A stretch of DNA of 64,000 bases. Origin: Clostridium pasteurianum DSM 525 = ATCC 6013. Lineage in GTDB: Bacteria > Bacillota > Clostridia > Clostridiales > Clostridiaceae. The notes under the pieces were generated by a model that saw nothing but the letters and a program-made list of their open reading frames with translations, ran no database searches and had not been told where the DNA came from. Within the stretch, counting starts at the first letter, position 1. The number at the start of each line of letters is the position of its first letter. Made by a program: the position numbers and the translations under genes. Shown piece after piece: positions 1 to 64,000 of this stretch. The stretch covers positions 3,998,384 through 4,062,383 of the forward strand of contig NZ_CP009268.1 in NCBI RefSeq assembly GCF_000807255.1, given 5' to 3'.

Positions 1-1130
1 GATGCCTTTTTCTGTACTTTTTCCGCTCTTATAAGTGCCGGTAAACTTATTGCTATGTGCTTTAACACATCTGTATAACTAATTAATTTTTGTTCTTTTA
101 TTTTAATTTTATCCCATCTCTCAACGACAGTTTCAGATGAATCTGCAATTTCATCTCCAAATACATGTGGATGCCTATTAATCATTTTATTACATATATT
201 TCCAATTACATCATTTATGTTAAAATATCCCTCTTCTTTTCCTATTTGTGAATGAAACATAACCTGAAACAATACATCTCCCAACTCTTCAATTATCATA
301 TCTTCATCTTTTTTATCTATAGCTTCTAGAACTTCGTAACTTTCTTCTATAATATCTCTTTTGATAGAATCATGATCTTGCTCCTTATCCCAAGGGCAAC
401 CATTTTCTCCTCTTAAAATATCAATAATCTTTACTAAATCATAAAAATCTTTGTTATTGTCTAGATCTTTTGGTATGTATATTGAAGTGAGATAATCTAT
501 ATCCTGCTGACGATCAAGTTTATATAATGGTATTTTTCTTATATTTTCACTATCTTTTATACCTGCTGATCGTACAAAGTATATTTCAGTATCATCGCTA
601 TAGTAATCAAGTAAGGATAATTTAACCTCAGACGCTATAAAATTATTATAGACTTGAGTTATTATTGTACCAATTCTCTTATCCATAATTTGATTTTTTA
701 TATCAAAAGCATCTATTACTTTAATACCATCTATTGGATCTATCTCTAAAGCCTCCATTACAGCATCAATGAAGCTTACAGCAGGTAATATATTAACTTT
801 TATACTTTTCTCTTTACACAAACTCAATAATAAATCAACTGATTTTTCAGCCACCAAAGGATGTCCTGGCACAGCATAGACAATATCCCCTAATTTTTCA
901 TGCTGACTTAATAAATCTTCAGCGATAGAATTGTATACTTCGTCAAAACTTTCAGAATTCTCATATTCATTATCATAGGTAAAAAAATTTATTCCTTCAT
1001 CTCTTAAAAATTTAACAGTAGGATGCTTTTCTGTTCTTAAAAATATATTGGTATTTTTTTTTATTAGTTGTACTGTACCTATAGTCAATGCCTCTAAAGA
1101 ACCCGGTCCTAGACCTACTACATTAATCAT
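1..1130 (-). CDS. yabN: YabN-type protein: SAM methylase-like domain plus MazG nucleotide pyrophosphohydrolase (3' end outside window)
   Basis: The minus-strand frame from ATG 1130 runs without a stop to the window edge, about 376 codons. The N-terminus MINVVGLGPGS is the glycine-rich start of a tetrapyrrole (SAM-dependent) methylase fold, with a later VPGHPLVAEKS segment. From about residue 250 the MazG motifs appear: GCPWDKEQ, then EESYEVLEAI and EELGDVLFQV, whose acidic residues bind Mg2+ in this family. MazG proteins hydrolyse NTPs to NMP and pyrophosphate. An AGGAGA site precedes the ATG by a proper distance. The gene sits just downstream of spoVB, the same order as spoVT-yabM-yabN of Bacillus subtilis. 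The fused architecture is well known; the biological substrate is not. Confidence 0.9.
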   Translation of the reverse strand, partial: MINVVGLGPGSLEALTIGTVQLIKKNTNIFLRTEKHPTVKFLRDEGINFFTYDNEYENSESFDEVYNSIAEDLLSQHEKLGDIVYAVPGHPLVAEKSVDLLLSLCKEKSIKVNILPAVSFIDAVMEALEIDPIDGIKVIDAFDIKNQIMDKRIGTIITQVYNNFIASEVKLSLLDYYSDDTEIYFVRSAGIKDSENIRKIPLYKLDRQQDIDYLTSIYIPKDLDNNKDFYDLVKIIDILRGENGCPWDKEQDHDSIKRDIIEESYEVLEAIDKKDEDMIIEELGDVLFQVMFHSQIGKEEGYFNINDVIGNICNKMINRHPHVFGDEIADSSETVVERWDKIKIKEQKLISYTDVLKHIAISLPALIRAEKVQKKA

Positions 1131-1164
1131 AAAGCTATCTCCTTTATATGAATTAAATAAACCA

Positions 1165-2703
1165 TTATCGTTTTCTAGCTATTCTTCTTTTTATTTGTCT
1201 GTAACTGAATATTCCAAATATCATTATTAATATAAGATATACAATAACCCCGAAAAATATGGATATAAAGCAAGCAATACCATTACTCATTGTATTATTA
1301 TAGACATTTGAATAAATAAATACAACTATAATCATCATAATTATAGATGCATAGGCTGGTTTTATTATACTTTCATATAGATTAACTTTTACATTCAAGT
1401 ACTTTTTAATAAATATCATATTGAGCATAGATGCCATAACATATCCAAATATTGTTCCTGTTATGGCTCCATATATGTTTATTCCGGGTATTTTAACCAA
1501 TAATGAAGTTATTGCAACTTTTACAATACAACCCAAAAGTAAATTTACTACAGGGCAAAAATATTTCCCAATCCCCTGTAATATAGCAGTACTCGTTTGG
1601 GCAAGAACTATAAAGGGTATACAAATACTCAAATATTTTAAAATCAAATATCCATCTCCATGTCCAGGAAATATTAAACTTAATATGGGACCGGCCATAA
1701 AAAACAATCCACAGAAGGATGGTATTGAAATAACCATAGAAACTTTTATAGCTAACTGAAGTTTATGTAAAACCTCCTTTTTTCTATTCAATATATATGC
1801 TTCTGATATTATTGGAACTAAAGATGCACAAAGTGCAATAGACAATGTTAATGGTACATTAACTAATACAAAAGCCTTGCCAGTAAGTTGTCCATAAAGT
1901 ATTGTGGCTTCTCTATAGCTGAAACCGGCGGTAATAAGTTTTTGTGGAACAATTATAGAATCCAGTAAACTCATTATACTACTTACAGCAGATCCAATAG
2001 AAATAGGTATTGCGATATATAATAATTTGCTCATTATATCATAATTTTTTTTATACTTAACTGCTTTAAATTCTTTTCGAACAGAAATATATCTATTTAT
2101 TAAATATATGCCCGCCACAAATGCTCCTGCTACTGCACCAAAAGCAGCTCCACCTGCCGAATATTCTATCCCTCTAGGTAAAAGTATGTATGCAAGTCCA
2201 ACACCTACGATCACTCTCCCCAATTGCTCAAATATTTGTGACATTGCTGTAGGATTCATATTTTGCATTCCTTGAAAAAATCCTCTAAAAGCACTTACTA
2301 TAGATATTAATAAAGGAGCAAATGCAATAGCAATTAAGGAATAATAGGATTTTCTATCCCAATTTAAAAAGACTATTAATTTACTACTGAATATTAAAAT
2401 AAAAGCTGTAAATCCACCTCCAATTACCAGCATAAGGATAAGAGCTTTTCTAAGAACTAAAACTGCTCCATCTTTGTCACCTATTGCATTTCTTTCTGAA
2501 ACCATCTTTGAAATAGCTACAGGTATCCCTGATGCAACAGCTATAAAAAACATGTACATAGGATATGACATTTGATAATATCCTATTCCCTCATCACCTA
2601 TTAACATTATAAGAGGCCATCTAAAAAATATTCCTAAAAATCTAGCAAAAATACCTGCTGCCCCTAAAATTACAGTTCCTTTAATAAGAGATTGTTTTTT
2701 CAT
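1165..2703 (-). CDS. spoVB: Stage V sporulation protein B (MATE/MOP flippase superfamily)
   Basis: This 512-residue protein is almost wholly hydrophobic, with about 14 membrane segments and short charged loops, the layout of the polysaccharide-transporter/MVF branch of the MOP superfamily. The N-terminus (MKKQSLIKGTVILGAAGIFARFLGIFFRWPL) and the GIGYYQMSYPMY segment are typical of SpoVB. SpoVB is needed for spore cortex and is thought to flip lipid-linked peptidoglycan precursor in the forespore-facing membrane. It lies between spoVT and yabN, the conserved order in endospore formers. Its ribosome binding site GGAGGT is inside a strong hairpin (separate entry), so translation may be controlled. 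Some clostridia carry several paralogues, so the exact sporulation role is inferred from position. Confidence 0.88.
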   Translation of the reverse strand: MKKQSLIKGTVILGAAGIFARFLGIFFRWPLIMLIGDEGIGYYQMSYPMYMFFIAVASGIPVAISKMVSERNAIGDKDGAVLVLRKALILMLVIGGGFTAFILIFSSKLIVFLNWDRKSYYSLIAIAFAPLLISIVSAFRGFFQGMQNMNPTAMSQIFEQLGRVIVGVGLAYILLPRGIEYSAGGAAFGAVAGAFVAGIYLINRYISVRKEFKAVKYKKNYDIMSKLLYIAIPISIGSAVSSIMSLLDSIIVPQKLITAGFSYREATILYGQLTGKAFVLVNVPLTLSIALCASLVPIISEAYILNRKKEVLHKLQLAIKVSMVISIPSFCGLFFMAGPILSLIFPGHGDGYLILKYLSICIPFIVLAQTSTAILQGIGKYFCPVVNLLLGCIVKVAITSLLVKIPGINIYGAITGTIFGYVMASMLNMIFIKKYLNVKVNLYESIIKPAYASIIMMIIVVFIYSNVYNNTMSNGIACFISIFFGVIVYLILIMIFGIFSYRQIKRRIARKR

Positions 2704-2711
2704 AATATTAA

Positions 2712-2762
2712 AATACCTCCAAAATTCCTATAAGATATTAATATTTATAGTTTGGAGGTATT
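2712..2762 (-). promoter_or_regulatory. Hairpin that sequesters the spoVB ribosome binding site
   Basis: In the minus-strand transcript AATACCTCCAAA (2762-2751) is perfectly complementary to TTTGGAGGTATT (2723-2712), which contains the spoVB Shine-Dalgarno sequence. An inner CTATAA/TTATAG pair extends the stem. The spoVB ATG is at 2703, so the folded mRNA would hide the binding site. It could be a simple terminator-like structure after spoVT, but there is no U-tract and the overlap with the SD points to translational control. Confidence 0.55.
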
Positions 2763-2879
2763 ATTACTTTTTACAGGATTTTATGTGTATTAAAAAATAA
2801 ATATAAAAAATATTTATTTTTTTAATACCTCATATGTAACCTTTAATTAAAAATTTATCATAACTAGTACAAAATATCA

Positions 2880-3434
2880 TTATTGTTCCATCTGTTTTCC
2901 TAAAAATAAAGAAGCTGTTTCTCCTAACTTCTCTTCTATTTCTCCGAAAGTTACTCCTTCTTCCTTAGACATTATTATTACTGCCCCAATAGAATCTCCT
3001 TCAGCTATTATAGGATAAACTATTTGTGCAGAATATTTTCCTTCAGCTTCTTCATCTTCTATTAATGGTATTGCCTTATTATCTTCTCTATTAATATTAA
3101 CAACTTTTCTATCATTCATAATTTTTTCTAATTCATCGCTAACACGTTTTTCTAAGTATTCTTTTTTAGTTCCACCACTTACAGAAATAATACTATCTTT
3201 ATCAGCTATAAGAACTATATGCCCAATTGATGCATTTAAAGATTCTGCATACTCTTTTGAAAAATCACTTAATTCACCAATTGGTGAATATTTTTTTAAT
3301 ATTACACCTCCTTCTCTATCTGTAAATATTTCGAGAGGATCACCTTCTCTAATTCTCAAAGTTCTCCTTATTTCTTTTGGTATTACAACTCTTCCAAGAT
3401 CATCTATACGTCTGACAATACCAGTTGCTTTCAT
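2880..3434 (-). CDS. spoVT: Stage V sporulation protein T, AbrB-like transcription factor with GAF-like domain
   Basis: The first 50 residues (MKATGIVRRIDDLGRVVIPKE, RTLRIREGDPLEIF) are the swapped-hairpin AbrB/SpoVT DNA-binding domain. Residues about 55-180 match the C-terminal GAF-like dimerisation domain of SpoVT, and the 184-residue length is right for the family. SpoVT is a late forespore regulator that tunes sigmaG-dependent genes. A good sigmaG/sigmaF-type promoter lies 41-71 bases upstream of the start, as in Bacillus. The SD is AGGAGGG. It lies downstream of prsA and upstream of spoVB. Confidence 0.95.
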   Translation of the reverse strand: MKATGIVRRIDDLGRVVIPKEIRRTLRIREGDPLEIFTDREGGVILKKYSPIGELSDFSKEYAESLNASIGHIVLIADKDSIISVSGGTKKEYLEKRVSDELEKIMNDRKVVNINREDNKAIPLIEDEEAEGKYSAQIVYPIIAEGDSIGAVIIMSKEEGVTFGEIEEKLGETASLFLGKQMEQ

Positions 3435-3474
3435 AAATCTTCCCTCCTATTTAATGTAAATATTTTTACATTTA

Positions 3475-3505
3475 TAGTATCTTACCAAGTATAAAATTTT
3501 ATGCA
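3475..3505 (-). promoter_or_regulatory. Putative sigmaG/sigmaF-type promoter of spoVT
   Basis: On the minus strand TGCATA (3505-3500) is followed after exactly 18 bases by GATACTA (3481-3475). Known sigmaG promoters have TGMATA and CATWMTA at about this spacing; only the first -10 base differs. The site is 41 bases from the spoVT ATG, and B. subtilis spoVT is sigmaG-dependent. Confidence 0.55.
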
Positions 3506-3603
3506 TACTTTTTATTATAGTACTAAATTAGACTTATATTTACAAAAATCATGCTTTATACTTCCTGCTTTCTTAAAAATTTACCTGAATTTTATTAAAT
3601 AAT

Positions 3604-3636
3604 TAGGAGGCTATTTCATTGCAGAATAGCCTCCTA
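3604..3636. terminator. Hairpin in the 349-bp prsA-spoVT intergenic region
   Basis: TAGGAGGCTATT (3604-3615) pairs perfectly with AATAGCCTCCTA (3625-3636) around a 9-base loop. It lies after prsA and before the spoVT promoter. The U-tract on the minus side is poor (TAATTATTTAATAAAA), so strength is uncertain. Apart from this hairpin and the spoVT promoter I see only AT-rich sequence in 3435-3783. Confidence 0.6.
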
Positions 3637-3783
3637 TAGATATTATTATTAATACTATACTTGTAAATTATTTTTTAAATAATCACTAATATAAATTAAT
3701 ATGTATTAAATAAATGTTTTTAATTATAATTATTATTTTAAAATCAAAAGATAATAAATTTTTACACTTAATCTTAACAATAA

Positions 3784-4791
3784 TTAATTTAGGTTATTTT
3801 CGTATTGTTTAATTTTTGCCTCTTTCTTCCACTTATCTAATGTAGTTGTTATTTTGTCCTGTTTAGCATTAGTTAATAAAGTATTCTTTATTTCATCTTT
3901 TACTTCATCAAGCTTTTTAACAGGGTATTGATTTCTTGATATACACTTTATTACATGCCATCCATACTGAGTTTGAACTGGATTAGATACTTCTCCTGGC
4001 TTTAGTGCCAATGCAGCCTTTAAAAAAGTAGCATCAAGCCCTGAATTTTCTTCTTCTAAATCTCCTAAGTCTCCACCATTATCTTTACTTCCTGTATCAG
4101 TAGAAACCTCCTTCGCTACTTTTCCAAAATCCTCTCCTTTATCAATTCTAGCTTTTACACTTTTAGCTTCATTTTCTGTTTTCACCAATATATGAGCAAG
4201 ATGTATTTTATTTGGTTCAGTAGTGTATTTATTTTTATTTGCATTATAGTAATCTTCAATTTGTTTATCTGTGACTTTTACATCTTTAGTTATATTATCA
4301 CTGACTTTATTCATTATAATAGAATTTTTTATTTGCTCTTTTAAAACATTCTCCGTAAGCCCATTTTGGCTCAAGGCATTTTTCCATTCCTCATCAGTTT
4401 TATACTGAGATTTTGTAGAATCATATTGTTTTTGTATTTCTTTATTTATCTCAGAATCAGAAGGTACAAGTTTTAATTCTTTTGCCTTTTGAAGAAGTAA
4501 TTTTTCTGTAATCATCTGGTCAAGTATTGTTTCTTTTTGCTGCTTTAACAATTCTACTGCTTGATCATTACTAGTATAGTTAGTTCCATACTGTTGTTTA
4601 ATTTGATTAATTACACTTTTCATCTGCCAATTATCTTCCAGCTGTCCTCTTGTTATCTTTTCATCATTTACTTTTGCTACTGTACTATTCATAATACCTT
4701 GCTCTGTTTTTGCAATCATATTACATCCACTCATCACTATAGCCAATATAGCAATAATTGAAAATGATATGATTTTCTTAATGTTTTTCAA
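3784..4791 (-). CDS. prsA: PrsA-type foldase lipoprotein, peptidyl-prolyl cis-trans isomerase
   Basis: This 335-residue protein starts with a lipoprotein signal ending IVMSGC (lipidated Cys about residue 23). A SurA-N/PrsA chaperone-like helical region follows (residues about 35-190). A parvulin domain runs from HLAHILVKTENEAKSVKARI to GWHVIKCISRNQYPV (about 195-300), with the usual GGDLGDLEEE turn. PrsA proteins sit on the outside of the membrane and help secreted proteins fold. The gene stands alone, with a hairpin downstream. Clostridia often have several PrsA-like proteins; the symbol reflects the family. Confidence 0.9.
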   Translation of the reverse strand: MKNIKKIISFSIIAILAIVMSGCNMIAKTEQGIMNSTVAKVNDEKITRGQLEDNWQMKSVINQIKQQYGTNYTSNDQAVELLKQQKETILDQMITEKLLLQKAKELKLVPSDSEINKEIQKQYDSTKSQYKTDEEWKNALSQNGLTENVLKEQIKNSIIMNKVSDNITKDVKVTDKQIEDYYNANKNKYTTEPNKIHLAHILVKTENEAKSVKARIDKGEDFGKVAKEVSTDTGSKDNGGDLGDLEEENSGLDATFLKAALALKPGEVSNPVQTQYGWHVIKCISRNQYPVKKLDEVKDEIKNTLLTNAKQDKITTTLDKWKKEAKIKQYENNLN

Positions 4792-4954
4792 ATTTATTCC
4801 CCCTATTTTTTAATTATTTAAAACACAAATTTATTAATCAAAACTTAATTTTGACAATAAATTCATTGTATTTTGATCATAGTATGAACTATCTAAAATC
4901 TACAATATAAAAACTAATGCTAACATATTATTAATATAACAATTCAATTGAAAT

Positions 4955-7900
4955 TTAATTGTTAATTACATCTATCATATATTGAAATAGTTTAGTCAAA
5001 TTATTTAAAAGTTCTTCTCTCTTTAAGTTTTTTAAATTATATATAATCATAGGTTTATCATCAACTTTAAAAATTATACTCTTGTTATAATCTTTAATTA
5101 AATTTTTCACCAGGCAATCAGTAATTCTGTCTTTATCATTAAATTTAACATTTATAAAATCTTTTTTATCTTTAATATCAATTACACCTAACTGTCTTGC
5201 CAAGGATTTAATATAAGCAATATGCATTAAATTAGAAACAGAAGGAGGTATATCGGAGTATCTATCTTCTAATTCTTCCTGTATATCTAAGAATTCATCT
5301 TTTGATTCAATAGAAGCAATCTTCTTATAAATTTCTATTTTTTGAATCTCATTTTTTATATAAGAATTTGGTATGTATGCATCCACTTTGATATCTATAA
5401 AAGTCTCAATAGGTTCTTTTTCTATATCGCCTTTATATTGTTTTATAGCATCTTCAAGCATTCTACAATACAAATCATAACCTATTGAAGCCATATGACC
5501 ATGTTGGGCCGATCCCATCATATTACCGGCACCTCTTATTTCTAAATCTCTCATAGCTATTTTAAATCCAGAACCAAGCTCTGTAAATTCCTTTATTGCT
5601 TTTAATCTCTTTTCTGCCACCTCAGTTAATACTTTATCTTTTCTATAAGTAAAATAAGCATAAGCCATTCTATTTGTTCTTCCTACTCGTCCTCTAAGCT
5701 GATAAAGTTGAGATAATCCCATTCTATCTGCATCATATATAATCATTGTATTAACATTTTGAATATCAATACCAGTTTCAATTATAGTAGTGCATAAAAG
5801 TATATCATATTCTTTATTCATAAAACCTAGCATTTCAGTTTCCAATTCTCTTTCCGTCATTTGTCCATGTGCCACCGCTATCTTGGCTTCTGGCAGCAAT
5901 TTAGCTAAAGTTCCTGCCATATCATTTATAGTTTCAACTCTATTATATACAAAAAATACCTGTCCACCTCTATTTAATTCTCTCATAATAGCATCTCTTA
6001 TAAGTTGATCATTATATTCAACTACATAAGTCTGTACTGGATATCTCTCTTCTGGAGGGGTTTCCATAACACTTATATCCCTAACCCCTGTAAGAGACAT
6101 ATGAAGAGTTCTAGGTATAGGTGTTGCTGTAAGTGTCAATACATCTATATTTTTCTTCAAATTTTTAATTTTTTCCTTGTGTGTTACTCCAAATCTCTGT
6201 TCTTCATCTACAATTAAAAGTCCTAGATCTTTAAATTGTACATCCTTTTGTAATATTCTATGAGTCCCTATAAGTATATCTACATTCCCTTCCTTCAGGG
6301 CTTTTATTGTAGATTTTTGCTGAGCAGAAGTTCTAAATCTGCTTATCATATCTATCTTTACAGGGAAATCAGAAAATCTCTTTTTGAAATTTGTATAATG
6401 TTGTTCCGCAAGTATAGTAGTAGGAACTAAAAAGGCCACTTGTTTTCCATCCATAACTGCTTTAAAGGCTATTCTCACTGCAACTTCTGTCTTACCATAT
6501 CCTACATCACCACACAATAACCTATCCATAACTTTTCCGACTTCCATATCCTGCTTTATGTCCTCTATAGCACTTAACTGATCTGGAGTTTCATCATAAG
6601 GGAATTCATCTTCAAATTGTTTTTGCCAAACAGTATCATTTGAATAGGTATATCCTTTTAATGTAGATCTTATGGCATATAATTTAACCAGTTCTTCTGC
6701 TATCTCATTAATGGATTTTCTAACTTTATTTTTTGCCTTACTCCACTCATTACCTCCAAGTTTATTTATTTTTGGAGAATTTCCATCACTGCCTATATAT
6801 TTTTGCACTAAATCCAATTGTTCTACTGGAACAAATAATTTATCATCACCAGAATAAGTTAATTCTAAATAATCTTTCTTATGCCCTTCAACTTCCAGCT
6901 GCTCTATACCTTTATATACTCCTATTCCATGATTTACATGAACTATATAATCCCCTGGTTTAAGCTCAGCAAAACTCTTTATTTTACTTACACCTTTTTG
7001 AGGTTTCTTTTTTGACCTTCTTTTTGACTCACCAAAAATTTCCTTATCAGAAATAACACAAAGTTTTAAATCAGGATATTCAAAACTTTTGTTAAGACTT
7101 CCAAAGGTAATTATGATTTCTCCAAATTGTATATTCTGTATTTCATTTCTATAACTGCTCTCTATGCCTCTATCTCTAAGTGTATTTACTAATCTTTCTC
7201 CTCTCGGCTTACTTCCGCATAATATAACAGTCTTATATCCTTTATCTTTTTTATCCTTAATTTCATTTATAAGTAATTCAAGAACTCCACCAAAATTACT
7301 TAAAGTTATTTCTCTAAAATTCTCACAATATGTACTTCTAAGAAATCCTTTAGATTTTTCAATTGCAGTCATATTAATTACTTTATTGTTATTTAACATC
7401 TCATAAACTTCTTCTTGTGGAAAAAGAAGTTTTCCTTGACTAGGTAATATATCTCCTTTTTCAAGAAATGATTTATAATTTTCTTGGAATTCAAAATATA
7501 CACTATTTAACTTTCCTTTACACCTTAAGTCATCTTCAACTATTACTATTGCATCCTCAATATAGTCAAAAAATGTAGATGGTTTTTCATAAAAGAAAGG
7601 TAAAAAACTATCTATAGTCTCAAAGGTAGAAGATTCTTTTAAAGTTTCTAAATTTCTTTTTATTATACTACCTATTTTCTTTTGAGATTCTTCATTACCT
7701 TTTTCTTTAATCTTTTCTAATACATTGTCAAGTTCTTGCTTTATAAAATTATATCCTGTTTTAATATTACCTTCTTCTAAAACAATTTCTTTTGCTGGGA
7801 ATATATCAATTTTATTCACTTTCTCAATACTTCTTTGGGATCCTGTATTAAAAGTTCTTATAGAGTCAATCTCATCTCCAAAGAATTCAATTCTATAGGG

Positions 7901-8470
7901 CATATTAGATATTGGTGGAAATATATCAAATATTCCTCCTCTTATAGAAAATTGTCCTTTGCTATCTACAGTTTCCACTCTCTCATAACCTGATAAAATG
8001 AGTTCTTTACTAAATTTTTCTAAATCAATAGCATCTCCCAATCCAAGATTATATGAATATTTTCTATATAATTCTACAGGAACATAATAAGGTGAAAAAG
8101 CTTCAATTGAAGTAACTACTATTTTTCTACCTTTAGTAAGTATTTCTCTTATGACCTTTATTCTTTCCCATCTCAAATCACCTGAAACTGCATCTAAATT
8201 ATAAAAAACTATTTCTTTAGTAGGAAAATAATATACATTTGATAAATATAAAGATAGATCTTCATATATTTTTTTTGCCTCTACATCATTATCTGCTACA
8301 ACCACAAGAGGCCTATTTATTTCTTCATATATAGTATAGATAAAATAACTTCTCCCAGACTCAGATAACCCCGATACTTCAATTGGAAACTTACTTTTAT
8401 TTATATTATACATGACATTTATAAACTCTTTGCTTTCTCTTAAAGGCTGGATAAGCCCCCTAAACCTCAT
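4955..8470 (-). CDS. mfd: Transcription-repair coupling factor
   Basis: This 1171-residue protein has the full Mfd domain order. It has a UvrB-like N-terminal region (about 1-350), the RNA-polymerase interaction CarD-like domain (LKPGDYIVHVNHGIGVYKGI, about 500-570), and the superfamily 2 translocase with Walker A GDVGYGKTE, Walker B DEEQRFG and motif TATPIPRTL. The helicase C domain follows with QLRGRVGR, and then the TRCF C-terminal domain. Mfd removes RNA polymerase stalled at DNA lesions and recruits UvrA. The start is 20 bases downstream of the pth stop, so pth-mfd are probably co-transcribed, as in many Firmicutes. Confidence 0.97.
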   Translation of the reverse strand: MRFRGLIQPLRESKEFINVMYNINKSKFPIEVSGLSESGRSYFIYTIYEEINRPLVVVADNDVEAKKIYEDLSLYLSNVYYFPTKEIVFYNLDAVSGDLRWERIKVIREILTKGRKIVVTSIEAFSPYYVPVELYRKYSYNLGLGDAIDLEKFSKELILSGYERVETVDSKGQFSIRGGIFDIFPPISNMPYRIEFFGDEIDSIRTFNTGSQRSIEKVNKIDIFPAKEIVLEEGNIKTGYNFIKQELDNVLEKIKEKGNEESQKKIGSIIKRNLETLKESSTFETIDSFLPFFYEKPSTFFDYIEDAIVIVEDDLRCKGKLNSVYFEFQENYKSFLEKGDILPSQGKLLFPQEEVYEMLNNNKVINMTAIEKSKGFLRSTYCENFREITLSNFGGVLELLINEIKDKKDKGYKTVILCGSKPRGERLVNTLRDRGIESSYRNEIQNIQFGEIIITFGSLNKSFEYPDLKLCVISDKEIFGESKRRSKKKPQKGVSKIKSFAELKPGDYIVHVNHGIGVYKGIEQLEVEGHKKDYLELTYSGDDKLFVPVEQLDLVQKYIGSDGNSPKINKLGGNEWSKAKNKVRKSINEIAEELVKLYAIRSTLKGYTYSNDTVWQKQFEDEFPYDETPDQLSAIEDIKQDMEVGKVMDRLLCGDVGYGKTEVAVRIAFKAVMDGKQVAFLVPTTILAEQHYTNFKKRFSDFPVKIDMISRFRTSAQQKSTIKALKEGNVDILIGTHRILQKDVQFKDLGLLIVDEEQRFGVTHKEKIKNLKKNIDVLTLTATPIPRTLHMSLTGVRDISVMETPPEERYPVQTYVVEYNDQLIRDAIMRELNRGGQVFFVYNRVETINDMAGTLAKLLPEAKIAVAHGQMTERELETEMLGFMNKEYDILLCTTIIETGIDIQNVNTMIIYDADRMGLSQLYQLRGRVGRTNRMAYAYFTYRKDKVLTEVAEKRLKAIKEFTELGSGFKIAMRDLEIRGAGNMMGSAQHGHMASIGYDLYCRMLEDAIKQYKGDIEKEPIETFIDIKVDAYIPNSYIKNEIQKIEIYKKIASIESKDEFLDIQEELEDRYSDIPPSVSNLMHIAYIKSLARQLGVIDIKDKKDFINVKFNDKDRITDCLVKNLIKDYNKSIIFKVDDKPMIIYNLKNLKREELLNNLTKLFQYMIDVINN

Positions 8471-8489
8471 ATTAACACCTCTTAATTAC

Positions 8490-9053
8490 TTAAAGCTTAA
8501 GTCCATTAAAACTATTCATTGCTTCATATACACCATCAGTTATTATACAATTTATTGCTTTAACAGCTGCATTAAACACTTTCTCTACTTCTAATCTATC
8601 ATCTTCTGAAAATTTACCAAGAACATGAGATACTAAATCTCCTTTAGGTTCACCTACACCAATTTTAATTCTTGAAAAAATGTCTGTAGAAAGATTGAAT
8701 ATTATATTTTTTATACCGTTATGACCTCCAGCACTGCCACTCTTTCTTATTCTCATCCGACCTATATCAAGGCTGATATCATCATATATAACTATTATGT
8801 TTTTATTGGGGATCTTATAAAAAGCACAGACTTCTTTAACACTCTCTCCACTTAAATTCATAAAAGTCATAGGTTTTAAAAAAATCACTTTTTCATTTTC
8901 TATCTTCCCTTCTCCATACATTCCTTTAAATTTTATCCTGTTCATGTCAATATTATACTTGTCACAAAGTAAATCCAAAACATCAAATCCTACATTATGG
9001 CGAGTATTCTCATATTCCTTACCAGGATTACCTAAGCCTACTATTAAATACAC
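8490..9053 (-). CDS. pth: Peptidyl-tRNA hydrolase
   Basis: This 187-residue protein carries the complete Pth signature: [18 protein letters not shown] (with the catalytic-site Asn and His), [30 protein letters not shown] with the catalytic Asp, and [10 protein letters not shown]. It recycles tRNA from peptidyl-tRNA released by stalled ribosomes. In Bacillus the gene is also called spoVC and precedes mfd, the arrangement seen here. Confidence 0.97.
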
Positions 9054-9156
9054 CCCTTATGCCACTCCTTTTTTAATTTATAAAATATATGGCTGCAAAA
9101 ATATTATTTATAAATTCCTAAATACATTATACTAAATATTCGCTCAAATAAAAATC

Positions 9157-9177
9157 AGCAGTAACTATATTACTGCT
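9157..9177 (-). terminator. Rho-independent terminator of the htrA operon
   Basis: AGCAGTAA (9157-9164) pairs with TTACTGCT (9170-9177). On the minus strand the stem is followed by GATTTTTATTT. It lies directly after the protease gene stop and before pth. Confidence 0.7.
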
Positions 9178-9192
9178 AAATATTTATATCCA

Positions 9193-10407
9193 TCAGCTAT
9201 CGGAAGGTGGTCTTTCCGATAATTTAACGCTAAATTTTACAGTTTTACCATTTCTAATCACTTTACAAGGTATTATATCTCCAACTTTATGTCTATCCAT
9301 TATATCCTGAAGTTCACTTTTGGATTCTAGCTTTACACTGTCAAATTCCACCATTATATCATCTACCTTTATCCCAGCTCTTGCTGCTCCAGTATTATCT
9401 TTAACTTGTTTTATTAAAACACCTTTTATCTTTTTATCTTCAGATATATAATTTTCAAGTTGAATACCTAAATAAGGTCTTATAACTCTACCATTTTTCA
9501 TAATAGAGTTTATTATTTTCTTTGCCTCATTTATAGATATAGCAAATCCCATACCTTCTACATTTTCATTGGCTCCTATTTTTAAGCTGTTTATACCTAT
9601 AACTTCTCCACTTTCATTACATAGTGCTCCTCCACTATTCCCTGGATTTATAGCTGCATCCGTCTGAAAAACATTATAAGTTGTAGTTATTCCTGTAGAA
9701 GGATCCTGTATCCTTATTTTTCTGTTTATAGCACTTATGATTCCAGCTGTAACAGAACCTGAGAATTCCTCTCCTAAAGGATTTCCTATAGCAATAGCAG
9801 TATCTCCTACCTGCACTTTAGAAGAATCTCCAAAAACTGCTGCTGGCAAATTGGCAGAATCCACCTTAAGAACGGCCAAATCAGACATAGCATCGTATCC
9901 TACTACACTGGCATTCAGGGGCTTAGAATCTTTACCATTAGACAATTTTACCAAATGTCTACTTGTATCTTTAATAACGTGATAATTTGTCACGATATAT
10001 CCATCAGATTTAAAAATTATTCCTGATCCACTATAGCTACTGCTTTCATCCCCTAAAATACTATCATTGCTATTATTTATACCTACTACGCACTGACTTA
10101 CTGCTCCAGCTACTTTAGTAATAGGATTTATACTATTATTAGTATTTTTAGAAGTATTGTCACTTTGAAAAGAAGACGAATTATTAGTGTTCATCTCATT
10201 GCTGTATATCTTACTTGCAATGTAACCGCCAGTTATTCCTCCTGAAAAAGCAGCAATTAAAACAAAAATCATTCCCTTGCAAATTTTTATAAAGATATAT
10301 CTACGATTTTTTTTTCTAAATTTTATTTTCCCTCTCAAATCCTCTTCTTCTTTTGTATTTATTTGGTGCCATTCCACTTCTTTAATAATCCTATTATCAT
10401 CTTTCAA
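9193..10407 (-). CDS. htrA: HtrA/DegP-type membrane-anchored serine protease with PDZ domain
   Basis: This 404-residue protein has a cytoplasmic N-terminus, one membrane anchor (about residues 40-65, IFIKICKGMIFVLIAAFSGG), a Ser/Asn-rich linker, and a trypsin-like S1C protease domain. The triad is visible: His in VTNYHVIKDT, Asp in YDAMSDLAVLKV, Ser in NPGNSGGAL. One PDZ domain follows (about 305-395, RPYLGIQLENY to ILCKV-type strand). Such proteases degrade or refold damaged exported proteins. It follows the two-component pair on the same strand with a 28-base gap, so it may be co-transcribed with and controlled by it. Paralogue assignment (HtrA, HtrB, YyxA) is not decided. Confidence 0.92.
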   Translation of the reverse strand: MKDDNRIIKEVEWHQINTKEEEDLRGKIKFRKKNRRYIFIKICKGMIFVLIAAFSGGITGGYIASKIYSNEMNTNNSSSFQSDNTSKNTNNSINPITKVAGAVSQCVVGINNSNDSILGDESSSYSGSGIIFKSDGYIVTNYHVIKDTSRHLVKLSNGKDSKPLNASVVGYDAMSDLAVLKVDSANLPAAVFGDSSKVQVGDTAIAIGNPLGEEFSGSVTAGIISAINRKIRIQDPSTGITTTYNVFQTDAAINPGNSGGALCNESGEVIGINSLKIGANENVEGMGFAISINEAKKIINSIMKNGRVIRPYLGIQLENYISEDKKIKGVLIKQVKDNTGAARAGIKVDDIMVEFDSVKLESKSELQDIMDRHKVGDIIPCKVIRNGKTVKFSVKLSERPPSDS

Positions 10408-10435
10408 AGTAACACCTCCTATTATATAAATTAAA

Positions 10436-11857
10436 CTAATTAGTTGCCTTTGTTAATGTAAATGTAAATTCAACTCCTGTATCCTTCACATTTTTTACCC
10501 ATATATCTTCTCCATGCTCCGTAAGTATGCTTTGAACTATAGGAAGACCAAGACCTGTACTAACCTTTGAAGTTCTAGATTTGTCTTTTTTATAAAACCT
10601 ATCCCAAATATGCTTCAAAGCATCTTCTGATAAAGGCTTACTTTCATTATAGATTGAAACAAAAATCTTATCTCCTTTTATCTTTGTTTCAATGCTAATT
10701 TTACCTTCTTCAATCACATACTTGATAGCATTATCAATTAAATTTGTTACCACTTGCATTATTCTATCCATATCTCCCATAGCATATAATTCATCTTCAT
10801 TAAAACACACATCAACTATCAACTTTTTTTCATTTATTTTAGGTTCAAATTTTATAACAGTGCGTCTTATTATCTCATTAATATTAATCTTAGTTATATT
10901 TAAAGTCAATTGACCAGATTCTATAGCGGATAAATCTAGCAAATCATTCACTAGTCTCGTAAGTCTCTGTGTCTCATCATAAGCTAAGGATAGATAATAT
11001 CTTTCCTTTTCTTTAGGTATAACTCCATCTAAAATTCCTCCGATAAATCCTTTTATTGAAGTTATTGGAGATCTTATTTCATGGGATACATTGGAAATAA
11101 ACTCTCTCCTATTTTTTTCAACCTTAGCTATGGAATCTGCCATATAATTAAAAGAATTGGCAAGTTCTCCAATTTCATCTTCAGATTTAATTTCTACCCT
11201 TTTTTCTATATCTCCATTGGCTATCTTCCTAGCTGCATAATTTATTTTGCCAAGAGGATTTACTATGATCTTTTGTGATAAATGATATATTACAATGCAA
11301 GCTATAATTATGGCAAATATAGCCAAAGCCCATATTATATAATATACTTTTATAAGAGGCTTTTTTATTTCAGATAAAGATGTGTTCATCATTATAGCCC
11401 CTTCAAATCCATTACTATTATCTGAAATTGGAACAATATATGTGTGAACAGGAAGATTAAAGTTACCTCCATAAACATCCTTTCTTACAATAATATTTCC
11501 CTTTCTTAGCTTATCAATATCTTCATTTAAAATTTGCTTATCTAATAACTTACTACTACTTTTCATATCAGATACTGCGTATACATATCCATATTTATTT
11601 ACTAAAAGTATATTAGAATTAAAATAATGTTCAAAATGCTCTAATGTATCATTTAAAAAATCATAGGACATTCCGCCTTGCATATAATTTACTGCTACGG
11701 GCTTTATAAGTGTGGCACCTCTATGGAGCTCATCTTCTCTTTGCTGAAAATAATAGGATTCAAACCAAACGGATAAAAGTCCTGAAACAATAATAAAACT
11801 TACAGCTATGATAATTGTATAAGTTGCTATCATCTGAGAAAATAGTCCTTTTTTCAT
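10436..11857 (-). CDS. Sensor histidine kinase, PhoR/ResE-like
   Basis: This 473-residue protein has two membrane segments (about 8-30 and 170-195) around a roughly 140-residue extracytoplasmic sensor. A HAMP linker follows (SQKIIVNPLGKINYAARKIANGDIEKRVE). The HisKA domain has the phospho-acceptor His in FISNVSHEIRSPITS. The HATPase domain has the N box NLIDNAIKYV and a GLGLPIVQSI G box. It lies 3 bases downstream of its response regulator gene and should phosphorylate it. The signal is unknown. The HtrA-type protease downstream suggests envelope stress, as for CssRS or WalRK-HtrC systems, but this is inference. Confidence 0.93.
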   Translation of the reverse strand: MKKGLFSQMIATYTIIIAVSFIIVSGLLSVWFESYYFQQREDELHRGATLIKPVAVNYMQGGMSYDFLNDTLEHFEHYFNSNILLVNKYGYVYAVSDMKSSSKLLDKQILNEDIDKLRKGNIIVRKDVYGGNFNLPVHTYIVPISDNSNGFEGAIMMNTSLSEIKKPLIKVYYIIWALAIFAIIIACIVIYHLSQKIIVNPLGKINYAARKIANGDIEKRVEIKSEDEIGELANSFNYMADSIAKVEKNRREFISNVSHEIRSPITSIKGFIGGILDGVIPKEKERYYLSLAYDETQRLTRLVNDLLDLSAIESGQLTLNITKININEIIRRTVIKFEPKINEKKLIVDVCFNEDELYAMGDMDRIMQVVTNLIDNAIKYVIEEGKISIETKIKGDKIFVSIYNESKPLSEDALKHIWDRFYKKDKSRTSKVSTGLGLPIVQSILTEHGEDIWVKNVKDTGVEFTFTLTKATN

Positions 11858-11860
11858 AAA

Positions 11861-12547
11861 CTACTTCACCTCAAATTTATATCCAACACCCCATACAGTC
11901 TGAATTTGCCAATTTGCCCCACCTTGAAGTTTTTCTCTCAACCTTTTAACATGTACATCTACAGTTCTAGAATCTCCTGGATAATCATATCCCCATACTT
12001 CACACAAAAGTTGTTCCCTTGTAAATACTCTATTTCTATTGTTTGCAAGATAGTACAATAATTCAAATTCCTTTGGAGGCATCTTTATTTCTTCACCATT
12101 ATACACAACAGCATAAGAATTTATATCAATTAGCAATCCATCAAAATTTAATTTTTCCTTACCTCTATTATCTGTATTGTATCTTCTTAATACAGCTTTA
12201 ACTCTTGCTATAAGCTCTTTTGCTTCAAAAGGTTTAACAATATAATCATCTGCTCCAAGTTCTAGTGCCAATACTTTATCAAAAGTTTCTCCCTTCGCAG
12301 TGAGCATAATTACAGGAGTTTCATATTCTTTTCTTATGCTCTTTAATACATCTATACCATCCACATGTGGAAGCATCACATCTAAGAGAACTAGATCTGG
12401 TTTACATTCAATAAAAGTATTCATTGCTTCTTTACCATCATAGCAAAGCCTTGTGTTATATCCTGAACTTTCTAGATATATTTTTATTATATCTGCTATA
12501 TTTTCATCATCATCAATAATTAGAATTGTTCCTAATGTTCCTTCCAT
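11861..12547 (-). CDS. OmpR/PhoB-family response regulator
   Basis: The receiver domain (about 1-120) shows the acidic pocket IIDDDEN, the phospho-acceptor Asp in PDLVLLDVMLPH and the Lys in DDYIVKPFEAKEL. The C-terminal winged helix (about 130-228) has PKEFELLYYLANNRNRVFTREQLLCEVWGYDYPGDSRTVDVHVKRLREKL, as in PhoB. I chose ATG 12547 rather than the in-frame ATG 12580, because AGGAGG lies 7 bases before 12547. This gives 228 residues. It pairs with the kinase gene immediately downstream. Confidence 0.94.
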   Translation of the reverse strand: MEGTLGTILIIDDDENIADIIKIYLESSGYNTRLCYDGKEAMNTFIECKPDLVLLDVMLPHVDGIDVLKSIRKEYETPVIMLTAKGETFDKVLALELGADDYIVKPFEAKELIARVKAVLRRYNTDNRGKEKLNFDGLLIDINSYAVVYNGEEIKMPPKEFELLYYLANNRNRVFTREQLLCEVWGYDYPGDSRTVDVHVKRLREKLQGGANWQIQTVWGVGYKFEVK

Positions 12548-12659
12548 TCCTATACCTCCTATAGGTCTTACTATTACCATAGTAATTATAATTTATCATA
12601 CTTTTTTTATTTCATCATTAATGTTACAAATTATTAATTATAATTTACAATATAGTAAA

Positions 12660-12690
12660 ACATCGCAAAACTAAAATTGAATTGCGATGT
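12660..12690 (-). terminator. Terminator downstream of prs
   Basis: ACATCGCAA (12660-12668) pairs perfectly with TTGCGATGT (12682-12690). On the minus strand the stem is followed by TTTTACT. It separates glmU-prs from the two-component genes. Confidence 0.75.
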
Positions 12691-12711
12691 TAATGAATTT
12701 TTATATAAATA

Positions 12712-13683
12712 TTACTTCTTGTCTATAGATTCATCAAATATTTTACTTACAGAAACATCTTCATATATTCTTCTTATAGCTTCTGCAAAAATATTTGCTA
12801 CGGACAAAACCTTTATTTTACTACTGCAATTTTCTTCATTAACAGGTATAGTATCTAATATAACAACCTCTTTTAATGTTGATTTTTCAATTCTTTCCAT
12901 AGCAGGCCCTGATAATACTCCATGAGTACAGCAAGCATATACTTCTTTTGCACCTAAATTCATAAGTGCATCTGCAGCATTTGTAATGGAGCCTGCGGTA
13001 TCTATCATATCATCTACTAGTATTACTTTTTTGCCTTCTATATTACCAATGACACTCATTACTTCAGATACATTTGGTTTTGGTCTTCTTTTATCTACTA
13101 TAGCTATTGGCGTTTCAAGTCTTTCAGCAAATTTTCTAGTTCTTTTAACCCCACCTATATCAGGTGAAACCGCTATAAGTTCTTCCTTGTTAAAGTTCAT
13201 TTCATTAAAATATTTAGCAAGTATTGGGGCTCCTTCTAAATGATCAACTGGGATATCAAAAAAACCTTGAATCTGTGCTGCATGAAGGTCCATTGTAAGA
13301 ACCCTGTCGGCTCCTGCCGTATGAATCAAATCAGCAACAAGCTTTGCCGTTATAGGTTGTCTTGCCTTTGCTTTTCTATCTTGCCTTGCATAAGCATAAT
13401 GAGGTATAACTGCAGTTATTCTTCCAGCAGATGCTCTTTTAAGAGCATCAAGCATAATTAAAAGTTCCATAAGGCTATCATTAACAGGTTCGCAAAGAGT
13501 TTGCACTATAAATACATCTGCGCCTCTTACAGTTTCATTAATATCAACATAGGTTTCTCCATTGCTAAATTTACTTACCTTAGAATCTCCTACTTTGACA
13601 CCTAGTATATCTGCAATGCTCTTTGCCAAATCAGGATTTGAATTGCCTGTAAATATTTTTATATTTTTCCCATGAGCTATCAT
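12712..13683 (-). CDS. prs: Ribose-phosphate pyrophosphokinase (PRPP synthase, class I)
   Basis: This 323-residue protein starts with KNIKIFTGNSNPDLAKSIADILG. It has the flexible loop YARQDRKARQPI-type segment (HYAYARQDRKAKARQPIT), the MDLHAAQIQGFFDIPVDHL regulatory segment and the PRPP-binding loop VILVDDMIDTAGSI. It makes PRPP from ribose 5-phosphate and ATP for purines, pyrimidines, His, Trp and NAD. It lies 23 bases after glmU, the conserved glmU-prs operon of Firmicutes. Confidence 0.97.
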   Translation of the reverse strand: MIAHGKNIKIFTGNSNPDLAKSIADILGVKVGDSKVSKFSNGETYVDINETVRGADVFIVQTLCEPVNDSLMELLIMLDALKRASAGRITAVIPHYAYARQDRKAKARQPITAKLVADLIHTAGADRVLTMDLHAAQIQGFFDIPVDHLEGAPILAKYFNEMNFNKEELIAVSPDIGGVKRTRKFAERLETPIAIVDKRRPKPNVSEVMSVIGNIEGKKVILVDDMIDTAGSITNAADALMNLGAKEVYACCTHGVLSGPAMERIEKSTLKEVVILDTIPVNEENCSSKIKVLSVANIFAEAIRRIYEDVSVSKIFDESIDKK

Positions 13684-13705
13684 AATAAAATAATCCTCCT
13701 AAAGT

Positions 13706-15076
13706 TTATTTCTTTAAATTCTTTTTTGATACCCAATCTTTCTTATTAACCTGTTTTGCTCTAGCTATGGCCAGAGATCCCTTTGGAACCTTTTCAGTTA
13801 TAGTTGATCCTGCTGCAATATATGTATTGTCTTCCACTTCTACTGGTGATACCAAATTAGTATTACAGCCTATAAATGAATTATTGCCAATTATAGTTTT
13901 GTGTTTTTCTTTACCATCATAGTTTACCACTACTGTTCCACAACCAAAATTACAATCAGATCCGACTTCTGCATCTCCTATATATGTTAAATGTGACACC
14001 TTAGTATGATCACCTATTTTAGATTTCTTGATTTCAACAAAATCTCCAATTCTAACTTCAGTACCAATATTACTTTCTGGTCTTATATATGCAAAAGGCC
14101 CTACTGTGGTATTTTTCCCTATTTTACTCTCTAAAATTACAGAACTTTGGATAGTTACATTATCATCAATAATACTATCTACAATTCTAGAATTAGGATA
14201 GAGAATGCAACCTTTCTTTATAACAGAAAGTCCTTCGATTACATTTCCTGGATATATTATCGTATCTCTTTCTATTTGTACATCTTCACCTATATATGTA
14301 CAATTTGTATCAATAATTGTAACTCCATTTTCCATATGTCTATTATTGATCCTTTTTCTCATTATACTTTCGACTTCTGACAATTGAACCCTTGAATTAA
14401 CTCCTAAAGTTTCTTCAAAATTAATAGGCATAGCACCAACTTTTTCTCCAGATGCTCTAATTATTTCAATCATATCAGTTAAATAATACTCCTTTTGAGC
14501 ATTATCATTTTTAATTTTATCTAGTCCCCTTAAAAGAGTTTTTATATCAAAACAATACATAGCTGCATTTACTTCCTTGATTGTAAGCTCTTCAGAACTA
14601 CAATCTTTATGTTCAACTATTTTTTCTACACAATCTTCGGAATTTCTTATAATCCTTCCATATCCATCAGGGTGTTCTAATATTGAAGTAAGCAAAGTAG
14701 CCTTATATTTACCTTGTTCATGGAATTTAATGAACTTTTTAACAGTTTCATCTGATATTAAAGGAGCATCTCCAGCAAAGATTGCTACTATCCCATCCTT
14801 ATCTTTTAAGAAATCCTTAGCACACATAACTGCATGTCCTGTGCCTAATTGTTCTCCTTGAAAAGAATAGGTTATATTTCTATCCTTTGTAGCAGCCTTT
14901 ACCTGATCAGCTCCCTTACCTATTATGACATTAACATCTTGAAAGTCAGCCTTTCTCATTACATCAATTACATGATTTATCATTTCCTTACCACAAACTT
15001 TGTGCAGTACCTTAGGTAAATCTGACTTCATCCTTTTACCTTTGCCACCAGCCAAAATTAAAACGCACTTATTCAT
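13706..15076 (-). CDS. glmU: Bifunctional GlmU: GlcN-1-P acetyltransferase and GlcNAc-1-P uridyltransferase
   Basis: This 456-residue protein has an N-terminal pyrophosphorylase domain ([29 protein letters not shown], about 1-230). The rest is a left-handed beta-helix of hexapeptide repeats (about 250-450) with the acetyltransferase residues in the [22 protein letters not shown] region. It makes UDP-GlcNAc, the first dedicated precursor of peptidoglycan. Length and both domains are normal. It is the first gene of glmU-prs and lies after spoVG. Confidence 0.97.
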
Positions 15077-15250
15077 GCTTACACCTCTTCTTGTACATAT
15101 TACGACAATTAACCTTTATAATTATATTTTATTATTAAATTAATTTCAAGATAAGAGACTATTTTTTAAAAATTCTCAATAACAAGTGTAAAATATTAAA
15201 ATAAAAATTAATCACGTATTTCAAAAAATTTTCACATAATAATTTTATAT

Positions 15251-15283
15251 AAAATAAAAAGGAGTATTCCTCCTTTTTATTTT
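15251..15283 (-). terminator. Terminator of spoVG
   Basis: AAAAAGGAG (15256-15264) pairs with CTCCTTTTT (15270-15278), extended by A/T pairs on both sides. The stem begins right at the spoVG stop codon, so the gene appears monocistronic. Confidence 0.8.
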
Positions 15284-15569
15284 ATTCTTCAGTTTCTGGT
15301 TTTGTTTCTTCTTCATTCTTTACTTTTTCATATTCATCTAAAATTGCTGTCTGTATTTTTTCCCTTGTTGTAGTGTTTATAGGATGTGCTATATCCTTGA
15401 ATTCTCCATCTGGAGTCTTTCTACTAGGCATAGCAATAAAAAGACCATTTTGACCTTCGATAACCTTTATATCATGAACTACAAATTCATTATCGAATGT
15501 AACTGAAACTATGGCTTTCATTTTTCCTTCTGTAGTTATTTTCCTAATCCTTACATCTGTAATCTGCAT
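15282..15569 (-). CDS. spoVG: SpoVG, RNA/DNA-binding regulator
   Basis: This 95-residue protein begins [39 protein letters not shown] and contains [21 protein letters not shown], both diagnostic of SpoVG. SpoVG is a small dimeric nucleic-acid-binding protein affecting asymmetric septation, cell-wall and virulence genes. It is flanked by its own sigmaH-like promoter and terminator. The purR-spoVG-glmU order matches Bacillus and Clostridium chromosomes. Confidence 0.98.
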
Positions 15570-15607
15570 TATTCAACTCCACCTCCAAGATGCTTTATAC
15601 ATTTAAT

Positions 15608-15632
15608 ATTCTCTATATTTTATATTTTTCCT
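15608..15632 (-). promoter_or_regulatory. Putative sigmaH promoter of spoVG
   Basis: On the minus strand AGGAAAA (15632-15626), an 11-base spacer, then AGAGAAT (15614-15608) fits the sigmaH consensus RNAGGAWWW-N11/12-RNNGAAT. It lies 39-63 bases before the spoVG start. spoVG is the classic sigmaH-dependent gene of B. subtilis. Confidence 0.6.
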
Positions 15633-15685
15633 TCTTATTTTTCAAAAAATTTATAATTTTTATAAAAATTTTATAGTTGTATATT

Positions 15686-16489
15686 TTACCATGGAATTAA
15701 AATTGCAGATCCATCCTCAGAAATACCCTTAAATTTTAAAATTGATATATAATTATCTACAAGTTTTCTTTTATTTTCTACACTATCAACTAATACACCT
15801 ATTCCCAAAACTTTACTATCAAATTCTTTTAATAGATCAATAATTCCCAGTGCAGTTCCACCGGCCTTCATAAAATCATCAATAAAGATACACTTACTTC
15901 CTCTTTTTATAGATCTCTTTGATAAAGACATACTTTGAATTCTCTTACTAGATCCGCTTAAATAATTTATACTTACAGTAGGTCCTTCGGTAACTCTGGT
16001 ATCTCTTCTAACTATAACAAGTTTTACTCCCAGCATTTTAGCAACTTCATAGGCAAGTGGTATTCCCTTAGTTTCTACTGTAACCACGCAATCTGCTGAT
16101 AATTTATTAAAACTTGATGCCAAAATAACTGCAGCCTTATGTACCATTTCTGGATTATACATTATATCAGTCATATATATAAAGTTCCCTGGTATTATTC
16201 TATCCTTTTCTTTCAAAATAAAACACAATTCTCTTATAAACTTTTCTTTTTCTATTTCGGAAATGTTACAGGCGTATTTAATTCCTCCAGAAGCACCTGA
16301 AATTGTCTCAATATTACCAACCTTAAGTTTACTTAGTATATCTCTTATAATAACTATATCTTCACTTATTGTTGATTTTGCTGCATTAAAAATTTCTGTA
16401 AAACTATTTAAATTGATGACTTTATTAGGACTTTCAACTAATATTTTAGTTATAGCTGCTATCCTTTGATTTCTACTGAACTTTTCCAT
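15686..16489 (-). CDS. purR: Pur operon repressor PurR
   Basis: This 267-residue protein has an N-terminal winged helix (SRNQRIAAITKILVESPNKVINLNSFTEIFNAAKSTISEDI, about 5-75). A type I phosphoribosyltransferase-like domain follows, with the PRPP loop CIFIDDFMKAGGTALGII (about 200-217). In PurR this domain senses PRPP rather than catalysing transfer, and PRPP releases the repressor from PurBox DNA. It is followed by spoVG as in Bacillus. It is functionally linked to prs nearby, which makes its inducer. Confidence 0.95.
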   Translation of the reverse strand: MEKFSRNQRIAAITKILVESPNKVINLNSFTEIFNAAKSTISEDIVIIRDILSKLKVGNIETISGASGGIKYACNISEIEKEKFIRELCFILKEKDRIIPGNFIYMTDIMYNPEMVHKAAVILASSFNKLSADCVVTVETKGIPLAYEVAKMLGVKLVIVRRDTRVTEGPTVSINYLSGSSKRIQSMSLSKRSIKRGSKCIFIDDFMKAGGTALGIIDLLKEFDSKVLGIGVLVDSVENKRKLVDNYISILKFKGISEDGSAILIPW

Positions 16490-16762
16490 TCTATCACCTG
16501 TTCACATTAAAATTACGAATTATTTATAAAATAATTTTCTTATTATTCATATTTTATGCTATATTATAGGCTTAATCAATAGAAATATTATTAGGTTTAA
16601 AGGTTATTAATTATTTTATGTATTGCTTTTTTTTATATTTGTATATAATTAAGAAGGAGATTTTTTTTATAACAACTACTTTTAAAATTCATTTGGAGCA
16701 AAAACTCCTTTGAATCTAAGAGTTTTTATAATATTAATTTATTTTTATGAGGAGTTGATTTC

Positions 16763-18139
16763 ATGAATTTTAATTTAAATACGGATTTAAATAAGAAAGT
16801 TCACTTTATTGGTATAGGTGGTATAAGTATGAGTGGACTTGCTCAAATTTTACTTAAGAGGGGATATACTGTATCAGGTTCTGATATGAAGGAATCTTCT
16901 CTCACTAAAAAATTGTCACAACTTGGTGCAGAAATATATATAGGCCACCATAAAGACAACCTAAAAAATGTAGATTTAGTAATATATACTGCTGCTATTC
17001 CTGATACAAACCCTGAACTGGCACAGGCTAAAGCATTAAATATTCCATTATTTACAAGAGCAGAATTTTTGGGCTTAATAATGAAAGGTCATAAATATAA
17101 TGTGGCTATTTCTGGAACTCATGGAAAAACTACAACTACATCTATGATTTCCCATATAACATTAAAAGAAAATCTAGATCCAACCATCCTTGTAGGTGGT
17201 GAGTTAGATATTATAAATGGTAACGTTCGAACTGGTAAAAGCGAATATTTTATTACCGAAGCCTGTGAATATAAAGCTTCTTTTTTAAAATTTTACCCCT
17301 ATATAGGTATAATTCTAAATGTAGATGCGGATCATTTAGACTACTATAAAGATATTAATGAAATTCAAAGTACTTTTAAAAAATTTGTGGATCTTATTCC
17401 AAAAGATGGTTACCTTATTGCAAATGCAGATGATGCAAGGGCCTTTGAAATATCTCAGAAAGCACTATGTAATGTTGTCACTTTTGGTATAACTAAAGGT
17501 GACATTACTGCCAAAAATATATCCTTTGATCCAAAAGGATGTGCAGCTTTTGAAGTCTATAAATGCAATAGTCCTCTATTTACTGTACAACTTAATGTTC
17601 CTGGTAAGCATAATGTATTAAATGCATTAGCTTCAATAGCTTGTGCTCTAACTCTTAATATAAGTAACAACTCTATAACAGATGGGCTCTTAAGCTTTGG
17701 TGGAACCCATAGAAGATTTGAATATAAAGGCGAAAAGGATGGTGTTACAGTAATAGATGATTATGCTCATCATCCAACAGAAATAAAGGCAACTTTATTT
17801 GCCGCTAAGAATTATCCACATAAGAGGGTATTCTGCGTATTCCAACCGCATACTTACTCCAGGACTTTAACTCTTTTTGACGAGTTTAGCAAAGCCTTTT
17901 CAGATACAGATGAACTTGTACTAGCAGATATATATGCAGCAAGAGAGAAAGACACTGGTGTAGTAAGTTCTGATAAACTAGGTGATGCTATAAGAAAAAA
18001 CAATGTAAAATGCGAGAATATCCATAGCTTTGAAGAAATAGTAAGCTTTTTAAATAAAACATTAAAGCCAGGGGATTTGCTTTTAACTGTAGGAGCGGGA
18101 AATGTATTTGAAGTTGGCGAAATGTACTTAAAAAATTAA
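16763..18139 (+). CDS. murC: UDP-N-acetylmuramate--L-alanine ligase
   Basis: This 458-residue protein has the three Mur ligase domains. They are an N-terminal UDP-binding fold ([31 protein letters not shown]), the central ATPase with [11 protein letters not shown] and [10 protein letters not shown], and a C-terminal domain with RRFEYKG and [14 protein letters not shown]. It adds L-Ala to UDP-MurNAc in the cytoplasm. The SD is GAGGAG, 8 bases before the ATG. It is transcribed away from purR. A strong stem-loop follows the stop. Confidence 0.97.
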
Positions 18140-18155
18140 ATTTTATTATTTCAAA

Positions 18156-18191
18156 TTAACATTAAACTGATTCATATCAGTTTAATGTTAA
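18156..18191. terminator. Stem-loop downstream of murC
   Basis: TTAACATTAAACTGAT (18156-18171) pairs perfectly with ATCAGTTTAATGTTAA (18176-18191) around the loop TCAT. There is no clear U-run, but its position 17 bases after murC suggests a terminator or a 3'-end stabiliser. Confidence 0.6.
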
Positions 18192-18206
18192 GAATTAAAA
18201 TTTATA

Positions 18207-18235
18207 TTGACAAATAAATTTTGATAATTTATCAT
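18207..18235 (+). promoter_or_regulatory. sigmaA-type promoter of the 28-aa peptide gene
   Basis: TTGACA (18207-18212), a 17-base spacer, then TATCAT (18230-18235). The -35 is a perfect consensus and the -10 has two mismatches. The peptide start codon is 34 bases downstream. Confidence 0.7.
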
Positions 18236-18268
18236 AAGGTCATAATATTAATTGAGGAGGTAGGAAAA

Positions 18269-18355
18269 ATGAGATTTAAGAATTTATTTAGAAACTCAGT
18301 ATATTCTTATAAAAATTTAGAAGATAGTCCTGCCTTAGAAAAATTCTTTAATTAA
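18269..18355 (+). CDS. Small protein of 28 residues, function unknown
   Basis: A 28-codon frame begins MRFKNLFRNSVYSYKNLEDS and ends LEKFFN before TAA. It is supported by a strong GAGGAGG site 8 bases before the ATG, a consensus promoter just upstream and a terminator pair just downstream. Few random AT-rich frames have all of these. The peptide has a basic, aromatic N-half and an acidic centre, without an obvious membrane segment or signal. I do not recognise it. It lies in the gap between murC and the ABC exporter pair and appears monocistronic. Confidence 0.6.
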   Translation: MRFKNLFRNSVYSYKNLEDSPALEKFFN

Positions 18356-18373
18356 TTTAAAGTTTGATTTTGT

Positions 18374-18462
18374 AGTCATGGATCTATCGTCCATGACTTT
18401 TTATTTCTATTAATTGTTCTATAAAGTTACTTAAAAGTCCGTGGAAAATCCTGGACTTTTTT
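18374..18462 (+). terminator. Two tandem terminators after the 28-aa gene
   Basis: AGTCATGGA (18374-18382) pairs with TCCATGACT (18390-18398) followed by TTTTTATTT. A second hairpin AAAAGTCC (18433-18440)/GGACTTTT (18453-18460) is followed by TTATTTTT. Both read in the plus direction. Confidence 0.75.
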
Positions 18463-18601
18463 ATTTTTGTAAAAGTCTATACAAAAATAACGGCCACAGG
18501 TTCCTGGCTAATTTATCTAAAACAAAGGACTCTGTCTATTTTTCTTACTTTTAAATTATCATTATAAAATAATAATTATATTAAAAAAGGAGGACCATCA
18601 A

Positions 18602-20332
18602 TTGAAAAGAGTGCTGAAATATCTGCCTAAATATTATTTGCTCATACTTATACCTTCAATAGCAATGCTTATAGGTATTGGTTTAGATATGATAAATCCA
18701 TATCTTGTACAAATATTAATAGATAAGGTGGTAATATTAAAAGAATATGAAATTTTAACTAAACTGCTGATCTATATTGGTATTATATCTTTACTTAGAT
18801 CTGTCCTTGGATACATAAAAGAGTATTGCTTTGACTATATGTCTACTAAAGTTACTACAGACATAAAAAAAGATTTATTTGACCACATTCAAAGTCTCTC
18901 TTTCAGTTATTTTGACAATATGAATACCGGTGAACTTATGTCAAGAATAGGTGAAGACGTAGAAAATGTATGGAAATCTTTAGGCTTTGGAATAAATTTA
19001 ATAATAGAAAATATTTTATATTTTATTATTGCATCTATAATACTCTTTAGGCTAAATTGGATTTTAGCCATTATCTGTTTATCCACCATGCCTTTACTTA
19101 TATATATAACCACTAAATTAAAAAAGGAGACAGATTCTCAATTTGATAAAATAAGCGATGAAATAGCTATACTAAACACTACAGCTCAGGAAAATATTGC
19201 TGGAGTAAGATTAATAAAGGCCTTTGCCAGAGAAAAATATGAAATATTAAAATTTTTGAAATTAAATAATAATAATTATAATCTAAATGTAGGATTAAAT
19301 TACATACGGGGCAAGTATAATCCTCTTCAAGATTTCTTAGGAAATATATCTACATTACTAGTTGTATGCGTTGGTGGTATATTAGTTATAAAAGATAGCA
19401 TGAGTATAGGTACCTTAGTGGCTTTTAACAGTTATATTTGGATGCTGATATGGCCTATAAGAATGATAGGAACTTTTACAAATGTTGTATCTCAAGGTTC
19501 AGCTTCCGCAAAGAAAATAGATAGAATATTTAAAATAACCTCACAGATAACAAGTCCTAAAAATCCAATACAGCTTAATGAAATTGTTGGAAATATAGAA
19601 TTCAAAAATGTAACCTTCAAATATAACAAGGAGACTGTGTTAAAAAACATTAATTTAAAAATACCCGCAAAAAGCACTGTAGCTATAATGGGTAGTACCG
19701 GTTCTGGTAAATCCTCATTGATAAATTTAATAGGAAGATACTATGATGTTACTTCTGGAAGTGTTCTCATAGATGGAGTAAATGTAAAATCCATAAATTT
19801 AGATTTTCTAAGAAGTCAAATGGCTGTAGTTCCACAGGATATTTTTCTCTTCTCTGATACTATAGAAAATAATATAAAATTCAGTAATGTAAGTGCATCT
19901 CAAAGTGAAATTGAGAAAGCTTGTAGTGATTCCTGTGCTTTAAACTTTATAGATGAACTTGAAGATGGTTTTAATACAATTATTGGTGAAAGGGGAATAG
20001 GTCTTTCCGGAGGCCAGAAACAAAGACTTTCCATAGCTAGAGCCCTTGTTAAAAATTCAAAAATATTAATTCTAGATGATTCCACCTCAGCTTTAGATAT
20101 GGATACAGAATATAATTTGTTAAAAAATCTCTATAATAGAAATAAAAAAATAACCACTTTCATAATTGCCCATAGAATATCCGCAGTAAAAAATGCAGAC
20201 ATCATCATATTTCTAGATAAAGGTGAAATAGTTGAAATTGGTACTCATGAAGAACTAATCAATAAAAAAGGCTATTATTATGAAATTTATTTAGAACAAT
20301 TTGAATCTCTAAAAGAAGATGAGGTGATATAA
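18602..20332 (+). CDS. ABC exporter half-transporter with degenerate nucleotide site (TM287-like)
   Basis: This 576-residue protein has a six-helix exporter membrane domain (about 1-310) and a C-terminal ATPase. Walker A is GSTGSGKSS, the signature is LSGGQKQRLS, and Walker B is ILILDDSTSALD. The residue after the Walker B Asp is Asp instead of the catalytic Glu, the mark of the non-hydrolysing half in heterodimeric exporters such as TM287/288, BmrCD and LmrCD. Start is TTG 18602, with AAAGGAGG 8 bases before. It overlaps the next gene by one base. Likely function is multidrug or peptide export; the substrate cannot be read from sequence. Confidence 0.93.
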   Translation: MKRVLKYLPKYYLLILIPSIAMLIGIGLDMINPYLVQILIDKVVILKEYEILTKLLIYIGIISLLRSVLGYIKEYCFDYMSTKVTTDIKKDLFDHIQSLSFSYFDNMNTGELMSRIGEDVENVWKSLGFGINLIIENILYFIIASIILFRLNWILAIICLSTMPLLIYITTKLKKETDSQFDKISDEIAILNTTAQENIAGVRLIKAFAREKYEILKFLKLNNNNYNLNVGLNYIRGKYNPLQDFLGNISTLLVVCVGGILVIKDSMSIGTLVAFNSYIWMLIWPIRMIGTFTNVVSQGSASAKKIDRIFKITSQITSPKNPIQLNEIVGNIEFKNVTFKYNKETVLKNINLKIPAKSTVAIMGSTGSGKSSLINLIGRYYDVTSGSVLIDGVNVKSINLDFLRSQMAVVPQDIFLFSDTIENNIKFSNVSASQSEIEKACSDSCALNFIDELEDGFNTIIGERGIGLSGGQKQRLSIARALVKNSKILILDDSTSALDMDTEYNLLKNLYNRNKKITTFIIAHRISAVKNADIIIFLDKGEIVEIGTHEELINKKGYYYEIYLEQFESLKEDEVI

Positions 20333-22107
20333 TGCCTAAAAATTCTATAAAACAGGATGAAAATATAAACAATATATCCAACAAAGATTTGCTAATTAGA
20401 TTATTTAGCTACTTAAAGCCTTATAAACTAAGAGTATTTCTTATACTTATACTTTTAATTTACGTAATGCTATGCGGACTGTTAAATCCTTATTTAATGA
20501 AAATTGCTATTGATAAATATATTTCATCCAAAAATCTACAGGGACTTATACTGTTAGCTATCGCTATGTTTATATTAAACTTTTTATCTATGATAGCTTC
20601 AAAAACAAGCATTCAAATGCTTTCTAAGGTTACAAACAAAATTTTATTAAAAATAAGGCAGCAGCTTTATGAACATATTCAAAAACTTTCCTTTTCATTT
20701 TTCGATAACAGACCTGTAGGAAAAATTTTGGCTAGAGTAATTGGTGATGTAAATTCCCTTCAGGAATTGTTTTCAACTAGCTTAACCAGTTTTATACCAG
20801 AAATACTAACCCTTATATGTGTAACTTTCATAATGTTTTATATGAACTTTGTATTAGCTTTAATGGCCATAATAGTTATTCCCTTTTTATCAATAACTCT
20901 TTTTTCCATAGAAACAATCTCCAGAAAAAGATGGCAAAATTACAGAAGAAAAAGATCAAATCTAAATGCCTATACCCATGAAGATTTTTCTGGTATAAAA
21001 ATAATACAAGGCTTTTCAGAAGAAGAAAAGACTTCAAGGAGCTTTTTAGTACTTACAAAAGATATGATGGATTCCTTTGTAAAAGCAGTTAGATTAAATG
21101 ATTCCTTTTGGCCAATAGTAACTTTATCTTCCGGTGTAGGAACTATATTAGTTTTTTTCTATGGAATTTCACTTTTAAAGTCTAATAGAATAACTATTGG
21201 AACTATGGTTGCCTTTATAGCTTATATAAGCATGTTTTGGAGACCAATTATAAATATAAGTAACTTCTATAATACCCTTATCACAAATTTTGCCGCTGGT
21301 GAAAGAATATTTGAAATTCTTGATATTAAACCTGATATAACCACTATAAAAAATGACATTATGCCTAAGATAACTGGAACTGTAGAATTCAAAGATTTAA
21401 CTTTCTCCTACAACAATGATGCTACTATTTTAAACAAACTTAACTTCAAAATATATCCAGGTGAAACAGTGGCCTTAGTTGGTCCTACCGGTTCTGGGAA
21501 AACTACTATAGTAAATCTTATAAGTAGATTTTATGATCCAACTAAGGGAAGCGTTTTAATTGATAACATAAACATTAAATATGTAAATTTAGAATCCCTG
21601 AGGTCTCAAATGGGAATAATGCTTCAAGATACTTTTTTATTTTCTTCTACAATAATGGAAAACATAAGATATGGTAAACTAGATGCTACTGATGAAGAGG
21701 TTATAGCAGCATCAAAATCAGCTAATGCTCATGCTTTTATTATGAACCTTGAAAATAGTTATAATACTGAGGTAAATGAAAGAGGTTCAAGACTTTCAGT
21801 TGGACAAAGGCAACTTATATCCTTTGCAAGAGCCTTGCTTGCAAATCCTAGAATATTAATTCTTGACGAAGCTACTTCTAACATAGACACTCATACAGAA
21901 AAGCTTGTGCAAAGTGGAATACAAAAATTACTTACAGGAAGAACTTCTTTTGTAATAGCCCATAGACTTTCTACTATTAGAAACGCTGATAGAATAATGG
22001 TTATAGATAAAGGCAATATAGCTGAATCTGGAACTCATAAAGAACTAATGAAACTTAAAGGATTGTATTATGATTTATTTATGTCTCAATATAAATTTCT
22101 AGATTAA
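20332..22107 (+). CDS. ABC exporter half-transporter with consensus nucleotide site (TM288-like)
   Basis: This 591-residue protein has an N-terminal cytoplasmic extension (about 1-35), a six-helix membrane domain and an ATPase with Walker A GPTGSGKTT. The Walker B is complete, ILILDEATSNID, and carries the catalytic Glu. The signature LSVGQRQLIS differs from LSGGQ, as in the TM288 type. Paired with the preceding gene (ATAATG overlap), it should form a heterodimer with one active and one degenerate ATP site. The two genes appear translationally coupled. Confidence 0.93.
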   Translation: MPKNSIKQDENINNISNKDLLIRLFSYLKPYKLRVFLILILLIYVMLCGLLNPYLMKIAIDKYISSKNLQGLILLAIAMFILNFLSMIASKTSIQMLSKVTNKILLKIRQQLYEHIQKLSFSFFDNRPVGKILARVIGDVNSLQELFSTSLTSFIPEILTLICVTFIMFYMNFVLALMAIIVIPFLSITLFSIETISRKRWQNYRRKRSNLNAYTHEDFSGIKIIQGFSEEEKTSRSFLVLTKDMMDSFVKAVRLNDSFWPIVTLSSGVGTILVFFYGISLLKSNRITIGTMVAFIAYISMFWRPIINISNFYNTLITNFAAGERIFEILDIKPDITTIKNDIMPKITGTVEFKDLTFSYNNDATILNKLNFKIYPGETVALVGPTGSGKTTIVNLISRFYDPTKGSVLIDNINIKYVNLESLRSQMGIMLQDTFLFSSTIMENIRYGKLDATDEEVIAASKSANAHAFIMNLENSYNTEVNERGSRLSVGQRQLISFARALLANPRILILDEATSNIDTHTEKLVQSGIQKLLTGRTSFVIAHRLSTIRNADRIMVIDKGNIAESGTHKELMKLKGLYYDLFMSQYKFLD

Positions 22108-22211
22108 AGCTTTTTAATTTTAATTTTCATGTGTAAAATCCTATAGATTTGGGAAAATATAATAGAAATAGAGAATACATAAATCTATTTTTATGATAGG
22201 AGTTGATTAGC

Positions 22212-22526
22212 ATGAGGAATTTTATTATTTCAGCCGGCATGGATTTAGTATTAATACTTATATCTTATTTTTTATTTAGAAGTATTATCAGTGGACCTAC
22301 TCGCCATAAATTTTATGAAAAATTTATGAGTTCTTTTGCAAAGTTTGTTATCTATATATTTATAGCTTCAATTTTAATTACTGGCATAACTGCCCTAATT
22401 GTCTATAGAACCAGATATATAGCATATATTAACATTATTGCTCCAGCCATAGTTTCTGTACTTATAGGATTCATTATTTCTGTTGTACCTACAAGAGGTG
22501 CTGGTGATAATAAACATAAAATTTAG
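22212..22526 (+). CDS. Small integral membrane protein, unknown
   Basis: This product of about 104 residues begins MRNFIISAGMDLVLILISYFLF and has three hydrophobic segments (about 5-22, 42-63, 72-92) with a charged tail. I prefer ATG 22212 over TTG 22203, because TAGGAG lies 9 bases before it. I do not recognise a named family. It follows the ABC exporter pair by about 100 bases and ends at a strong terminator, so it could belong to the same transcript. Confidence 0.7.
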   Translation: MRNFIISAGMDLVLILISYFLFRSIISGPTRHKFYEKFMSSFAKFVIYIFIASILITGITALIVYRTRYIAYINIIAPAIVSVLIGFIISVVPTRGAGDNKHKI

Positions 22527-22571
22527 ATAGTACTTTTATTCTCCACTTTATATGATAGAGAACTGAATAAT

Positions 22572-22607
22572 AAAAGCTGTGCCACAATATATTAGGACAC
22601 AGCTTTT
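22572..22607. terminator. Bidirectional terminator
   Basis: AAAAGCTGTG (22572-22581) pairs with CACAGCTTTT (22598-22607), with flanking A and T runs on both sides. It lies between convergent transcription units. Confidence 0.8.
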
Positions 22608-22703
22608 ACTCATCTCAATATTAAAAAATAAATTTAGATCAATAAATTATTAAAATGAATTCTAAAGTAACCGGAATTTATAAAATATAGAGATTTCTAT
22701 ATT

Positions 22704-23478
22704 TTATAAATCTATCTTTTTCTCAATAATATAAGAAGTTAATATAAAAAATACTATAAATATAATGACTTGAAATATAACATCTACTGTATTAAGAGGT
22801 ACACCATTTATTATTAATGAAGCAAGGTCACTATCCATATTACTGCTGTTAATAGCATTTGTCCCCTGTAAAAAACCAAATATCTTTACATAAAAAGTCT
22901 GATGAAATACTTTGTCTATAATTTTATAACTTATAAGTCCTTGTAGTGTAGTTATTATAGCAAAAATTATAAATGCAGCAAACTTTCCCATTCTCTTTTT
23001 AGCTATTGCAAGTCTAGTGACAGATATAGAGAAATAAATTGTCATTAATAAAGCAATAAAGCTTGTTAAAAATAAAATCGCTATATTTAACCATTTAATT
23101 TTAATTCCCACCATATCCAATGACATTTGTAAGTTTGGTATATCATAAAGAAAATGCTCCAGCTATACACATAGCTATAACATAGAAAATCGAAGAAATT
23201 ATAAGCTTGGAACCTAGTATAGAATATCCCCTCTGCGGTAAAGTATAAGTTAAATATCCTTTATCATCATATAAGTCCTGTCCAAATAAATTTATACACC
23301 ATACTAATAAAGTAACTCCAATGGCCACTCCTATAAAAATTGAGAGCATTACAAGAAGTTCTGGTTCCCAGTTGTTCATTCTGCTGATAAGCCCTAGATT
23401 AAGAAGTATTATAAGTAAAATCAATATCCCAAAGGATTTATATTTTCCTACAAGTTCATATTTTATAAGTTTTAACAT
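22704..23478 (-). pseudogene. ABC transporter permease (YtrA/GntR-linked module), split by a 1-base shift
   Basis: Two adjacent minus-strand frames (23478-23143 and 23126-22704) join into one permease of about 257 residues if a single A is removed from the AAAA run at 23151-23154 (TTTT in the mRNA). The junction then reads CIAGAFLYDIPNLQMSLDMVG without a stop. The start MLKLIKYELVGKYKSFGILILLIIL is typical of ABC-2-type permeases with six membrane segments. The gene follows its ATPase with a one-base overlap. The break could be a real mutation or a sequencing error; the rest of the protein shows no other damage. Confidence 0.75.
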
Positions 23479-24173
23479 TATTTAAATACCTCCCTGTATA
23501 GTTCATCTATAGATTTACCCTTTTCAATTCTAAGTTCCTCCGCGTTTCCCTGTAATACAATTTTACCTTCTGAAATGAAAGCGACATCATCAAATAATCT
23601 CTCAATATCATTTACAAGATGAGTTGTTACAATCATAGAGGAATCTTCTCTGCAGTTGTCAAGTATTGCATTAAGTATCTTTTCTCTTGCCGTAGGATCC
23701 ACTCCGCCTAAAGGTTCATCCAAAATATATAATTTTGCTTTTCTAGCAAGAGTAAGAGAAAGATTTAATTTTTCCAGCATACCCTTAGAAAGTGTTGTTA
23801 CTTTATCATTTTCATCTAAGTCCATGAATATTAAAAGTTCTTTACATTTATTCTCATCAAAATCCTTAAACATATCCTTATAAAATTTTACTGCGTGTTT
23901 AATTTTCATCCATTTATATAGAAAATTAACATCAGGTAAATATGCAACTACTGATTTTGTATATACTCCCGGATTTTGTCCATCAATTTTTATTTCCCCG
24001 GAAGTATGCCTTAAAATTCCTGCTGCAATTTTTATAAAGGTAGTCTTTCCACTGCCGTTGGGCCCCAAAAGACCTACTATTCTTCCAAGAGGTATTTCTA
24101 AATTAAAATTATTTAGACCTCTTTTTCTAAAATAAGATTTCGTAAGATCTGATGCTTTAAGTATAGGTTCCAT
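23478..24173 (-). CDS. ABC transporter ATP-binding protein
   Basis: This 231-residue ATPase has Walker A GPNGSGKTT, signature LSKGMLEKL and Walker B LYILDEPLGGVDPT, followed by the switch His in TTHLVND. The LSKGM variant is typical of ABC-2/YtrB-like exporters associated with GntR regulators. It lies between its regulator (1-base gap) and its permease. It may act in efflux or cell-envelope defence, as the bacitracin-responsive ytr modules do; the substrate is unknown. Confidence 0.9.
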   Translation of the reverse strand: MEPILKASDLTKSYFRKRGLNNFNLEIPLGRIVGLLGPNGSGKTTFIKIAAGILRHTSGEIKIDGQNPGVYTKSVVAYLPDVNFLYKWMKIKHAVKFYKDMFKDFDENKCKELLIFMDLDENDKVTTLSKGMLEKLNLSLTLARKAKLYILDEPLGGVDPTAREKILNAILDNCREDSSMIVTTHLVNDIERLFDDVAFISEGKIVLQGNAEELRIEKGKSIDELYREVFK

Positions 24174-24174
24174 T

Positions 24175-24537
24175 TTAGCACTTCCCTTCTAATTTTTTAC
24201 TTAAAATATCAATTATTTCTTCAGGAGTATAACCAAGCTTTGACATACTCTTGATAAAAGTATCTATAAACTCACTAGCCATTTCACTTTTTAGCATTTT
24301 TATTTTTTCCTCATCTTCTGTAATATATCTTCCAAGTCCTCTTTGACTATGTGCTACATTCTCTCTTTCAAGTTCTTGATAAGCTCTTTGAACTGTATTA
24401 GGATTTACTTTCATTTGTTCAGCCAACTCTCTAACAGATGGAAGTTTTTCTCCTTTTTTTAATTCTTCGGTAATAATTCTCTCTTTTATATAGTTCATTA
24501 TCTGTATATATATTGGAATATTCTCATCAAATTTCAT
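24175..24537 (-). CDS. GntR-family regulator, YtrA subfamily
   Basis: This 120-residue protein has a single winged helix (IPIYIQIMNYIKERIITEELKKGEKLPSVRELAEQMKVNPNTVQRAYQELE, about 8-75) and only a short C-terminal tail. The lack of a ligand domain defines the YtrA subfamily. Such repressors usually control the ABC genes immediately downstream, here the ATPase and permease. The SD is GGAGGT. The start is consistent with the family N-terminus. Confidence 0.92.
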   Translation of the reverse strand: MKFDENIPIYIQIMNYIKERIITEELKKGEKLPSVRELAEQMKVNPNTVQRAYQELERENVAHSQRGLGRYITEDEEKIKMLKSEMASEFIDTFIKSMSKLGYTPEEIIDILSKKLEGKC

Positions 24538-24654
24538 TTTACCACCTCCAGTTAATTACTGTTATACTTACATAATACACTCAATATAATCATTTGTAAA
24601 TACTTATTTTATTGGAAATAGGAGAAAATGACGAAATAATGGCATCAAACTGCT

Positions 24655-25376
24655 AAATGGATATTTTGCTCATTAACAAGTGAAAGCTTTTTACTTGGCT
24701 TCGCCTCGGTTAAAAGCGAAAGCATTCACGTAGTGAATAGTAAAGGAGGCTTTTTCTCCGCTATGCTACGAAAAAAGCTTTAGAACTAATAAATTAACAT
24801 CTTTAAATGGGAATATATGTTTTCGAACCGGTTAGGTGGTTAGGATAACTAACTTCAGTGATAAAATTTTTCAAAATATAACTACACAATTCATTAATTC
24901 CGTTGACCTGCCAGCAGGGCCATGTTATTAATAAATCTAATATAACTTGATCTTGTTCTATCTCTAAGTTTAAATTAATTAATGAGTAAGCTGAAACTGT
25001 TATCTCACACTTTATAGAAGCTTGGGAGTATTACGGATGTTAGTCATCGGATAGAAACAACTATCTAAATGTTACTACTGAAAATCAATAAAAGTCATTA
25101 TATTAATGTAATATTATTGCTAATCTACCGGGCTAACCGCCCAAAAATCTTTAATGAACCAAATTCCCATATAAAGTTTGCATCTCTTAATTCTAAATTT
25201 TTCTATAGTGTAACGGAAGAAAAATATCCTTTACCTTTGACTTTAGTCAAATCTATCACTTTCAACAAGCGCAGCGTCGTTGAAGCTTTCACCTTTCACG
25301 AAGTGGAATCTTTAACTTTTTCACCGCGTAGCCTGGTGAAAAGCTTTCACTTGATAGTGAGTAAAAATCACCATTT
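24655..25376. repeat. 722-bp fold-back element with ~150-bp imperfect inverted arms and a possible structured-RNA core
   Basis: The 955-bp gap between the GntR gene and tRNA-Pro is filled mainly by this element. The outer arms TCATTAACAAGTGAAAGC.. (24670-24691) and ..GCTTTCACTTGATAGTGA (25339-25360) are inverted copies matching at 20 of 22 bases. Similarity between arms continues inward (for example GTAAAGGA...GAAAAA in both) to CTTTAAATGGGAAT (24801-24814) against ATTCCCATATAAAG (25163-25176), 13 of 14. Just inside, GGTTAG (24830-24835) can pair with CTAACC (25133-25138). The arms carry several small hairpins. I see no convincing protein. It could be a MITE-like or fold-back element, or a large noncoding RNA with long closing helices. 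I do not recognise a known RNA family. Confidence 0.7.
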
Positions 25377-25492
25377 AACCAATGAACTAACTTCATAGTT
25401 TGTTTCATCTTTCTCCACTATTACTAATTTAAAATTTGCATTAAATTTTTCTTGCTTTTTTATTAGTCTTTGTATATAATAATACATGTTGC

Positions 25493-25568
25493 CGGGGTGT
25501 GGCGCAGATGGGAGCGCGCGTGGTTTGGGACCATGAGGTCGCAGGTTCAATCCCTGTCACCCCGACCA
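25493..25568 (+). tRNA. tRNA-Pro (anticodon TGG)
   Basis: The acceptor stem CGGGGTG pairs with CACCCCG, followed by discriminator A and an encoded CCA. The anticodon loop TTTGGGA gives anticodon TGG, and the T arm contains GGTTCAATCC. Length is 76 bases. It stands alone, with its own terminator. Confidence 0.96.
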
Positions 25569-25577
25569 AAGTATTTT

Positions 25578-25614
25578 AAAGTAGTCTATTTCAAATGAAT
25601 GGACTACTTTTTTT
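25578..25614 (+). terminator. Terminator of tRNA-Pro
   Basis: AAAGTAGTC (25578-25586) pairs with GACTACTTT (25602-25610) followed by a T run. The truncated IstB frame ends directly at this structure. Confidence 0.8.
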
Positions 25615-26086
25615 ATTTCATATTATATTTATAAAAATAATGTGTGCTAGCTATCGCTAACTCGTTTAAGAGTTCTGGGAGACGAATGTATTTTGTCGTA
25701 TAGAAGTTTCTACAAGCAGCAATTCCAAAAGCGCAGCTTATATATGTTTTGCCAGCACCAGAAGCACCTAAGATGACTATATTATGTTTCTCTTGGATAT
25801 AATTACAGGTAGATAGCTTTGTAATCAATGCTTTGTCAAGTTTCCTATCTGCATGATATTCTATATTTTCGATACATGCATCATTAAAGCTAAATTCAGA
25901 TTTTCGAATAAGTTTGTTTAGCTTATTATTCTTCCTTCTAGACCATTCTGTATCGATTATAAGCCCAAAACGTTCTTCAAAGGATAGGTCTTTGAAGGAG
26001 GAATCAAGTAACTGATTGCGATAGGATTCTGCCATAGCAGTAAGTCTTAATTCATTAAGCTTTGAAACAGTAGATTCATTTATCAT
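25613..26086 (-). pseudogene. istB: istB of the older IS21 element, 3'-truncated
   Basis: This 157-residue frame starts MINESTVSKLNELRLTAMAESY and includes the Walker A segment ILGASGAGKTYISCAFG. IstB helpers are usually about 250 residues and have a Walker B and sensor region after this. Here the protein stops soon after RLPELLNELAIA, so it is cut at about two thirds. The ATG overlaps the end of the istA-derived frame (GRNSQ stop), the normal istA-istB coupling. Confidence 0.85.
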
Positions 26087-26149
26087 TGTGAATTCCTCCC
26101 ATAGTAATCTGCATCTCTAGTAAATCCAAAATCCTCAGATTCTTTATTT

Positions 26150-26420
26150 CCATGTATGAGGTCTAAAACCCCCGACTTTAGTTGGGCAGCTTTAGCAAAT
26201 CCGTAGGATATAGATAAATAACAATACTTTGGTATAATAAAATAGGGTGGTATAGTTGGTATATTATAACAAAGGAAGCCATACAGTGCATAAAATAGAA
26301 TATCATATAGTATGGGTAACAAAATATAGATATGAGATGTTAAATAAAAGTATGAAAATAAGATTAATAGAATTAATAAAGCAGAGATGTGACGCAAGAA
26401 ATATAAAAATATTAAAAGGA
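26150..26420 (+). mobile_element. tnpA: Left part of an IS200/IS605-type element with a tnpA N-terminal fragment
   Basis: From TTG 26256 the plus strand encodes LVYYNKGSHTVHKIEYHIV, then WVTKYRYEML and ELIKQRCDARNIKILKG, the well-known N-terminus of Y1 (IS200-type) transposases. The HxH and Tyr catalytic regions would lie downstream but are absent, because the frame is cut at 26420 by the next element. A hairpin-rich left end with CCCCCGACTTTAGTTGGG lies at about 26169-26187. The left boundary is only approximate. The right half of this element is missing from the window. Confidence 0.75.
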
Positions 26421-26533
26421 TGTATTGTATAAACTATAACTGTGCCAAATAATAATTAAAAATCTGTCCACTAGTATTTTCCAAACCTTTTATACAAACA
26501 ATATTTAGGTAATAATATTTTGTATAAGAGGAA

Positions 26534-28096
26534 GTGCAGAGGGTGATAGATTTGAATCAAAAACAGGATATTATATTAAAACATATTAGAGAAGGTAAAT
26601 CTCAAAGACAAATAAGTAAAGAAACAGGAATATGTAGAGAGACCATAAGAAAATATGTTAGAGACTACGAAAATAAGCTTATTGAAGTAAATGATGACTT
26701 AGGTGAAATAGACAAAATTAATATTATTAATGATATAACATCTAAACCTAAATATATTTCATCTCCAAGAGTTAAAAAGGCTTTAACCGATGAGGTTATA
26801 GAAAGGCTTAAACAATTTTTAAGAGAGAATGAACAGAAACGATTAAGTGGATTATCTAAACAGCAGAAGAAAAAAATTGATATGTATGAGGTTTTGCTTG
26901 AAGAAGGCTATAATATCAGCTATCCATCTGTGGTAAATGCTGTAAACAGCATAGAAAGGAAAAAACGCGAAGCGTATATACGTCAGGAATACTCTCCAGG
27001 AGATATAGTAGAATTTGATTTTGGAGTAGTGAAATTACAAATGAATGATGGCACTATAAAGGAATTTCAATTGGCAGTATTTACGGCAGCTTACAGCAAT
27101 TATAGATGGGCTAGATTATTTCCAAAACAGAATACAGGATGCTTTTTAGAAGCCCATGCTTCATTCTTTAAACATATTAAAGGTAACCACAGAACAGTTG
27201 TTTATGATAATACTAGAGTTGCCGTAGGTAAGTTTGTAGGGCATACAGAAAAAGAACCAACAGATGCTCTTCTAAAGCTGTCGCTATATTATAAATTCAG
27301 ATTTAGATTTTGCAATGCTTACAGTGGTAATGAAAAAGGGCATGTAGAGAGAAGTGTAGAATTTATACGAAGGAAAGCATTTTCAAGAGAGCATACATTT
27401 ATATCATTAAATGAAGCTAACGCTTATCTTGATGAAGTGCTAAATAAATTAAATTCAAGAACCTTATCTAATTCAAATAAGTCACCGTTTCAACTATTAG
27501 ATGATGAACGAGAGTACTTATTACCGGATATGCCTCTATATGAAACAGCTTCTATTTCAGATCTAAGAGTAAATAAATATTCAACGATTATGGTAGATTC
27601 CTGTTATTACTCTGTACCAGATGATTATGTAGGCACAATGGTACGATGTAAGATATATACCACTAAAATTTTAGTTTTTTATAATGAAAAAGAAATAGCT
27701 ACACATGATAAAGTTTATGGTATGAACTTGTGGCATATAGATATTATGCATTATTCTAAAACGCTTTTTAGAAAGCCAAAAGCACTTATTAATAGCACAG
27801 CCTTTAATCAAATGGATAATGTGCTAAAAGAAATTTACTCTAAATATTTTAACAGTAATGACCGAGATTTTGTGAAACTTATTGAATTAGTTGGTAACTA
27901 TGGTCTTGTAACTATTAATAATGCCATCAAAAATCTACAGGAAGTATGCCCAACTAATATAAGTATTGATAAAATTGAATTTATCTGTTCTAGAAAGGAT
28001 GATCCTAAAATTATATATCTGGAAGATCATGATGATGAAATTATGAATAATTCACTTAATATTTTAAATGAATTTAACAGTCTTCTAAAGCAGTAA
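26534..28096 (+). CDS. istA: IS21-family transposase IstA
   Basis: This 520-residue protein starts at GTG 26534, or less likely GTG 26543. It has an N-terminal helix-turn-helix (ILKHIREGKSQRQISKETGICRETIRKYV) and an RNase H-like integrase core with D in DIVEFDFG, D in VYDNTRV and E in KGHVERSVEFI, the DDE triad. The C-terminal region is typical of IstA. It catalyses joining of the excised element to target DNA, with IstB as the ATP-dependent target selector. The frame is intact and probably active. Confidence 0.93.
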   Translation: MQRVIDLNQKQDIILKHIREGKSQRQISKETGICRETIRKYVRDYENKLIEVNDDLGEIDKINIINDITSKPKYISSPRVKKALTDEVIERLKQFLRENEQKRLSGLSKQQKKKIDMYEVLLEEGYNISYPSVVNAVNSIERKKREAYIRQEYSPGDIVEFDFGVVKLQMNDGTIKEFQLAVFTAAYSNYRWARLFPKQNTGCFLEAHASFFKHIKGNHRTVVYDNTRVAVGKFVGHTEKEPTDALLKLSLYYKFRFRFCNAYSGNEKGHVERSVEFIRRKAFSREHTFISLNEANAYLDEVLNKLNSRTLSNSNKSPFQLLDDEREYLLPDMPLYETASISDLRVNKYSTIMVDSCYYSVPDDYVGTMVRCKIYTTKILVFYNEKEIATHDKVYGMNLWHIDIMHYSKTLFRKPKALINSTAFNQMDNVLKEIYSKYFNSNDRDFVKLIELVGNYGLVTINNAIKNLQEVCPTNISIDKIEFICSRKDDPKIIYLEDHDDEIMNNSLNILNEFNSLLKQ

Positions 28097-28179
28097 AAGA
28101 TGTTTATTTTGTTTTGGGTATCTTAAAAAAATCCGTTAGGATTGAGTTTACAAGATTATATATGTATAAGGAGAAAAGC

Positions 28180-28368
28180 ATGATTGTTACTAAAAAATAT
28201 ATAAATGACTTAAGAGAACATTCATTTTTAAATATATCGAAAGATATGGAAATTTTTATTCTTGAGAAGTTTGGCAAAGAGCCAGAAGCAGACGAAGAAG
28301 GATATGTTTATGAATATACAGAACAAGATATTTATGAACAGATAAGGAAAATACTTAGAGCTAAGTAA
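28180..28368 (+). CDS. Small accessory protein of the IS21 element, unknown
   Basis: This frame of 62 residues starts MIVTKKYINDLREHSFLNIS, with AAGGAG 6 bases before ATG 28180, and ends DIYEQIRKILRAK. It lies between istA and istB in the same direction. The product is charged and helical, with no membrane segment. I do not recognise it. The good SD and its place in the operon make it likely to be translated, perhaps as part of the transposition complex. Confidence 0.6.
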   Translation: MIVTKKYINDLREHSFLNISKDMEIFILEKFGKEPEADEEGYVYEYTEQDIYEQIRKILRAK

Positions 28369-28453
28369 GTACTTAATTTTAATCTACTACTTGAAAATAT
28401 CTTTTTTAACCATATATATTGTGTTTCAAAAAAACATTCAAGGGAGTGACTTT

Positions 28454-29224
28454 ATGGATGCTAAGAATTCATTTATTAGTGATATAAAAACATATGCTAA
28501 AATAATGAAGCTGGGAGTTATAAAAAGTGATATTGAACAGTCAATTGAAGATGCTAACACTAATAACCTTAGTTATGAGGAATTCCTATATGGACTTCTT
28601 CAAAAGGAATGTGATATAAGAAAGTATAATTTGACTCAAAGCAGAATTAGAACAGCCAGTTTCCCCTATAAAAAATATTTAGAAGATTTATCAATTGAAG
28701 ATTTACCAGCTGACGCTCAATTGAAGTTAAAGCACCTTAGCGGCTTAAAATTCATAAAGGACGGGCAGAACGTAATTCTTTCTGGAAACTGTGGAACAGG
28801 GAAAACACACATTGCTATCGCATTAGGAATAAAGGCATGTTTAGAAGGATATAAAGTATTATTTACAACTGTACCTCTTTTTATTACACAATTAAAAGAA
28901 TTAAAATCTACTAAAAGTTTAAGAGGATATCAAAATAAACTTTCTAAATATGATTTAGTTATATTAGATGAATTTGGATATATATCTTCTGACAAAGAGG
29001 GGGCGGAGCTCCTGTTTACTAATATCTCTTTAAGAGCAGGCCAAAAATCCACAATAATTACAACTAATCTTTCTTTTGACAGGTGGGGTGAAATATTTGG
29101 CGATCCTGTGATGACTGCTGCAATGACCGATAGGTTGACTCACAAATCTTACGTTGTTAACATGAATGGAAATTCTTATAGAATGAAAGAAACTAAGGCT
29201 TGGTTAGACACTCTTGAAAACTAA
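28454..29224 (+). CDS. istB: IS21-family helper ATPase IstB
   Basis: This 256-residue AAA+ protein has Walker A SGNCGTGKTHIAIALG, Walker B YDLVILDEFGYI and the sensor segment STIITTNLSFDRWGEIF, with AMTDRLTHKSYVVNMNGNSYR near the end, all canonical for IstB/DnaC-like helpers. ATG 28454 is preferred because AAGGGAGTGA precedes it. Full length, so the element has an intact pair. IstB assembles on target DNA and activates IstA. Confidence 0.93.
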   Translation: MDAKNSFISDIKTYAKIMKLGVIKSDIEQSIEDANTNNLSYEEFLYGLLQKECDIRKYNLTQSRIRTASFPYKKYLEDLSIEDLPADAQLKLKHLSGLKFIKDGQNVILSGNCGTGKTHIAIALGIKACLEGYKVLFTTVPLFITQLKELKSTKSLRGYQNKLSKYDLVILDEFGYISSDKEGAELLFTNISLRAGQKSTIITTNLSFDRWGEIFGDPVMTAAMTDRLTHKSYVVNMNGNSYRMKETKAWLDTLEN

Positions 29225-29272
29225 TTTCCATCTTTTGGTGGAAAGGATTTTAATTATATTTTGGACTGAAAA

Positions 29273-30594
29273 TTATGTATAAAATACACCTTGCTGTTCT
29301 ATCTTATGCATGGAAAGAATGGCCTTTATAACTATAGTAGTATTAGGACCAATACTCTTTGCCCATGAAATAAATCTTTCTGCATTCCAAGTAATATATT
29401 TTTTATGGTCTTCAGGTATGTGTTCTTCAACAGTACTATATTGGCCTTCTCGGCCGTGTAATTTGGGGTGGGAACAAATACGATGATTGTTATAAAAAAC
29501 TTCAATTATATTACGTGTAATTCGTGCATCTACTTTATGTTTAATATATTCATAAGGAACACTATAGTTCATTTTCTCCACATTTATATGGTAATTAAAT
29601 TGAACTGTGGCAATTTTCCATGTAGATAATTCATATTGAGTTTTTGGTAACGGAATAAGTGCTAATTTTTCTTCTTCAAGAAAAGTACTTAGCCTGCTTC
29701 CAGGCTTCTTTTGGAATGGCTTATTATTGAATTCATATAATTTTGAGCTTATAGCTTCATTCAATTCTCTAAGTGAAAAGAATTTTTGATGACGAAGTGC
29801 TACAATAATCCAAGTGGAGATAACACCTACAGTGCCTTCGGCATTAGGCTTATCTTTGGGTTTTCTAACACGAGCTAGAATTACTGCTGTTCCATAATGC
29901 TCAGCCATTTCATGATAAGTTTTATTTATAACAGGAGTATACCAAGATGTTCTTTACACACCTGTTTTCAAATTATCCGGAATAAGAATTCTTGTAACTC
30001 CACCAAAAAACTTATAGGCATTAATGTGGGCAGTAATCCAACATTCCTGATTTGGGGATGTAAAAGCCTCAACGTAAGCATATTGACTAGATGATAACAC
30101 GGCAACAAAAATGTAGGCATTGATAATATCACTAGTATTTCTATCAACAATAGGTGATGTTTGGCCTGCCCAATCAACTTCTAATTGCTCACCAGGTTTG
30201 CGGTTGATATGCATTGTAGCTTTTGTTACATTGGCATAATCGCGATAATATTTGCAAAATTGAGTATACATAAAAGGGACTTCATTGCTCAACCTGTATG
30301 CTTCGCAATACTCATTCCAGAGTAAGCTAAGGGTTACACCACTTTTAGCCATTTCCTTGTGGATATACTCACAGTCTGGAAGTCTTCTTGAAGAAGAGAG
30401 AATTCGTTGTGGAAAAAGTTTTTAATCAACTCATCATCTGACATATCTTGAGGTAATGGCCATCCAATTCCACAAGCTTCAGCACGTTTTAAAGTCCTTG
30501 ATACGGTGTTGCGAGAACACTCGCAACTTAATGCAATACTACGCTGACTAATACCTTGATTATACAATCGTAGTATTTCTCTATATCTGGTCAT
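29273..30594 (-). pseudogene. istA: istA of the older IS21 element, broken by a frameshift, a stop codon and an insertion
   Basis: The minus strand encodes an IstA N-terminus (MTRYREILRLYNQGISQRSI, 30594-30334), then in another frame WNEYCEAYRLSN...EVDWAGQ (30352-29954). The K-T-G-V stop R-T-S junction at about 29950 is an in-frame TAA, and the frame then resumes with MAEHYGTAVILARVRKPKDKPNAEGTVG. DDE residues are recognisable (VDWAG, IPDNLK, NAEGTV). The frame ends KIEQQG, where the newer IS21 element starts at 29288. No function expected. Confidence 0.88.
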
Positions 30595-30772
30595 AATAAT
30601 ATGACCTCCTTTGAATTTATTTACACTAAAAATAGCTTATAAACTCATTATTGACAAAAAATATGTAGGTGAATCACCCAGCGTTAAGGTGGCTCAAATT
30701 ATTCCGTGAAGGTGGCTCACTTTCAACATATCAAGTGCTCTAACAGAGCATATTATTCACTATTTTGTCAAA

Positions 30773-30798
30773 TTCCACACAATTACCATTGTGTGGAA
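30773..30798 (-). terminator. Terminator at the end of the bacteriocin/Yip1 transcription unit
   Basis: TTCCACACAAT (30773-30783) pairs perfectly with ATTGTGTGGAA (30788-30798). On the minus strand the stem is followed by TTTGAC. It lies 42 bases after the Yip1-type gene. Confidence 0.75.
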
Positions 30799-30839
30799 CT
30801 CATAATCTTCAATTTTAATAATTTTATAATAATCTCTTA

Positions 30840-31517
30840 TTATTTTTTTAACATTAAAGGAACTACTACTATACATATTAATATCAAAGCTAAAATAATT
30901 ACTATTATTGCACTTTTCTTTTTAGATATCTTTGCTACTGTAGAAATTCCTATAGCCATTAATACCCATTGCCATATAGTGAATATATCATATGATTTTA
31001 ATATTGTATTAATATAATTAGGATTAGTTTGTGCTGAAATATTCATCGGTTTTTTACTTATAAGCATATATAAAATTTTTATTATTAAACCTATAACTGT
31101 AGCCATATAAGCAGTAGTATAAATTGATACTACCTGTCCATATTTAATTTTGCCTTTTGCTGCTTTTATGAATAACATATATACAAAAGAAGCTATAAAT
31201 ATTGTTATTAGAGCAATTATTATAGTTGTTATTATTATTACTGGTATAGAAGAGATAACACTAGTGGTACTCTTTACTATACTAGCTTGATCAGAACTCA
31301 TATTTTTAGTTAAATCATCATAGTATTTTTGTAAATACGGTTTAGCCATAATGCTCTGTACTGCCCCATACATAGCAGTTATTATAAGTATTATTAAGAG
31401 TTTAAGTGCATAAAATCGTTTTTTATTATATTGAGCAAAAATTTGGATTGGATGGATAAAAAAATTCTTTAATTTTTCAGTAAACGTTATATTTTCAATA
31501 TTATTTGTATCTTCCAT
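30840..31517 (-). CDS. Yip1-domain integral membrane protein
   Basis: This protein of about 225 residues begins MEDTNNIENITFTEKLKNFF and has the Yip1-like start IHPIQIFAQYNKKRFYALKLL. Five hydrophobic segments follow, with the central IKYGQVVSIYTTAYMATVIGLI stretch. I use ATG 31517 rather than 31544 because AGGAGG lies 9 bases before it. Bacterial Yip1 proteins are poorly understood membrane proteins often beside ABC exporters. It is the last gene of the run that starts with the bacteriocin gene; a role in self-protection is possible but unproven. Confidence 0.75.
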   Translation of the reverse strand: MEDTNNIENITFTEKLKNFFIHPIQIFAQYNKKRFYALKLLIILIITAMYGAVQSIMAKPYLQKYYDDLTKNMSSDQASIVKSTTSVISSIPVIIITTIIIALITIFIASFVYMLFIKAAKGKIKYGQVVSIYTTAYMATVIGLIIKILYMLISKKPMNISAQTNPNYINTILKSYDIFTIWQWVLMAIGISTVAKISKKKSAIIVIILALILICIVVVPLMLKK

Positions 31518-31548
31518 AGAAAATAACCTCCTTAAAATTATCATATAT

Positions 31549-31926
31549 TTAATGTATAGTACTATTGTTATTAATCATTCTTTGTTTTACCATATAAATT
31601 ATTTCATCATTTGAAAATCTTAAATTTATAATATTATTAATAAAAATTTCAGTAATTTTCTCCAAACTATCAAGTTTTAATTTATTTATTATATAATTAT
31701 TTGATGTTACAAAATATCCTAATCCTTTTCTTTCTACATAAATAATTTCATCTAATTTAAGTTCATAATAAGCTCTAGAAACAGTATTTATATTGACTCT
31801 TAATTCATTGGCCAATTTTCGTATAGACGGAAGCTTTTCGCCTGATTTAAGTTTCCCATTTATTATATTTGATTTTATGTATTCACTAATTTGAATATAA
31901 ATTGGTATACTTTTATCAAAAATCAT
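31549..31926 (-). CDS. GntR-family regulator, YtrA subfamily
   Basis: This protein of about 125 residues consists of one winged helix (SIPIYIQISEYIKSNIINGKLKSGEKLPSIRKLANELRVNINTVSRAYYELK) and a short tail without a ligand domain. ATG 31926 is preferred over GTG 31938 because the AAGGTG site precedes it. It lies 29 bases after the permease of the MacB-like transporter and 31 bases before the Yip1-type gene. It resembles the regulator at 24175 and probably controls the ABC/bacteriocin genes next to it. Confidence 0.88.
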   Translation of the reverse strand: MIFDKSIPIYIQISEYIKSNIINGKLKSGEKLPSIRKLANELRVNINTVSRAYYELKLDEIIYVERKGLGYFVTSNNYIINKLKLDSLEKITEIFINNIINLRFSNDEIIYMVKQRMINNNSTIH

Positions 31927-31955
31927 AAACGACAACACCTTTTTCTCCTAATATT

Positions 31956-33143
31956 TTATTTATATATAGCTTTAATTGGATTTAAGTTTGCTGCTTTATA
32001 CGCTGGAATAATTCCAAAAATTATTCCTACAGTAATAGATGTAATTGAAGATCCTAGTAATGTTCCTATTGTTAAAACAGGTTTAAATGGTAAAAATAAT
32101 CCTATAATTACAGATATACCATAACCTATACTAATTCCAAGAATTCCACCAAGTACAGTAATAAAAATAGATTCAATTAAAAATTGTAATAATATAGTCT
32201 TGGGTTTTGCACCTATGGCACGTCTAATTCCTATTTCTCTGCGTCTTTCTGTAACAGATACATACATTATGTTCATTACTCCAATTCCGCCAACAAATAA
32301 TGAAATTCCTGATACAATGGCAATGAATAGAGTTAATCCACCTATAATTTTTTCTATAGATTTTGTTATTGCTTGAGGATCAGCCTGAACATATTTTCCT
32401 TTTAAATCTGGATGAAGAATTTTTAATTCCTTTTGTATAGATTTAAATACAGAATTTGTATCATATCCTTGCTTAACCTTGATATCTATTGAAGAAATTG
32501 ATGTATCATTTTCAAAAAGTGTCTTTGCAAAAGGAGGAATATAATCATAAGATGTAATAAGTCCAGTAGCATCTTTTTTTTGAATACCAATAACTTGAAA
32601 AAATTCACCTTTTATATTAATGCCCTTACCAATTGTTTGTTTTAAATCTGTTCCAAATAAAGAATTTGCATGATCTTCAGTAAGAATAATAACATAGTTC
32701 TTAAAGCTATCATCTTCCTGTGTAATTCTCCTTCCATAAATTAAATTTAAATTTTGTTTATCATATGTATTCATCGTTAATGATGTTTGTTTATCAAAAA
32801 ATTGTGCATTTTCATTAATACCTAAAAGATTTGCTAATCCTCCAGTACTCTCACTAATTTTTTCTACTCCATCAATATTTTGCAAATCATTAAAATCACT
32901 ATGTTGAAATGGTGTTGTCATGGATACAGAGTTTAAATCTTCTGGTTCAAAATTAATGGTAATTGTATTGACACTTACATTCTGTGTAGATTGATTTACT
33001 TGTGCTTTTAATCCAGCACCAATAGAAAGAATAGTAACTACAGAACTTATTCCAATTATTATTCCAATCATAGTTAAGAAAACTCTAAATTTATGAGCAC
33101 GTAAACTTAAGAAGGCGCTATATATAAGTTCAAATAAATTCAT
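31956..33143 (-). CDS. MacB-like ABC transporter permease (FtsX-type)
   Basis: This 395-residue protein has one N-terminal membrane helix (about 15-45, KFRVFLTMIGIIIGISSVVTILSIGAG), a large extracytoplasmic MacB-PCD domain (about 45-260) and three C-terminal helices. The FtsX motif NIMYVSVTERRREIGIRRAIGAKPKTILLQFL is complete. It works with the ATPase and membrane-fusion protein upstream. In AS-48-type circular bacteriocin loci a comparable transporter (as-48EFGH) gives extra immunity by export. The ATG overlaps the ATPase stop by 4 bases. Confidence 0.9.
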   Translation of the reverse strand: MNLFELIYSAFLSLRAHKFRVFLTMIGIIIGISSVVTILSIGAGLKAQVNQSTQNVSVNTITINFEPEDLNSVSMTTPFQHSDFNDLQNIDGVEKISESTGGLANLLGINENAQFFDKQTSLTMNTYDKQNLNLIYGRRITQEDDSFKNYVIILTEDHANSLFGTDLKQTIGKGINIKGEFFQVIGIQKKDATGLITSYDYIPPFAKTLFENDTSISSIDIKVKQGYDTNSVFKSIQKELKILHPDLKGKYVQADPQAITKSIEKIIGGLTLFIAIVSGISLFVGGIGVMNIMYVSVTERRREIGIRRAIGAKPKTILLQFLIESIFITVLGGILGISIGYGISVIIGLFLPFKPVLTIGTLLGSSITSITVGIIFGIIPAYKAANLNPIKAIYK

Positions 33144-33826
33144 ATTTCATCCTCCTTACAAAATGCTCCATCTTTTAAATAAACACAACGTGTTGCATAT
33201 TTCCTAAGGTCTTCATCATGAGTAACCATAATAATTGTTTTATTTTGTTTGTTTAAATCAACTAATAAATCAATTATTTGAAGACCCGTTTTCCAATCAA
33301 GGGCACCAGTAGGCTCATCAGCAAGGATAAGATCAGATTGAGTAACAAGAGCTCTGGCAATAGAAATACGCTGCTGCTGCCCTCCTGATAACTCATTAGG
33401 ATAATTTTTGAATTTTTCTTCTAATCCAACATCTTTAAGGCTTTTCTTAATCATTTCAATTCTTTTACTACGGGTATATCCTCCATGATATAATAAGGGT
33501 AGCTCTATATTCTGAGCTATTGTCAATGACTCAATTAAGTGAAATTGTTGAAATATAAATCCGATATGATTATTTCTAAAAACAGATCTATCAACTTCTT
33601 TTAGTTTAGTTACATCCTGTCCTTTAAAGTCATAACTTCCTTCATTAAATTCATCAAGTAAACCTATAGTATTTAAAAGCGTTGTTTTTCCACTACCAGA
33701 TTTACCCATTATGATAACAAATGAGCCTTGCTCCACACTAAAATCAAGTTTATTCAAAACATCATAATGATCTTTGCCTTGTTTATACCATTTTGATAGT
33801 CCCTTAATTTTCAGTAGTTGTTGCAT
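33140..33826 (-). CDS. MacB/LolD-type ABC transporter ATPase
   Basis: This 228-residue protein has Walker A GKSGSGKTT, Q-loop QFHLIESL, signature LSGGQQQRISIARAL and Walker B LILADEPTGALD, all canonical for the MacB/LolD clade. It overlaps the MFP gene by 23 bases and the permease by 4, so the three are translationally coupled. It energises the tripartite-like exporter in the bacteriocin cluster. Confidence 0.93.
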   Translation of the reverse strand: MQQLLKIKGLSKWYKQGKDHYDVLNKLDFSVEQGSFVIIMGKSGSGKTTLLNTIGLLDEFNEGSYDFKGQDVTKLKEVDRSVFRNNHIGFIFQQFHLIESLTIAQNIELPLLYHGGYTRSKRIEMIKKSLKDVGLEEKFKNYPNELSGGQQQRISIARALVTQSDLILADEPTGALDWKTGLQIIDLLVDLNKQNKTIIMVTHDEDLRKYATRCVYLKDGAFCKEDEI

Positions 33827-34954
33827 TAATTGTAGCTCCTTCCTTCATTGATGATGTTGGCTTACTAATAATCTTATCTCCAAAGTTTACCCCACTTTTT
33901 ACTTGCATATATGTATCATTCAACTTTTCAGTAGTAACTTCAACTTTTTTCAACTTGCTATTATTAACAACCCATACGTAATTTTTACTATTTTCATTTA
34001 AAACTGATGAAATTGGTATTTTAGGCAATTGATTTTCAGCAGTAGTAGTTCCTTGAACATGAAAACCAGGATGAAAACCATATTGTTTATCAATATCTAT
34101 ATATACAGGATAATAAGACACATTCGCTGATGAAATGCTTGATGATTGTGTTGCAGACGCTGTACTTGTACTTCCTTGTGTTATAGATGCTTGTATAGAT
34201 TCAGTCCCAATTGAACGAATAGTACCGTTAATATCTTGAGTTGTTCCATACACAGTAATTTTAACTGTTTGACCTGTTTTTAACTTTAATACATCTTTCT
34301 CACTAACATTGGAAACTACCTGCATTTTAGGATCAGTTAAAGTTAAAATAGACTTATTTGTATCTGTATTAGTAATTGCAGTTAAAGAAATATTGCCATC
34401 AAAAGGTGCAGTAATTGTAGTATAACGATTATTCTTAATACTATCTAACTGTTTTTTTATGCTTGCCTGTTGCTGATTATTTTGATCAAGTTGTGATTGT
34501 AAAGAAGATTTTGTGGTATTAGTTGTAGTTGTAGTATTAACAGAACTATCTATTTGTGCTTGCTGTACCTGTTGTTGTGCCTTAGAGATATCGGTTAATT
34601 GTTGCTGAATTTGCTTATATGTAGATCGAAGATTTTTTAATTGATCCGATAAATTATCATATTGCTGAATTACCGTATCATTTTTATATGTAAATAATGC
34701 CTGTCCTTTTTTTACTTGTTGTTTATCTGTAACATTTATTGTATCGATAGTCCCTTTAGTTGTATCTTGCATAAAATTTTGTTGCTGTACATACTGTATT
34801 TCTCCATCTAAATATACATTTTGAGGTGATGAAATAGTATATACATTAGCTTGCATATCATTTTTTTTTCACTTTCTTTTTGGAAAGTAGTACACCCAAC
34901 AAAAATTAACAAAATTACAATACTAGTACCAATACTTTGAAATATTTTATTCAT
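33804..34954 (-). pseudogene. Membrane-fusion (HlyD/MacA-like) lipoprotein of the bacteriocin cluster, frameshifted at a 9-A tract
   Basis: The 350-residue frame from 34856 (MQANVYTISSPQNVYLDGE) has a biotinyl-lipoyl-like segment, a Gln-rich coiled coil (about 60-120), and a barrel domain with VKITVYGTTQDINGTI. Upstream, in another frame from ATG 34954 with a good GGAGG, is a lipoprotein signal MNKIFQSIGTSIVILLIFVGC. The two join in frame if the A run complementary to 34861-34869 had 10 instead of 9 residues. Without the signal the protein would stay in the cytoplasm. It is either a real loss, a slippage switch or a sequencing error. Confidence 0.8.
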
Positions 34955-34980
34955 GTATTCCTCCAATATATATTATTTTC

Positions 34981-35145
34981 TTATTTATTTTTTAATACAA
35001 TTTTAACAATGATCATAATTATTATCCCTATTATTATAGATATTAGCAATGATTTAACTATATTAATATGAGTTTTAGTTATAAGTTGTACAAATATTAC
35101 AGCAGTTATTATTGGTGCTATTGATTCTAAAATTTTATTTTTCAT
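34981..35145 (-). CDS. Small cationic hydrophobic protein, candidate bacteriocin immunity protein
   Basis: This 54-residue frame begins MKNKILESIAPIITAVIFVQL, has two membrane segments joined by a Lys/His loop (TKTHINIVKS), and ends IVKIVLKNK. Its ATG lies inside the end of the ATPase gene (11-base overlap), so it is probably translationally coupled. Size, charge and position right after the ATPase match the immunity proteins of circular bacteriocin loci (CirE, As-48D1 and CclI types). I infer the role from these features; sequence similarity was not tested. Confidence 0.7.
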   Translation of the reverse strand: MKNKILESIAPIITAVIFVQLITKTHINIVKSLLISIIIGIIIMIIVKIVLKNK

Positions 35146-35818
35146 ATATTCTACCATCCTTCATTAAATTTAATATATAATTTTCAATTTCTTCTGAACT
35201 TTTAAAATTATTGGTAACATTTATTATGCCATTTTGTGTCAAATATAATATTTCGTCACTTAATTTAAATGCTATATTTGAAATATGAGTAGAAAAAATT
35301 ATTATACTATCTTTAATATTATGAAATATTTGGCTTATATTTTCTATTGTAATTATATCAATATCTACTAACGGTTCATCTAATATTAAAACTTTTGGTT
35401 TTGATATTAAAATGATTATTATTAGTAACTTATATTTCATTCCTTTTGAATAGGTATTTATAATATTATCCTTAAAATCTTCTATTTCAAATTTTTTAAA
35501 TAAGCTATCTATTTCACAATCATCTATTTTAATATCTTTAAATTCAAGAGTTGTAATAACGAATTCTTTTCCAGTTAAAAGTTCAAAGGGTATAGGATTT
35601 TCTCCTATATACATGATTTCATCTTTTAAATCTCCATAATCAATATATCCATTATCTGCTTTATTAAATCCTGATATTATATCTAATAAGGTAGTTTTAC
35701 CTATACCATTTTTACCAAATATACTATATATTTTCCCTAATGTAAATTTATAATTTATATTTTTAAAAAGAAGATTCTCATACTTTTTACTTAAATTTAT
35801 TAATTCCAAGTTAATCAT
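35135..35818 (-). CDS. ABC transporter ATPase of the circular bacteriocin cluster
   Basis: This 227-residue ATPase has Walker A FGKNGIGKTT, an ABC signature in the variant form NTYSKGMKYKLL, and Walker B KVLILDEPLVDID, followed by the switch His in FSTHISN. It is rich in Ile, Asn and Lys like its neighbours. It lies directly after the SpoIIM-type gene (7 bases). In known clusters this ATPase (CirD, As-48D type) works with the large membrane proteins in secretion, and possibly circularisation, of the peptide. Confidence 0.88.
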   Translation of the reverse strand: MINLELINLSKKYENLLFKNINYKFTLGKIYSIFGKNGIGKTTLLDIISGFNKADNGYIDYGDLKDEIMYIGENPIPFELLTGKEFVITTLEFKDIKIDDCEIDSLFKKFEIEDFKDNIINTYSKGMKYKLLIIIILISKPKVLILDEPLVDIDIITIENISQIFHNIKDSIIIFSTHISNIAFKLSDEILYLTQNGIINVTNNFKSSEEIENYILNLMKDGRIYEK

Positions 35819-35825
35819 TCCTTTA

Positions 35826-36326
35826 TCATTTTAATTTCCATTTAAAAAAAAAGATTACAAAAGATTCTATAAGTGCTGAAATGAATATTAAAATAGTTCC
35901 TAAAAAAAACAAATATTTTTTATTTTTTATTTGTATATTCTTAATATTTATTCCGATATATGTCGCAATGGATAATCCTAATATTTCAGTCATTCCATGA
36001 GGTATCGTTCTTATAATACATGATACAACTCCATAGTGCTCCATAAATATCAATGCAATACCAGAATACATAATAGAATTATAATAAAATAATATATATG
36101 GTAATTTATTATTTATTAATCCTACTAAAATAATAGCTACATATACTAAGAAGTTATTTATTAATATTTTAGTAAAATTTGACATAGCTATATTATCGAT
36201 AATATCTTTTGAAAATTTATTATTTATGTCTATAAAAAGTACAAATATAGTAGTAAATACTGGCAAAATCCAAAAAGATAAATCGATAATAAAAATTTTT
36301 TTTATTTGTTTATTTTCCAATTTCAT
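35826..36326 (-). CDS. SpoIIM/DUF95-family membrane protein of the circular bacteriocin cluster
   Basis: This 166-residue protein has four or five membrane segments. It contains the family landmarks NNFLVYVAIILVGLINNK followed by YNSIMYSG, and IRTIPHGMTEILGLSIATYIGI (the LLPHGIFEIPA-type motif of SpoIIM). DUF95 proteins are a constant part of circular bacteriocin loci (AS-48C, CirC and CclB types), where they are needed for maturation or secretion. This is not the sporulation SpoIIM: there is no sporulation context. It is the strongest marker of the cluster type. Confidence 0.85.
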   Translation of the reverse strand: MKLENKQIKKIFIIDLSFWILPVFTTIFVLFIDINNKFSKDIIDNIAMSNFTKILINNFLVYVAIILVGLINNKLPYILFYYNSIMYSGIALIFMEHYGVVSCIIRTIPHGMTEILGLSIATYIGINIKNIQIKNKKYLFFLGTILIFISALIESFVIFFFKWKLK

Positions 36327-36334
36327 ATATACCT

Positions 36335-37693
36335 CTAAATAAAAAATAATATTAAGAATTGTATTATATATAACCCTCCAGAAATTTTAGATATAATATC
36401 ATCTTTATCTCTATTTGAATATTTAAGCTTTAATCCCCTATGATATATTAAAGAATTAATTAAAATATTTAATAAGAATAACATAATACCTATAAAAATA
36501 TATAATAAGGATTGCAAAGAAAATTTATTTATAAAAATCAAACAAATAATGCAATGTATAATTTCTATAGGTAATAATTTTTTAGTAATATGTAAAATAA
36601 CATTATTATTGGATTTAAATAGCTTTATATAATTTAGAAATTTATCTGTTAATAAATATCTTTGATTATAGTGACTAAATAAAAAACATGTACATAAGGA
36701 AATTAATAATGTTTTTTTTAATAATGTAATATTCAATATATTAATACATATCATAATTATTATCATTAAATTATATTTTGGTAAAATTTCTTTTTTAAAA
36801 AAATCAATTATGATTAGTTTTTTATAATTTATTAATTTTCTTAATGTTTTATTATTTAAATTATATATTTTATAATTATTAGACTTGCTAAATTCTTTAG
36901 CATCCTTAAAATTACCTAATATATCAAAATAATAAATAATTATATTTATTATTAAAAAAATTATATTAAAATAAAAAGAATTATAATTTGACATATATAA
37001 ATAATATTTTAAATATAAATTATTAAAATTATTGAAATTTATATTTTTTATATCTAAACCTAATATAGCTTTCTCTATTTTTATTAATATAAAAATAGTT
37101 ATAAGAAAAAATATTATTACAATATTTTTTATATTATTTTTTTTATTTGGTAATATAAAACTCATGTATATTAATTTTATTCTATTTATAGTTATATAAG
37201 TAATTAAACTAAAAAAATTAAATGCAAAAAATATATCGACATAATTCTTTTCTTTAATAAGTCTATGTTTTAAAACTAAATATGTAATTAATATAAAAAA
37301 CAATGCTAACATTATGTTTATCGTACTATAAATAATAAGTTTATTAATATTTTTTTTTCTTTGATTATTATTGTATATACCACTTGTTAAAAATAATATC
37401 AATTTGTATTTAAAATCATATGCTATAACATTACTTTTATATATAAATGTTAAAAAAAATACATATGAAATTATTATTACTGGATAAAAATAATTCAATA
37501 AATTTTTATCTAATATAAAAAACAAAAACATGAATATTGCAGTTCCTAAAAAAGTCAAAATAATAATTGAAATTTTAAATATATCAAATATTTTTTTATT
37601 AATAATAGGTATTTCTTTTAATAATTTAAAATATATTTCTCTATATTCTAGTATTTTTCTGTATTCTAGTATCTTTTTATATTCTTTTACCAC
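36335..37693 (-). CDS. Large multi-spanning membrane protein of the circular bacteriocin cluster
   Basis: This 452-residue protein has about eleven hydrophobic segments separated by short Lys/Asn-rich loops and is very rich in Ile, Asn, Phe and Tyr. It begins MVKEYKKILEYRKILEYREIYF, containing an ILEYR repeat. I recognise no catalytic motif. Proteins of this size and topology (CirB, As-48B types) always sit next to the structural gene in circular bacteriocin loci and are proposed to take part in leader removal, circularisation or export. The call rests on context and topology. Confidence 0.75.
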   Translation of the reverse strand: MVKEYKKILEYRKILEYREIYFKLLKEIPIINKKIFDIFKISIIILTFLGTAIFMFLFFILDKNLLNYFYPVIIISYVFFLTFIYKSNVIAYDFKYKLILFLTSGIYNNNQRKKNINKLIIYSTINIMLALFFILITYLVLKHRLIKEKNYVDIFFAFNFFSLITYITINRIKLIYMSFILPNKKNNIKNIVIIFFLITIFILIKIEKAILGLDIKNINFNNFNNLYLKYYLYMSNYNSFYFNIIFLIINIIIYYFDILGNFKDAKEFSKSNNYKIYNLNNKTLRKLINYKKLIIIDFFKKEILPKYNLMIIIMICINILNITLLKKTLLISLCTCFLFSHYNQRYLLTDKFLNYIKLFKSNNNVILHITKKLLPIEIIHCIICLIFINKFSLQSLLYIFIGIMLFLLNILINSLIYHRGLKLKYSNRDKDDIISKISGGLYIIQFLILFFI

Positions 37694-37725
37694 TAGAAAA
37701 ACTCCTTTTTTAATTTATTTATATT

Positions 37726-38182
37726 TTAATATTTAACTTTTAAAAAATTAAATCCTATTGAAATCATAATATTTATTAATATATAAATAATTGCAGATTT
37801 TTTTGATATTAGTTCAATTTTAATTAAATATAAATAAAATAAACATTCTATTATTAATGCAAAGGGATTAAATAAAATAATCCAGAAATTATTTATCTTA
37901 GAAAAATATAAAAAAATTATATTTACATCTATTTGTAATAAAAAAAAGTTGAAAAAGATTGATTTTTTCTCTACACTTTTTCCAACAACAAACCTATAAA
38001 TTAGTAAATTAGCACTATAGCCTATTACTACAATAAAAATACATGTTATAGCTATTAGAATACTAGTAAAATATAAAATACCTATTGTAATTTCATTCTT
38101 ATTAATACTATCAATTGCTTCAATAATAGAAATAAAAACAAAAAAGAATAATAGCTATTATTTTACTCTTAATTATCTTCAC
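37726..38182 (-). pseudogene. Third membrane protein of the bacteriocin cluster, frameshifted near its start
   Basis: From GTG 38182, with AGGAGG upstream, the frame reads VKIIKSKIIAIILF. It then meets TGA unless one base is removed from the 6-A run at 38140-38145. The following frame is open for about 135 codons (VFISIIEAIDSINKNEITIG to MISIGFNFLKVKY) with four to five membrane segments and no suitable start of its own. The repaired product would be about 151 residues. It sits between the bacteriocin gene and the large membrane protein, so it is probably a maturation or secretion component. Mutation and sequencing error cannot be told apart here. Confidence 0.7.
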
Positions 38183-38209
38183 AGTATGAACCGCCTCCTA
38201 AAATTAAAA

Positions 38210-38591
38210 GTTGGGGGAACATAATTATTATGTTAAATTAATAAGATCTAAGTCCTGGACTATTTAAAACAACAGATATTCCATATGATATAAAAATTTG
38301 TGCAAGAAACCAAGCTGCATAACCAGGTCCAAAAATAGCACCTACAGCTGCTGCAATACTTGAACCTGCTCTATATGCTCTATATACAGTCCAAGCTATT
38401 TCTAAAACTTTAGTTGCACTAACACCTAAAACAGATCCTATTAATGCTGAACCTGTTATGCTTACTGCTAATCCTATAATTAATACACTTAACGCTATTT
38501 TCCCAAATTCTTTTAAGTTTGATGTTTTAAGACTATTTTTTACAATACTTAATTCCATTTTAAATTCCCTCTTTTATTCATTTCCCCCAAC
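38210..38591. promoter_or_regulatory. GC-rich 10-bp inverted repeat bracketing the bacteriocin gene
   Basis: GTTGGGGGAA (38210-38219) and TTCCCCCAAC (38582-38591) are perfect inverted copies. They lie on either side of the 321-bp bacteriocin frame, in sequence that is otherwise extremely AT-rich. In the mRNA the 5' leader could pair with the segment just before the SD of the next gene. This could stabilise the precursor message and limit read-through or translation of the next gene. Function is inferred. Confidence 0.55.
38238..38558 (-). CDS. Circular bacteriocin precursor, circularin A/uberolysin/AS-48-like
   Basis: This 106-residue precursor has a basic start (MELSIVKNSLKTSNLKEFGK), a hydrophobic leader (about 21-38), and a mature-like part LIGSVLGVSATKVLEIAW (from about L39) ending in LRSY at the C-terminus. 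The pattern LxGxxGVxxxxAxKVxxxI, then AG about 20 residues later and IxxxxGxGxxxxxxxA, resembles circularin A and uberolysin, which also end in an aromatic residue for head-to-tail joining. L39-Y106 gives 68 residues, within the known 58-70 range. Precursor length is close to the 105 of AS-48. The cut site is not certain. The SD is AGAGGG, and a TATAAT-like -10 lies about 55 bases upstream. The DUF95, ATPase and immunity genes downstream strongly support the call. Confidence 0.78.
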   Translation of the reverse strand: MELSIVKNSLKTSNLKEFGKIALSVLIIGLAVSITGSALIGSVLGVSATKVLEIAWTVYRAYRAGSSIAAAVGAIFGPGYAAWFLAQIFISYGISVVLNSPGLRSY

Positions 38592-39174
38592 AATATACAT
38601 TATATCATATCATTATTATTAATAAAAGTAATTTTCATTTATTACAATATACATATTTACTACATAATATATTATAATATTACAAATTTAGTTATATATA
38701 TTAAATAACTATTTGATTTTTAAAAATTATTTTAATTATTTTATTCAATAGATGTGTCATGAAATTCATTTTTCTTGCCATAAAAAAATGAATTTCACAA
38801 AACTACTGTTCTGTGAAATTGAAAATTTTCGCCAATTCAACTTAAAATCCCTTTTAACTTAGAAAATTCATCCACTCAATTAAATGTATAGAGATCAACA
38901 TTTATCTCCATATATATTTCTAAATTTTAAAGTTATATATAAACTTTTACTATATCCTTTACCCTTACAAAATTTGAATTTTCTCATGATATCACATATA
39001 ATAATATTAGATATAAGGCTTATAAAACACTGACTTAAGTATACAATATTAAAAGTAAGGTTAAAATATTAGACATATACGGATTAATATTTTAAGGCTA
39101 TAATTTTATTATCAAACATTAGTTATTTCTTTAAAATTATAGTACTACCTAACAATTAAAAGGAGCTGATTTAA
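38559..39174. other. 616-bp AT-rich intergenic region with a stem-loop
   Basis: This gap separates the divergent bacteriocin and hydrogenase units. A 14-bp stem TGAAATTCATTTTT (38760-38773)/AAAAATGAATTTCA with a short loop lies near 38760-38797, and another GTGAAATT copy follows at 38813. A TATAAT on the minus strand at about 38605-38610 may be the -10 of the bacteriocin promoter; the -35 is weak. I find no convincing coding frame. Confidence 0.5.
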
Positions 39175-40527
39175 ATGAAATCAGAATATAATGATTTATT
39201 CAAGTCTTTAATAGATGCTTACTACAAAGATGATTTTGATGAATTCATAAAAAAAGCACTTTCAGATTCCACTGTAAATAAAGAAGAACTTTCCAATATT
39301 ATTTCTTCTTTTTGTGGAGTAGAATTAAAATATACTGATAAGGATACTTACATAAAAGATTTGAAAAATGCAATTAAGAATTATAACTCCGATCATAAAA
39401 TTGTAACTAAAATTAGAGATTGTTCAGTGGATTGTGCTGATGAAAATGGCAAGACTTCTTGCCAAAAATCCTGTCCCTTTGATGCTATTTTAATTGACGA
39501 AGCAAATAAAACCTCTTATATTGATAAAGATCTTTGTACTGATTGTGGTTTCTGCGTAGAGGGATGTCCAAATGGTTCTATTTTAGACAAAGTTGAATTT
39601 ATTCCTTTAGCTAATCTTTTAAAAGAAAAGCAACCTGTTATAGCCGCTGTAGCCCCTGCCATAACAGGACAATTCGGAGATGATGTCACTATAGACCAGT
39701 TGAGAACCGCCTTTAAAAAAGTGGGTTTTGCGGATATGATAGAAGTGGCTTTCTTTGCGGATATGCTAACACTAAAAGAAGCCTGTGAGTTTAATGCTCA
39801 TGTAAAATCAAAAGATGATCTTATGATTACTTCTTGCTGCTGTCCTATGTGGGTGGGAATGTTAAAGAGAGTTTATAAAGATATGGTAAAATACGTTTCA
39901 CCATCAGTATCCCCTATGATAGCTGCTGGCAGAGTTATTAAAACTCTCAATAGCAATTGCAAAGTAGTATTTGTAGGTCCATGCATAGCAAAAAAAGCTG
40001 AGAGCAAGAATAAAGATATTGAAGGTGATATTGATTTTGTTCTAACTTTTGAAGAGGTTAAAAATATATTTGAATCTCTAAACATAAATCCTTCCGAATT
40101 ACCTGAAGATCCTTCTACAGATTACGCTTCTCGTGAAGGAAGATTATACGCACGTACTGGTGGTGTTTCTATCTCAGTAAGTGAAGCTGTAGCAAAATTA
40201 TTTCCTGAAAAAAAGGATTTATTTAAAAGCGTGCAGGCAAATGGTGTTATAGAGTGTAAAAAAATACTGGAAAAAGCTCAAAATGGTGAAGTTGCTGCAA
40301 ACTTTATCGAGGGTATGGGCTGTGTTGGCGGCTGTGTTGGTGGTCCTAAAGCTCTTATTCCAAAAGAAAAGGGCAGAGAAAAGGTTAATGAGTTTGCAGA
40401 AAATTCAAATGTAAAAATTTCATTAGAAAGTGATCAAATGAAAAAGATATTAAACATGCTAAATATAACTTCTGCTAAAGATTTTATGGACGAAGAAAAA
40501 ATAAAAATATTTGAAAGAGAATTTTAA
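39175..40527 (+). CDS. [FeFe] hydrogenase catalytic protein, group B-like (CpIII-type)
   Basis: This 450-residue protein has two [4Fe-4S] motifs at about C82-C135 (SCQKSCP and CTDCGFCVEGCP) and the H-cluster domain after residue 150. The H-cluster motifs are variant: P1 is TSCCCPMW (219-226) instead of TSCCPxW, P2 is VGPCIAKKAE with C270, and P3 is EGMGCVGGCVGGP with C383 and C387. From memory this set fits group B enzymes such as C. pasteurianum CpIII rather than the standard group A HydA. It would couple ferredoxin to proton reduction or H2 oxidation in the cytoplasm. It is monocistronic, with a terminator after it and good SD AAGGAG. Confidence 0.88.
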   Translation: MKSEYNDLFKSLIDAYYKDDFDEFIKKALSDSTVNKEELSNIISSFCGVELKYTDKDTYIKDLKNAIKNYNSDHKIVTKIRDCSVDCADENGKTSCQKSCPFDAILIDEANKTSYIDKDLCTDCGFCVEGCPNGSILDKVEFIPLANLLKEKQPVIAAVAPAITGQFGDDVTIDQLRTAFKKVGFADMIEVAFFADMLTLKEACEFNAHVKSKDDLMITSCCCPMWVGMLKRVYKDMVKYVSPSVSPMIAAGRVIKTLNSNCKVVFVGPCIAKKAESKNKDIEGDIDFVLTFEEVKNIFESLNINPSELPEDPSTDYASREGRLYARTGGVSISVSEAVAKLFPEKKDLFKSVQANGVIECKKILEKAQNGEVAANFIEGMGCVGGCVGGPKALIPKEKGREKVNEFAENSNVKISLESDQMKKILNMLNITSAKDFMDEEKIKIFEREF

Positions 40528-40564
40528 CAAAGTATTTAGTATTTGTATAGATATATACTACCTA

Positions 40565-40612
40565 AAATGACAAGAATGCTGAAATATTTATATAACAGTG
40601 TTCTTGTCATTT
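40565..40612 (+). terminator. Terminator of the hydrogenase gene
   Basis: AAATGACAAGAA (40565-40576) pairs perfectly with TTCTTGTCATTT (40601-40612). T-rich sequence follows. Confidence 0.75.
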
Positions 40613-40720
40613 AAATTTAAAAGTTAACATAGTTTTAAAGAAGATTAAACATTAATATTATAAAATTAATATACTAATTCATAATATATTCATAATATAT
40701 TTTATAAGGTGGTGAAATTT

Positions 40721-41242
40721 ATGAATGCTTTTTTAGATCGTATTCACAGAAAAGATGTATCTATATTAATGATTTTTAATAATTCAATAAGATGTAAGCC
40801 ACTAGATATATTAATGCCTATAATTACTTATATGGGTTCTGCAGCCTTTGGAGCTATATTCTGCATCATATCTTTTTTTTACTTAAGGACGAGAATTTTA
40901 AGCATAGAAACAACTGCTTCAATTATACTAAGTTCATTAATTGCTAGATTTATAAAAATTCATGTAAGTAGAATAAGACCTTATATTACTTTAAAAAATT
41001 TATATACTAAAAAAATAGGAATAGATAATTACTCTTTTCCCTCCGGGCATACAACTGTTGCTTTCTCTATTGGTACTATAATAGCATTAAATACACCGGC
41101 TATTGGATTTTTTAGTATTTTAGCAGCCATTGCTGTTGGAATCTCAAGAATGTATCTGGGTGTTCACTATCCTACTGATGTTTTTGTAGGAATGATTTTG
41201 GGTACGCTTACTTCTCTATCCATATATTTTTTCATCTTTTAA
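40721..41242 (+). CDS. PAP2-family membrane phosphatase
   Basis: This protein of about 173 residues has four to six membrane segments and the three PAP2 motifs: KIHVSRIRP, SFPSGHTTVA and SRMYLGVHYPTD, which supply the catalytic His and Asp. I prefer ATG 40721, preceded by GGTGGTG, over the upstream in-frame start at 40709. Likely substrates are undecaprenyl pyrophosphate (BcrC-like) or another lipid phosphate; the family alone does not decide. Confidence 0.88.
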   Translation: MNAFLDRIHRKDVSILMIFNNSIRCKPLDILMPIITYMGSAAFGAIFCIISFFYLRTRILSIETTASIILSSLIARFIKIHVSRIRPYITLKNLYTKKIGIDNYSFPSGHTTVAFSIGTIIALNTPAIGFFSILAAIAVGISRMYLGVHYPTDVFVGMILGTLTSLSIYFFIF

Positions 41243-41298
41243 ATAACTTTTCTTTATAATATAAAAATTTCATGTTATACTTTTGAAGAGGTGATATT

Positions 41299-41952
41299 AT
41301 GCTAAAAGATATTAAAGCTGCCATATTTGATATGGATGGTACACTTATAGATTCTATGTGGGTTTGGAATCTAATTGATGTAACCTATTTAAAAAAAAGA
41401 AATTTAATTATGCCTCCTACTCTTAGATCTGATATAGAACATCTAAGTTTTTTAGAAACAGCTCAGTATTTTAAGGATAAATTTAATTTGAGAGATTCTT
41501 TACAAGATATAATGGATGAATGGAATCAATTAGCATATTACGAATATGCTAATAATGTACAACTAAAACCTTTTGCAAAAGAATTTTTACTTAAGTTAAA
41601 ATCACTTGATATAAAATTAGGGCTAGCAACAAGTAACTGTACATTTCTTTTAGAAACAGTATTAAAAAAATATGGAATATATGATATTTTTAACGCCATA
41701 ACCACTACTGATGAGGTAGTACGAGGAAAGAATTTTCCGGATATATACTTACTGGCTGCTGAGAAACTCAATATTCATCCTAAAAACTGTATTGTTTTTG
41801 AAGATATATTACCTGCTGTAATTGGTGCTAAATCAGCTGGAATGAGGGTGATAGGAGTTCATGATTCCTATGCTGAACCTCAACAAAAGGAAATTATAGA
41901 AAAAGCTGATAAATACATTATTGGATACAAAGAATTAACTGAAGCGGTTTAA
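41299..41952 (+). CDS. HAD-superfamily phosphatase, beta-phosphoglucomutase-like
   Basis: This 217-residue protein has the HAD motifs: motif I FDMDGTLIDSMW, motif II LATSNC, the motif III Lys in RGKNFPDIYL, and motif IV VFEDILPAVIGAKSAGM. The helical cap after motif I places it in the subclass with phosphoglucomutase and small sugar-phosphate phosphatases. Substrate unknown. It lies 56 bases downstream of the PAP2 gene in the same direction. Confidence 0.88.
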   Translation: MLKDIKAAIFDMDGTLIDSMWVWNLIDVTYLKKRNLIMPPTLRSDIEHLSFLETAQYFKDKFNLRDSLQDIMDEWNQLAYYEYANNVQLKPFAKEFLLKLKSLDIKLGLATSNCTFLLETVLKKYGIYDIFNAITTTDEVVRGKNFPDIYLLAAEKLNIHPKNCIVFEDILPAVIGAKSAGMRVIGVHDSYAEPQQKEIIEKADKYIIGYKELTEAV

Positions 41953-41966
41953 ATTGAAATTTTAGG

Positions 41967-41990
41967 CATTATCAATTATCTATGATAATG
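41967..41990 (+). terminator. Terminator after the HAD gene
   Basis: CATTATCA (from 41967) pairs with TGATAATG ending near 41990 around a short loop. TCTATTTTAATTTT follows. Confidence 0.65.
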
Positions 41991-42144
41991 TCTATTTTAA
42001 TTTTAATAAAAATAAGAGTAATATAAATAGCTTTAAACAATATAATAATAACATAATACTGTATATCAGCTAGAATTTTATTAGAAATTTTAGTTTCTAA
42101 ACTAATTTATTAAAATACAATCAATATTCTAGGGAGAGAGTGTT

Positions 42145-42585
42145 TTGTTAGTTATAATCATATTATTTTTAATACTATTAGGTACTTCTGTATATTTTAT
42201 TTCTCATTTTGCTGCAATAGCTTCAATGCAAAAAAAACAACTCATGCTCCTTATGAGGGAAAATAGGAATCTAAAAAATGAGTTTAATACAAATCCAATG
42301 ACAATTGACAATATTACTATATACTATACAATGCCAAAATATGCTTATGGTATTGTATCTAATTCATGTGACCTGTATATTGCTCCTATAAAAGAATATA
42401 TAGTACTTTGCAAATTAAAACCTAATAAAAAACTTAAAATATTAGATTGCGCAAAAATTAATAATATTATATGGTATGAAGTAAAATTCCAATCAGAAAA
42501 TAATATCAATAATAAAGGTTGGATAGAAGCAAAAAATATAATTATTTTTGAAAATAATCTTAATAATCTTCAAATGAATGAATAA
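42145..42585 (+). CDS. Membrane-anchored protein with an SH3-like domain, unknown
   Basis: This 146-residue protein starts at TTG 42145 behind AGGGAGAGAG. One membrane segment (about 2-25, LVIIILFLILLGTSVYFISHF) is followed by a basic linker. An SH3-type fold (about 65-135) follows: CDLYIAPIKEYIVLCKLKPNKKLKIL, then IWYEVKF and KGWIEAKNI. Bacterial SH3 domains of this sort often bind cell-wall peptides on the outer side. No enzyme domain is present. The frame ends at a terminator shared with the convergent ABC-F gene. Confidence 0.72.
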   Translation: MLVIIILFLILLGTSVYFISHFAAIASMQKKQLMLLMRENRNLKNEFNTNPMTIDNITIYYTMPKYAYGIVSNSCDLYIAPIKEYIVLCKLKPNKKLKILDCAKINNIIWYEVKFQSENNINNKGWIEAKNIIIFENNLNNLQMNE

Positions 42586-42592
42586 ATAGAAA

Positions 42593-42616
42593 TAGTCAGC
42601 TTTAATGAACTGACTA
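42593..42616. terminator. Bidirectional terminator between convergent genes
   Basis: TAGTCAG (42593-42599) pairs with CTGACTA (42610-42616), with A-rich and T-rich flanks. It lies between the SH3-domain gene and the ABC-F gene. Confidence 0.7.
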
Positions 42617-42631
42617 ATTTCCCAAAGTATA

Positions 42632-44188
42632 TTATACAATTTTTGTTGTCCATTCCTCACAGTTCCATATATCAGTAACTATATCATTATAAAATTCAGG
42701 TTCATGACAAACTAAAAGTATACTTCCTTTATATTCCTTTAAAGCTCTCTTAAGTTCGTCTTTTGCCTCAACATCAAGATGATTTGTGGGCTCATCTAAT
42801 ACCAATATATTTGTTTCTCTGTTTATAAGTTTGCACAATCTTACTTTTGCCTGTTCTCCACCACTTAAGACTACAACTTTACTTTCTATATGTTTTGTAG
42901 TAAGTCCACATTTAGCTAGTGCAGATCTAACTTCATATTGGGTAAAGCCTTGAAACTCATTCCACACTTCTTCTATACAAGTATTATAATTATCTTTTTT
43001 TATTTCCTGTTCAAAATATCCTATGTTCTGATAATCCCCCAATGTCACAGAGCCAGAAATTGCAGGTATTTCTCCTAATAAACTCTTTAACAGTGTGGTT
43101 TTCCCAAGTCCATTAGCTCCTACTAGTGCAATTTTTTGTCCTCTTTCCATTTTCAGGTTCAGAGATTTTGATAAAGGTGTATCATAGCCTATTTTTAAAT
43201 TATCAGTTTCAAAAATAAGTTTTCCAGAAGTTTTAGCAGGCTTAAAATTAAATTCTGGTTTTGGCTTTTCTTGAGTGAGTTCAATCTTCTCCATCTTGTC
43301 TAGTTTTTTCTGTCTTGCCTTTGCCATACCGGTAGTTGCAACTCTAGCTTTATTTCTTGCTACAAAGTCTTTTAATTTAGCTATTTCTGCTTGCTGCCTC
43401 TCATAAGCTGCTTCCAGTTGTCTTTTATTGGCTTCATATACTCTCATAAAATCATCATAATTTCCTGCATATCTAGTAAGTTTTTTATTTTCTACATGAT
43501 ATATAAGATTAATTACACTATTAAGAAATGGAATATCATGAGAAATTAATATAAATGCATTTTCATAATCCTCTAAATATCTCCTTAACCATTCTATATG
43601 CTTTTCATCAAGATAATTTGTAGGCTCATCTAAAAGTAATATATCTGGATTCTCTAGCAGCAACTTTGCCAAGAGCACCTTAGTTCTCTGCCCTCCACTT
43701 AAATCTGTCACATCTCTATCTAGTCCTACATCTGCAAGTCCCAGCCCCTTAGCTACCTCTTCTATCTTAGCATCTATCATATAAAATCCATTGTTATCCA
43801 ATAAATCTTGTATATTTCCCATTCTATCAAGTAATTTTTCTAAAGTTTTTTCATCTGCTTCAGCCATCTTTTCTGTTATTTTCATAAGTTCATCTTCAAG
43901 CTCAAACAAATATTTAAAAGCTCCCTTAAGTACATCCCTTATACTTTTACCCTTTTGAAGCTGTGCATGCTGATCCATATATCCTACTCTTACGTTGTTA
44001 GACCATTCTATTTTACCTTCATCAGGCATAAGTTTTCCAGTTATTATATTCATAAAAGTAGATTTACCTTCACCATTAGCACCTATAAGACCTATATGTT
44101 CTCCTTTTAGCAACCTAAAAGATACATCTTCAAAGATTGCTCTATCACCAAAACCATGATTGATATTTTTCACTGTAAGAATACTCAT
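42632..44188 (-). CDS. ABC-F family ATPase (ribosome-associated type)
   Basis: This protein of about 518 residues has two complete ATPase domains and no membrane domain. The first has GANGEGKST, LSGGQRTK and LLLDEPTNYLD; the second has GANGLGKTT, LSGGEQAK and LVLDEPTNHLD. The linker between them is charged and contains NKARVATTGMAKARQKKLDK, as in ABC-F proteins that act at the ribosomal E site. I chose ATG 44188 behind TTGGAGG rather than the upstream TTG. It may act as a translation factor or antibiotic-protection protein; sequence alone does not decide. Confidence 0.9.
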   Translation of the reverse strand: MSILTVKNINHGFGDRAIFEDVSFRLLKGEHIGLIGANGEGKSTFMNIITGKLMPDEGKIEWSNNVRVGYMDQHAQLQKGKSIRDVLKGAFKYLFELEDELMKITEKMAEADEKTLEKLLDRMGNIQDLLDNNGFYMIDAKIEEVAKGLGLADVGLDRDVTDLSGGQRTKVLLAKLLLENPDILLLDEPTNYLDEKHIEWLRRYLEDYENAFILISHDIPFLNSVINLIYHVENKKLTRYAGNYDDFMRVYEANKRQLEAAYERQQAEIAKLKDFVARNKARVATTGMAKARQKKLDKMEKIELTQEKPKPEFNFKPAKTSGKLIFETDNLKIGYDTPLSKSLNLKMERGQKIALVGANGLGKTTLLKSLLGEIPAISGSVTLGDYQNIGYFEQEIKKDNYNTCIEEVWNEFQGFTQYEVRSALAKCGLTTKHIESKVVVLSGGEQAKVRLCKLINRETNILVLDEPTNHLDVEAKDELKRALKEYKGSILLVCHEPEFYNDIVTDIWNCEEWTTKIV

Positions 44189-44308
44189 ATTTCCCTCCAA
44201 ATTTCACATGCTAGTTATCCGCGATAATTCATTACACTAAACAGTTTAAATTAGCTTAATAACTATGTCAAAAGAAATTTTTATCCATAACAGCAAAACT
44301 TTTACCCA

Positions 44309-45019
44309 CTATTTTATTGTAATTATTCCATCCTTATATTCAGGAGCTGCGTCAACTATATTTTTTTGACAACAATACTCTAAATCTTTAGAAAGTCCCA
44401 GTTGCTTAATCTTTTTGTAATGATTTGCATATTTTATGAAGCTTTTTACATCTGTATTTTTTTCATATATGTATAAAGATGTAGTAGCAATATCCGATAG
44501 GCTTATTGGATGTCGTTTCTTTAATATACTTATTATATAGCCACTGCATATAAAATCATCAATAGAGAACTCCCCATTAGTTCCTGCATTTATAATAACT
44601 ACATCCTCATTATAATCAATAAGTTTTTGTACAACTGCTTCAGCATTTATCATAGCTGCAATAATTATATTTTTTGCTTTAATACTGGCTTTTATAGCTC
44701 TGGTACCATTACTAGTAGTCATTATAAGAGTTTTTCCCTTAACTTTTTCTTCATTATACTCTAATGGCGAATTTGAAAAATCAAATCCCTGTATTTTTAT
44801 GGCATCTCTTTCTCCGCCAAGTATATATTCATTTCTATGCTTTTCTGCTATTTTTACAGCTTCATCCACAGTAAGAACAGGTATTACTCCTTCACATCCA
44901 TTCTTAATAGCTGTTACAATTACTGATGTAGCTCTCAACATATCTATAACTACAACGGATTTATTTAATATCTTTTTTTCTTTAATATCATCGGCAGATA
45001 TTATTATATCGACCTTCAT
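44309..45019 (-). CDS. comB: 2-phosphosulfolactate phosphatase-family protein (ComB)
   Basis: This 236-residue protein begins MKVDIIISADDIKEKKILNK and has the ComB motifs VVIDMLRATSVI, GGERDAIKIQGFDFSNSPLEY and TTSNGTRAI. The archaeal enzyme removes phosphate from 2-phosphosulfolactate in coenzyme M synthesis. In clostridia the physiological substrate is unclear. ATG 45019 is preferred because GGAGG lies 8 bases upstream. Monocistronic on the minus strand. Confidence 0.85.
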   Translation of the reverse strand: MKVDIIISADDIKEKKILNKSVVVIDMLRATSVIVTAIKNGCEGVIPVLTVDEAVKIAEKHRNEYILGGERDAIKIQGFDFSNSPLEYNEEKVKGKTLIMTTSNGTRAIKASIKAKNIIIAAMINAEAVVQKLIDYNEDVVIINAGTNGEFSIDDFICSGYIISILKKRHPISLSDIATTSLYIYEKNTDVKSFIKYANHYKKIKQLGLSKDLEYCCQKNIVDAAPEYKDGIITIK

Positions 45020-45143
45020 ATTATTCGCCTCCAATAAAATTATATTTTATACTATAATTTTTTAAAATGACAAAAAGAAACAATTAGTAAAATGCAAAAT
45101 AAATTTACACCTAACTAATTATTCCTTTAAAGATATATTCAAA

Positions 45144-46094
45144 TTATTGCTTATTCTCTCTCCAAACTAAAAAGGCTATTACAAAAACAGTGGCATCCTT
45201 AAAATTTCTTATGTCAAAGCCTGTTTCCTTTTCAATTTTGCATAATCTATAAATTAAAGTGTTCCTATGAATATATAGTTTTCTTGCAGCATCAGTTATA
45301 TTTAAACCACAATTGAAAAATTCTTCTATAGTATTTATCATCTCATAATCAAATTCATTAAATTTTTTATTAAAAATACTCATTAATTCCTGTTTAGTCT
45401 TTATATTTAAATAGTAAACTACTTTTTCAAAAAGTAACTTATTATAATCTAATATATCTTCTTTTAAAGAATATATTTTCCCAAGTAATAGGGCTTCCTT
45501 ACTTTCATTAAAACACTTTATTAAATCTGATTTATTATAACAAATACTACTGAAACTTATCTTACACTTTATAAACAAATTTGAATTTATAGCATCTCTT
45601 ATGGACTTGGTATGCTCTCTAACTTCTGTAAAACTGCCTATTATTATAATTTTATCATCATCTATTAAACTTATTATATCTTCTTCATCTTTATAAATCT
45701 GTTTAATTAAAGTTAGAGCTTCATATATATTCTTATCTACACTTACAAGTAATACAAAACATCCTTGTAATAAAAAAGGTATTATATCACATATTTTATC
45801 ATTTGATATATCTTTACCGTATAACACATCCATAAGTATTTGCTCTTTTGTTAAATACATTTCTTTATATTTATTTTCAATTATATACTTTAATAAATTA
45901 GAACAAGATGAAAATTTATGTTCTAATTTAATTTTTCCTCTATTTTTACATATAGACACAGGAACAGATATTATATTAGAATTTTCCACAAATCCTTTAC
46001 TTGTAAATATTACATATTCATCTTCAGATATAATGCTAAAATTAATTTTAGTATTGTTACTTAGATCCTGTAGAAAATTCTTAAATTGTTCCAT
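45144..46094 (-). CDS. CdaR/PucR-type transcriptional regulator
   Basis: This 316-residue protein ends in a PucR-type helix-turn-helix (NCGLNITDAARKLYIHRNTLIYRLCKIEKETGFDIRNFKDATVFVIAFLVW, about 258-312). The N-terminal and middle parts have no clear catalytic motif. Regulators with this C-terminus usually activate genes for sugar acids or purine use. It starts 11 bases after the sugar-ABC ATPase gene stop on the same strand and is probably co-transcribed with it, which suggests a role in carbohydrate uptake. Confidence 0.82.
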   Translation of the reverse strand: MEQFKNFLQDLSNNTKINFSIISEDEYVIFTSKGFVENSNIISVPVSICKNRGKIKLEHKFSSCSNLLKYIIENKYKEMYLTKEQILMDVLYGKDISNDKICDIIPFLLQGCFVLLVSVDKNIYEALTLIKQIYKDEEDIISLIDDDKIIIIGSFTEVREHTKSIRDAINSNLFIKCKISFSSICYNKSDLIKCFNESKEALLLGKIYSLKEDILDYNKLLFEKVVYYLNIKTKQELMSIFNKKFNEFDYEMINTIEEFFNCGLNITDAARKLYIHRNTLIYRLCKIEKETGFDIRNFKDATVFVIAFLVWRENKQ

Positions 46095-46105
46095 AAATTT
46101 GCCTC

Positions 46106-47215
46106 CTAAAATATAGTCTGCTCTGTTTCTTTATCAAACACATGTAATTTATCGTTATTAAAAGCTATCTTTATAGTATCCCCTACTCTAGCCTTAGAAC
46201 TGCCATCTACCTTTGCAGTAAAATTAGCCTTTCCTTTATTTAAATATAAATAGGTTTCTGCTCCCATAAGTTCTGTTACAGTAACTTTAGCATCAATACT
46301 GCTATTACTGTGCTTTTCAATAAATTCATTATCATCATCTATATTTTCTGGTCTTATTCCCATAATTACTTCTTTCCCTAAATAACCTTTTTCTTTAATA
46401 ATCTTACTATGTTCTTCATTTAGTGGAATTGACTCCTGCTCAAAATTTAAACTTAACTTACCAGCATTTTCTACAACCTTGGCATCTATGAAATTCATTT
46501 GAGGACTTCCTATAAAACCAGCAACAAAAATATTTACAGGATGATTATACAATTGTTGTGGTGTATCTACTTGCTGTACTATACCATCTTTCATAACTAC
46601 TATTCTCGTTCCTAAAGTCATAGCTTCAGTTTGATCATGGGTAACATATATAAATGTTGTTTCAAGTTTTTTATGCAATTTTGCTATTTCCGTTCTCATC
46701 TGTACTCTAAGCTTTGCATCAAGATTTGATAAAGGTTCATCCATTAAGAATACCTTTGGCTCTCTTACTATGGCCCTACCCATAGCTACCCTTTGTCTTT
46801 GTCCTCCTGATAAAGCTTTAGGCTTTCTATCAAGCAAGTGTTCAATATCTAAAATCTTTGCTGCTTCTCTAACCTTCGTATCTATAACATCTTTAGGAAT
46901 TTTTCTAAGTTTTAAACCAAAGGCCATATTATCGTAAACAGTCATGTGCGGATATAGTGCATAATTCTGGAATACCATTGCTATATCTCTATCTTTTGGT
47001 GAAACATCATTTTTCAATTCTCCTCCAATATATAATTCACCTTTAGAAATATCTTCCAATCCAGCTATCATCCTAAGTGTAGTTGATTTTCCGCAACCTG
47101 ATGGTCCTACAAACACAATAAATTCCTTATCGGCTATTTCGAGATTAAAATCCTTTACAGCTGTAACATTACCTGAATAAATTTTATATATATGTCTCAA
47201 TGATAAATCCGCCAT
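46106..47215 (-). CDS. Carbohydrate ABC transporter ATPase (UgpC/MsmX type)
   Basis: This 369-residue protein has Walker [10 protein letters not shown], signature [14 protein letters not shown] and Walker [19 protein letters not shown]-terminal MalK-type regulatory domain with MGIRPENID and [12 protein letters not shown] follows (about 240-365). Such orphan ATPases (MsmX in Bacillus) often energise several sugar importers. No membrane or binding-protein gene is near, consistent with a shared ATPase. SD is AAGGGGG. Confidence 0.9.
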
Positions 47216-47264
47216 TGAAAAAACCCCCTTAAGTTAATTTACTTTATGTTTATATTTTAAATCA

Positions 47265-47309
47265 ATAAAATACTTTTATCTATTTGCAAAAGTAACAAAA
47301 GTATTTTAT
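47265..47309 (-). terminator. Terminator after the radical SAM gene
   Basis: ATAAAATACTTTT (47265-47277) pairs with AAAAGTATTTTAT (47297-47309). It abuts the stop of the gene at 47310 on the minus strand. Confidence 0.65.
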
Positions 47310-48206
47310 TTAATTTGTATAAAAATACAAACCCTGATAAATATTTTCCGACTTGAGTCTATTGTCAATGGCATTTAAAATCTCCCACTTTTTTATACTC
47401 CATTTAGGTTCTACTAAAAGACTTCTTGGAGCATCTCCAGTAAGTCTATGAATAACTATGTCCTCTCTAAGGATACTTATAGCTTTACATACAACATCTA
47501 TATACTCCTCTTGACTCATAAAGTTTAGTTTACCAGCCTCATATAATCTCATTAAAGGAGTATATTTCATTAAATGTAAAAGATGCATTTTAATCCCTTG
47601 AATATCTTTTTTACTTATATACTTTATAGTATCAAGCATATCTTTTTGGTTTTCTCCAGGGAGTCCAAATATAGTATGGACAACTACATCTATATTTTTC
47701 AGTCTAAGCCTTTCAAGTGCCTTTTCAAATACATTTAAATTATACCCTCTGTTAATCAATTTAGCGGTATCATCATGTACAGTTTGTAATCCAAGTTCTA
47801 TCCATAGGTAGGTTTTATTATTATATTCTTGTAATAAATTTAGTATATCATCATCTATACAATCTGGTCTTGTTGCTATAGCTAATCCTACTACATCTTC
47901 CTGGGCTAAAGCCTCATCATATTTAGCTTTTAAAGTGTCAATATCTCCATAAGTATTAGTATATGCTTGAAAATAGGCTATATATTCACCTTTTTTCCAT
48001 TTCTTCTTCATCATATTCTTTATATCTTCAAATTGTCTGCTGATTGAAAACTTTCTGTTTCCAGCAAAATCACCAGAACCTCTCTCACTGCAAAAAATGC
48101 ATCCTGTATTACTTATTTTCCCGTCTCTGTTAGGACATGAAAACCCTCCATCCAAGGATATTTTGAATACTTTTTCCCCGAATTTTTCTTTTAAAAAACT
48201 ATTCAA
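47310..48206 (-). CDS. Radical SAM protein of the YtqA/TIGR01212 type
   Basis: This frame of 298 residues from TTG 48206 contains FKISLDGGFSCPNRDGKISNTGCIFCSERGSGDFAG, the cysteine motif of this family, then LWIELGLQTVHDDTAKLINRGYN and HTIFGLPGE. The family contains B. subtilis YtqA; its reaction is unknown. Family members normally begin a little earlier with a WNGKxYxSLN segment. That segment (KWNGKHYYSLN) is encoded just upstream in the same frame, but no ATG, GTG or TTG precedes it. The true start, or a sequence error near 48230-48260, remains open. Confidence 0.82.
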   Translation of the reverse strand: MNSFLKEKFGEKVFKISLDGGFSCPNRDGKISNTGCIFCSERGSGDFAGNRKFSISRQFEDIKNMMKKKWKKGEYIAYFQAYTNTYGDIDTLKAKYDEALAQEDVVGLAIATRPDCIDDDILNLLQEYNNKTYLWIELGLQTVHDDTAKLINRGYNLNVFEKALERLRLKNIDVVVHTIFGLPGENQKDMLDTIKYISKKDIQGIKMHLLHLMKYTPLMRLYEAGKLNFMSQEEYIDVVCKAISILREDIVIHRLTGDAPRSLLVEPKWSIKKWEILNAIDNRLKSENIYQGLYFYTN

Positions 48207-48335
48207 ACTGTAATAGTGCTTGCCATTCCACTTGGAAATCTTATCTGAACAAAATTCTCCTTCTATGATATATACCTCATTTCTGTTTATATTATAAACC
48301 TCATAAATATAATATCACAAAAAATTATCTTATAG

Positions 48336-49493
48336 CTATTTCTTCAAACTACTTAAATCACTTTCATTTACTTTTTTAGGTTTATATTCTTCCATATCTA
48401 ATTGCCAAGTTCCCACCATATTTTTTATACTATTGTCATTATTTTGACCATTCTTTGGAGTAACTTTATATACAAGACCCTCTTCTACAAAATTTATAAT
48501 ATCTACATTTACTTTATCCATAGGATAATTATCTTCAAATTTAAATGATATAATTTTACCATTTTTATTTAAATATACTCTTATGGAATTTCCTAAATTG
48601 GCTTTAGAGTATTGTACGGCCATATATATCTCATCCTGAGAAAAAATCAAATTTTTTATATTCGCTCCAGGAATTACGTCAATTGGCCTAATCTCTTTAC
48701 CTATTGGTGTTTCTGGCTGCATTTCACTTTCTCCAGAGGTTCCAGTTCCATTACCTCCGCCTCCGGAACTCTGAGAATCCCCAGTTCCACCTTGTGTAGC
48801 CATGGATTCATCAAAATGTACAATTTCTATAAAAGGATTGTCACCTTTTGTTGTTATTATTTGTGAAGTTCCATCATAGGACATAGCACTAATTCCAAAA
48901 TCTTTTAATCCTACAGGTATTTTATCAATTTTTGCTTTATCATCTTGAGTATAATAATATCTAGGAATACTCTGCATATTTGTTACAAGATTAGTTTTTA
49001 CAGCATTTTTAAATCTAATTCTTATCTGTCTTCCATTTAATGAGTTTAGGTTATTACTTGAATAGCTTTCAAAACTTTCACTCTGATTTTCGATATCTAT
49101 ACTTTTAATTTTATATTCACCTTTTTCTCTTATAACTTTAAAATTTTGTATTTCTAATGATGAGTAGGGTATCTTGCTATTAATTTTTGTTACTCTTACA
49201 TATATATCCGCCATATCTTGGGCCTGTGAAACTTCATCAAATTTATATCCGTTTATAATTACATCCTGCTGCATTTTTTCAACATTATCTTTTTTAAAAG
49301 TGCTGCTATAAAACTTAGACATTTCCTTTATATCATTTTTCATATTTGCAGTCATATATTTATTCACTACTCCAAAAGCCTTTGCTATATCAAACTCTTT
49401 TAACTCACTAGTCTGACTTACATGACTTTTACTACATGAAACTGAACTTATAAATATGCAAATACATATAATGCCTAAAAATATCTTTTTCAT
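48336..49493 (-). CDS. Lipoprotein of unknown function
   Basis: This 385-residue protein has a lipoprotein signal, MKKIFLGIICICIFISSVSC, with lipidation Cys about residue 20. The middle has a Gly/Ser-rich linker (about 240-265) between two mixed alpha/beta regions. I recognise no domain. Fairly good SD. It should be attached to the outer face of the membrane. It lies between a radical SAM gene and a divergent transporter gene with no clear link to either. Confidence 0.75.
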   Translation of the reverse strand: MKKIFLGIICICIFISSVSCSKSHVSQTSELKEFDIAKAFGVVNKYMTANMKNDIKEMSKFYSSTFKKDNVEKMQQDVIINGYKFDEVSQAQDMADIYVRVTKINSKIPYSSLEIQNFKVIREKGEYKIKSIDIENQSESFESYSSNNLNSLNGRQIRIRFKNAVKTNLVTNMQSIPRYYYTQDDKAKIDKIPVGLKDFGISAMSYDGTSQIITTKGDNPFIEIVHFDESMATQGGTGDSQSSGGGGNGTGTSGESEMQPETPIGKEIRPIDVIPGANIKNLIFSQDEIYMAVQYSKANLGNSIRVYLNKNGKIISFKFEDNYPMDKVNVDIINFVEEGLVYKVTPKNGQNNDNSIKNMVGTWQLDMEEYKPKKVNESDLSSLKK

Positions 49494-49749
49494 ATAATTA
49501 CCTCACTTTATAAAGAATTTTATAATAGTTTTCCACAAAATATAAATTTCATTTATAAAGTTTTATATTATTTTATTACAATATTTTTATTTATCATATA
49601 TTGGTAATCTATATCATACTAATATATAAAAATTAATATATTTTAAATTATCTATCTAAACTTAGTGGAATGCAAACTCCTACTAAGTAAACATTGATAT
49701 TAATCTAATTAATTATATTTAAATACCATATTTAACTTGGAGGTATAGT

Positions 49750-50796
49750 ATGATAAAATCCATAAATATAATTTTTCAAATTGCTGCTGTATTTATAGGT
49801 ACTATAGTAGGTGCAGGTCTTGCTTCCGGGCAGGAAATAACACAATTTTTCACTGCTTTTGGATATAAAAGTTTTATAGGTCTTATAATTTGCATGATTA
49901 TGTACATATCCTATAGCTTTATGATTATAAATCTTAGTAAAAAACATAATTTGAATTCCTATAAAGATTTAATAAATTTAGTTAGCCCAGGTTTTTTAGG
50001 TAAAATAACTGACATATTAACAAGTTTTTTTATGATAAGTGGTGCAGCTATAATTCTTGCAGGCAGCGGGGCATTGTTGCATCAATACTTTGGAATGCCC
50101 ACATTGATAGGAATATTATTAATGTCAATTACAGCACTAATTATATTATTTAGAAATACTAAAGGATTAGTTGAGATAAATTCTTTTATAGTCCCATCTC
50201 TTCTAATAATTATAACTACTATTTTTTTATTGTATATGTTTTTTTCGGGACATGCTGTTAATATAAATCATATAAAAACTATACCTTATAATAAAAATTA
50301 CTGGTTTCTATCCTCAATTATATATGCCAGCTTTAATATATTATCTTTTAGCGGTGTTTTAGTACCTTTTAGCCAAGATGTAAAAAATAAAAAATATCTT
50401 ATAATTGGTACATCATTGGGAGCACTAGGTTTAACTATTCTCTCTTTAATGATAAATTTTATGTTATTAACAAATATACCCTATATATTCAACTATGATA
50501 TTCCTTTACTATATATAGCCAATCGTTTTGGTAAAATAGTTCAAATATTGCTTCTAAGTATAATATGGTTTGAAATGTTCTCAACGGAGGTATCAAATAT
50601 ATACAGTGTATCAAAAACACTAGAGCAATCTTTCAAAATATCTTATAATAAAGCAGTTATATGTATAATAATGTTATCTATTCCAATATCACAAATAGGA
50701 TTTAAAAAACTTATAAATTTTTTATATCCTGCATTTGGTATAATAAGTTTCATATTTTTAGTACAATGCATTATATTTTATAGAAAAAATATTTAA
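49750..50796 (+). CDS. YkvI-type membrane transporter
   Basis: This 348-residue protein has about ten membrane segments and begins IFQIAAVFIGTIVGAGLASGQEITQFFT. The glycine-rich unwound first helix GTIVGAGLASGQE is typical of the LeuT-fold/APC-like YkvI family. Substrate unknown, perhaps an amino acid. The SD is TTGGAGG, 8 bases before the ATG. It precedes a radical SAM gene by about 85 bases. Confidence 0.8.
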   Translation: MIKSINIIFQIAAVFIGTIVGAGLASGQEITQFFTAFGYKSFIGLIICMIMYISYSFMIINLSKKHNLNSYKDLINLVSPGFLGKITDILTSFFMISGAAIILAGSGALLHQYFGMPTLIGILLMSITALIILFRNTKGLVEINSFIVPSLLIIITTIFLLYMFFSGHAVNINHIKTIPYNKNYWFLSSIIYASFNILSFSGVLVPFSQDVKNKKYLIIGTSLGALGLTILSLMINFMLLTNIPYIFNYDIPLLYIANRFGKIVQILLLSIIWFEMFSTEVSNIYSVSKTLEQSFKISYNKAVICIIMLSIPISQIGFKKLINFLYPAFGIISFIFLVQCIIFYRKNI

Positions 50797-50881
50797 TTTT
50801 TGTAATTATACTACAAAGGTTATATAATTAATTCATATGTTAAATTTATAAATTAAAATCCATGAAATGAAGGTATGCTTA

Positions 50882-51781
50882 ATGTTACAAATGCTAAAAA
50901 ATTGTAAGCTTTGCCCAAGAAATTGTAATGTAAATAGATTAAAAAAAGAGAGAGGTTTTTGTAATTCAGATGACACTATCAAAGTGGCAAGAGTTTCTCT
51001 TCACCCTTGGGAGGAACCTTGTCTTTCTGGAAAAAAAGGTTCGGGAACTATATTTTTTTCTAATTGCAATTTAAACTGTGTGTTTTGTCAAAATCACCAA
51101 ATAAGTCAAGAAAATATAGGAAAAAGTCTTTCTATAGAAAGACTCAGTGAAATATTTATGGAACAGCAGAAAAGAGGTGCCAGTAATATTAATTTGGTAA
51201 CTCCTACCCATTATGTTCCACAAATTATAGAAGCCATTAAATCCGCTAAAAAATCTGGCTTGAATATACCAATCTTATATAATAGTAGTGGATATGAAAA
51301 TATAGACACACTAAAAGCCTTAGATGGATACATAGATATCTATTTACCTGATTTGAAGTACATGAATGACAAGTACGCATTAAAGTACTCTAAAGTTAAT
51401 AACTATTTCAATTTTGCGTCAAAAGCAATAAGTGAAATGGTAAGACAGTGTCCTAATCCTAAATTTAATGAAAAAGGCCTAATGATAAAAGGTGTAATTA
51501 TAAGACATTTAATGCTTCCGGGGCTCCTTTTTGATTCAAAAAAAATAATAGACTATATATTCACTAGCTTTAATAATAGTGTCTATATTAGTCTTATGAA
51601 TCAATACACACCTACCTTTAATTCAAAAAAATATCCTGAAATTAATAAACCTTTAAATAAAAAACATTATGAAAGTCTTATAAACTATAGTTTAAGTTTA
51701 GGAATTAAAAATGGTTTTATACAGGAAGAAGGTACGGTAAAAGAAAGTTTCATACCCCAATTTGATTTAAGAGGGGTTTGA
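50882..51781 (+). CDS. Radical SAM protein, PflA-like (COG1313 type)
   Basis: This protein of about 299 residues has an N-terminal zinc-like cysteine set (CKLCPRNCNVNR, GFCNSDD) and the radical SAM motif SNCNLNCVFCQNHQIS. It also has HPWEEPCLSGKKGSGTIFF, typical of COG1313 pyruvate formate-lyase-activase-related proteins. ATG 50882 is chosen because AAGG lies 8 bases upstream; the upstream ATG 50867 has no SD. The substrate is not known. It ends at a large hairpin. Confidence 0.85.
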   Translation: MLQMLKNCKLCPRNCNVNRLKKERGFCNSDDTIKVARVSLHPWEEPCLSGKKGSGTIFFSNCNLNCVFCQNHQISQENIGKSLSIERLSEIFMEQQKRGASNINLVTPTHYVPQIIEAIKSAKKSGLNIPILYNSSGYENIDTLKALDGYIDIYLPDLKYMNDKYALKYSKVNNYFNFASKAISEMVRQCPNPKFNEKGLMIKGVIIRHLMLPGLLFDSKKIIDYIFTSFNNSVYISLMNQYTPTFNSKKYPEINKPLNKKHYESLINYSLSLGIKNGFIQEEGTVKESFIPQFDLRGV

Positions 51782-51785
51782 AGCA

Positions 51786-51903
51786 AGTTCTTAATTCAGA
51801 TGGGGATTCTTTTACTCCATCTGAATTTTAGAACTGCAAATGCATGGCTTACTTGGCGTCGAACTCCCACTTTCACAGAGTGCGTGGTAGTCTTACGCCA
51901 AGT
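51786..51903. repeat. Two large stem-loops between the radical SAM and chemoreceptor genes
   Basis: AGTTCTTAATTCAGATGG (51786-51803) pairs with CCATCTGAATTTTAGAACT (51817-51835) nearly perfectly. A second structure has ACTTGGCGT (51851-51859) pairing with ACGCCAAGT (51895-51903) and an inner CCAC/GTGG stem. The first can act as a terminator for either convergent gene. The second is unusually GC-rich for this region and may be a dispersed intergenic repeat or small RNA; no second copy is seen in this window. Confidence 0.6.
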
Positions 51904-51922
51904 TAGTCAGGTGAAATAATTT

Positions 51923-53722
51923 TTATATCTTATATTTTTTAAGTTCAATTTCAAAACTTTCTATGAGATTTTTAAATTGACCAACATTATCCGTTAATTT
52001 TTTAATCTGATTAGTATAATTAATTACGTTAGCACTTACTTCTTCTGATGATGCAGAATTTTCCTCTGCTATGGCTGCAAGAGATTCTATATTATCATAT
52101 ATACCTGCTATTGAATCCGCTTCAATATTCAATCTTTCTGCAGTCTTTATCATAGCCTCTGAAACATTTCTAACGGCTATTTTTGATTCATAACTCAAAT
52201 TTCTTACTTTTTGTAATGAATCTATCTCATCTTGAAGCACATCATATTGACTTCCTATATTACCTGTAAGCCCCTCAATATCACCAACAAAATTTCCTAG
52301 GCTAATATTTATTTCTTCTACAGCATCTCTCGTTTCTTCTGCTAACTTCCTTACTTCTTCCGCAACCACACTAAAACCTCGTCCAGCTTCTCCAGCACGT
52401 GCAGCTTCAATGGAGGCATTTAAAGCTAATAAATTAATCTGCTCTGATATATCTGAAACTATAGATATAATACCCTTAATATTTTTTGCCTCTTCACTTA
52501 ACTCATTTCCCTTATCTTTAACTTCCTTAAACTTAGTTAAAGTATTCATTATATTTTTGCCAGTATCATCTACACTTTCATAACTATTATTAATTTTGCT
52601 GATAGCATTTTCTAGTTTTTCTTTATTTTCATTTTGATCTTTCACTACATCCTTTAAAGATTCTATATTTTCATTTAAAATTGTAGCACAATCCTGAGTA
52701 TTATTAGCTTGATCTACAGCTCCACCTGCTAATTGCTCTACTATACCAGATATCTGATTAGATGTAGTACTCATAAATTCTGAAATGCTATTTATATTTT
52801 TTACAAAAGTATTTATTTCATCTGTTATTCCCTTAATACCAACAAAATCCTTACAAATTATCTTCTCATGGTCTATTATGTTATCGTAAATTTCTTGAAA
52901 AAAATCTGAGGTTTGTATGCTACTATTTACAACAAAATCATGATTACTTATCTTTTGTAATTGCTGCTGTATAATTTTTCTAGGCCTCAATAAAATCTCT
53001 GTTCCTATAAAAGAGGCTAAAGCCGCAATAATAGCAGCAACAATAGCTCTTACAATGTTGCTTGTCCCAATTATAGGAATAAACAATATACCAGAAATTA
53101 TAAATGTAAATATTGCTGACTTAACTCCTATATTTTTTACAAATCCTAAAGATAATAACTTATTAAATGTAAATTTCTTTACATAGTATATATCTTTTTC
53201 AAAATTAATTTTTAATTTAGCCGAGCTATCCGTTCTCTCAATTTCATCTATAGTTATATTCTCTTTAAAAAATTCTGCACTACCATTTAGTAATCCATAC
53301 AAGTAATCAAACATTCCTCTTTTAGATTCATAAGTAAAAATGGCCTCTTTAGCAGCTATAGCTTCGATTGATACAATTGGCGGTTTTGCACCTGGAAATC
53401 TTTGAGTCATCACTACATGAATATCAAAAAGTGATCTTAAAAATGAATACAAATTATCATGTTGAAAAAATGCAGGGAAATCATTAAAAAAGGACAATAT
53501 ATTATCTCTTCCTATTTTGCCCCAAATTTCTTTAATACTGATGTTAGTCTCATTCGAAATATATTTTATTAGATCATTTACCTGTTTATCGTCAACATTT
53601 TCAAGAGGTGAAAATATTTTTTCACTGCCAAATCCTATTTGATTCATGGCATTATCAATTACAGAATCTCCATAGAGCTTTCTGCACGTCCTTATCCAAG
53701 TTGCAACTACAGTTCCCTTCAT
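51923..53722 (-). CDS. H-NOX heme domain fused to a methyl-accepting chemotaxis receptor
   Basis: This 599-residue protein has an H-NOX domain at 1-180, two membrane helices at about 195-250 and an MCP signalling domain at about 330-560 (conserved tip [34 protein letters not shown]). Counting from ATG 53722, which AGGAG precedes by 9 bases, the heme ligand His102 and the YxSxR motif Y131/S133/R135 are present. Trp9, Asn74 and Tyr140 are also present, the distal-pocket set of the O2-binding H-NOX of Thermoanaerobacter Tar4H. It should steer motility by O2 or NO. It is the last gene of an operon with the LexA-like and DUF3783 genes. Confidence 0.93.
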
Positions 53723-53741
53723 GCTTCCCAACTCCTAATAT

Positions 53742-54425
53742 TTATAATAAAATTTCCAATTTATCAAGCTTTGCCAATGGTTTTATTTCTTTTATGTATA
53801 CTGTTTGCGTTCTAACTCCACTGCCGCTATTGCTGACAAGTAATAACTTACTAGAATCTAATTTTTTAACCTGCCTTATGATTTTATTTCCGTTGTATTC
53901 TAATAAACATAAGGAATTACTTTCTATTTCATTAATTGTATGTGCAAAAGCAACATCGCCTCTCGCTATTCTAAAACCTATCATATCATCATCTTGAATT
54001 TCCATAAAAAATACTTTATTCTGAGGATAGCCTTCTATTTTATTGGAAACTACAGGAAGCGACCTTGAAGAAATTACTGTCTTTAAATCAGTTTTATAAA
54101 CTGGAACATTTTTTAATATGGATTCCAATGCATCATTCCAAACTGGATTAATAATGTCTTTCTTTTGCACAGTTTTCTTTGGCACATTCTTAGGGATATA
54201 ATTATCTTCTTTATCTTCTACGTACATATTAATATCATCTAAATCTTTTCCAAATATCTTTGAGATTCTCTTAATGATAGCCTCATTAGCAACTTTTTTC
54301 CCTGTCTCAAGTTCATTTATGAATCCTTCTGAAACACCTAGTTTCTTTCCCAAAGTTTTTTGTGTCAATTTATTTTCGTTCCTCAATATTCTGATTTTTT
54401 CTCCAACTCTAGACACATGTATCAC
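53742..54425 (-). CDS. XRE-family regulator with LexA/S24-like domain lacking catalytic residues
   Basis: This 227-residue protein has an N-terminal Cro/CI helix-turn-helix (VGEKIRILRNENKLTQKTLGKKLGVSEGFINELETGKK, about 6-65) and a C-terminal S24-like beta fold (about 125-220). In the active proteins the motif is GDSM with catalytic Ser, and a later Lys. Here the first site reads QDDDMIGFRIARGD and the second IIRQVKKL, so the Ser is Asp and the Lys is Arg. Self-cleavage is therefore unlikely. It overlaps the DUF3783 gene and lies 19 bases before the H-NOX receptor, and it may regulate this operon. Confidence 0.85.
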   Translation of the reverse strand: MIHVSRVGEKIRILRNENKLTQKTLGKKLGVSEGFINELETGKKVANEAIIKRISKIFGKDLDDINMYVEDKEDNYIPKNVPKKTVQKKDIINPVWNDALESILKNVPVYKTDLKTVISSRSLPVVSNKIEGYPQNKVFFMEIQDDDMIGFRIARGDVAFAHTINEIESNSLCLLEYNGNKIIRQVKKLDSSKLLLVSNSGSGVRTQTVYIKEIKPLAKLDKLEILL

Positions 54426-54808
54426 CCCTTACTTTTTCGTTTTTCCACCCATTTTCTTTCTTGTACTAAATGTTCTAATAATTCATCAAAAGTCCATTTA
54501 ATAGAGGTTGGGGTTACTACTGCAAATATAGTTTTTTTATCTATATTATTTCTAAATATCTTTATAGTTTTTTCAAGTTCCTCATCAGTCAGATTATTAA
54601 ATAATACTACTTTTTCATGGTTTACATTTCCATATGCTAATGGAAGTTTAACACCCTGTATAATATTTTCTACAGTCATTTTCCCGCTATGTCTGTCTAT
54701 TACTTTAAATTTCACAAGATTATTATCTAATATAAGTTCGCCTATATTTACAATTTCTTCTTGGCTAAAACCATATATTAAAATCAATTTATCATTATTA
54801 AGTACCAT
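54422..54808 (-). CDS. DUF3783-type protein of unknown function
   Basis: This 128-residue soluble protein begins MVLNNDKLILIYGFSQEEI and has the two alpha/beta strands and helix DELLEHLVQERKW typical of DUF3783 clostridial proteins. No catalytic motif is visible. The stop overlaps the start of the XRE gene (4 bases), so it is the first gene of the DUF3783-XRE-H-NOX receptor operon. Function unknown. Confidence 0.8.
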   Translation of the reverse strand: MVLNNDKLILIYGFSQEEIVNIGELILDNNLVKFKVIDRHSGKMTVENIIQGVKLPLAYGNVNHEKVVLFNNLTDEELEKTIKIFRNNIDKKTIFAVVTPTSIKWTFDELLEHLVQERKWVEKRKSKG

Positions 54809-54863
54809 TTAACCCCTCACCTCTTAAAACAATAGTATTATAATATTTTAAAGTACAATATCC

Positions 54864-55379
54864 CTAAATTCTTTCTGGCTCGTCATAGTCTTTTCCAAAG
54901 GTATCTACAGTTACCTCTTCCATTATAATATTCTCTACAGGTTTATCTCTATAATCAGTTTTTACCTTTGTTATATTTTTAGCTACATCTAATCCCTCTA
55001 TTATTTTTCCAAATCCAGCATACTGCCTATCTAAATGTGGAGCATCTCCTACCATTACGAAAAATTGACTTCCTGCCGAATCAGGTGACATAGCTCTTGC
55101 CATGGACAATACTCCCTCTGTATGCTTTAAATCATTTTTAAATCCATTAATTTCAAATTCTCCCTTAATAGAATACCCAGGATTTCCAGTTCCAGTTCCA
55201 TTAGGGCATCCTCCTTGTATTACAAAGCCCGGTATTACTCTATGAAAAATCAATCCATTATAAAACCCTTTTTTAATGAGGCTTATAAAATTATTTACTG
55301 TATTCGGTGCTATATCTGGATATAGTTCTGCTTTCATTATCTCACCATTTGATAGTTTTATTGTAACAATAGGGTTCAT
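54864..55379 (-). CDS. ppiB: Cyclophilin-type peptidyl-prolyl isomerase
   Basis: This 171-residue protein has the cyclophilin active-site segment FYNGLIFHRVIPGFVIQGGCPNGTGTG with the catalytic Arg, plus MARAMSPDSAGSQFFVMV and GFGKIIEGLDV. No signal peptide, so it acts in the cytoplasm. ATG 55379 is preferred because GGAGGAG lies a proper distance upstream. The symbol is the usual one for this family. Confidence 0.92.
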   Translation of the reverse strand: MNPIVTIKLSNGEIMKAELYPDIAPNTVNNFISLIKKGFYNGLIFHRVIPGFVIQGGCPNGTGTGNPGYSIKGEFEINGFKNDLKHTEGVLSMARAMSPDSAGSQFFVMVGDAPHLDRQYAGFGKIIEGLDVAKNITKVKTDYRDKPVENIIMEEVTVDTFGKDYDEPERI

Positions 55380-55531
55380 ATTTATCTCCTCCATTATTTC
55401 TATTTTATATTTTTCAATAGTCTGTGTATTTTATAATTATTATACACTAAAATCAGTAAAAACATAATAAATGTATTTAATAGCTGCACTTATTATCAAC
55501 GAATCTTACTTAGTTGAAATTTGTAGTACCA

Positions 55532-56311
55532 CTAGTTGTAGGATAATTTTAAAAGTTTATTGCTAAGCTCCATAATTTCTTTACTTTCAGAAGAGTTTAT
55601 CATTTGTACTTTACCTTTTTCACCACTTACATTTAATAAATTTAATGTAATAAGTTTTCTCTTTAATTGTTTAACAGTACCTATGCTTCCATCTATTATT
55701 GGCACATTAGGTATAAGCTTAGATATTTCATCTTTTATAAATGGATAATGTGTACATCCTAAAACAATTGCTGCTATTTCATTTTGTATGTAACTAGATA
55801 ATTTATCTTCCAAATAATTCTGAAGCTTATTTCCACTTAAAATTCCAGCTTCTATCAATTCAGCAAGGCCAGGGCAAGGTACTGGTATTATATCCGACTT
55901 ACCATTATATTTTTTTAATAGATTATTAAATTTTTTTTCAGACAAAGTTACAGGTGTAGCCATAATTAATATTTTACCCATTCCCTTAATTTCTACTGCA
56001 GGTTTTAAAGCTGGTTCTATACCAATTACAGGAATATTGGAATATTTTTTTCTTAAATCCTTAATTGCTGCACTAGTAGCTGTATTACAGGCAACAACCA
56101 ATGCTTTTATATTTTTTTCAACAAGAAATTGGGCAACATTAAAACTTAATTGTCTTATTTCATCAACAGATTTATCTCCATAAGGCGCATTCTTAGAATC
56201 ACCATAATAAATAAAATCCTCCTTTGGCAAAATCCTTATTGCTTCTTTCAAAACACTTATTCCACCAACACCTGAATCGAAAAAACCTATAGGTCTATTT
56301 CGTACATCCAC
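55532..56311 (-). CDS. murI: Glutamate racemase
   Basis: This 259-residue protein begins IGFFDSGVGGISVLKEAIR. It has both catalytic Cys segments, VVACNTATSAAI (Cys about 75) and VLGCTHYPFI (Cys about 187), and the YYGDSKNAPYGDKS substrate loop. It makes D-glutamate for peptidoglycan. It is the first gene of a minus-strand unit and diverges from glnA. Confidence 0.95.
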   Translation of the reverse strand: MDVRNRPIGFFDSGVGGISVLKEAIRILPKEDFIYYGDSKNAPYGDKSVDEIRQLSFNVAQFLVEKNIKALVVACNTATSAAIKDLRKKYSNIPVIGIEPALKPAVEIKGMGKILIMATPVTLSEKKFNNLLKKYNGKSDIIPVPCPGLAELIEAGILSGNKLQNYLEDKLSSYIQNEIAAIVLGCTHYPFIKDEISKLIPNVPIIDGSIGTVKQLKRKLITLNLLNVSGEKGKVQMINSSESKEIMELSNKLLKLSYN

Positions 56312-56404
56312 AATATCACCTCAAGTCACACATTAAAACAAAAATTTATTATAAATTTCCATATTATTATAACTCATATACGTTTTTTCTTCTACAGTTA
56401 GTGT

Positions 56405-56458
56405 TTTAGTATATAAGCAAATTAAAGGGATATCCCTTTAATTTGCTTATATACTAAA
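56405..56458. repeat. 54-bp perfect palindrome without a loop
   Basis: All 27 base pairs match: TTTAGTATATAAGCAAATTA.. is mirrored as ..TAATTTGCTTATATACTAAA around the centre GGGAT/ATCCC (56427-56436). It lies in the 423-bp gap between the divergent genes murI and glnA, so it is not an ordinary terminator of either. Outside it, the gap is AT-rich and I see no small gene; the glnA SD AAAGGGGA is at its right end. Confidence 0.8.
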
Positions 56459-56734
56459 TCTAATTTTACAACAATAGCAATATCTCCATTTAAAATTAAC
56501 AAATCTATATGTTTAATAAAGTTTAGTTAAAAAATTTGTTAATTATGTTGTATATATTTAATAATTATATTATAATTCAATCATACTAGCATTTATTGTG
56601 TAATGTAATTGTTATAATTAATTATTATTATACATATGATAAACACATTAAAAATACTATTTTTGTTCTAGTTTTTTATTAAAATATTGACTATTAATAG
56701 TCTTAATCTTTTAAAAATGAAAGGGGATTTTGTA

Positions 56735-58822
56735 ATGAGCAACACAGCAGAAATTTTTGGTTCAAATTCATTTAGTGATTCAGTCATGAAGGAACGTCTT
56801 CCTAAAGCTACATATAAGGCTTATAAAAAGGCAATAGAGAAAGGTCTTGCTCTTGATTTAGATTCAGCAAATGTAATAGCTTCTGTAATGAAGGATTGGG
56901 CTGTAGAAAAAGGAGCTACTCACTTCACTCATTGGTTCCAACCATTAACTGATACTACAGCAGAAAAACATGATTCTTTTATATCTCCAACAGGAGATGG
57001 AAAAGTAATATTAGAGTTTTCAGGAAAAGAACTAATAAAAGGTGAACCTGATGCATCTTCTTTCCCTTCCGGTGGAATCAGAGCTACTTTTGAAGCTAGA
57101 GGTTATACTGCATGGGATATAACTTCTCCTGCTTTTGTAAAAGATGGAACTTTATATATACCAACTGCTTTTACTTCTTATACAGGTGAAGCACTTGATA
57201 AAAAGACACCTCTTCTTCGTTCAATGGAAGCTTTATCAAAACAAGCTCTTCGTCTTTTAAAGGCACTTGGAAATACTACTACTAAGAAAGTTATAACAAC
57301 TGTAGGACCTGAACAAGAATATTTCTTAGTTGATAAAGACTTATATGAAAAACGTCCAGATCTTATATTCACTGGTAGAACTTTATTTGGTGCAAAATCT
57401 CCAAAGGGCCAGGAACTTGATGATCATTATTTTGGAACAATAAAAGAAAGAGTTTCTTCTTACATGAAAGAACTTGATGAAGAACTTTGGAAACTTGGAG
57501 TTCTAGCTAAAACTAAACATAATGAAGTTGCTCCTGCACAGTTTGAATTAGCTCCAATATTCGGGACAACAAATGTTGCAACTGATAACAATCAGCTTAC
57601 AATGGATCTTATGAAAAAAGTTGCAGTAAGACATGGTTTAGTTTGCCTACTTCATGAAAAACCTTTTGCAGGTATAAACGGATCAGGTAAGCACAATAAC
57701 TGGTCAATGAGTACTGATGATGGTCAAAACCTTCTTGATCCAGGTGAAACACCACATGAAAACACTCAATTTTTACTATTCTTAACTTCAGTTATAAAAG
57801 CTGTTGATGAATATTCAGATTTATTGAGATTATCTGCTGCTAATGCTGGTAACGATCACCGTTTAGGTGCTAATGAAGCTCCTCCAGCAATTATATCTAT
57901 ATTCTTAGGAGATCAGCTTGAAGATATAATAGAACAAATTGAAAAGGGAACTGCCACTACTTCAAAAACAAGCGGCAACTTAAGTCTTGGTGCTTTAACT
58001 CTTCCAGTACTTTTAAAAGATGCAACTGATAGAAACAGAACATCACCATTTGCATTTACAGGAAATAAATTTGAATTCAGAATGGTACCATCTTCAGGAA
58101 ATATTGCTGATCCTAACATTGTTTTAAATACATCAGTTGCTGAAGTACTTTCTGAAGTAGCTGATAGATTAGAAAAAGCATCTGACGTAAATTCAGAAGT
58201 TCAATCTATTCTTACTGAAATTGTTAAAGAACATAAGAAGATTATATTCAATGGAAATGGTTATTCAGACGAATGGGTAGCTGAAGCTGAAAAAAGAGGT
58301 CTTCCAAATGTAAAAACTACTGTAGAAGCTACAAAAGCTTTAATTGCTGAAAAAAATGTAAATTTACTTGAAAAACACAATGTATTAGATTCAACTGAAT
58401 CACATGCACGTTATGAAGTTATACTTGAAAATTATGCTACAACTATAAATATAGAAGCTGAAACAGCGCTTTTAATAGCAAAACGTCAAATTTTACCTTC
58501 TGTTATTAAATTTGAAACTAGTTTAGCGGGATCAGCTGCTGCTGTAAAAGCTGCTGGCGTAGATGCTAAAGTTCAAACAGAATTACTTACTGAAGTAGCT
58601 GATTTAGCGGCTTCCTTAAAGGATAAAATTGTTAGCCTTGAAGCTTCACTTGAAAAAACTCAGGGATTATCTGGTGATGCTTATGATGTTGCTTATGCTT
58701 ACAAATTCGACGTATTCGAAAAAATGGATGAATTAAGAGAAGTTGCGGATAAACTTGAAACTATAGTAGATGCAGAATTCTGGCCATTACCATCTTATGG
58801 TGAATTATTATTCGGTCTATAA
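56735..58822 (+). CDS. glnN: Glutamine synthetase, type III (GlnN)
   Basis: This 695-residue protein is far longer than type I enzymes (about 440-470) and fits GSIII, with the family segments [44 protein letters not shown] and [21 protein letters not shown]. It fixes ammonia onto glutamate and is found in many anaerobes. ATG 56735 is chosen because AAAGGGGA lies 7 bases upstream; an in-frame upstream ATG at 56717 has no such site. It is monocistronic with a strong terminator. Confidence 0.95.
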
Positions 58823-58830
58823 TTTTAGAT

Positions 58831-58880
58831 AAAGAAAAGGAACTGTCTATGAGATATTAAAGACAGTTCCTTTTCTTTTT
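58831..58880. terminator. Bidirectional terminator between glnN and proC
   Basis: AAAGAAAAGGAACTGTCT (58831-58848) pairs with AGACAGTTCCTTTTCTTT (58861-58878), followed by TT. An 18-bp perfect stem between convergent genes. Confidence 0.9.
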
Positions 58881-58915
58881 GATTAAAGTTAATTCATCAA
58901 ATAATTTAGTAAATA

Positions 58916-59722
58916 TTATTTGATCATATTCTTAGATTTTTCTGTACATACCCTAACTGCTTCTATTACAGCACTTCTAAATTTATTTTTTTCAAGACAA
59001 TAAACTGCCTCAATAGTTGTACCACCAGGTGAACATACTTCATCTTTTAATTGTCCAGGATGCTTACCTGTTTCCAGCACCATTTTAGCTGATCCTAATA
59101 CAGCCTGTGCAGCCATTTTATATGCTTTTTCTCTAGGTAGTCCTTCTAATACTCCACCATCTGCAAGAGCCTCTATAAACATATATACAAGAGCTGGTGA
59201 TGATCCTCCTACACTAGTTACTACATCCATTAATTTTTCTTCTACAACTTCCGACCTGCCAAAAGCTTTAAAAATATTTAAAACTAATTGCATTTCATCA
59301 TCTGTTACCTCTCTGTTTCTACATAATGATGCCATTCCTTCTCCTACTAATGCCGGCGTGTTTGGCATGGCTCTTATTGTCTTAATATCTCTTTCAAAAT
59401 ACTTTTTAATATCTTCTATACTTGTTCCAGCTGCTATAGACACAATAACTACATTTTTTTTAACTGAATCTTTAATTTTGCCAATTACATGAGCATATTT
59501 ATTAGGTTTAACTGAGAGTATTAGTATATCAGCAAATTCTGCTACTTTTAAATTATCATTGGTAGTTAATACCTTAAACTTCTCCTTAACCTCTTGTAGC
59601 GATGGATTTGATGGATTACTTACCATTATTTTTTGTGGCGAATACAGTTTAGAAGTTACAATACCACCTATCATAGCATTTGCCATATTTCCACAACCTA
59701 TGAACCCTATATTTTTAGTCAT
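58916..59722 (-). CDS. proC: Pyrroline-5-carboxylate reductase
   Basis: This 268-residue protein has the NAD(P)-binding start IGFIGCGNMANAMIGGI and the C-terminal signature GVLEGLPREKAYKMAAQAVLGSAKMVLETGKHPGQLKDEVCSPGGTTIEAV. It catalyses the last step of proline synthesis. ATG 59722 is preferred because AGGAGG lies 7 bases upstream; the upstream GTG is too close to the SD. It is divergent from proB-proA. Confidence 0.95.
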   Translation of the reverse strand: MTKNIGFIGCGNMANAMIGGIVTSKLYSPQKIMVSNPSNPSLQEVKEKFKVLTTNDNLKVAEFADILILSVKPNKYAHVIGKIKDSVKKNVVIVSIAAGTSIEDIKKYFERDIKTIRAMPNTPALVGEGMASLCRNREVTDDEMQLVLNIFKAFGRSEVVEEKLMDVVTSVGGSSPALVYMFIEALADGGVLEGLPREKAYKMAAQAVLGSAKMVLETGKHPGQLKDEVCSPGGTTIEAVYCLEKNKFRSAVIEAVRVCTEKSKNMIK

Positions 59723-59892
59723 TTTCACGCCTCCTCTTGTGCATTGAAAAAATATCTGTTAATATGATATAATTAATTTTATTATATCACATTTTTTTAC
59801 AAAGTTTTACGAGTAAACTTAATTCCTTAATTCATATAAATTAAATTTATTGAAAGGATAAAGCTTAATTAGCTTTTTACATAGGTATAAAA

Positions 59893-60693
59893 ATGAATAC
59901 TAGAAAAGAACATATAGATAAAGCAAAGAAAATTGTAGTAAAAGTAGGTACTTCAACCCTTACTCATGAAAATGGGCTACTAAATTTTGATAGAATAGAT
60001 AAGCTAGCAAGGCAGCTTTCAGATCTTCACAATCAAGGTAAAGAAGTAATTCTAGTAACTTCTGGTGCCATTGGTGTTGGTACTGCAAAGCTAGGAATAA
60101 AGACAAAGCCCGAAACTATACCTGAAAAGCAAGCAGCTGCTGCCATTGGCCAAGGTATTCTTCTTCACATTTATGAAAAGTTCTTCGCAGAGTATGGTCA
60201 AATAGTTGCTCAAATTCTACTTACTAAAGATGATATAAACAATAAGACAAGATACAATAATGCCCAAAACACCTTCAATGAACTTTTAAGTCAAGGAGTC
60301 ATACCCATAGTAAATGAAAATGATGCCATTGCCATACATGAGATAAAATTCGGGGATAATGATACCCTTTCTGCTCTAGTTGCAAGTATAATTGATGCTG
60401 ATCTTCTTATATTACTTTCAGATATTGATGGTTTATATGACTCAGACCCTCGATCAAATAAAGATGCTAAGCTTATATCTCACGTAGAAAAGATTACAAA
60501 TGAAATTGAAAGCTTTGGTGGTGGTTCTGGTTCAAAACTTGGTACTGGCGGCATGTACACCAAGATAAAAGCTGCAAAAATTGCAGTAGAACATGGTGTA
60601 TCAATGATAATTGCAAATGGTTCTGATGACAATGTAATAAAAGATATAATTTCAAATAAGGAAATAGGCACTCTGTTTTCAGCGCAAAAATAG
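59893..60693 (+). CDS. proB: Glutamate 5-kinase
   Basis: This 266-residue amino-acid kinase begins [17 protein letters not shown], with [40 protein letters not shown] and [15 protein letters not shown]. It lacks the C-terminal PUA domain of longer ProB proteins, as many Firmicute ProB do. It starts proline synthesis from glutamate. proA follows 28 bases later, so they form an operon. Confidence 0.96.
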
Positions 60694-60721
60694 AATATTT
60701 ACAATAATGGAGGTTAACTAA

Positions 60722-61978
60722 ATGAATATTAATGATTATGTAGTTGAAAAAGCTAAAAATGCTAATTTAGCTGTGCGAAAGCTTGGAACTCTAGATACTA
60801 ATATAAAAAACAATGCATTAATTGCCATGGCTGAAGCCTTAGAAAAAAACAAAAATAACATTTTAAAGGCAAACAGCATAGACATAGAAAATGCTAAAAA
60901 AGCCGGTACCACCACAGCACTTATTGATAGATTGACCTTAAATGAAAAGAGAATAATCGGTATGGCAGAGGGACTTAGAAGCGTAGCTGCACTGCCTGAT
61001 CCAATAGGTGAAGTTACTGGTATGTGGAAAAGACCAAATAATTTAAATATAGGTAGAATCAGAGTACCTCTCGGCACTATAGGCATAATTTACGAAGCAA
61101 GACCAAATGTAACCGTGGATGCTGCAGCATTATGCCTTAAAAGCGGTAATTCTGTTGTTCTAAGAGGCGGCAGTGAAGCTATAAATTCTAATCTAGAAGT
61201 CTATAAAACCATTAATGATGCGGCAATTAAAGCAGGTCTTCCAAAGGGATCCATTGAATTTATAGATATAACTGAACGAGAAGCGGTAAATATTCTTATG
61301 AAACTCAATAAATACGTAGATGTACTTATCCCAAGAGGTGGTGCTGGTTTAATTAATAATGTAGTAAATAATTCTACTGTACCTGTAATCCAAACTGGCG
61401 TTGGAAACTGTCATGTTTATGTTCACAGTGATGCTGACCTACATATGGCAGAAAACATAATAGTAAATGCAAAAACTCAAAGACCTGCTGTATGTAATGC
61501 TATGGAAACATTACTTGTTCATAAATCAGTAGCTGATAAATTCCTTCCTAAGCTTGGAGATACTTTAAGGGCCATAGGTGTGGAAATAAGAGGTTGTAGT
61601 GAAACTCAAAAAATACTTCCTTATGCAAATCCTGCTTCTGAGGAAGACTATGAGATAGAATTTTTAGATTTAATATTAGCTGTAAAAGTAGTTGATTCTT
61701 TAGATGAAGCATTAGATCATATTTATAAATACAGCACTAAACACTCTGAATCCATAATAACAAACAGCTATGAAGCTTCTCAGCGTTTCTTAAAAGAGGT
61801 AGATTCAGCTGCTGTATATGTAAATGCCTCTACAAGATTTACAGACGGAGGAGAATTTGGTTTTGGTGCTGAAATAGGTATAAGCACTCAAAAACTTCAT
61901 GCTAGAGGTCCTATGGGGTTAAATGAGCTTACCACTATTAAATATATAATATATGGTAATGGTCAGATAAGAAAATAA
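60722..61978 (+). CDS. proA: Glutamate-5-semialdehyde dehydrogenase
   Basis: This 418-residue protein has the ProA segments IGIIYEARPNVTVDAAALCLKSGN, VLIPRGGAGLINNVVNNSTVPVIQTGVGNCHVYVH and PAVCNAMETLLVH with the catalytic Cys in AVCNA, and HSESIITNSYEASQRFLKEVDSAAVYVNASTRFTDGGEFGFG. It reduces glutamyl phosphate from ProB. The SD is TGGAGG. Confidence 0.97.
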   Translation: MNINDYVVEKAKNANLAVRKLGTLDTNIKNNALIAMAEALEKNKNNILKANSIDIENAKKAGTTTALIDRLTLNEKRIIGMAEGLRSVAALPDPIGEVTGMWKRPNNLNIGRIRVPLGTIGIIYEARPNVTVDAAALCLKSGNSVVLRGGSEAINSNLEVYKTINDAAIKAGLPKGSIEFIDITEREAVNILMKLNKYVDVLIPRGGAGLINNVVNNSTVPVIQTGVGNCHVYVHSDADLHMAENIIVNAKTQRPAVCNAMETLLVHKSVADKFLPKLGDTLRAIGVEIRGCSETQKILPYANPASEEDYEIEFLDLILAVKVVDSLDEALDHIYKYSTKHSESIITNSYEASQRFLKEVDSAAVYVNASTRFTDGGEFGFGAEIGISTQKLHARGPMGLNELTTIKYIIYGNGQIRK

Positions 61979-62027
61979 GTTTATAAATATTATATAACTA
62001 TATAATATTTTTGTGGAGGGCTATGCT

Positions 62028-62309
62028 TTGTATTTTAATTATTATGGTATAATTATGGGTTTAGTAATGCTTGTTGCCACAGGTATAGGTCATATTATTG
62101 TCATTAAAGGAGAATATCACTTTGGAATGAAATTATGGCCTGTATTTCTTATAATAGGAATATTATCTTCAGTGGCTTCTATTATATTAAAAAATTTACT
62201 TATTTCAGGAATCCTTGGTATTATAGGTGTAACTTTCTTATGGGCTATTTTAGAACTTTTCAAACAAAAAGAAAGAGTACAAAAGGGTTGGTTCCCTAGA
62301 AAAAAATAA
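62028..62309 (+). CDS. DUF4491-type small membrane protein
   Basis: This protein of about 93 residues has three membrane segments and a basic C-terminus (KQKERVQKGWFPRKK). The segments YGIIMGLVMLVATGIGHIIVIKGEYHFG and LWPVFLIIGIL match the family I know as DUF4491. TTG 62028 behind GGAGGG is the likely start; an in-frame GTG lies upstream at 62013. It follows proA by 50 bases and is probably in its transcript. Function unknown. Confidence 0.75.
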   Translation: MYFNYYGIIMGLVMLVATGIGHIIVIKGEYHFGMKLWPVFLIIGILSSVASIILKNLLISGILGIIGVTFLWAILELFKQKERVQKGWFPRKK

Positions 62310-62317
62310 TATAAGCG

Positions 62318-62358
62318 TCAAATAAGGAATGATTAAATTTACATCATTCCTTATTTGA
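62318..62358. terminator. Bidirectional terminator between DUF4491 gene and asnS
   Basis: TCAAATAAGGAATGAT (62318-62333) pairs perfectly with ATCATTCCTTATTTGA (62343-62358). It lies between convergent genes. Confidence 0.85.
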
Positions 62359-62394
62359 TACCTATAAAAATAATAACAATTATGTTTCATCAGC

Positions 62395-63786
62395 TTAAAA
62401 CTCCGCTGAACCTGTAGTTCTAGGAAATGGTATTACATCTCTTATATTTGTCATACCGGTAATATACATTATAATTCTTTCAAATCCCAGACCAAAGCCA
62501 GCATGCTTTGTTTCTCCATACTTTCTAAGTTCTAAATACCACCAATAATCTTCTTTATTAAGCCCTAATTCCTCCATCCTATATTCAAGGATATCCAATC
62601 TTTCTTCTCTTTGGCTTCCTCCTATTATTTCTCCAACACCTGGTACAAGCAAATCTGCCGCTGCTACAGTCTTATTGTCATCATTCATTCTCATATAAAA
62701 GGCTTTTATATCTTTTGGATAATCCGTTACAAATAAAGGCTTTTTAAAAACTTTCTCAGTTAAATATCTCTCATGCTCAGTCTGAAGATCTATTCCCCAT
62801 TTAACCTCATACTGAAATTTTTCATTTGACTTCTTAAGTATATCTATTGCCTCAGTATAAGTTATTTTTCCAAAGTCTGAATTCACCACATTTTGTAATC
62901 TATCAAAGAGAGTTTTATCAATAAACTTGTTAAAAAACTCCATTTCCTCTGGTGCATTTTTCATAACATATTTTATTATATATTTAACCATGTCTTCCGC
63001 AAGTGCCATATCATCATTGAGATCTGCAAAGGCTATTTCTGGCTCAATCATCCAAAATTCTGCTGCATGTCTAGCAGTATTTGAGTTTTCTGCTCTAAAG
63101 GTAGGTCCAAAGGTATATACATTTCTAAAGGCCAATGCAAATGTTTCTGCTGATAGCTGACCACTGACAGTAAGATTTGTCTCTTTTCCAAAGAAGTCTT
63201 TTGTATAATCTACTTTTCCATTATCATCTTTAGGTACACCATTTAAGTCTAAAGTGGTCAATTTGAACATTTCTCCTGCACCTTCACAATCACTTCCTGT
63301 AATTATCGGTGTATTAACATATACAAAGTCTCTATCTCGAAAAAATTTATGTATTGCAAAGGCAGCTAGTGAGCGAACTCTAAATACTGCCGAGAAAGTA
63401 TTACTTCTAGGTCTCAAATGTGCAATAGTTCTTAAATATTCTAACGTATGTCTTTTCTTTTGCAGAGGATAATCTACAGTGGAATCCCCTTCTATTGTAA
63501 TGTTTTTTGCATGTATTTCAAAAGGTTGTTTTGCTTCTGGAGTCAAAACTACAGTTCCTTCTATGCTCAATGAAGAACTAATAGCAATTTTGCTTATCTC
63601 TTTGAAGTTATCTAAATCTTTCTCAAATACAATTTGAATATTTTTAAAAAAACTTCCATCATTAATTTCTATAAACCCAAAGGCATTAGATGATCTTACA
63701 GTCCTAACCCATCCAGATATTCTTATATTTTTATTACTATATTGATCTATTTTTCTATATAATTCCTTTACAATTATGTTTTTCAT
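62395..63786 (-). CDS. asnS: Asparaginyl-tRNA synthetase
   Basis: This 463-residue class II synthetase has an OB-fold anticodon-binding domain ([25 protein letters not shown], about 18-105) and a catalytic core. Motif 2 is [26 protein letters not shown] and motif 3 is [27 protein letters not shown]. It charges tRNA-Asn in the cytoplasm. SD is AGGAGG. The 214-bp leader to the window end (63787-64000) shows no T-box specifier/antiterminator consensus and no other clear feature. Confidence 0.96.
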
Positions 63787-64000
63787 TTTTCTTACCTCCT
63801 ATAAAATATAAATAAAAAACTTTTCTACTCTGGTAATTAAAGGTATGAAAGGACAGTAAGTGTTACTACACTATCTTCCATAGAAATGCTGAGAGATTTA
63901 TCTATATATTATTTTTATAATATATACTTATATTATTATCATATTTACAATTTGTTAAGCCTATTTACAGAAAAATTATAATATTTGATTTGATATATGT

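Follow-up and report, generated by a model that had tools for sequence, protein, structure and literature searches.

What does a locus produce that combines the gene set of a circular bacteriocin cluster with a precursor lying outside the models of such bacteriocins? The locus in question is found in a 64,000-nucleotide stretch of Clostridium pasteurianum DSM 525 (NZ_CP009268.1), which is called the window in the following. Judging by the gene order, by homologs of C, D, and the accessory ABC genes, and by the occurrence of the precursor family in three genomes, we suggest, with a probability of roughly 0.78, a biosynthetic locus of the circular bacteriocin type with a precursor that represents a new family outside all models used. 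Its product would be circular and would have killing activity.

Organization of the locus

The genes were named using the list of open reading frames and the Pfam and NCBIfam models. All of them are encoded on the minus strand in the order precursor, (X), B, the SpoIIM protein C, the ATPase D, E, MFP–ATPase–permease, GntR regulator, and Yip1 protein (Table 1). A sequence-only reading had recognized here the set and order of a circular bacteriocin locus, and the gene content, the gene order, and the homology of the transport genes bear this out. The 106-aa precursor, the SpoIIM/DUF95 protein of 166 aa, the ABC ATPase of 227 aa, and the open reading frame of a 54-aa cationic hydrophobic peptide are present as described in that reading, and MFP, ATPase, and permease follow on the same strand in the order given; the MFP reading frame, however, lacks an N-terminal signal. 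Of the three membrane proteins placed before the ATPase two are intact (452 and 166 aa), whereas the third is split over two frames. The span 30840..38558 also contains the GntR regulator and the Yip1/YknW-type protein, both left unnamed at that time. For the small peptide a 58-aa reading starting at 35157 is open as well.

With regard to gene kinds, the precursor of the new family, the SpoIIM/DUF95 protein, and the ABC ATPase are found side by side in the C. pasteurianum locus. This neighborhood serves as the criterion for a circular bacteriocin cluster in PMC8534725 and PMC8659200. The B–C–D set is also present in circularin A-type and AS-48-type loci.

Table 1. Features of the locus with their positions in the window. 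L099, locus in Clostridiaceae genome G166; L025, circularin A-type locus.
Feature	Position	Strand	Basis and remarks
Island: cluster and IS21-type elements, 13.4 kb	25634..39019	.	blastn of flanks (L106, L107, L108)
Yip1/YknW-type membrane protein	30840..31544	-	PF04893 65 bits; NF052650 84.7 bits, under cut-off 110
GntR-family regulator	31549..31938	-	PF00392
Accessory permease, MacB/FtsX type	31956..33143	-	PF12704, PF02687; 51% to L099, 31% to L025
Accessory ABC ATPase	33140..33826	-	54% to L099, 41% to L025
MFP body (HlyD/RND_mfp type)	33804..34856	-	350-aa ORF without own signal; TIGR01730 106.1 bits, cut-off 94.9
MFP N-terminal piece, other frame	34808..34954	-	signal/lipobox-like by eye; A9 tract at frame change
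E, putative immunity peptide, 54 aa, cationic and hydrophobic	34981..35145	-	ORF; ribosome-binding site by eye
D, ABC transporter ATPase, 227 aa	35135..35818	-	PF00005
C, SpoIIM/DUF95 membrane protein, 166 aa	35826..36326	-	PF01944 39.7 bits, cut-off 26.9
B, 452-aa membrane protein	36335..37693	-	ORF; G+C 13.2%
X, small membrane protein	37726..38182	-	split over two frames near T6 tract; frames read
Precursor, 106 aa	38238..38558	-	ORF; leader about residues 1–39, core about I40 (or L39) to Y106
Putative mature core I40–Y106, 67 aa	38241..38441	-	predicted cut site; alternative start L39, 68 aa

A precursor family in three genomes

Via the neighboring genes we reached two further loci in which related precursors of 108 aa adjoin B, SpoIIM, and ATPase genes. 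One (L086) is located on the plasmid NZ_CP156675.1 of Pseudalkalibacillus hwajinpoensis, where the precursor is annotated as ‘hypothetical protein’, the other (L099) in the Clostridiaceae genome G166. The precursors are 32 and 36% identical to that of C. pasteurianum, respectively. BLAST alone is weak (E 3.3 against the L086 precursor, E 0.29 against the G166 precursor), and the case for a family rests on shuffles, profile, and position. The pairwise scores are reached by 0/5000 shuffles between C. pasteurianum and G166, by 2/5000 between C. pasteurianum and L086, and by 0/5000 between L086 and G166; a two-row profile finds G166 at E 1.4e-7 among 206 family genomes; and when the G166 precursor was run by tblastn against 72,556 plasmid records, the L086 precursor was the only match (E 0.06). 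All three precursors have a leader of about 40 aa, an AY-x-AY motif with a following G, an IF/FF motif, and an SY/SW end, and adjoin B, C, and D. Clostridium algoriphilum carries a clearly decayed copy in which a precursor start adjoins remnants of B and C, and the leader and core start are conserved there (0/2000 shuffles as good).

The gene order is X–A–B–C–D in L086 and X–A–B–C–D followed by a small membrane peptide, MFP, ATPase, and permease in L099. Thus, the X-sized gene precedes the precursor at these loci, whereas it follows the precursor in C. pasteurianum. The X piece of the window is not significantly similar to the membrane proteins of 178 or 194 aa encoded next to the L086 and L099 precursors, as 207/2000 and 104/2000 shuffles reach the same score. 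In contrast to C. pasteurianum, an MFP–ATPase–permease set is not listed for L086 in the stretch shown, for which the gene table is incomplete.

The single-sequence search returned no relative besides the own genome among 57 relatives, no plasmid record, and no solved chain, and neither the 214 candidate stretches from genome contigs nor the 16 from viral contigs contained one; the two- and three-row profiles found none in viral contigs either (47 and 159 stretches). With the three-row profile the own genome is the only match among 279 phylum genomes; as G166 is missing there, it seems to lie outside this draw, and the rarity is bounded only loosely. At E up to 0.1 the two-row profile matches 12 other family genomes. 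Nine of these matches were inspected, of which L087 (G166) alone reads as a precursor, unlike the frames at L088, L089, L090, L092, L094, L095, L096, and L097; L091, L093, and L098 are outside this inspection. Going by titles and abstract openings, no publication could be recognized as dealing with this locus or with a bacteriocin of Pseudalkalibacillus. The supplements of PMC8659200 (Table S1) and PMC8534725 (Text S1) might contain an unlisted family member.

The precursor compared with known circular bacteriocins

The sequence-only reading had seen a resemblance of the precursor to the circular bacteriocin family and had named a search against these families as a check, with a lack of profile similarity as the first half of a refutation. 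This first half is borne out: the resemblance does not rise above chance in profile searches, shuffles, and profile–profile comparison. The precursor has no match up to E 1 to the circular bacteriocin models TIGR03651 and PF09221 within Pfam and NCBIfam, whereas the known-type precursors L025, L026, and L055, used as controls, match both (3/3). Against our own profile of 11 known cores it scores 3.0 bits, which is equalled by 255/1999 shuffles, compared to 32–93 bits for the known cores when left out one at a time. A profile of the three precursors is assigned to the known family with a probability of 1.3%, compared to 97.0–99.1% for five subsets of the known cores, and its score of 14.1 is exceeded by 2/60 column-shuffled alignments (14.7 and 14.8). 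For the gassericin A/paracyclicin type (class IIc, subgroup ii) the precursor has no Pfam match, in a search that included no control of this group; in the comparison with a single core of this class, the scores of the C. pasteurianum, L086, and L099 cores are equalled by 60/2000, 1358/2000, and 601/2000 shuffles.

Nevertheless, the precursor could belong to the circularin A/uberolysin family and share its saposin-like fold, having diverged so far that sequence methods no longer recognize it, which would be compatible with our main reading and to which we give slightly less than an even chance. A GVS/GIS/GLS motif near the core start may be compared with LGIS/LGVQ in known cores. In addition, only 2/1000 shuffles of the L086 core are as good against the known core L055 and 12/1000 against L053, and for the C. 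pasteurianum core the number is 25/1000 against L053; a single-sequence model of the core has five helices. The profile–profile comparison given above argues against such a descent, and the two good L086 scores come out of 22 core-to-core tests. The structure model itself is weak (pLDDT 77.6, pTM 0.49); none of the saposin-like chains is clearly matched by it, and because of this weakness the missing match is counted neither for nor against.

A more far-reaching reading appears rather unlikely to us, namely that these precursors evolved apart from every circular bacteriocin described so far and have a fold of their own, although homologous B–C–D proteins cut them and close the ring. If it were true, the machinery would read only the chain ends and the hydrophobicity rather than the fold, and genome mining with precursor models would overlook an entire class of ring peptides. 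That such mining can miss loci is illustrated by the annotation of the L086 precursor.

The chain ends

Besides the core start at about L39 given in the sequence-only reading, I40 is a second candidate and agrees better with the family alignment, as it is an invariant column among the three precursors. For the core I40–Y106 the calculated mass is 6999.0 in linear and 6981.0 in cyclic form, for L39–Y106 7112.2 and 7094.2. With both predicted cut sites the chain would begin with a hydrophobic residue, and it ends with the aromatic Y106, the relatives ending with Y and W. According to PMC10028692, an aromatic C-terminus and a hydrophobic core start matter for ring closure of circularin A, and a hydrophobic penultimate residue is required. 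The penultimate residue is Ser in 3/3 precursors of the new family, but hydrophobic in 11/11 known cores compared.

This serine, together with the missing similarity of the core to known rings, would suit a machinery that is derived from circular bacteriocins and now makes a linear membrane-active peptide, leader-cleaved or leaderless-like, without forming a ring. We consider this improbable, as the aromatic C-terminus and the hydrophobic likely core start, the ends that matter for circularin A according to PMC10028692, are kept in 3/3 precursors and 3/3 loci have retained B, C, and D next to the precursor.

The core machinery

The similarity of the C protein to the C proteins of the circularin A-type (L025) and amylocyclicin-type (L026) loci and of L086 and L099 is equalled by 0/500 shuffles in each case, and C scores 51.1 bits against a profile of bacteriocin-linked SpoIIM proteins compared to 26.7 bits against other SpoIIM proteins. 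With regard to the second half of the refutation named in the sequence-only reading, a DUF95 protein outside the bacteriocin-linked groups, these scores lean towards the bacteriocin-linked side. In a first SpoIIM tree C had grouped with its amylocyclicin-type counterpart at 95/86. Nine added rows brought two SpoIIM proteins that are not bacteriocin-linked beside it; in the resulting 34-row tree C stands among two bacteriocin-linked and two other rows, and the tree was therefore not used. Three plasmid records match C (E 0.2), with SpoIIM genes there, and the one opened (L043) has an adjacent gene of a class IIc cyclic bacteriocin. In the family set C has matches with E up to 0.001 in 9/206 genomes: the own genome, two strong matches (G093, G127), and six weak ones, of which G206, the sole one opened further, contains nothing of the cluster kind.

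The C profile reaches the C protein of L025 at 2.6e-8. We rejected this match as a specific sign, because the profile has matches with an E of 1e-5 or less in 16 places of 15 further phylum genomes. Among these places G486 (L058) is a known-type bacteriocin locus, and the 10/16 places opened, on the match strand, showed no bacteriocin-like neighbor. Such SpoIIM proteins with weak similarity to C would be expected if the SpoIIM–ATPase–B set served another export task and the 106-aa protein were an unrelated small membrane protein. This is highly improbable, as the precursor relatives adjoin B–C–D in L086 and L099 and a precursor start adjoins remnants of B and C in C. algoriphilum.

D is 51% identical to a homolog in the MAG locus L011, 38% to L099, 34% to L086, and 30% to the D protein of L025. 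B lies where the large membrane protein of such clusters is expected and has no Pfam or NCBIfam match. It is related to the B protein of L099 (0/500 shuffles as good) and weakly to that of L086 (28/500); compared pairwise with known B proteins, 131/500 (L025) and 89/500 (L026) shuffles are as good. Against a profile of 11 known B proteins it scores -34.6 bits, above 500/500 of its own shuffles (best -38.9) but under zero and under four unrelated controls (-13.6 to 0.7); 2/11 known B proteins, left out one at a time, also score below zero, and hhalign gives 2.9%. E has the form and the location of a small immunity peptide; its similarity is weak, with 15/2000 shuffles as good against the E protein of L025 and 30/2000 against that of L099.

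We suggest that the precursor is made with its hydrophobic leader of about 39 residues and that B, C, and D would remove the leader, join Ile40 or Leu39 to the aromatic C-terminal Tyr106, and export the ring, whereas the 54-aa peptide and the MFP–ATPase–permease set would protect the producer. At the time of PMC8659200 and PMC8534725, neither leader removal nor ring closure of circular bacteriocins had been assigned to an enzyme. A different precursor family served by related C and D proteins is a natural comparison for what this machinery reads.

Acquisition and integrity

The island, with IS21-type elements at the cluster edge, is missing at the same site in 3/3 congeners examined out of four (blastn of flanks), which supports the earlier proposal of acquisition by transfer. 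The accompanying claim that the segment is more AT-rich than its neighbors is true for B to E, with a G+C content of 13–20%, but not for MFP–ATPase–permease, which has 27–31% like the neighbor genes.

The reading frames of X and MFP break at homopolymers or close to them, and the activity of the locus in the C. pasteurianum strain is therefore doubtful: it may be inactive or partly active, or the frame changes may be sequence errors. The body of the MFP is 33% identical to the L099 MFP from L099 residue 58 on. That the locus is a decaying remnant without product in this strain, which would also be compatible with our main reading, is a possibility that we rate clearly below even. Besides the frame changes, the IS21-type elements and the decayed C. 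algoriphilum copy point in this direction. On the other hand, sequence errors or slippage are plausible at homopolymers, and precursor, B, C, D, and E are open and form the positional counterpart of the cirABCDE set, which according to PMC9726714 is enough for L. lactis to produce circularin A. X, precursor, B, C, and D are all open in the Pseudalkalibacillus and G166 copies, so that these are better starting material than the C. pasteurianum strain.

Comparison with known systems

The circularin A-type locus L025 (genome G059) has the same order A–B–C–D–E–MFP–ATPase–permease, and its C, D, accessory ATPase, and permease are related to those of C. pasteurianum. We take its precursor to be circularin A. 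The leader MFL and the core start VAGALG of L025 agree with circularin A as given in PMC11943950. The leader has 3 aa there compared to about 39 aa here, the precursors are unrelated by any test used, B is not clearly related, and X is an extra gene. Furthermore, C. pasteurianum has a GntR regulator and a Yip1 protein, whereas the regulator–kinase–AgrB-like cassette of L025 is not seen here. G166 is related to L025 in D (37%, 2e-31), ATPase (47%), and permease (29%), and also in the agr-like cassette, with 38% for the response regulator, 31% for the kinase, and 32% for the AgrB-like protein (named by eye).

The same kinds of genes as here make up the cerecyclin (cyc) locus of the Bacillus cereus group according to PMC8534725, namely precursor, B, DUF95 protein, ATPase, a candidate immunity peptide of 58 aa, YIP1, a three-part ABC transporter, and a regulator. 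The cerecyclin precursor is 34% identical to the enterocin NKR-5-3B precursor (PMC8534725), whereas the C. pasteurianum precursor matches no known core. The amylocyclicin-type loci L026 and L053 and the AS-48-type locus L044 share with the present locus a long leader and SpoIIM and ATPase genes near by. The L026 and L053 precursors match PF09221, which ours does not, and the L044 precursor carries the name uberolysin/carnocyclin in its record; in all three the penultimate residue is hydrophobic, whereas it is Ser in C. pasteurianum.

Gene content of the cluster

The cluster, which occupies positions 38,558 down to 30,840 of the window on the minus strand, is best read as a locus of circular-bacteriocin type whose precursor represents a new family. 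In the kinds of genes (see table) it fits a circular-bacteriocin gene cluster, as the sequence-only reading proposed, but TIGR03651, PF09221 and a profile of 11 known cores do not recognise the precursor as a member of the circularin A/uberolysin family. The frame changes of X (near a T6 tract) and of MFP (at an A9 tract) may reflect decay, slippage or sequence error. Just outside the island described below, a membrane protein gene adjoining an ABC ATPase gene (22,704–23,478) is likewise in two frames in the window and a single ORF in the congener stretch L106; by eye its break shows no long homopolymer.

Features of the cluster and inverted repeat arms around the three precursor genes
Feature	Position	Strand	Remark
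Precursor (A)	first gene, from 38,558	-	106 aa
X, small membrane protein gene	after precursor	-	broken into two frames
B	after X	-	452 aa
C, SpoIIM	after B	-	166 aa
D, ABC ATPase	after C	-	227 aa
E	after D	-	54 aa
MFP	after E	-	body ORF; signal in a different frame
Accessory ATPase	after MFP	-	
Accessory permease, MacB/FtsX-type	after accessory ATPase	-	
GntR regulator	after permease	-	
Yip1/YknW-type protein	last gene, to 30,840	-	
Inverted repeat arms, window	38582–38591 and 38210–38219		
Inverted repeat arms, L099	5757–5781 and 6184–6207		
Inverted repeat arms, L086	5467–5484 and 5885–5902		

The precursor and its relatives

The precursor gave nothing meaningful in Pfam, NCBIfam or PHROGs. 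The Pfam search that had been proposed for placing it among circular bacteriocins thus returned no meaningful match, while all three known-type controls matched: the precursors of L025 (which we take to be circularin A), the amylocyclicin-type L026 and L055, the control with the lowest score among the 11 known cores, were each found by both TIGR03651 and PF09221. With our home-made profile, known cores left out in turn and re-scored reached 32–93 bits (0/500 shuffles equal), whereas the window's core scored 3.0 bits and was equalled by 255 of the 1999 reported shuffles (2000 made); pairwise against the 11 cores, 25–653 of 1000 shuffles equalled it. As no sequence test run here ties the precursor to the known family, the pattern LIGSVLGVSATKV...AG...GPG, previously taken as a sign of kinship with circular bacteriocins, is not evidence for it.

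Relatives were found elsewhere. Among 72,556 plasmid records the window's D had one match at E up to 1e-15, on NZ_CP156675.1 of Pseudalkalibacillus hwajinpoensis (33.6%, 4e-20), where the locus L086 encodes in order a 178-aa membrane protein, a 108-aa "hypothetical protein" (the precursor), a 486-aa membrane protein, SpoIIM and D. A profile built from the window and L086 precursors and applied to 206 genomes of the family recovered a third (E 1.4e-7) in the Clostridiaceae genome G166, whose locus L099 has the order X (194 aa), precursor (108 aa), B (460), C (184), D (227), a 97-aa membrane peptide, MFP, ATPase and permease, with all genes open. BLAST by itself is too weak for this kinship (window against L086 E 3.3, against G166 E 0.29); in global alignments, 2 of 5000 shuffles equalled the window–L086 score and none the window–G166 or L086–G166 scores. 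Invariant columns of the three-precursor alignment include I40, G45, S47, Y59, A61, Y62, G65, F76 and the penultimate Ser.

Proteins clearly related to the window's C are encoded in a Clostridiales MAG (L011, a C–D pair, 40%) and in Clostridium algoriphilum, whose locus (L012, 2–2933) is decayed to the precursor's first 45 codons, a B gene tail running into C, and transposon-like genes, which by eye look IS200/IS605-like. Its 45 residues align with residues 1–46 of the window's precursor (0/2000 shuffles equal); therefore leader and core start form a conserved unit. In this analysis the new family was seen in three genomes from two classes, Clostridia and Bacilli, and in one remnant.

Compared with the 11 known cores, the three-row profile gave a probability of 1.3% and a score of 14.1, exceeded by 2 of 60 column-shuffled versions (14.7, 14.8); in the same comparison five subsets of known cores recovered the remaining ones at 97.0–99.1%. 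One hint of a possible deeper kinship comes from the L086 core, equalled by 2/1000 shuffles against L055 and 12/1000 against the amylocyclicin-type L053, out of 22 core-to-core tests. Against one class IIc core, 60, 1358 and 601 of 2000 shuffles equalled the window, L086 and G166 precursors.

In all three loci of the family the precursor gene is flanked by inverted repeats, with one arm preceding the start codon and the other immediately after the stop, ~360–400 nt apart and of different sequence in each locus. When duplex energy was computed between the 120 upstream and 80 downstream bases, a duplex as strong occurred in 0/300 shuffles for L086, 1/300 for G166 and 17/300 for the window, the weakest of these; among 13 other loci the known-type L058 gave 0/300 and the remaining 12 gave 45 to 295. 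Such repeats could bring the two ends of the precursor transcript together by base pairing. Upstream of the precursor, near the island edge, a longer inverted repeat (38738–38819; 36-nt arms, 72% complementary) may be a terminator.

Neighbouring genes

Of 14 inspected loci with an annotated or PF09221-matched precursor, 13 have a SpoIIM gene close to it (exception L041; at L059 the PF09221 match is under the cut-off). The window's C is kin to those of L025, L026, G166 and L086 (0/500 shuffles equal each); in the 34-row SpoIIM tree it falls among two bacteriocin-linked and two other rows, which gives no clear grouping. The window's B resembles that of G166 (0/500) and weakly that of L086 (28/500); pairwise it shows no kinship to B of L025 or L026 (131/500 and 89/500), and with a profile built on 11 known B the score is -34.6 bits, better than all 500 of its own shuffles but lower than four unrelated controls. 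Window and G166 also share permease (51%), accessory ATPase (54%), MFP (33%) and D (38%).

G166 in turn matches the circularin A-type locus L025 in D (36.5%, 2e-31) and in both accessory genes (ATPase 47%; permease 29%, 3e-28). Three regulatory genes, assigned by eye, match as well, at 38% for the response regulator, 31% for the histidine kinase and 32% for the AgrB-like protein; they are found upstream of both loci (L099 2327–5062, L025 87–2860). The two precursors are unrelated by sequence despite these kin regulatory genes, which reads as common regulation with a swapped peptide.

The island

The flanks were compared by blastn with three congeners (L106, L107, L108; G001 left out). In L106, window positions 25,634 and 39,019 are only 165 bases apart; in L107 and L108 the gap between the closest aligned bases of the two flanks is 382 and 248. 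As the flanks are nearly continuous there, a 13.4-kb island carrying the cluster is missing from 3/3 congeners examined, which supports the earlier proposal of acquisition by transfer. The island's left part is IS21-type, with an open istAB pair (26,534–29,224, plus strand) beside broken transposase pieces (29,273–30,594, minus strand). Within 25613–30594 the open pair thus stands between broken pieces of a second IS21-type element (minus strand), as though one element had inserted into the other; the piece at 25613–26086 is istB-like by eye.

Comparison with circularin A

One study reports that cirABCDE is enough for circularin A in L. lactis (PMC9726714). By analogy, B, C and D would process, close and export the precursor core and E would protect the producer cell; all steps from precursor cleavage onward we infer from circularin A. 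As the putative cut site we favour I40 over L39, because the Ile is invariant and a cut there makes the sixth core residue a Gly, which circularin A and AS-48 also have. For the chain ends of circularin A, two short hydrophobic first residues, an aromatic last residue and a hydrophobic penultimate one are reported to be required (PMC10028692). The new family keeps the aromatic last residue, whereas the penultimate residue is Ser in all three precursors and hydrophobic in 11/11 known cores.
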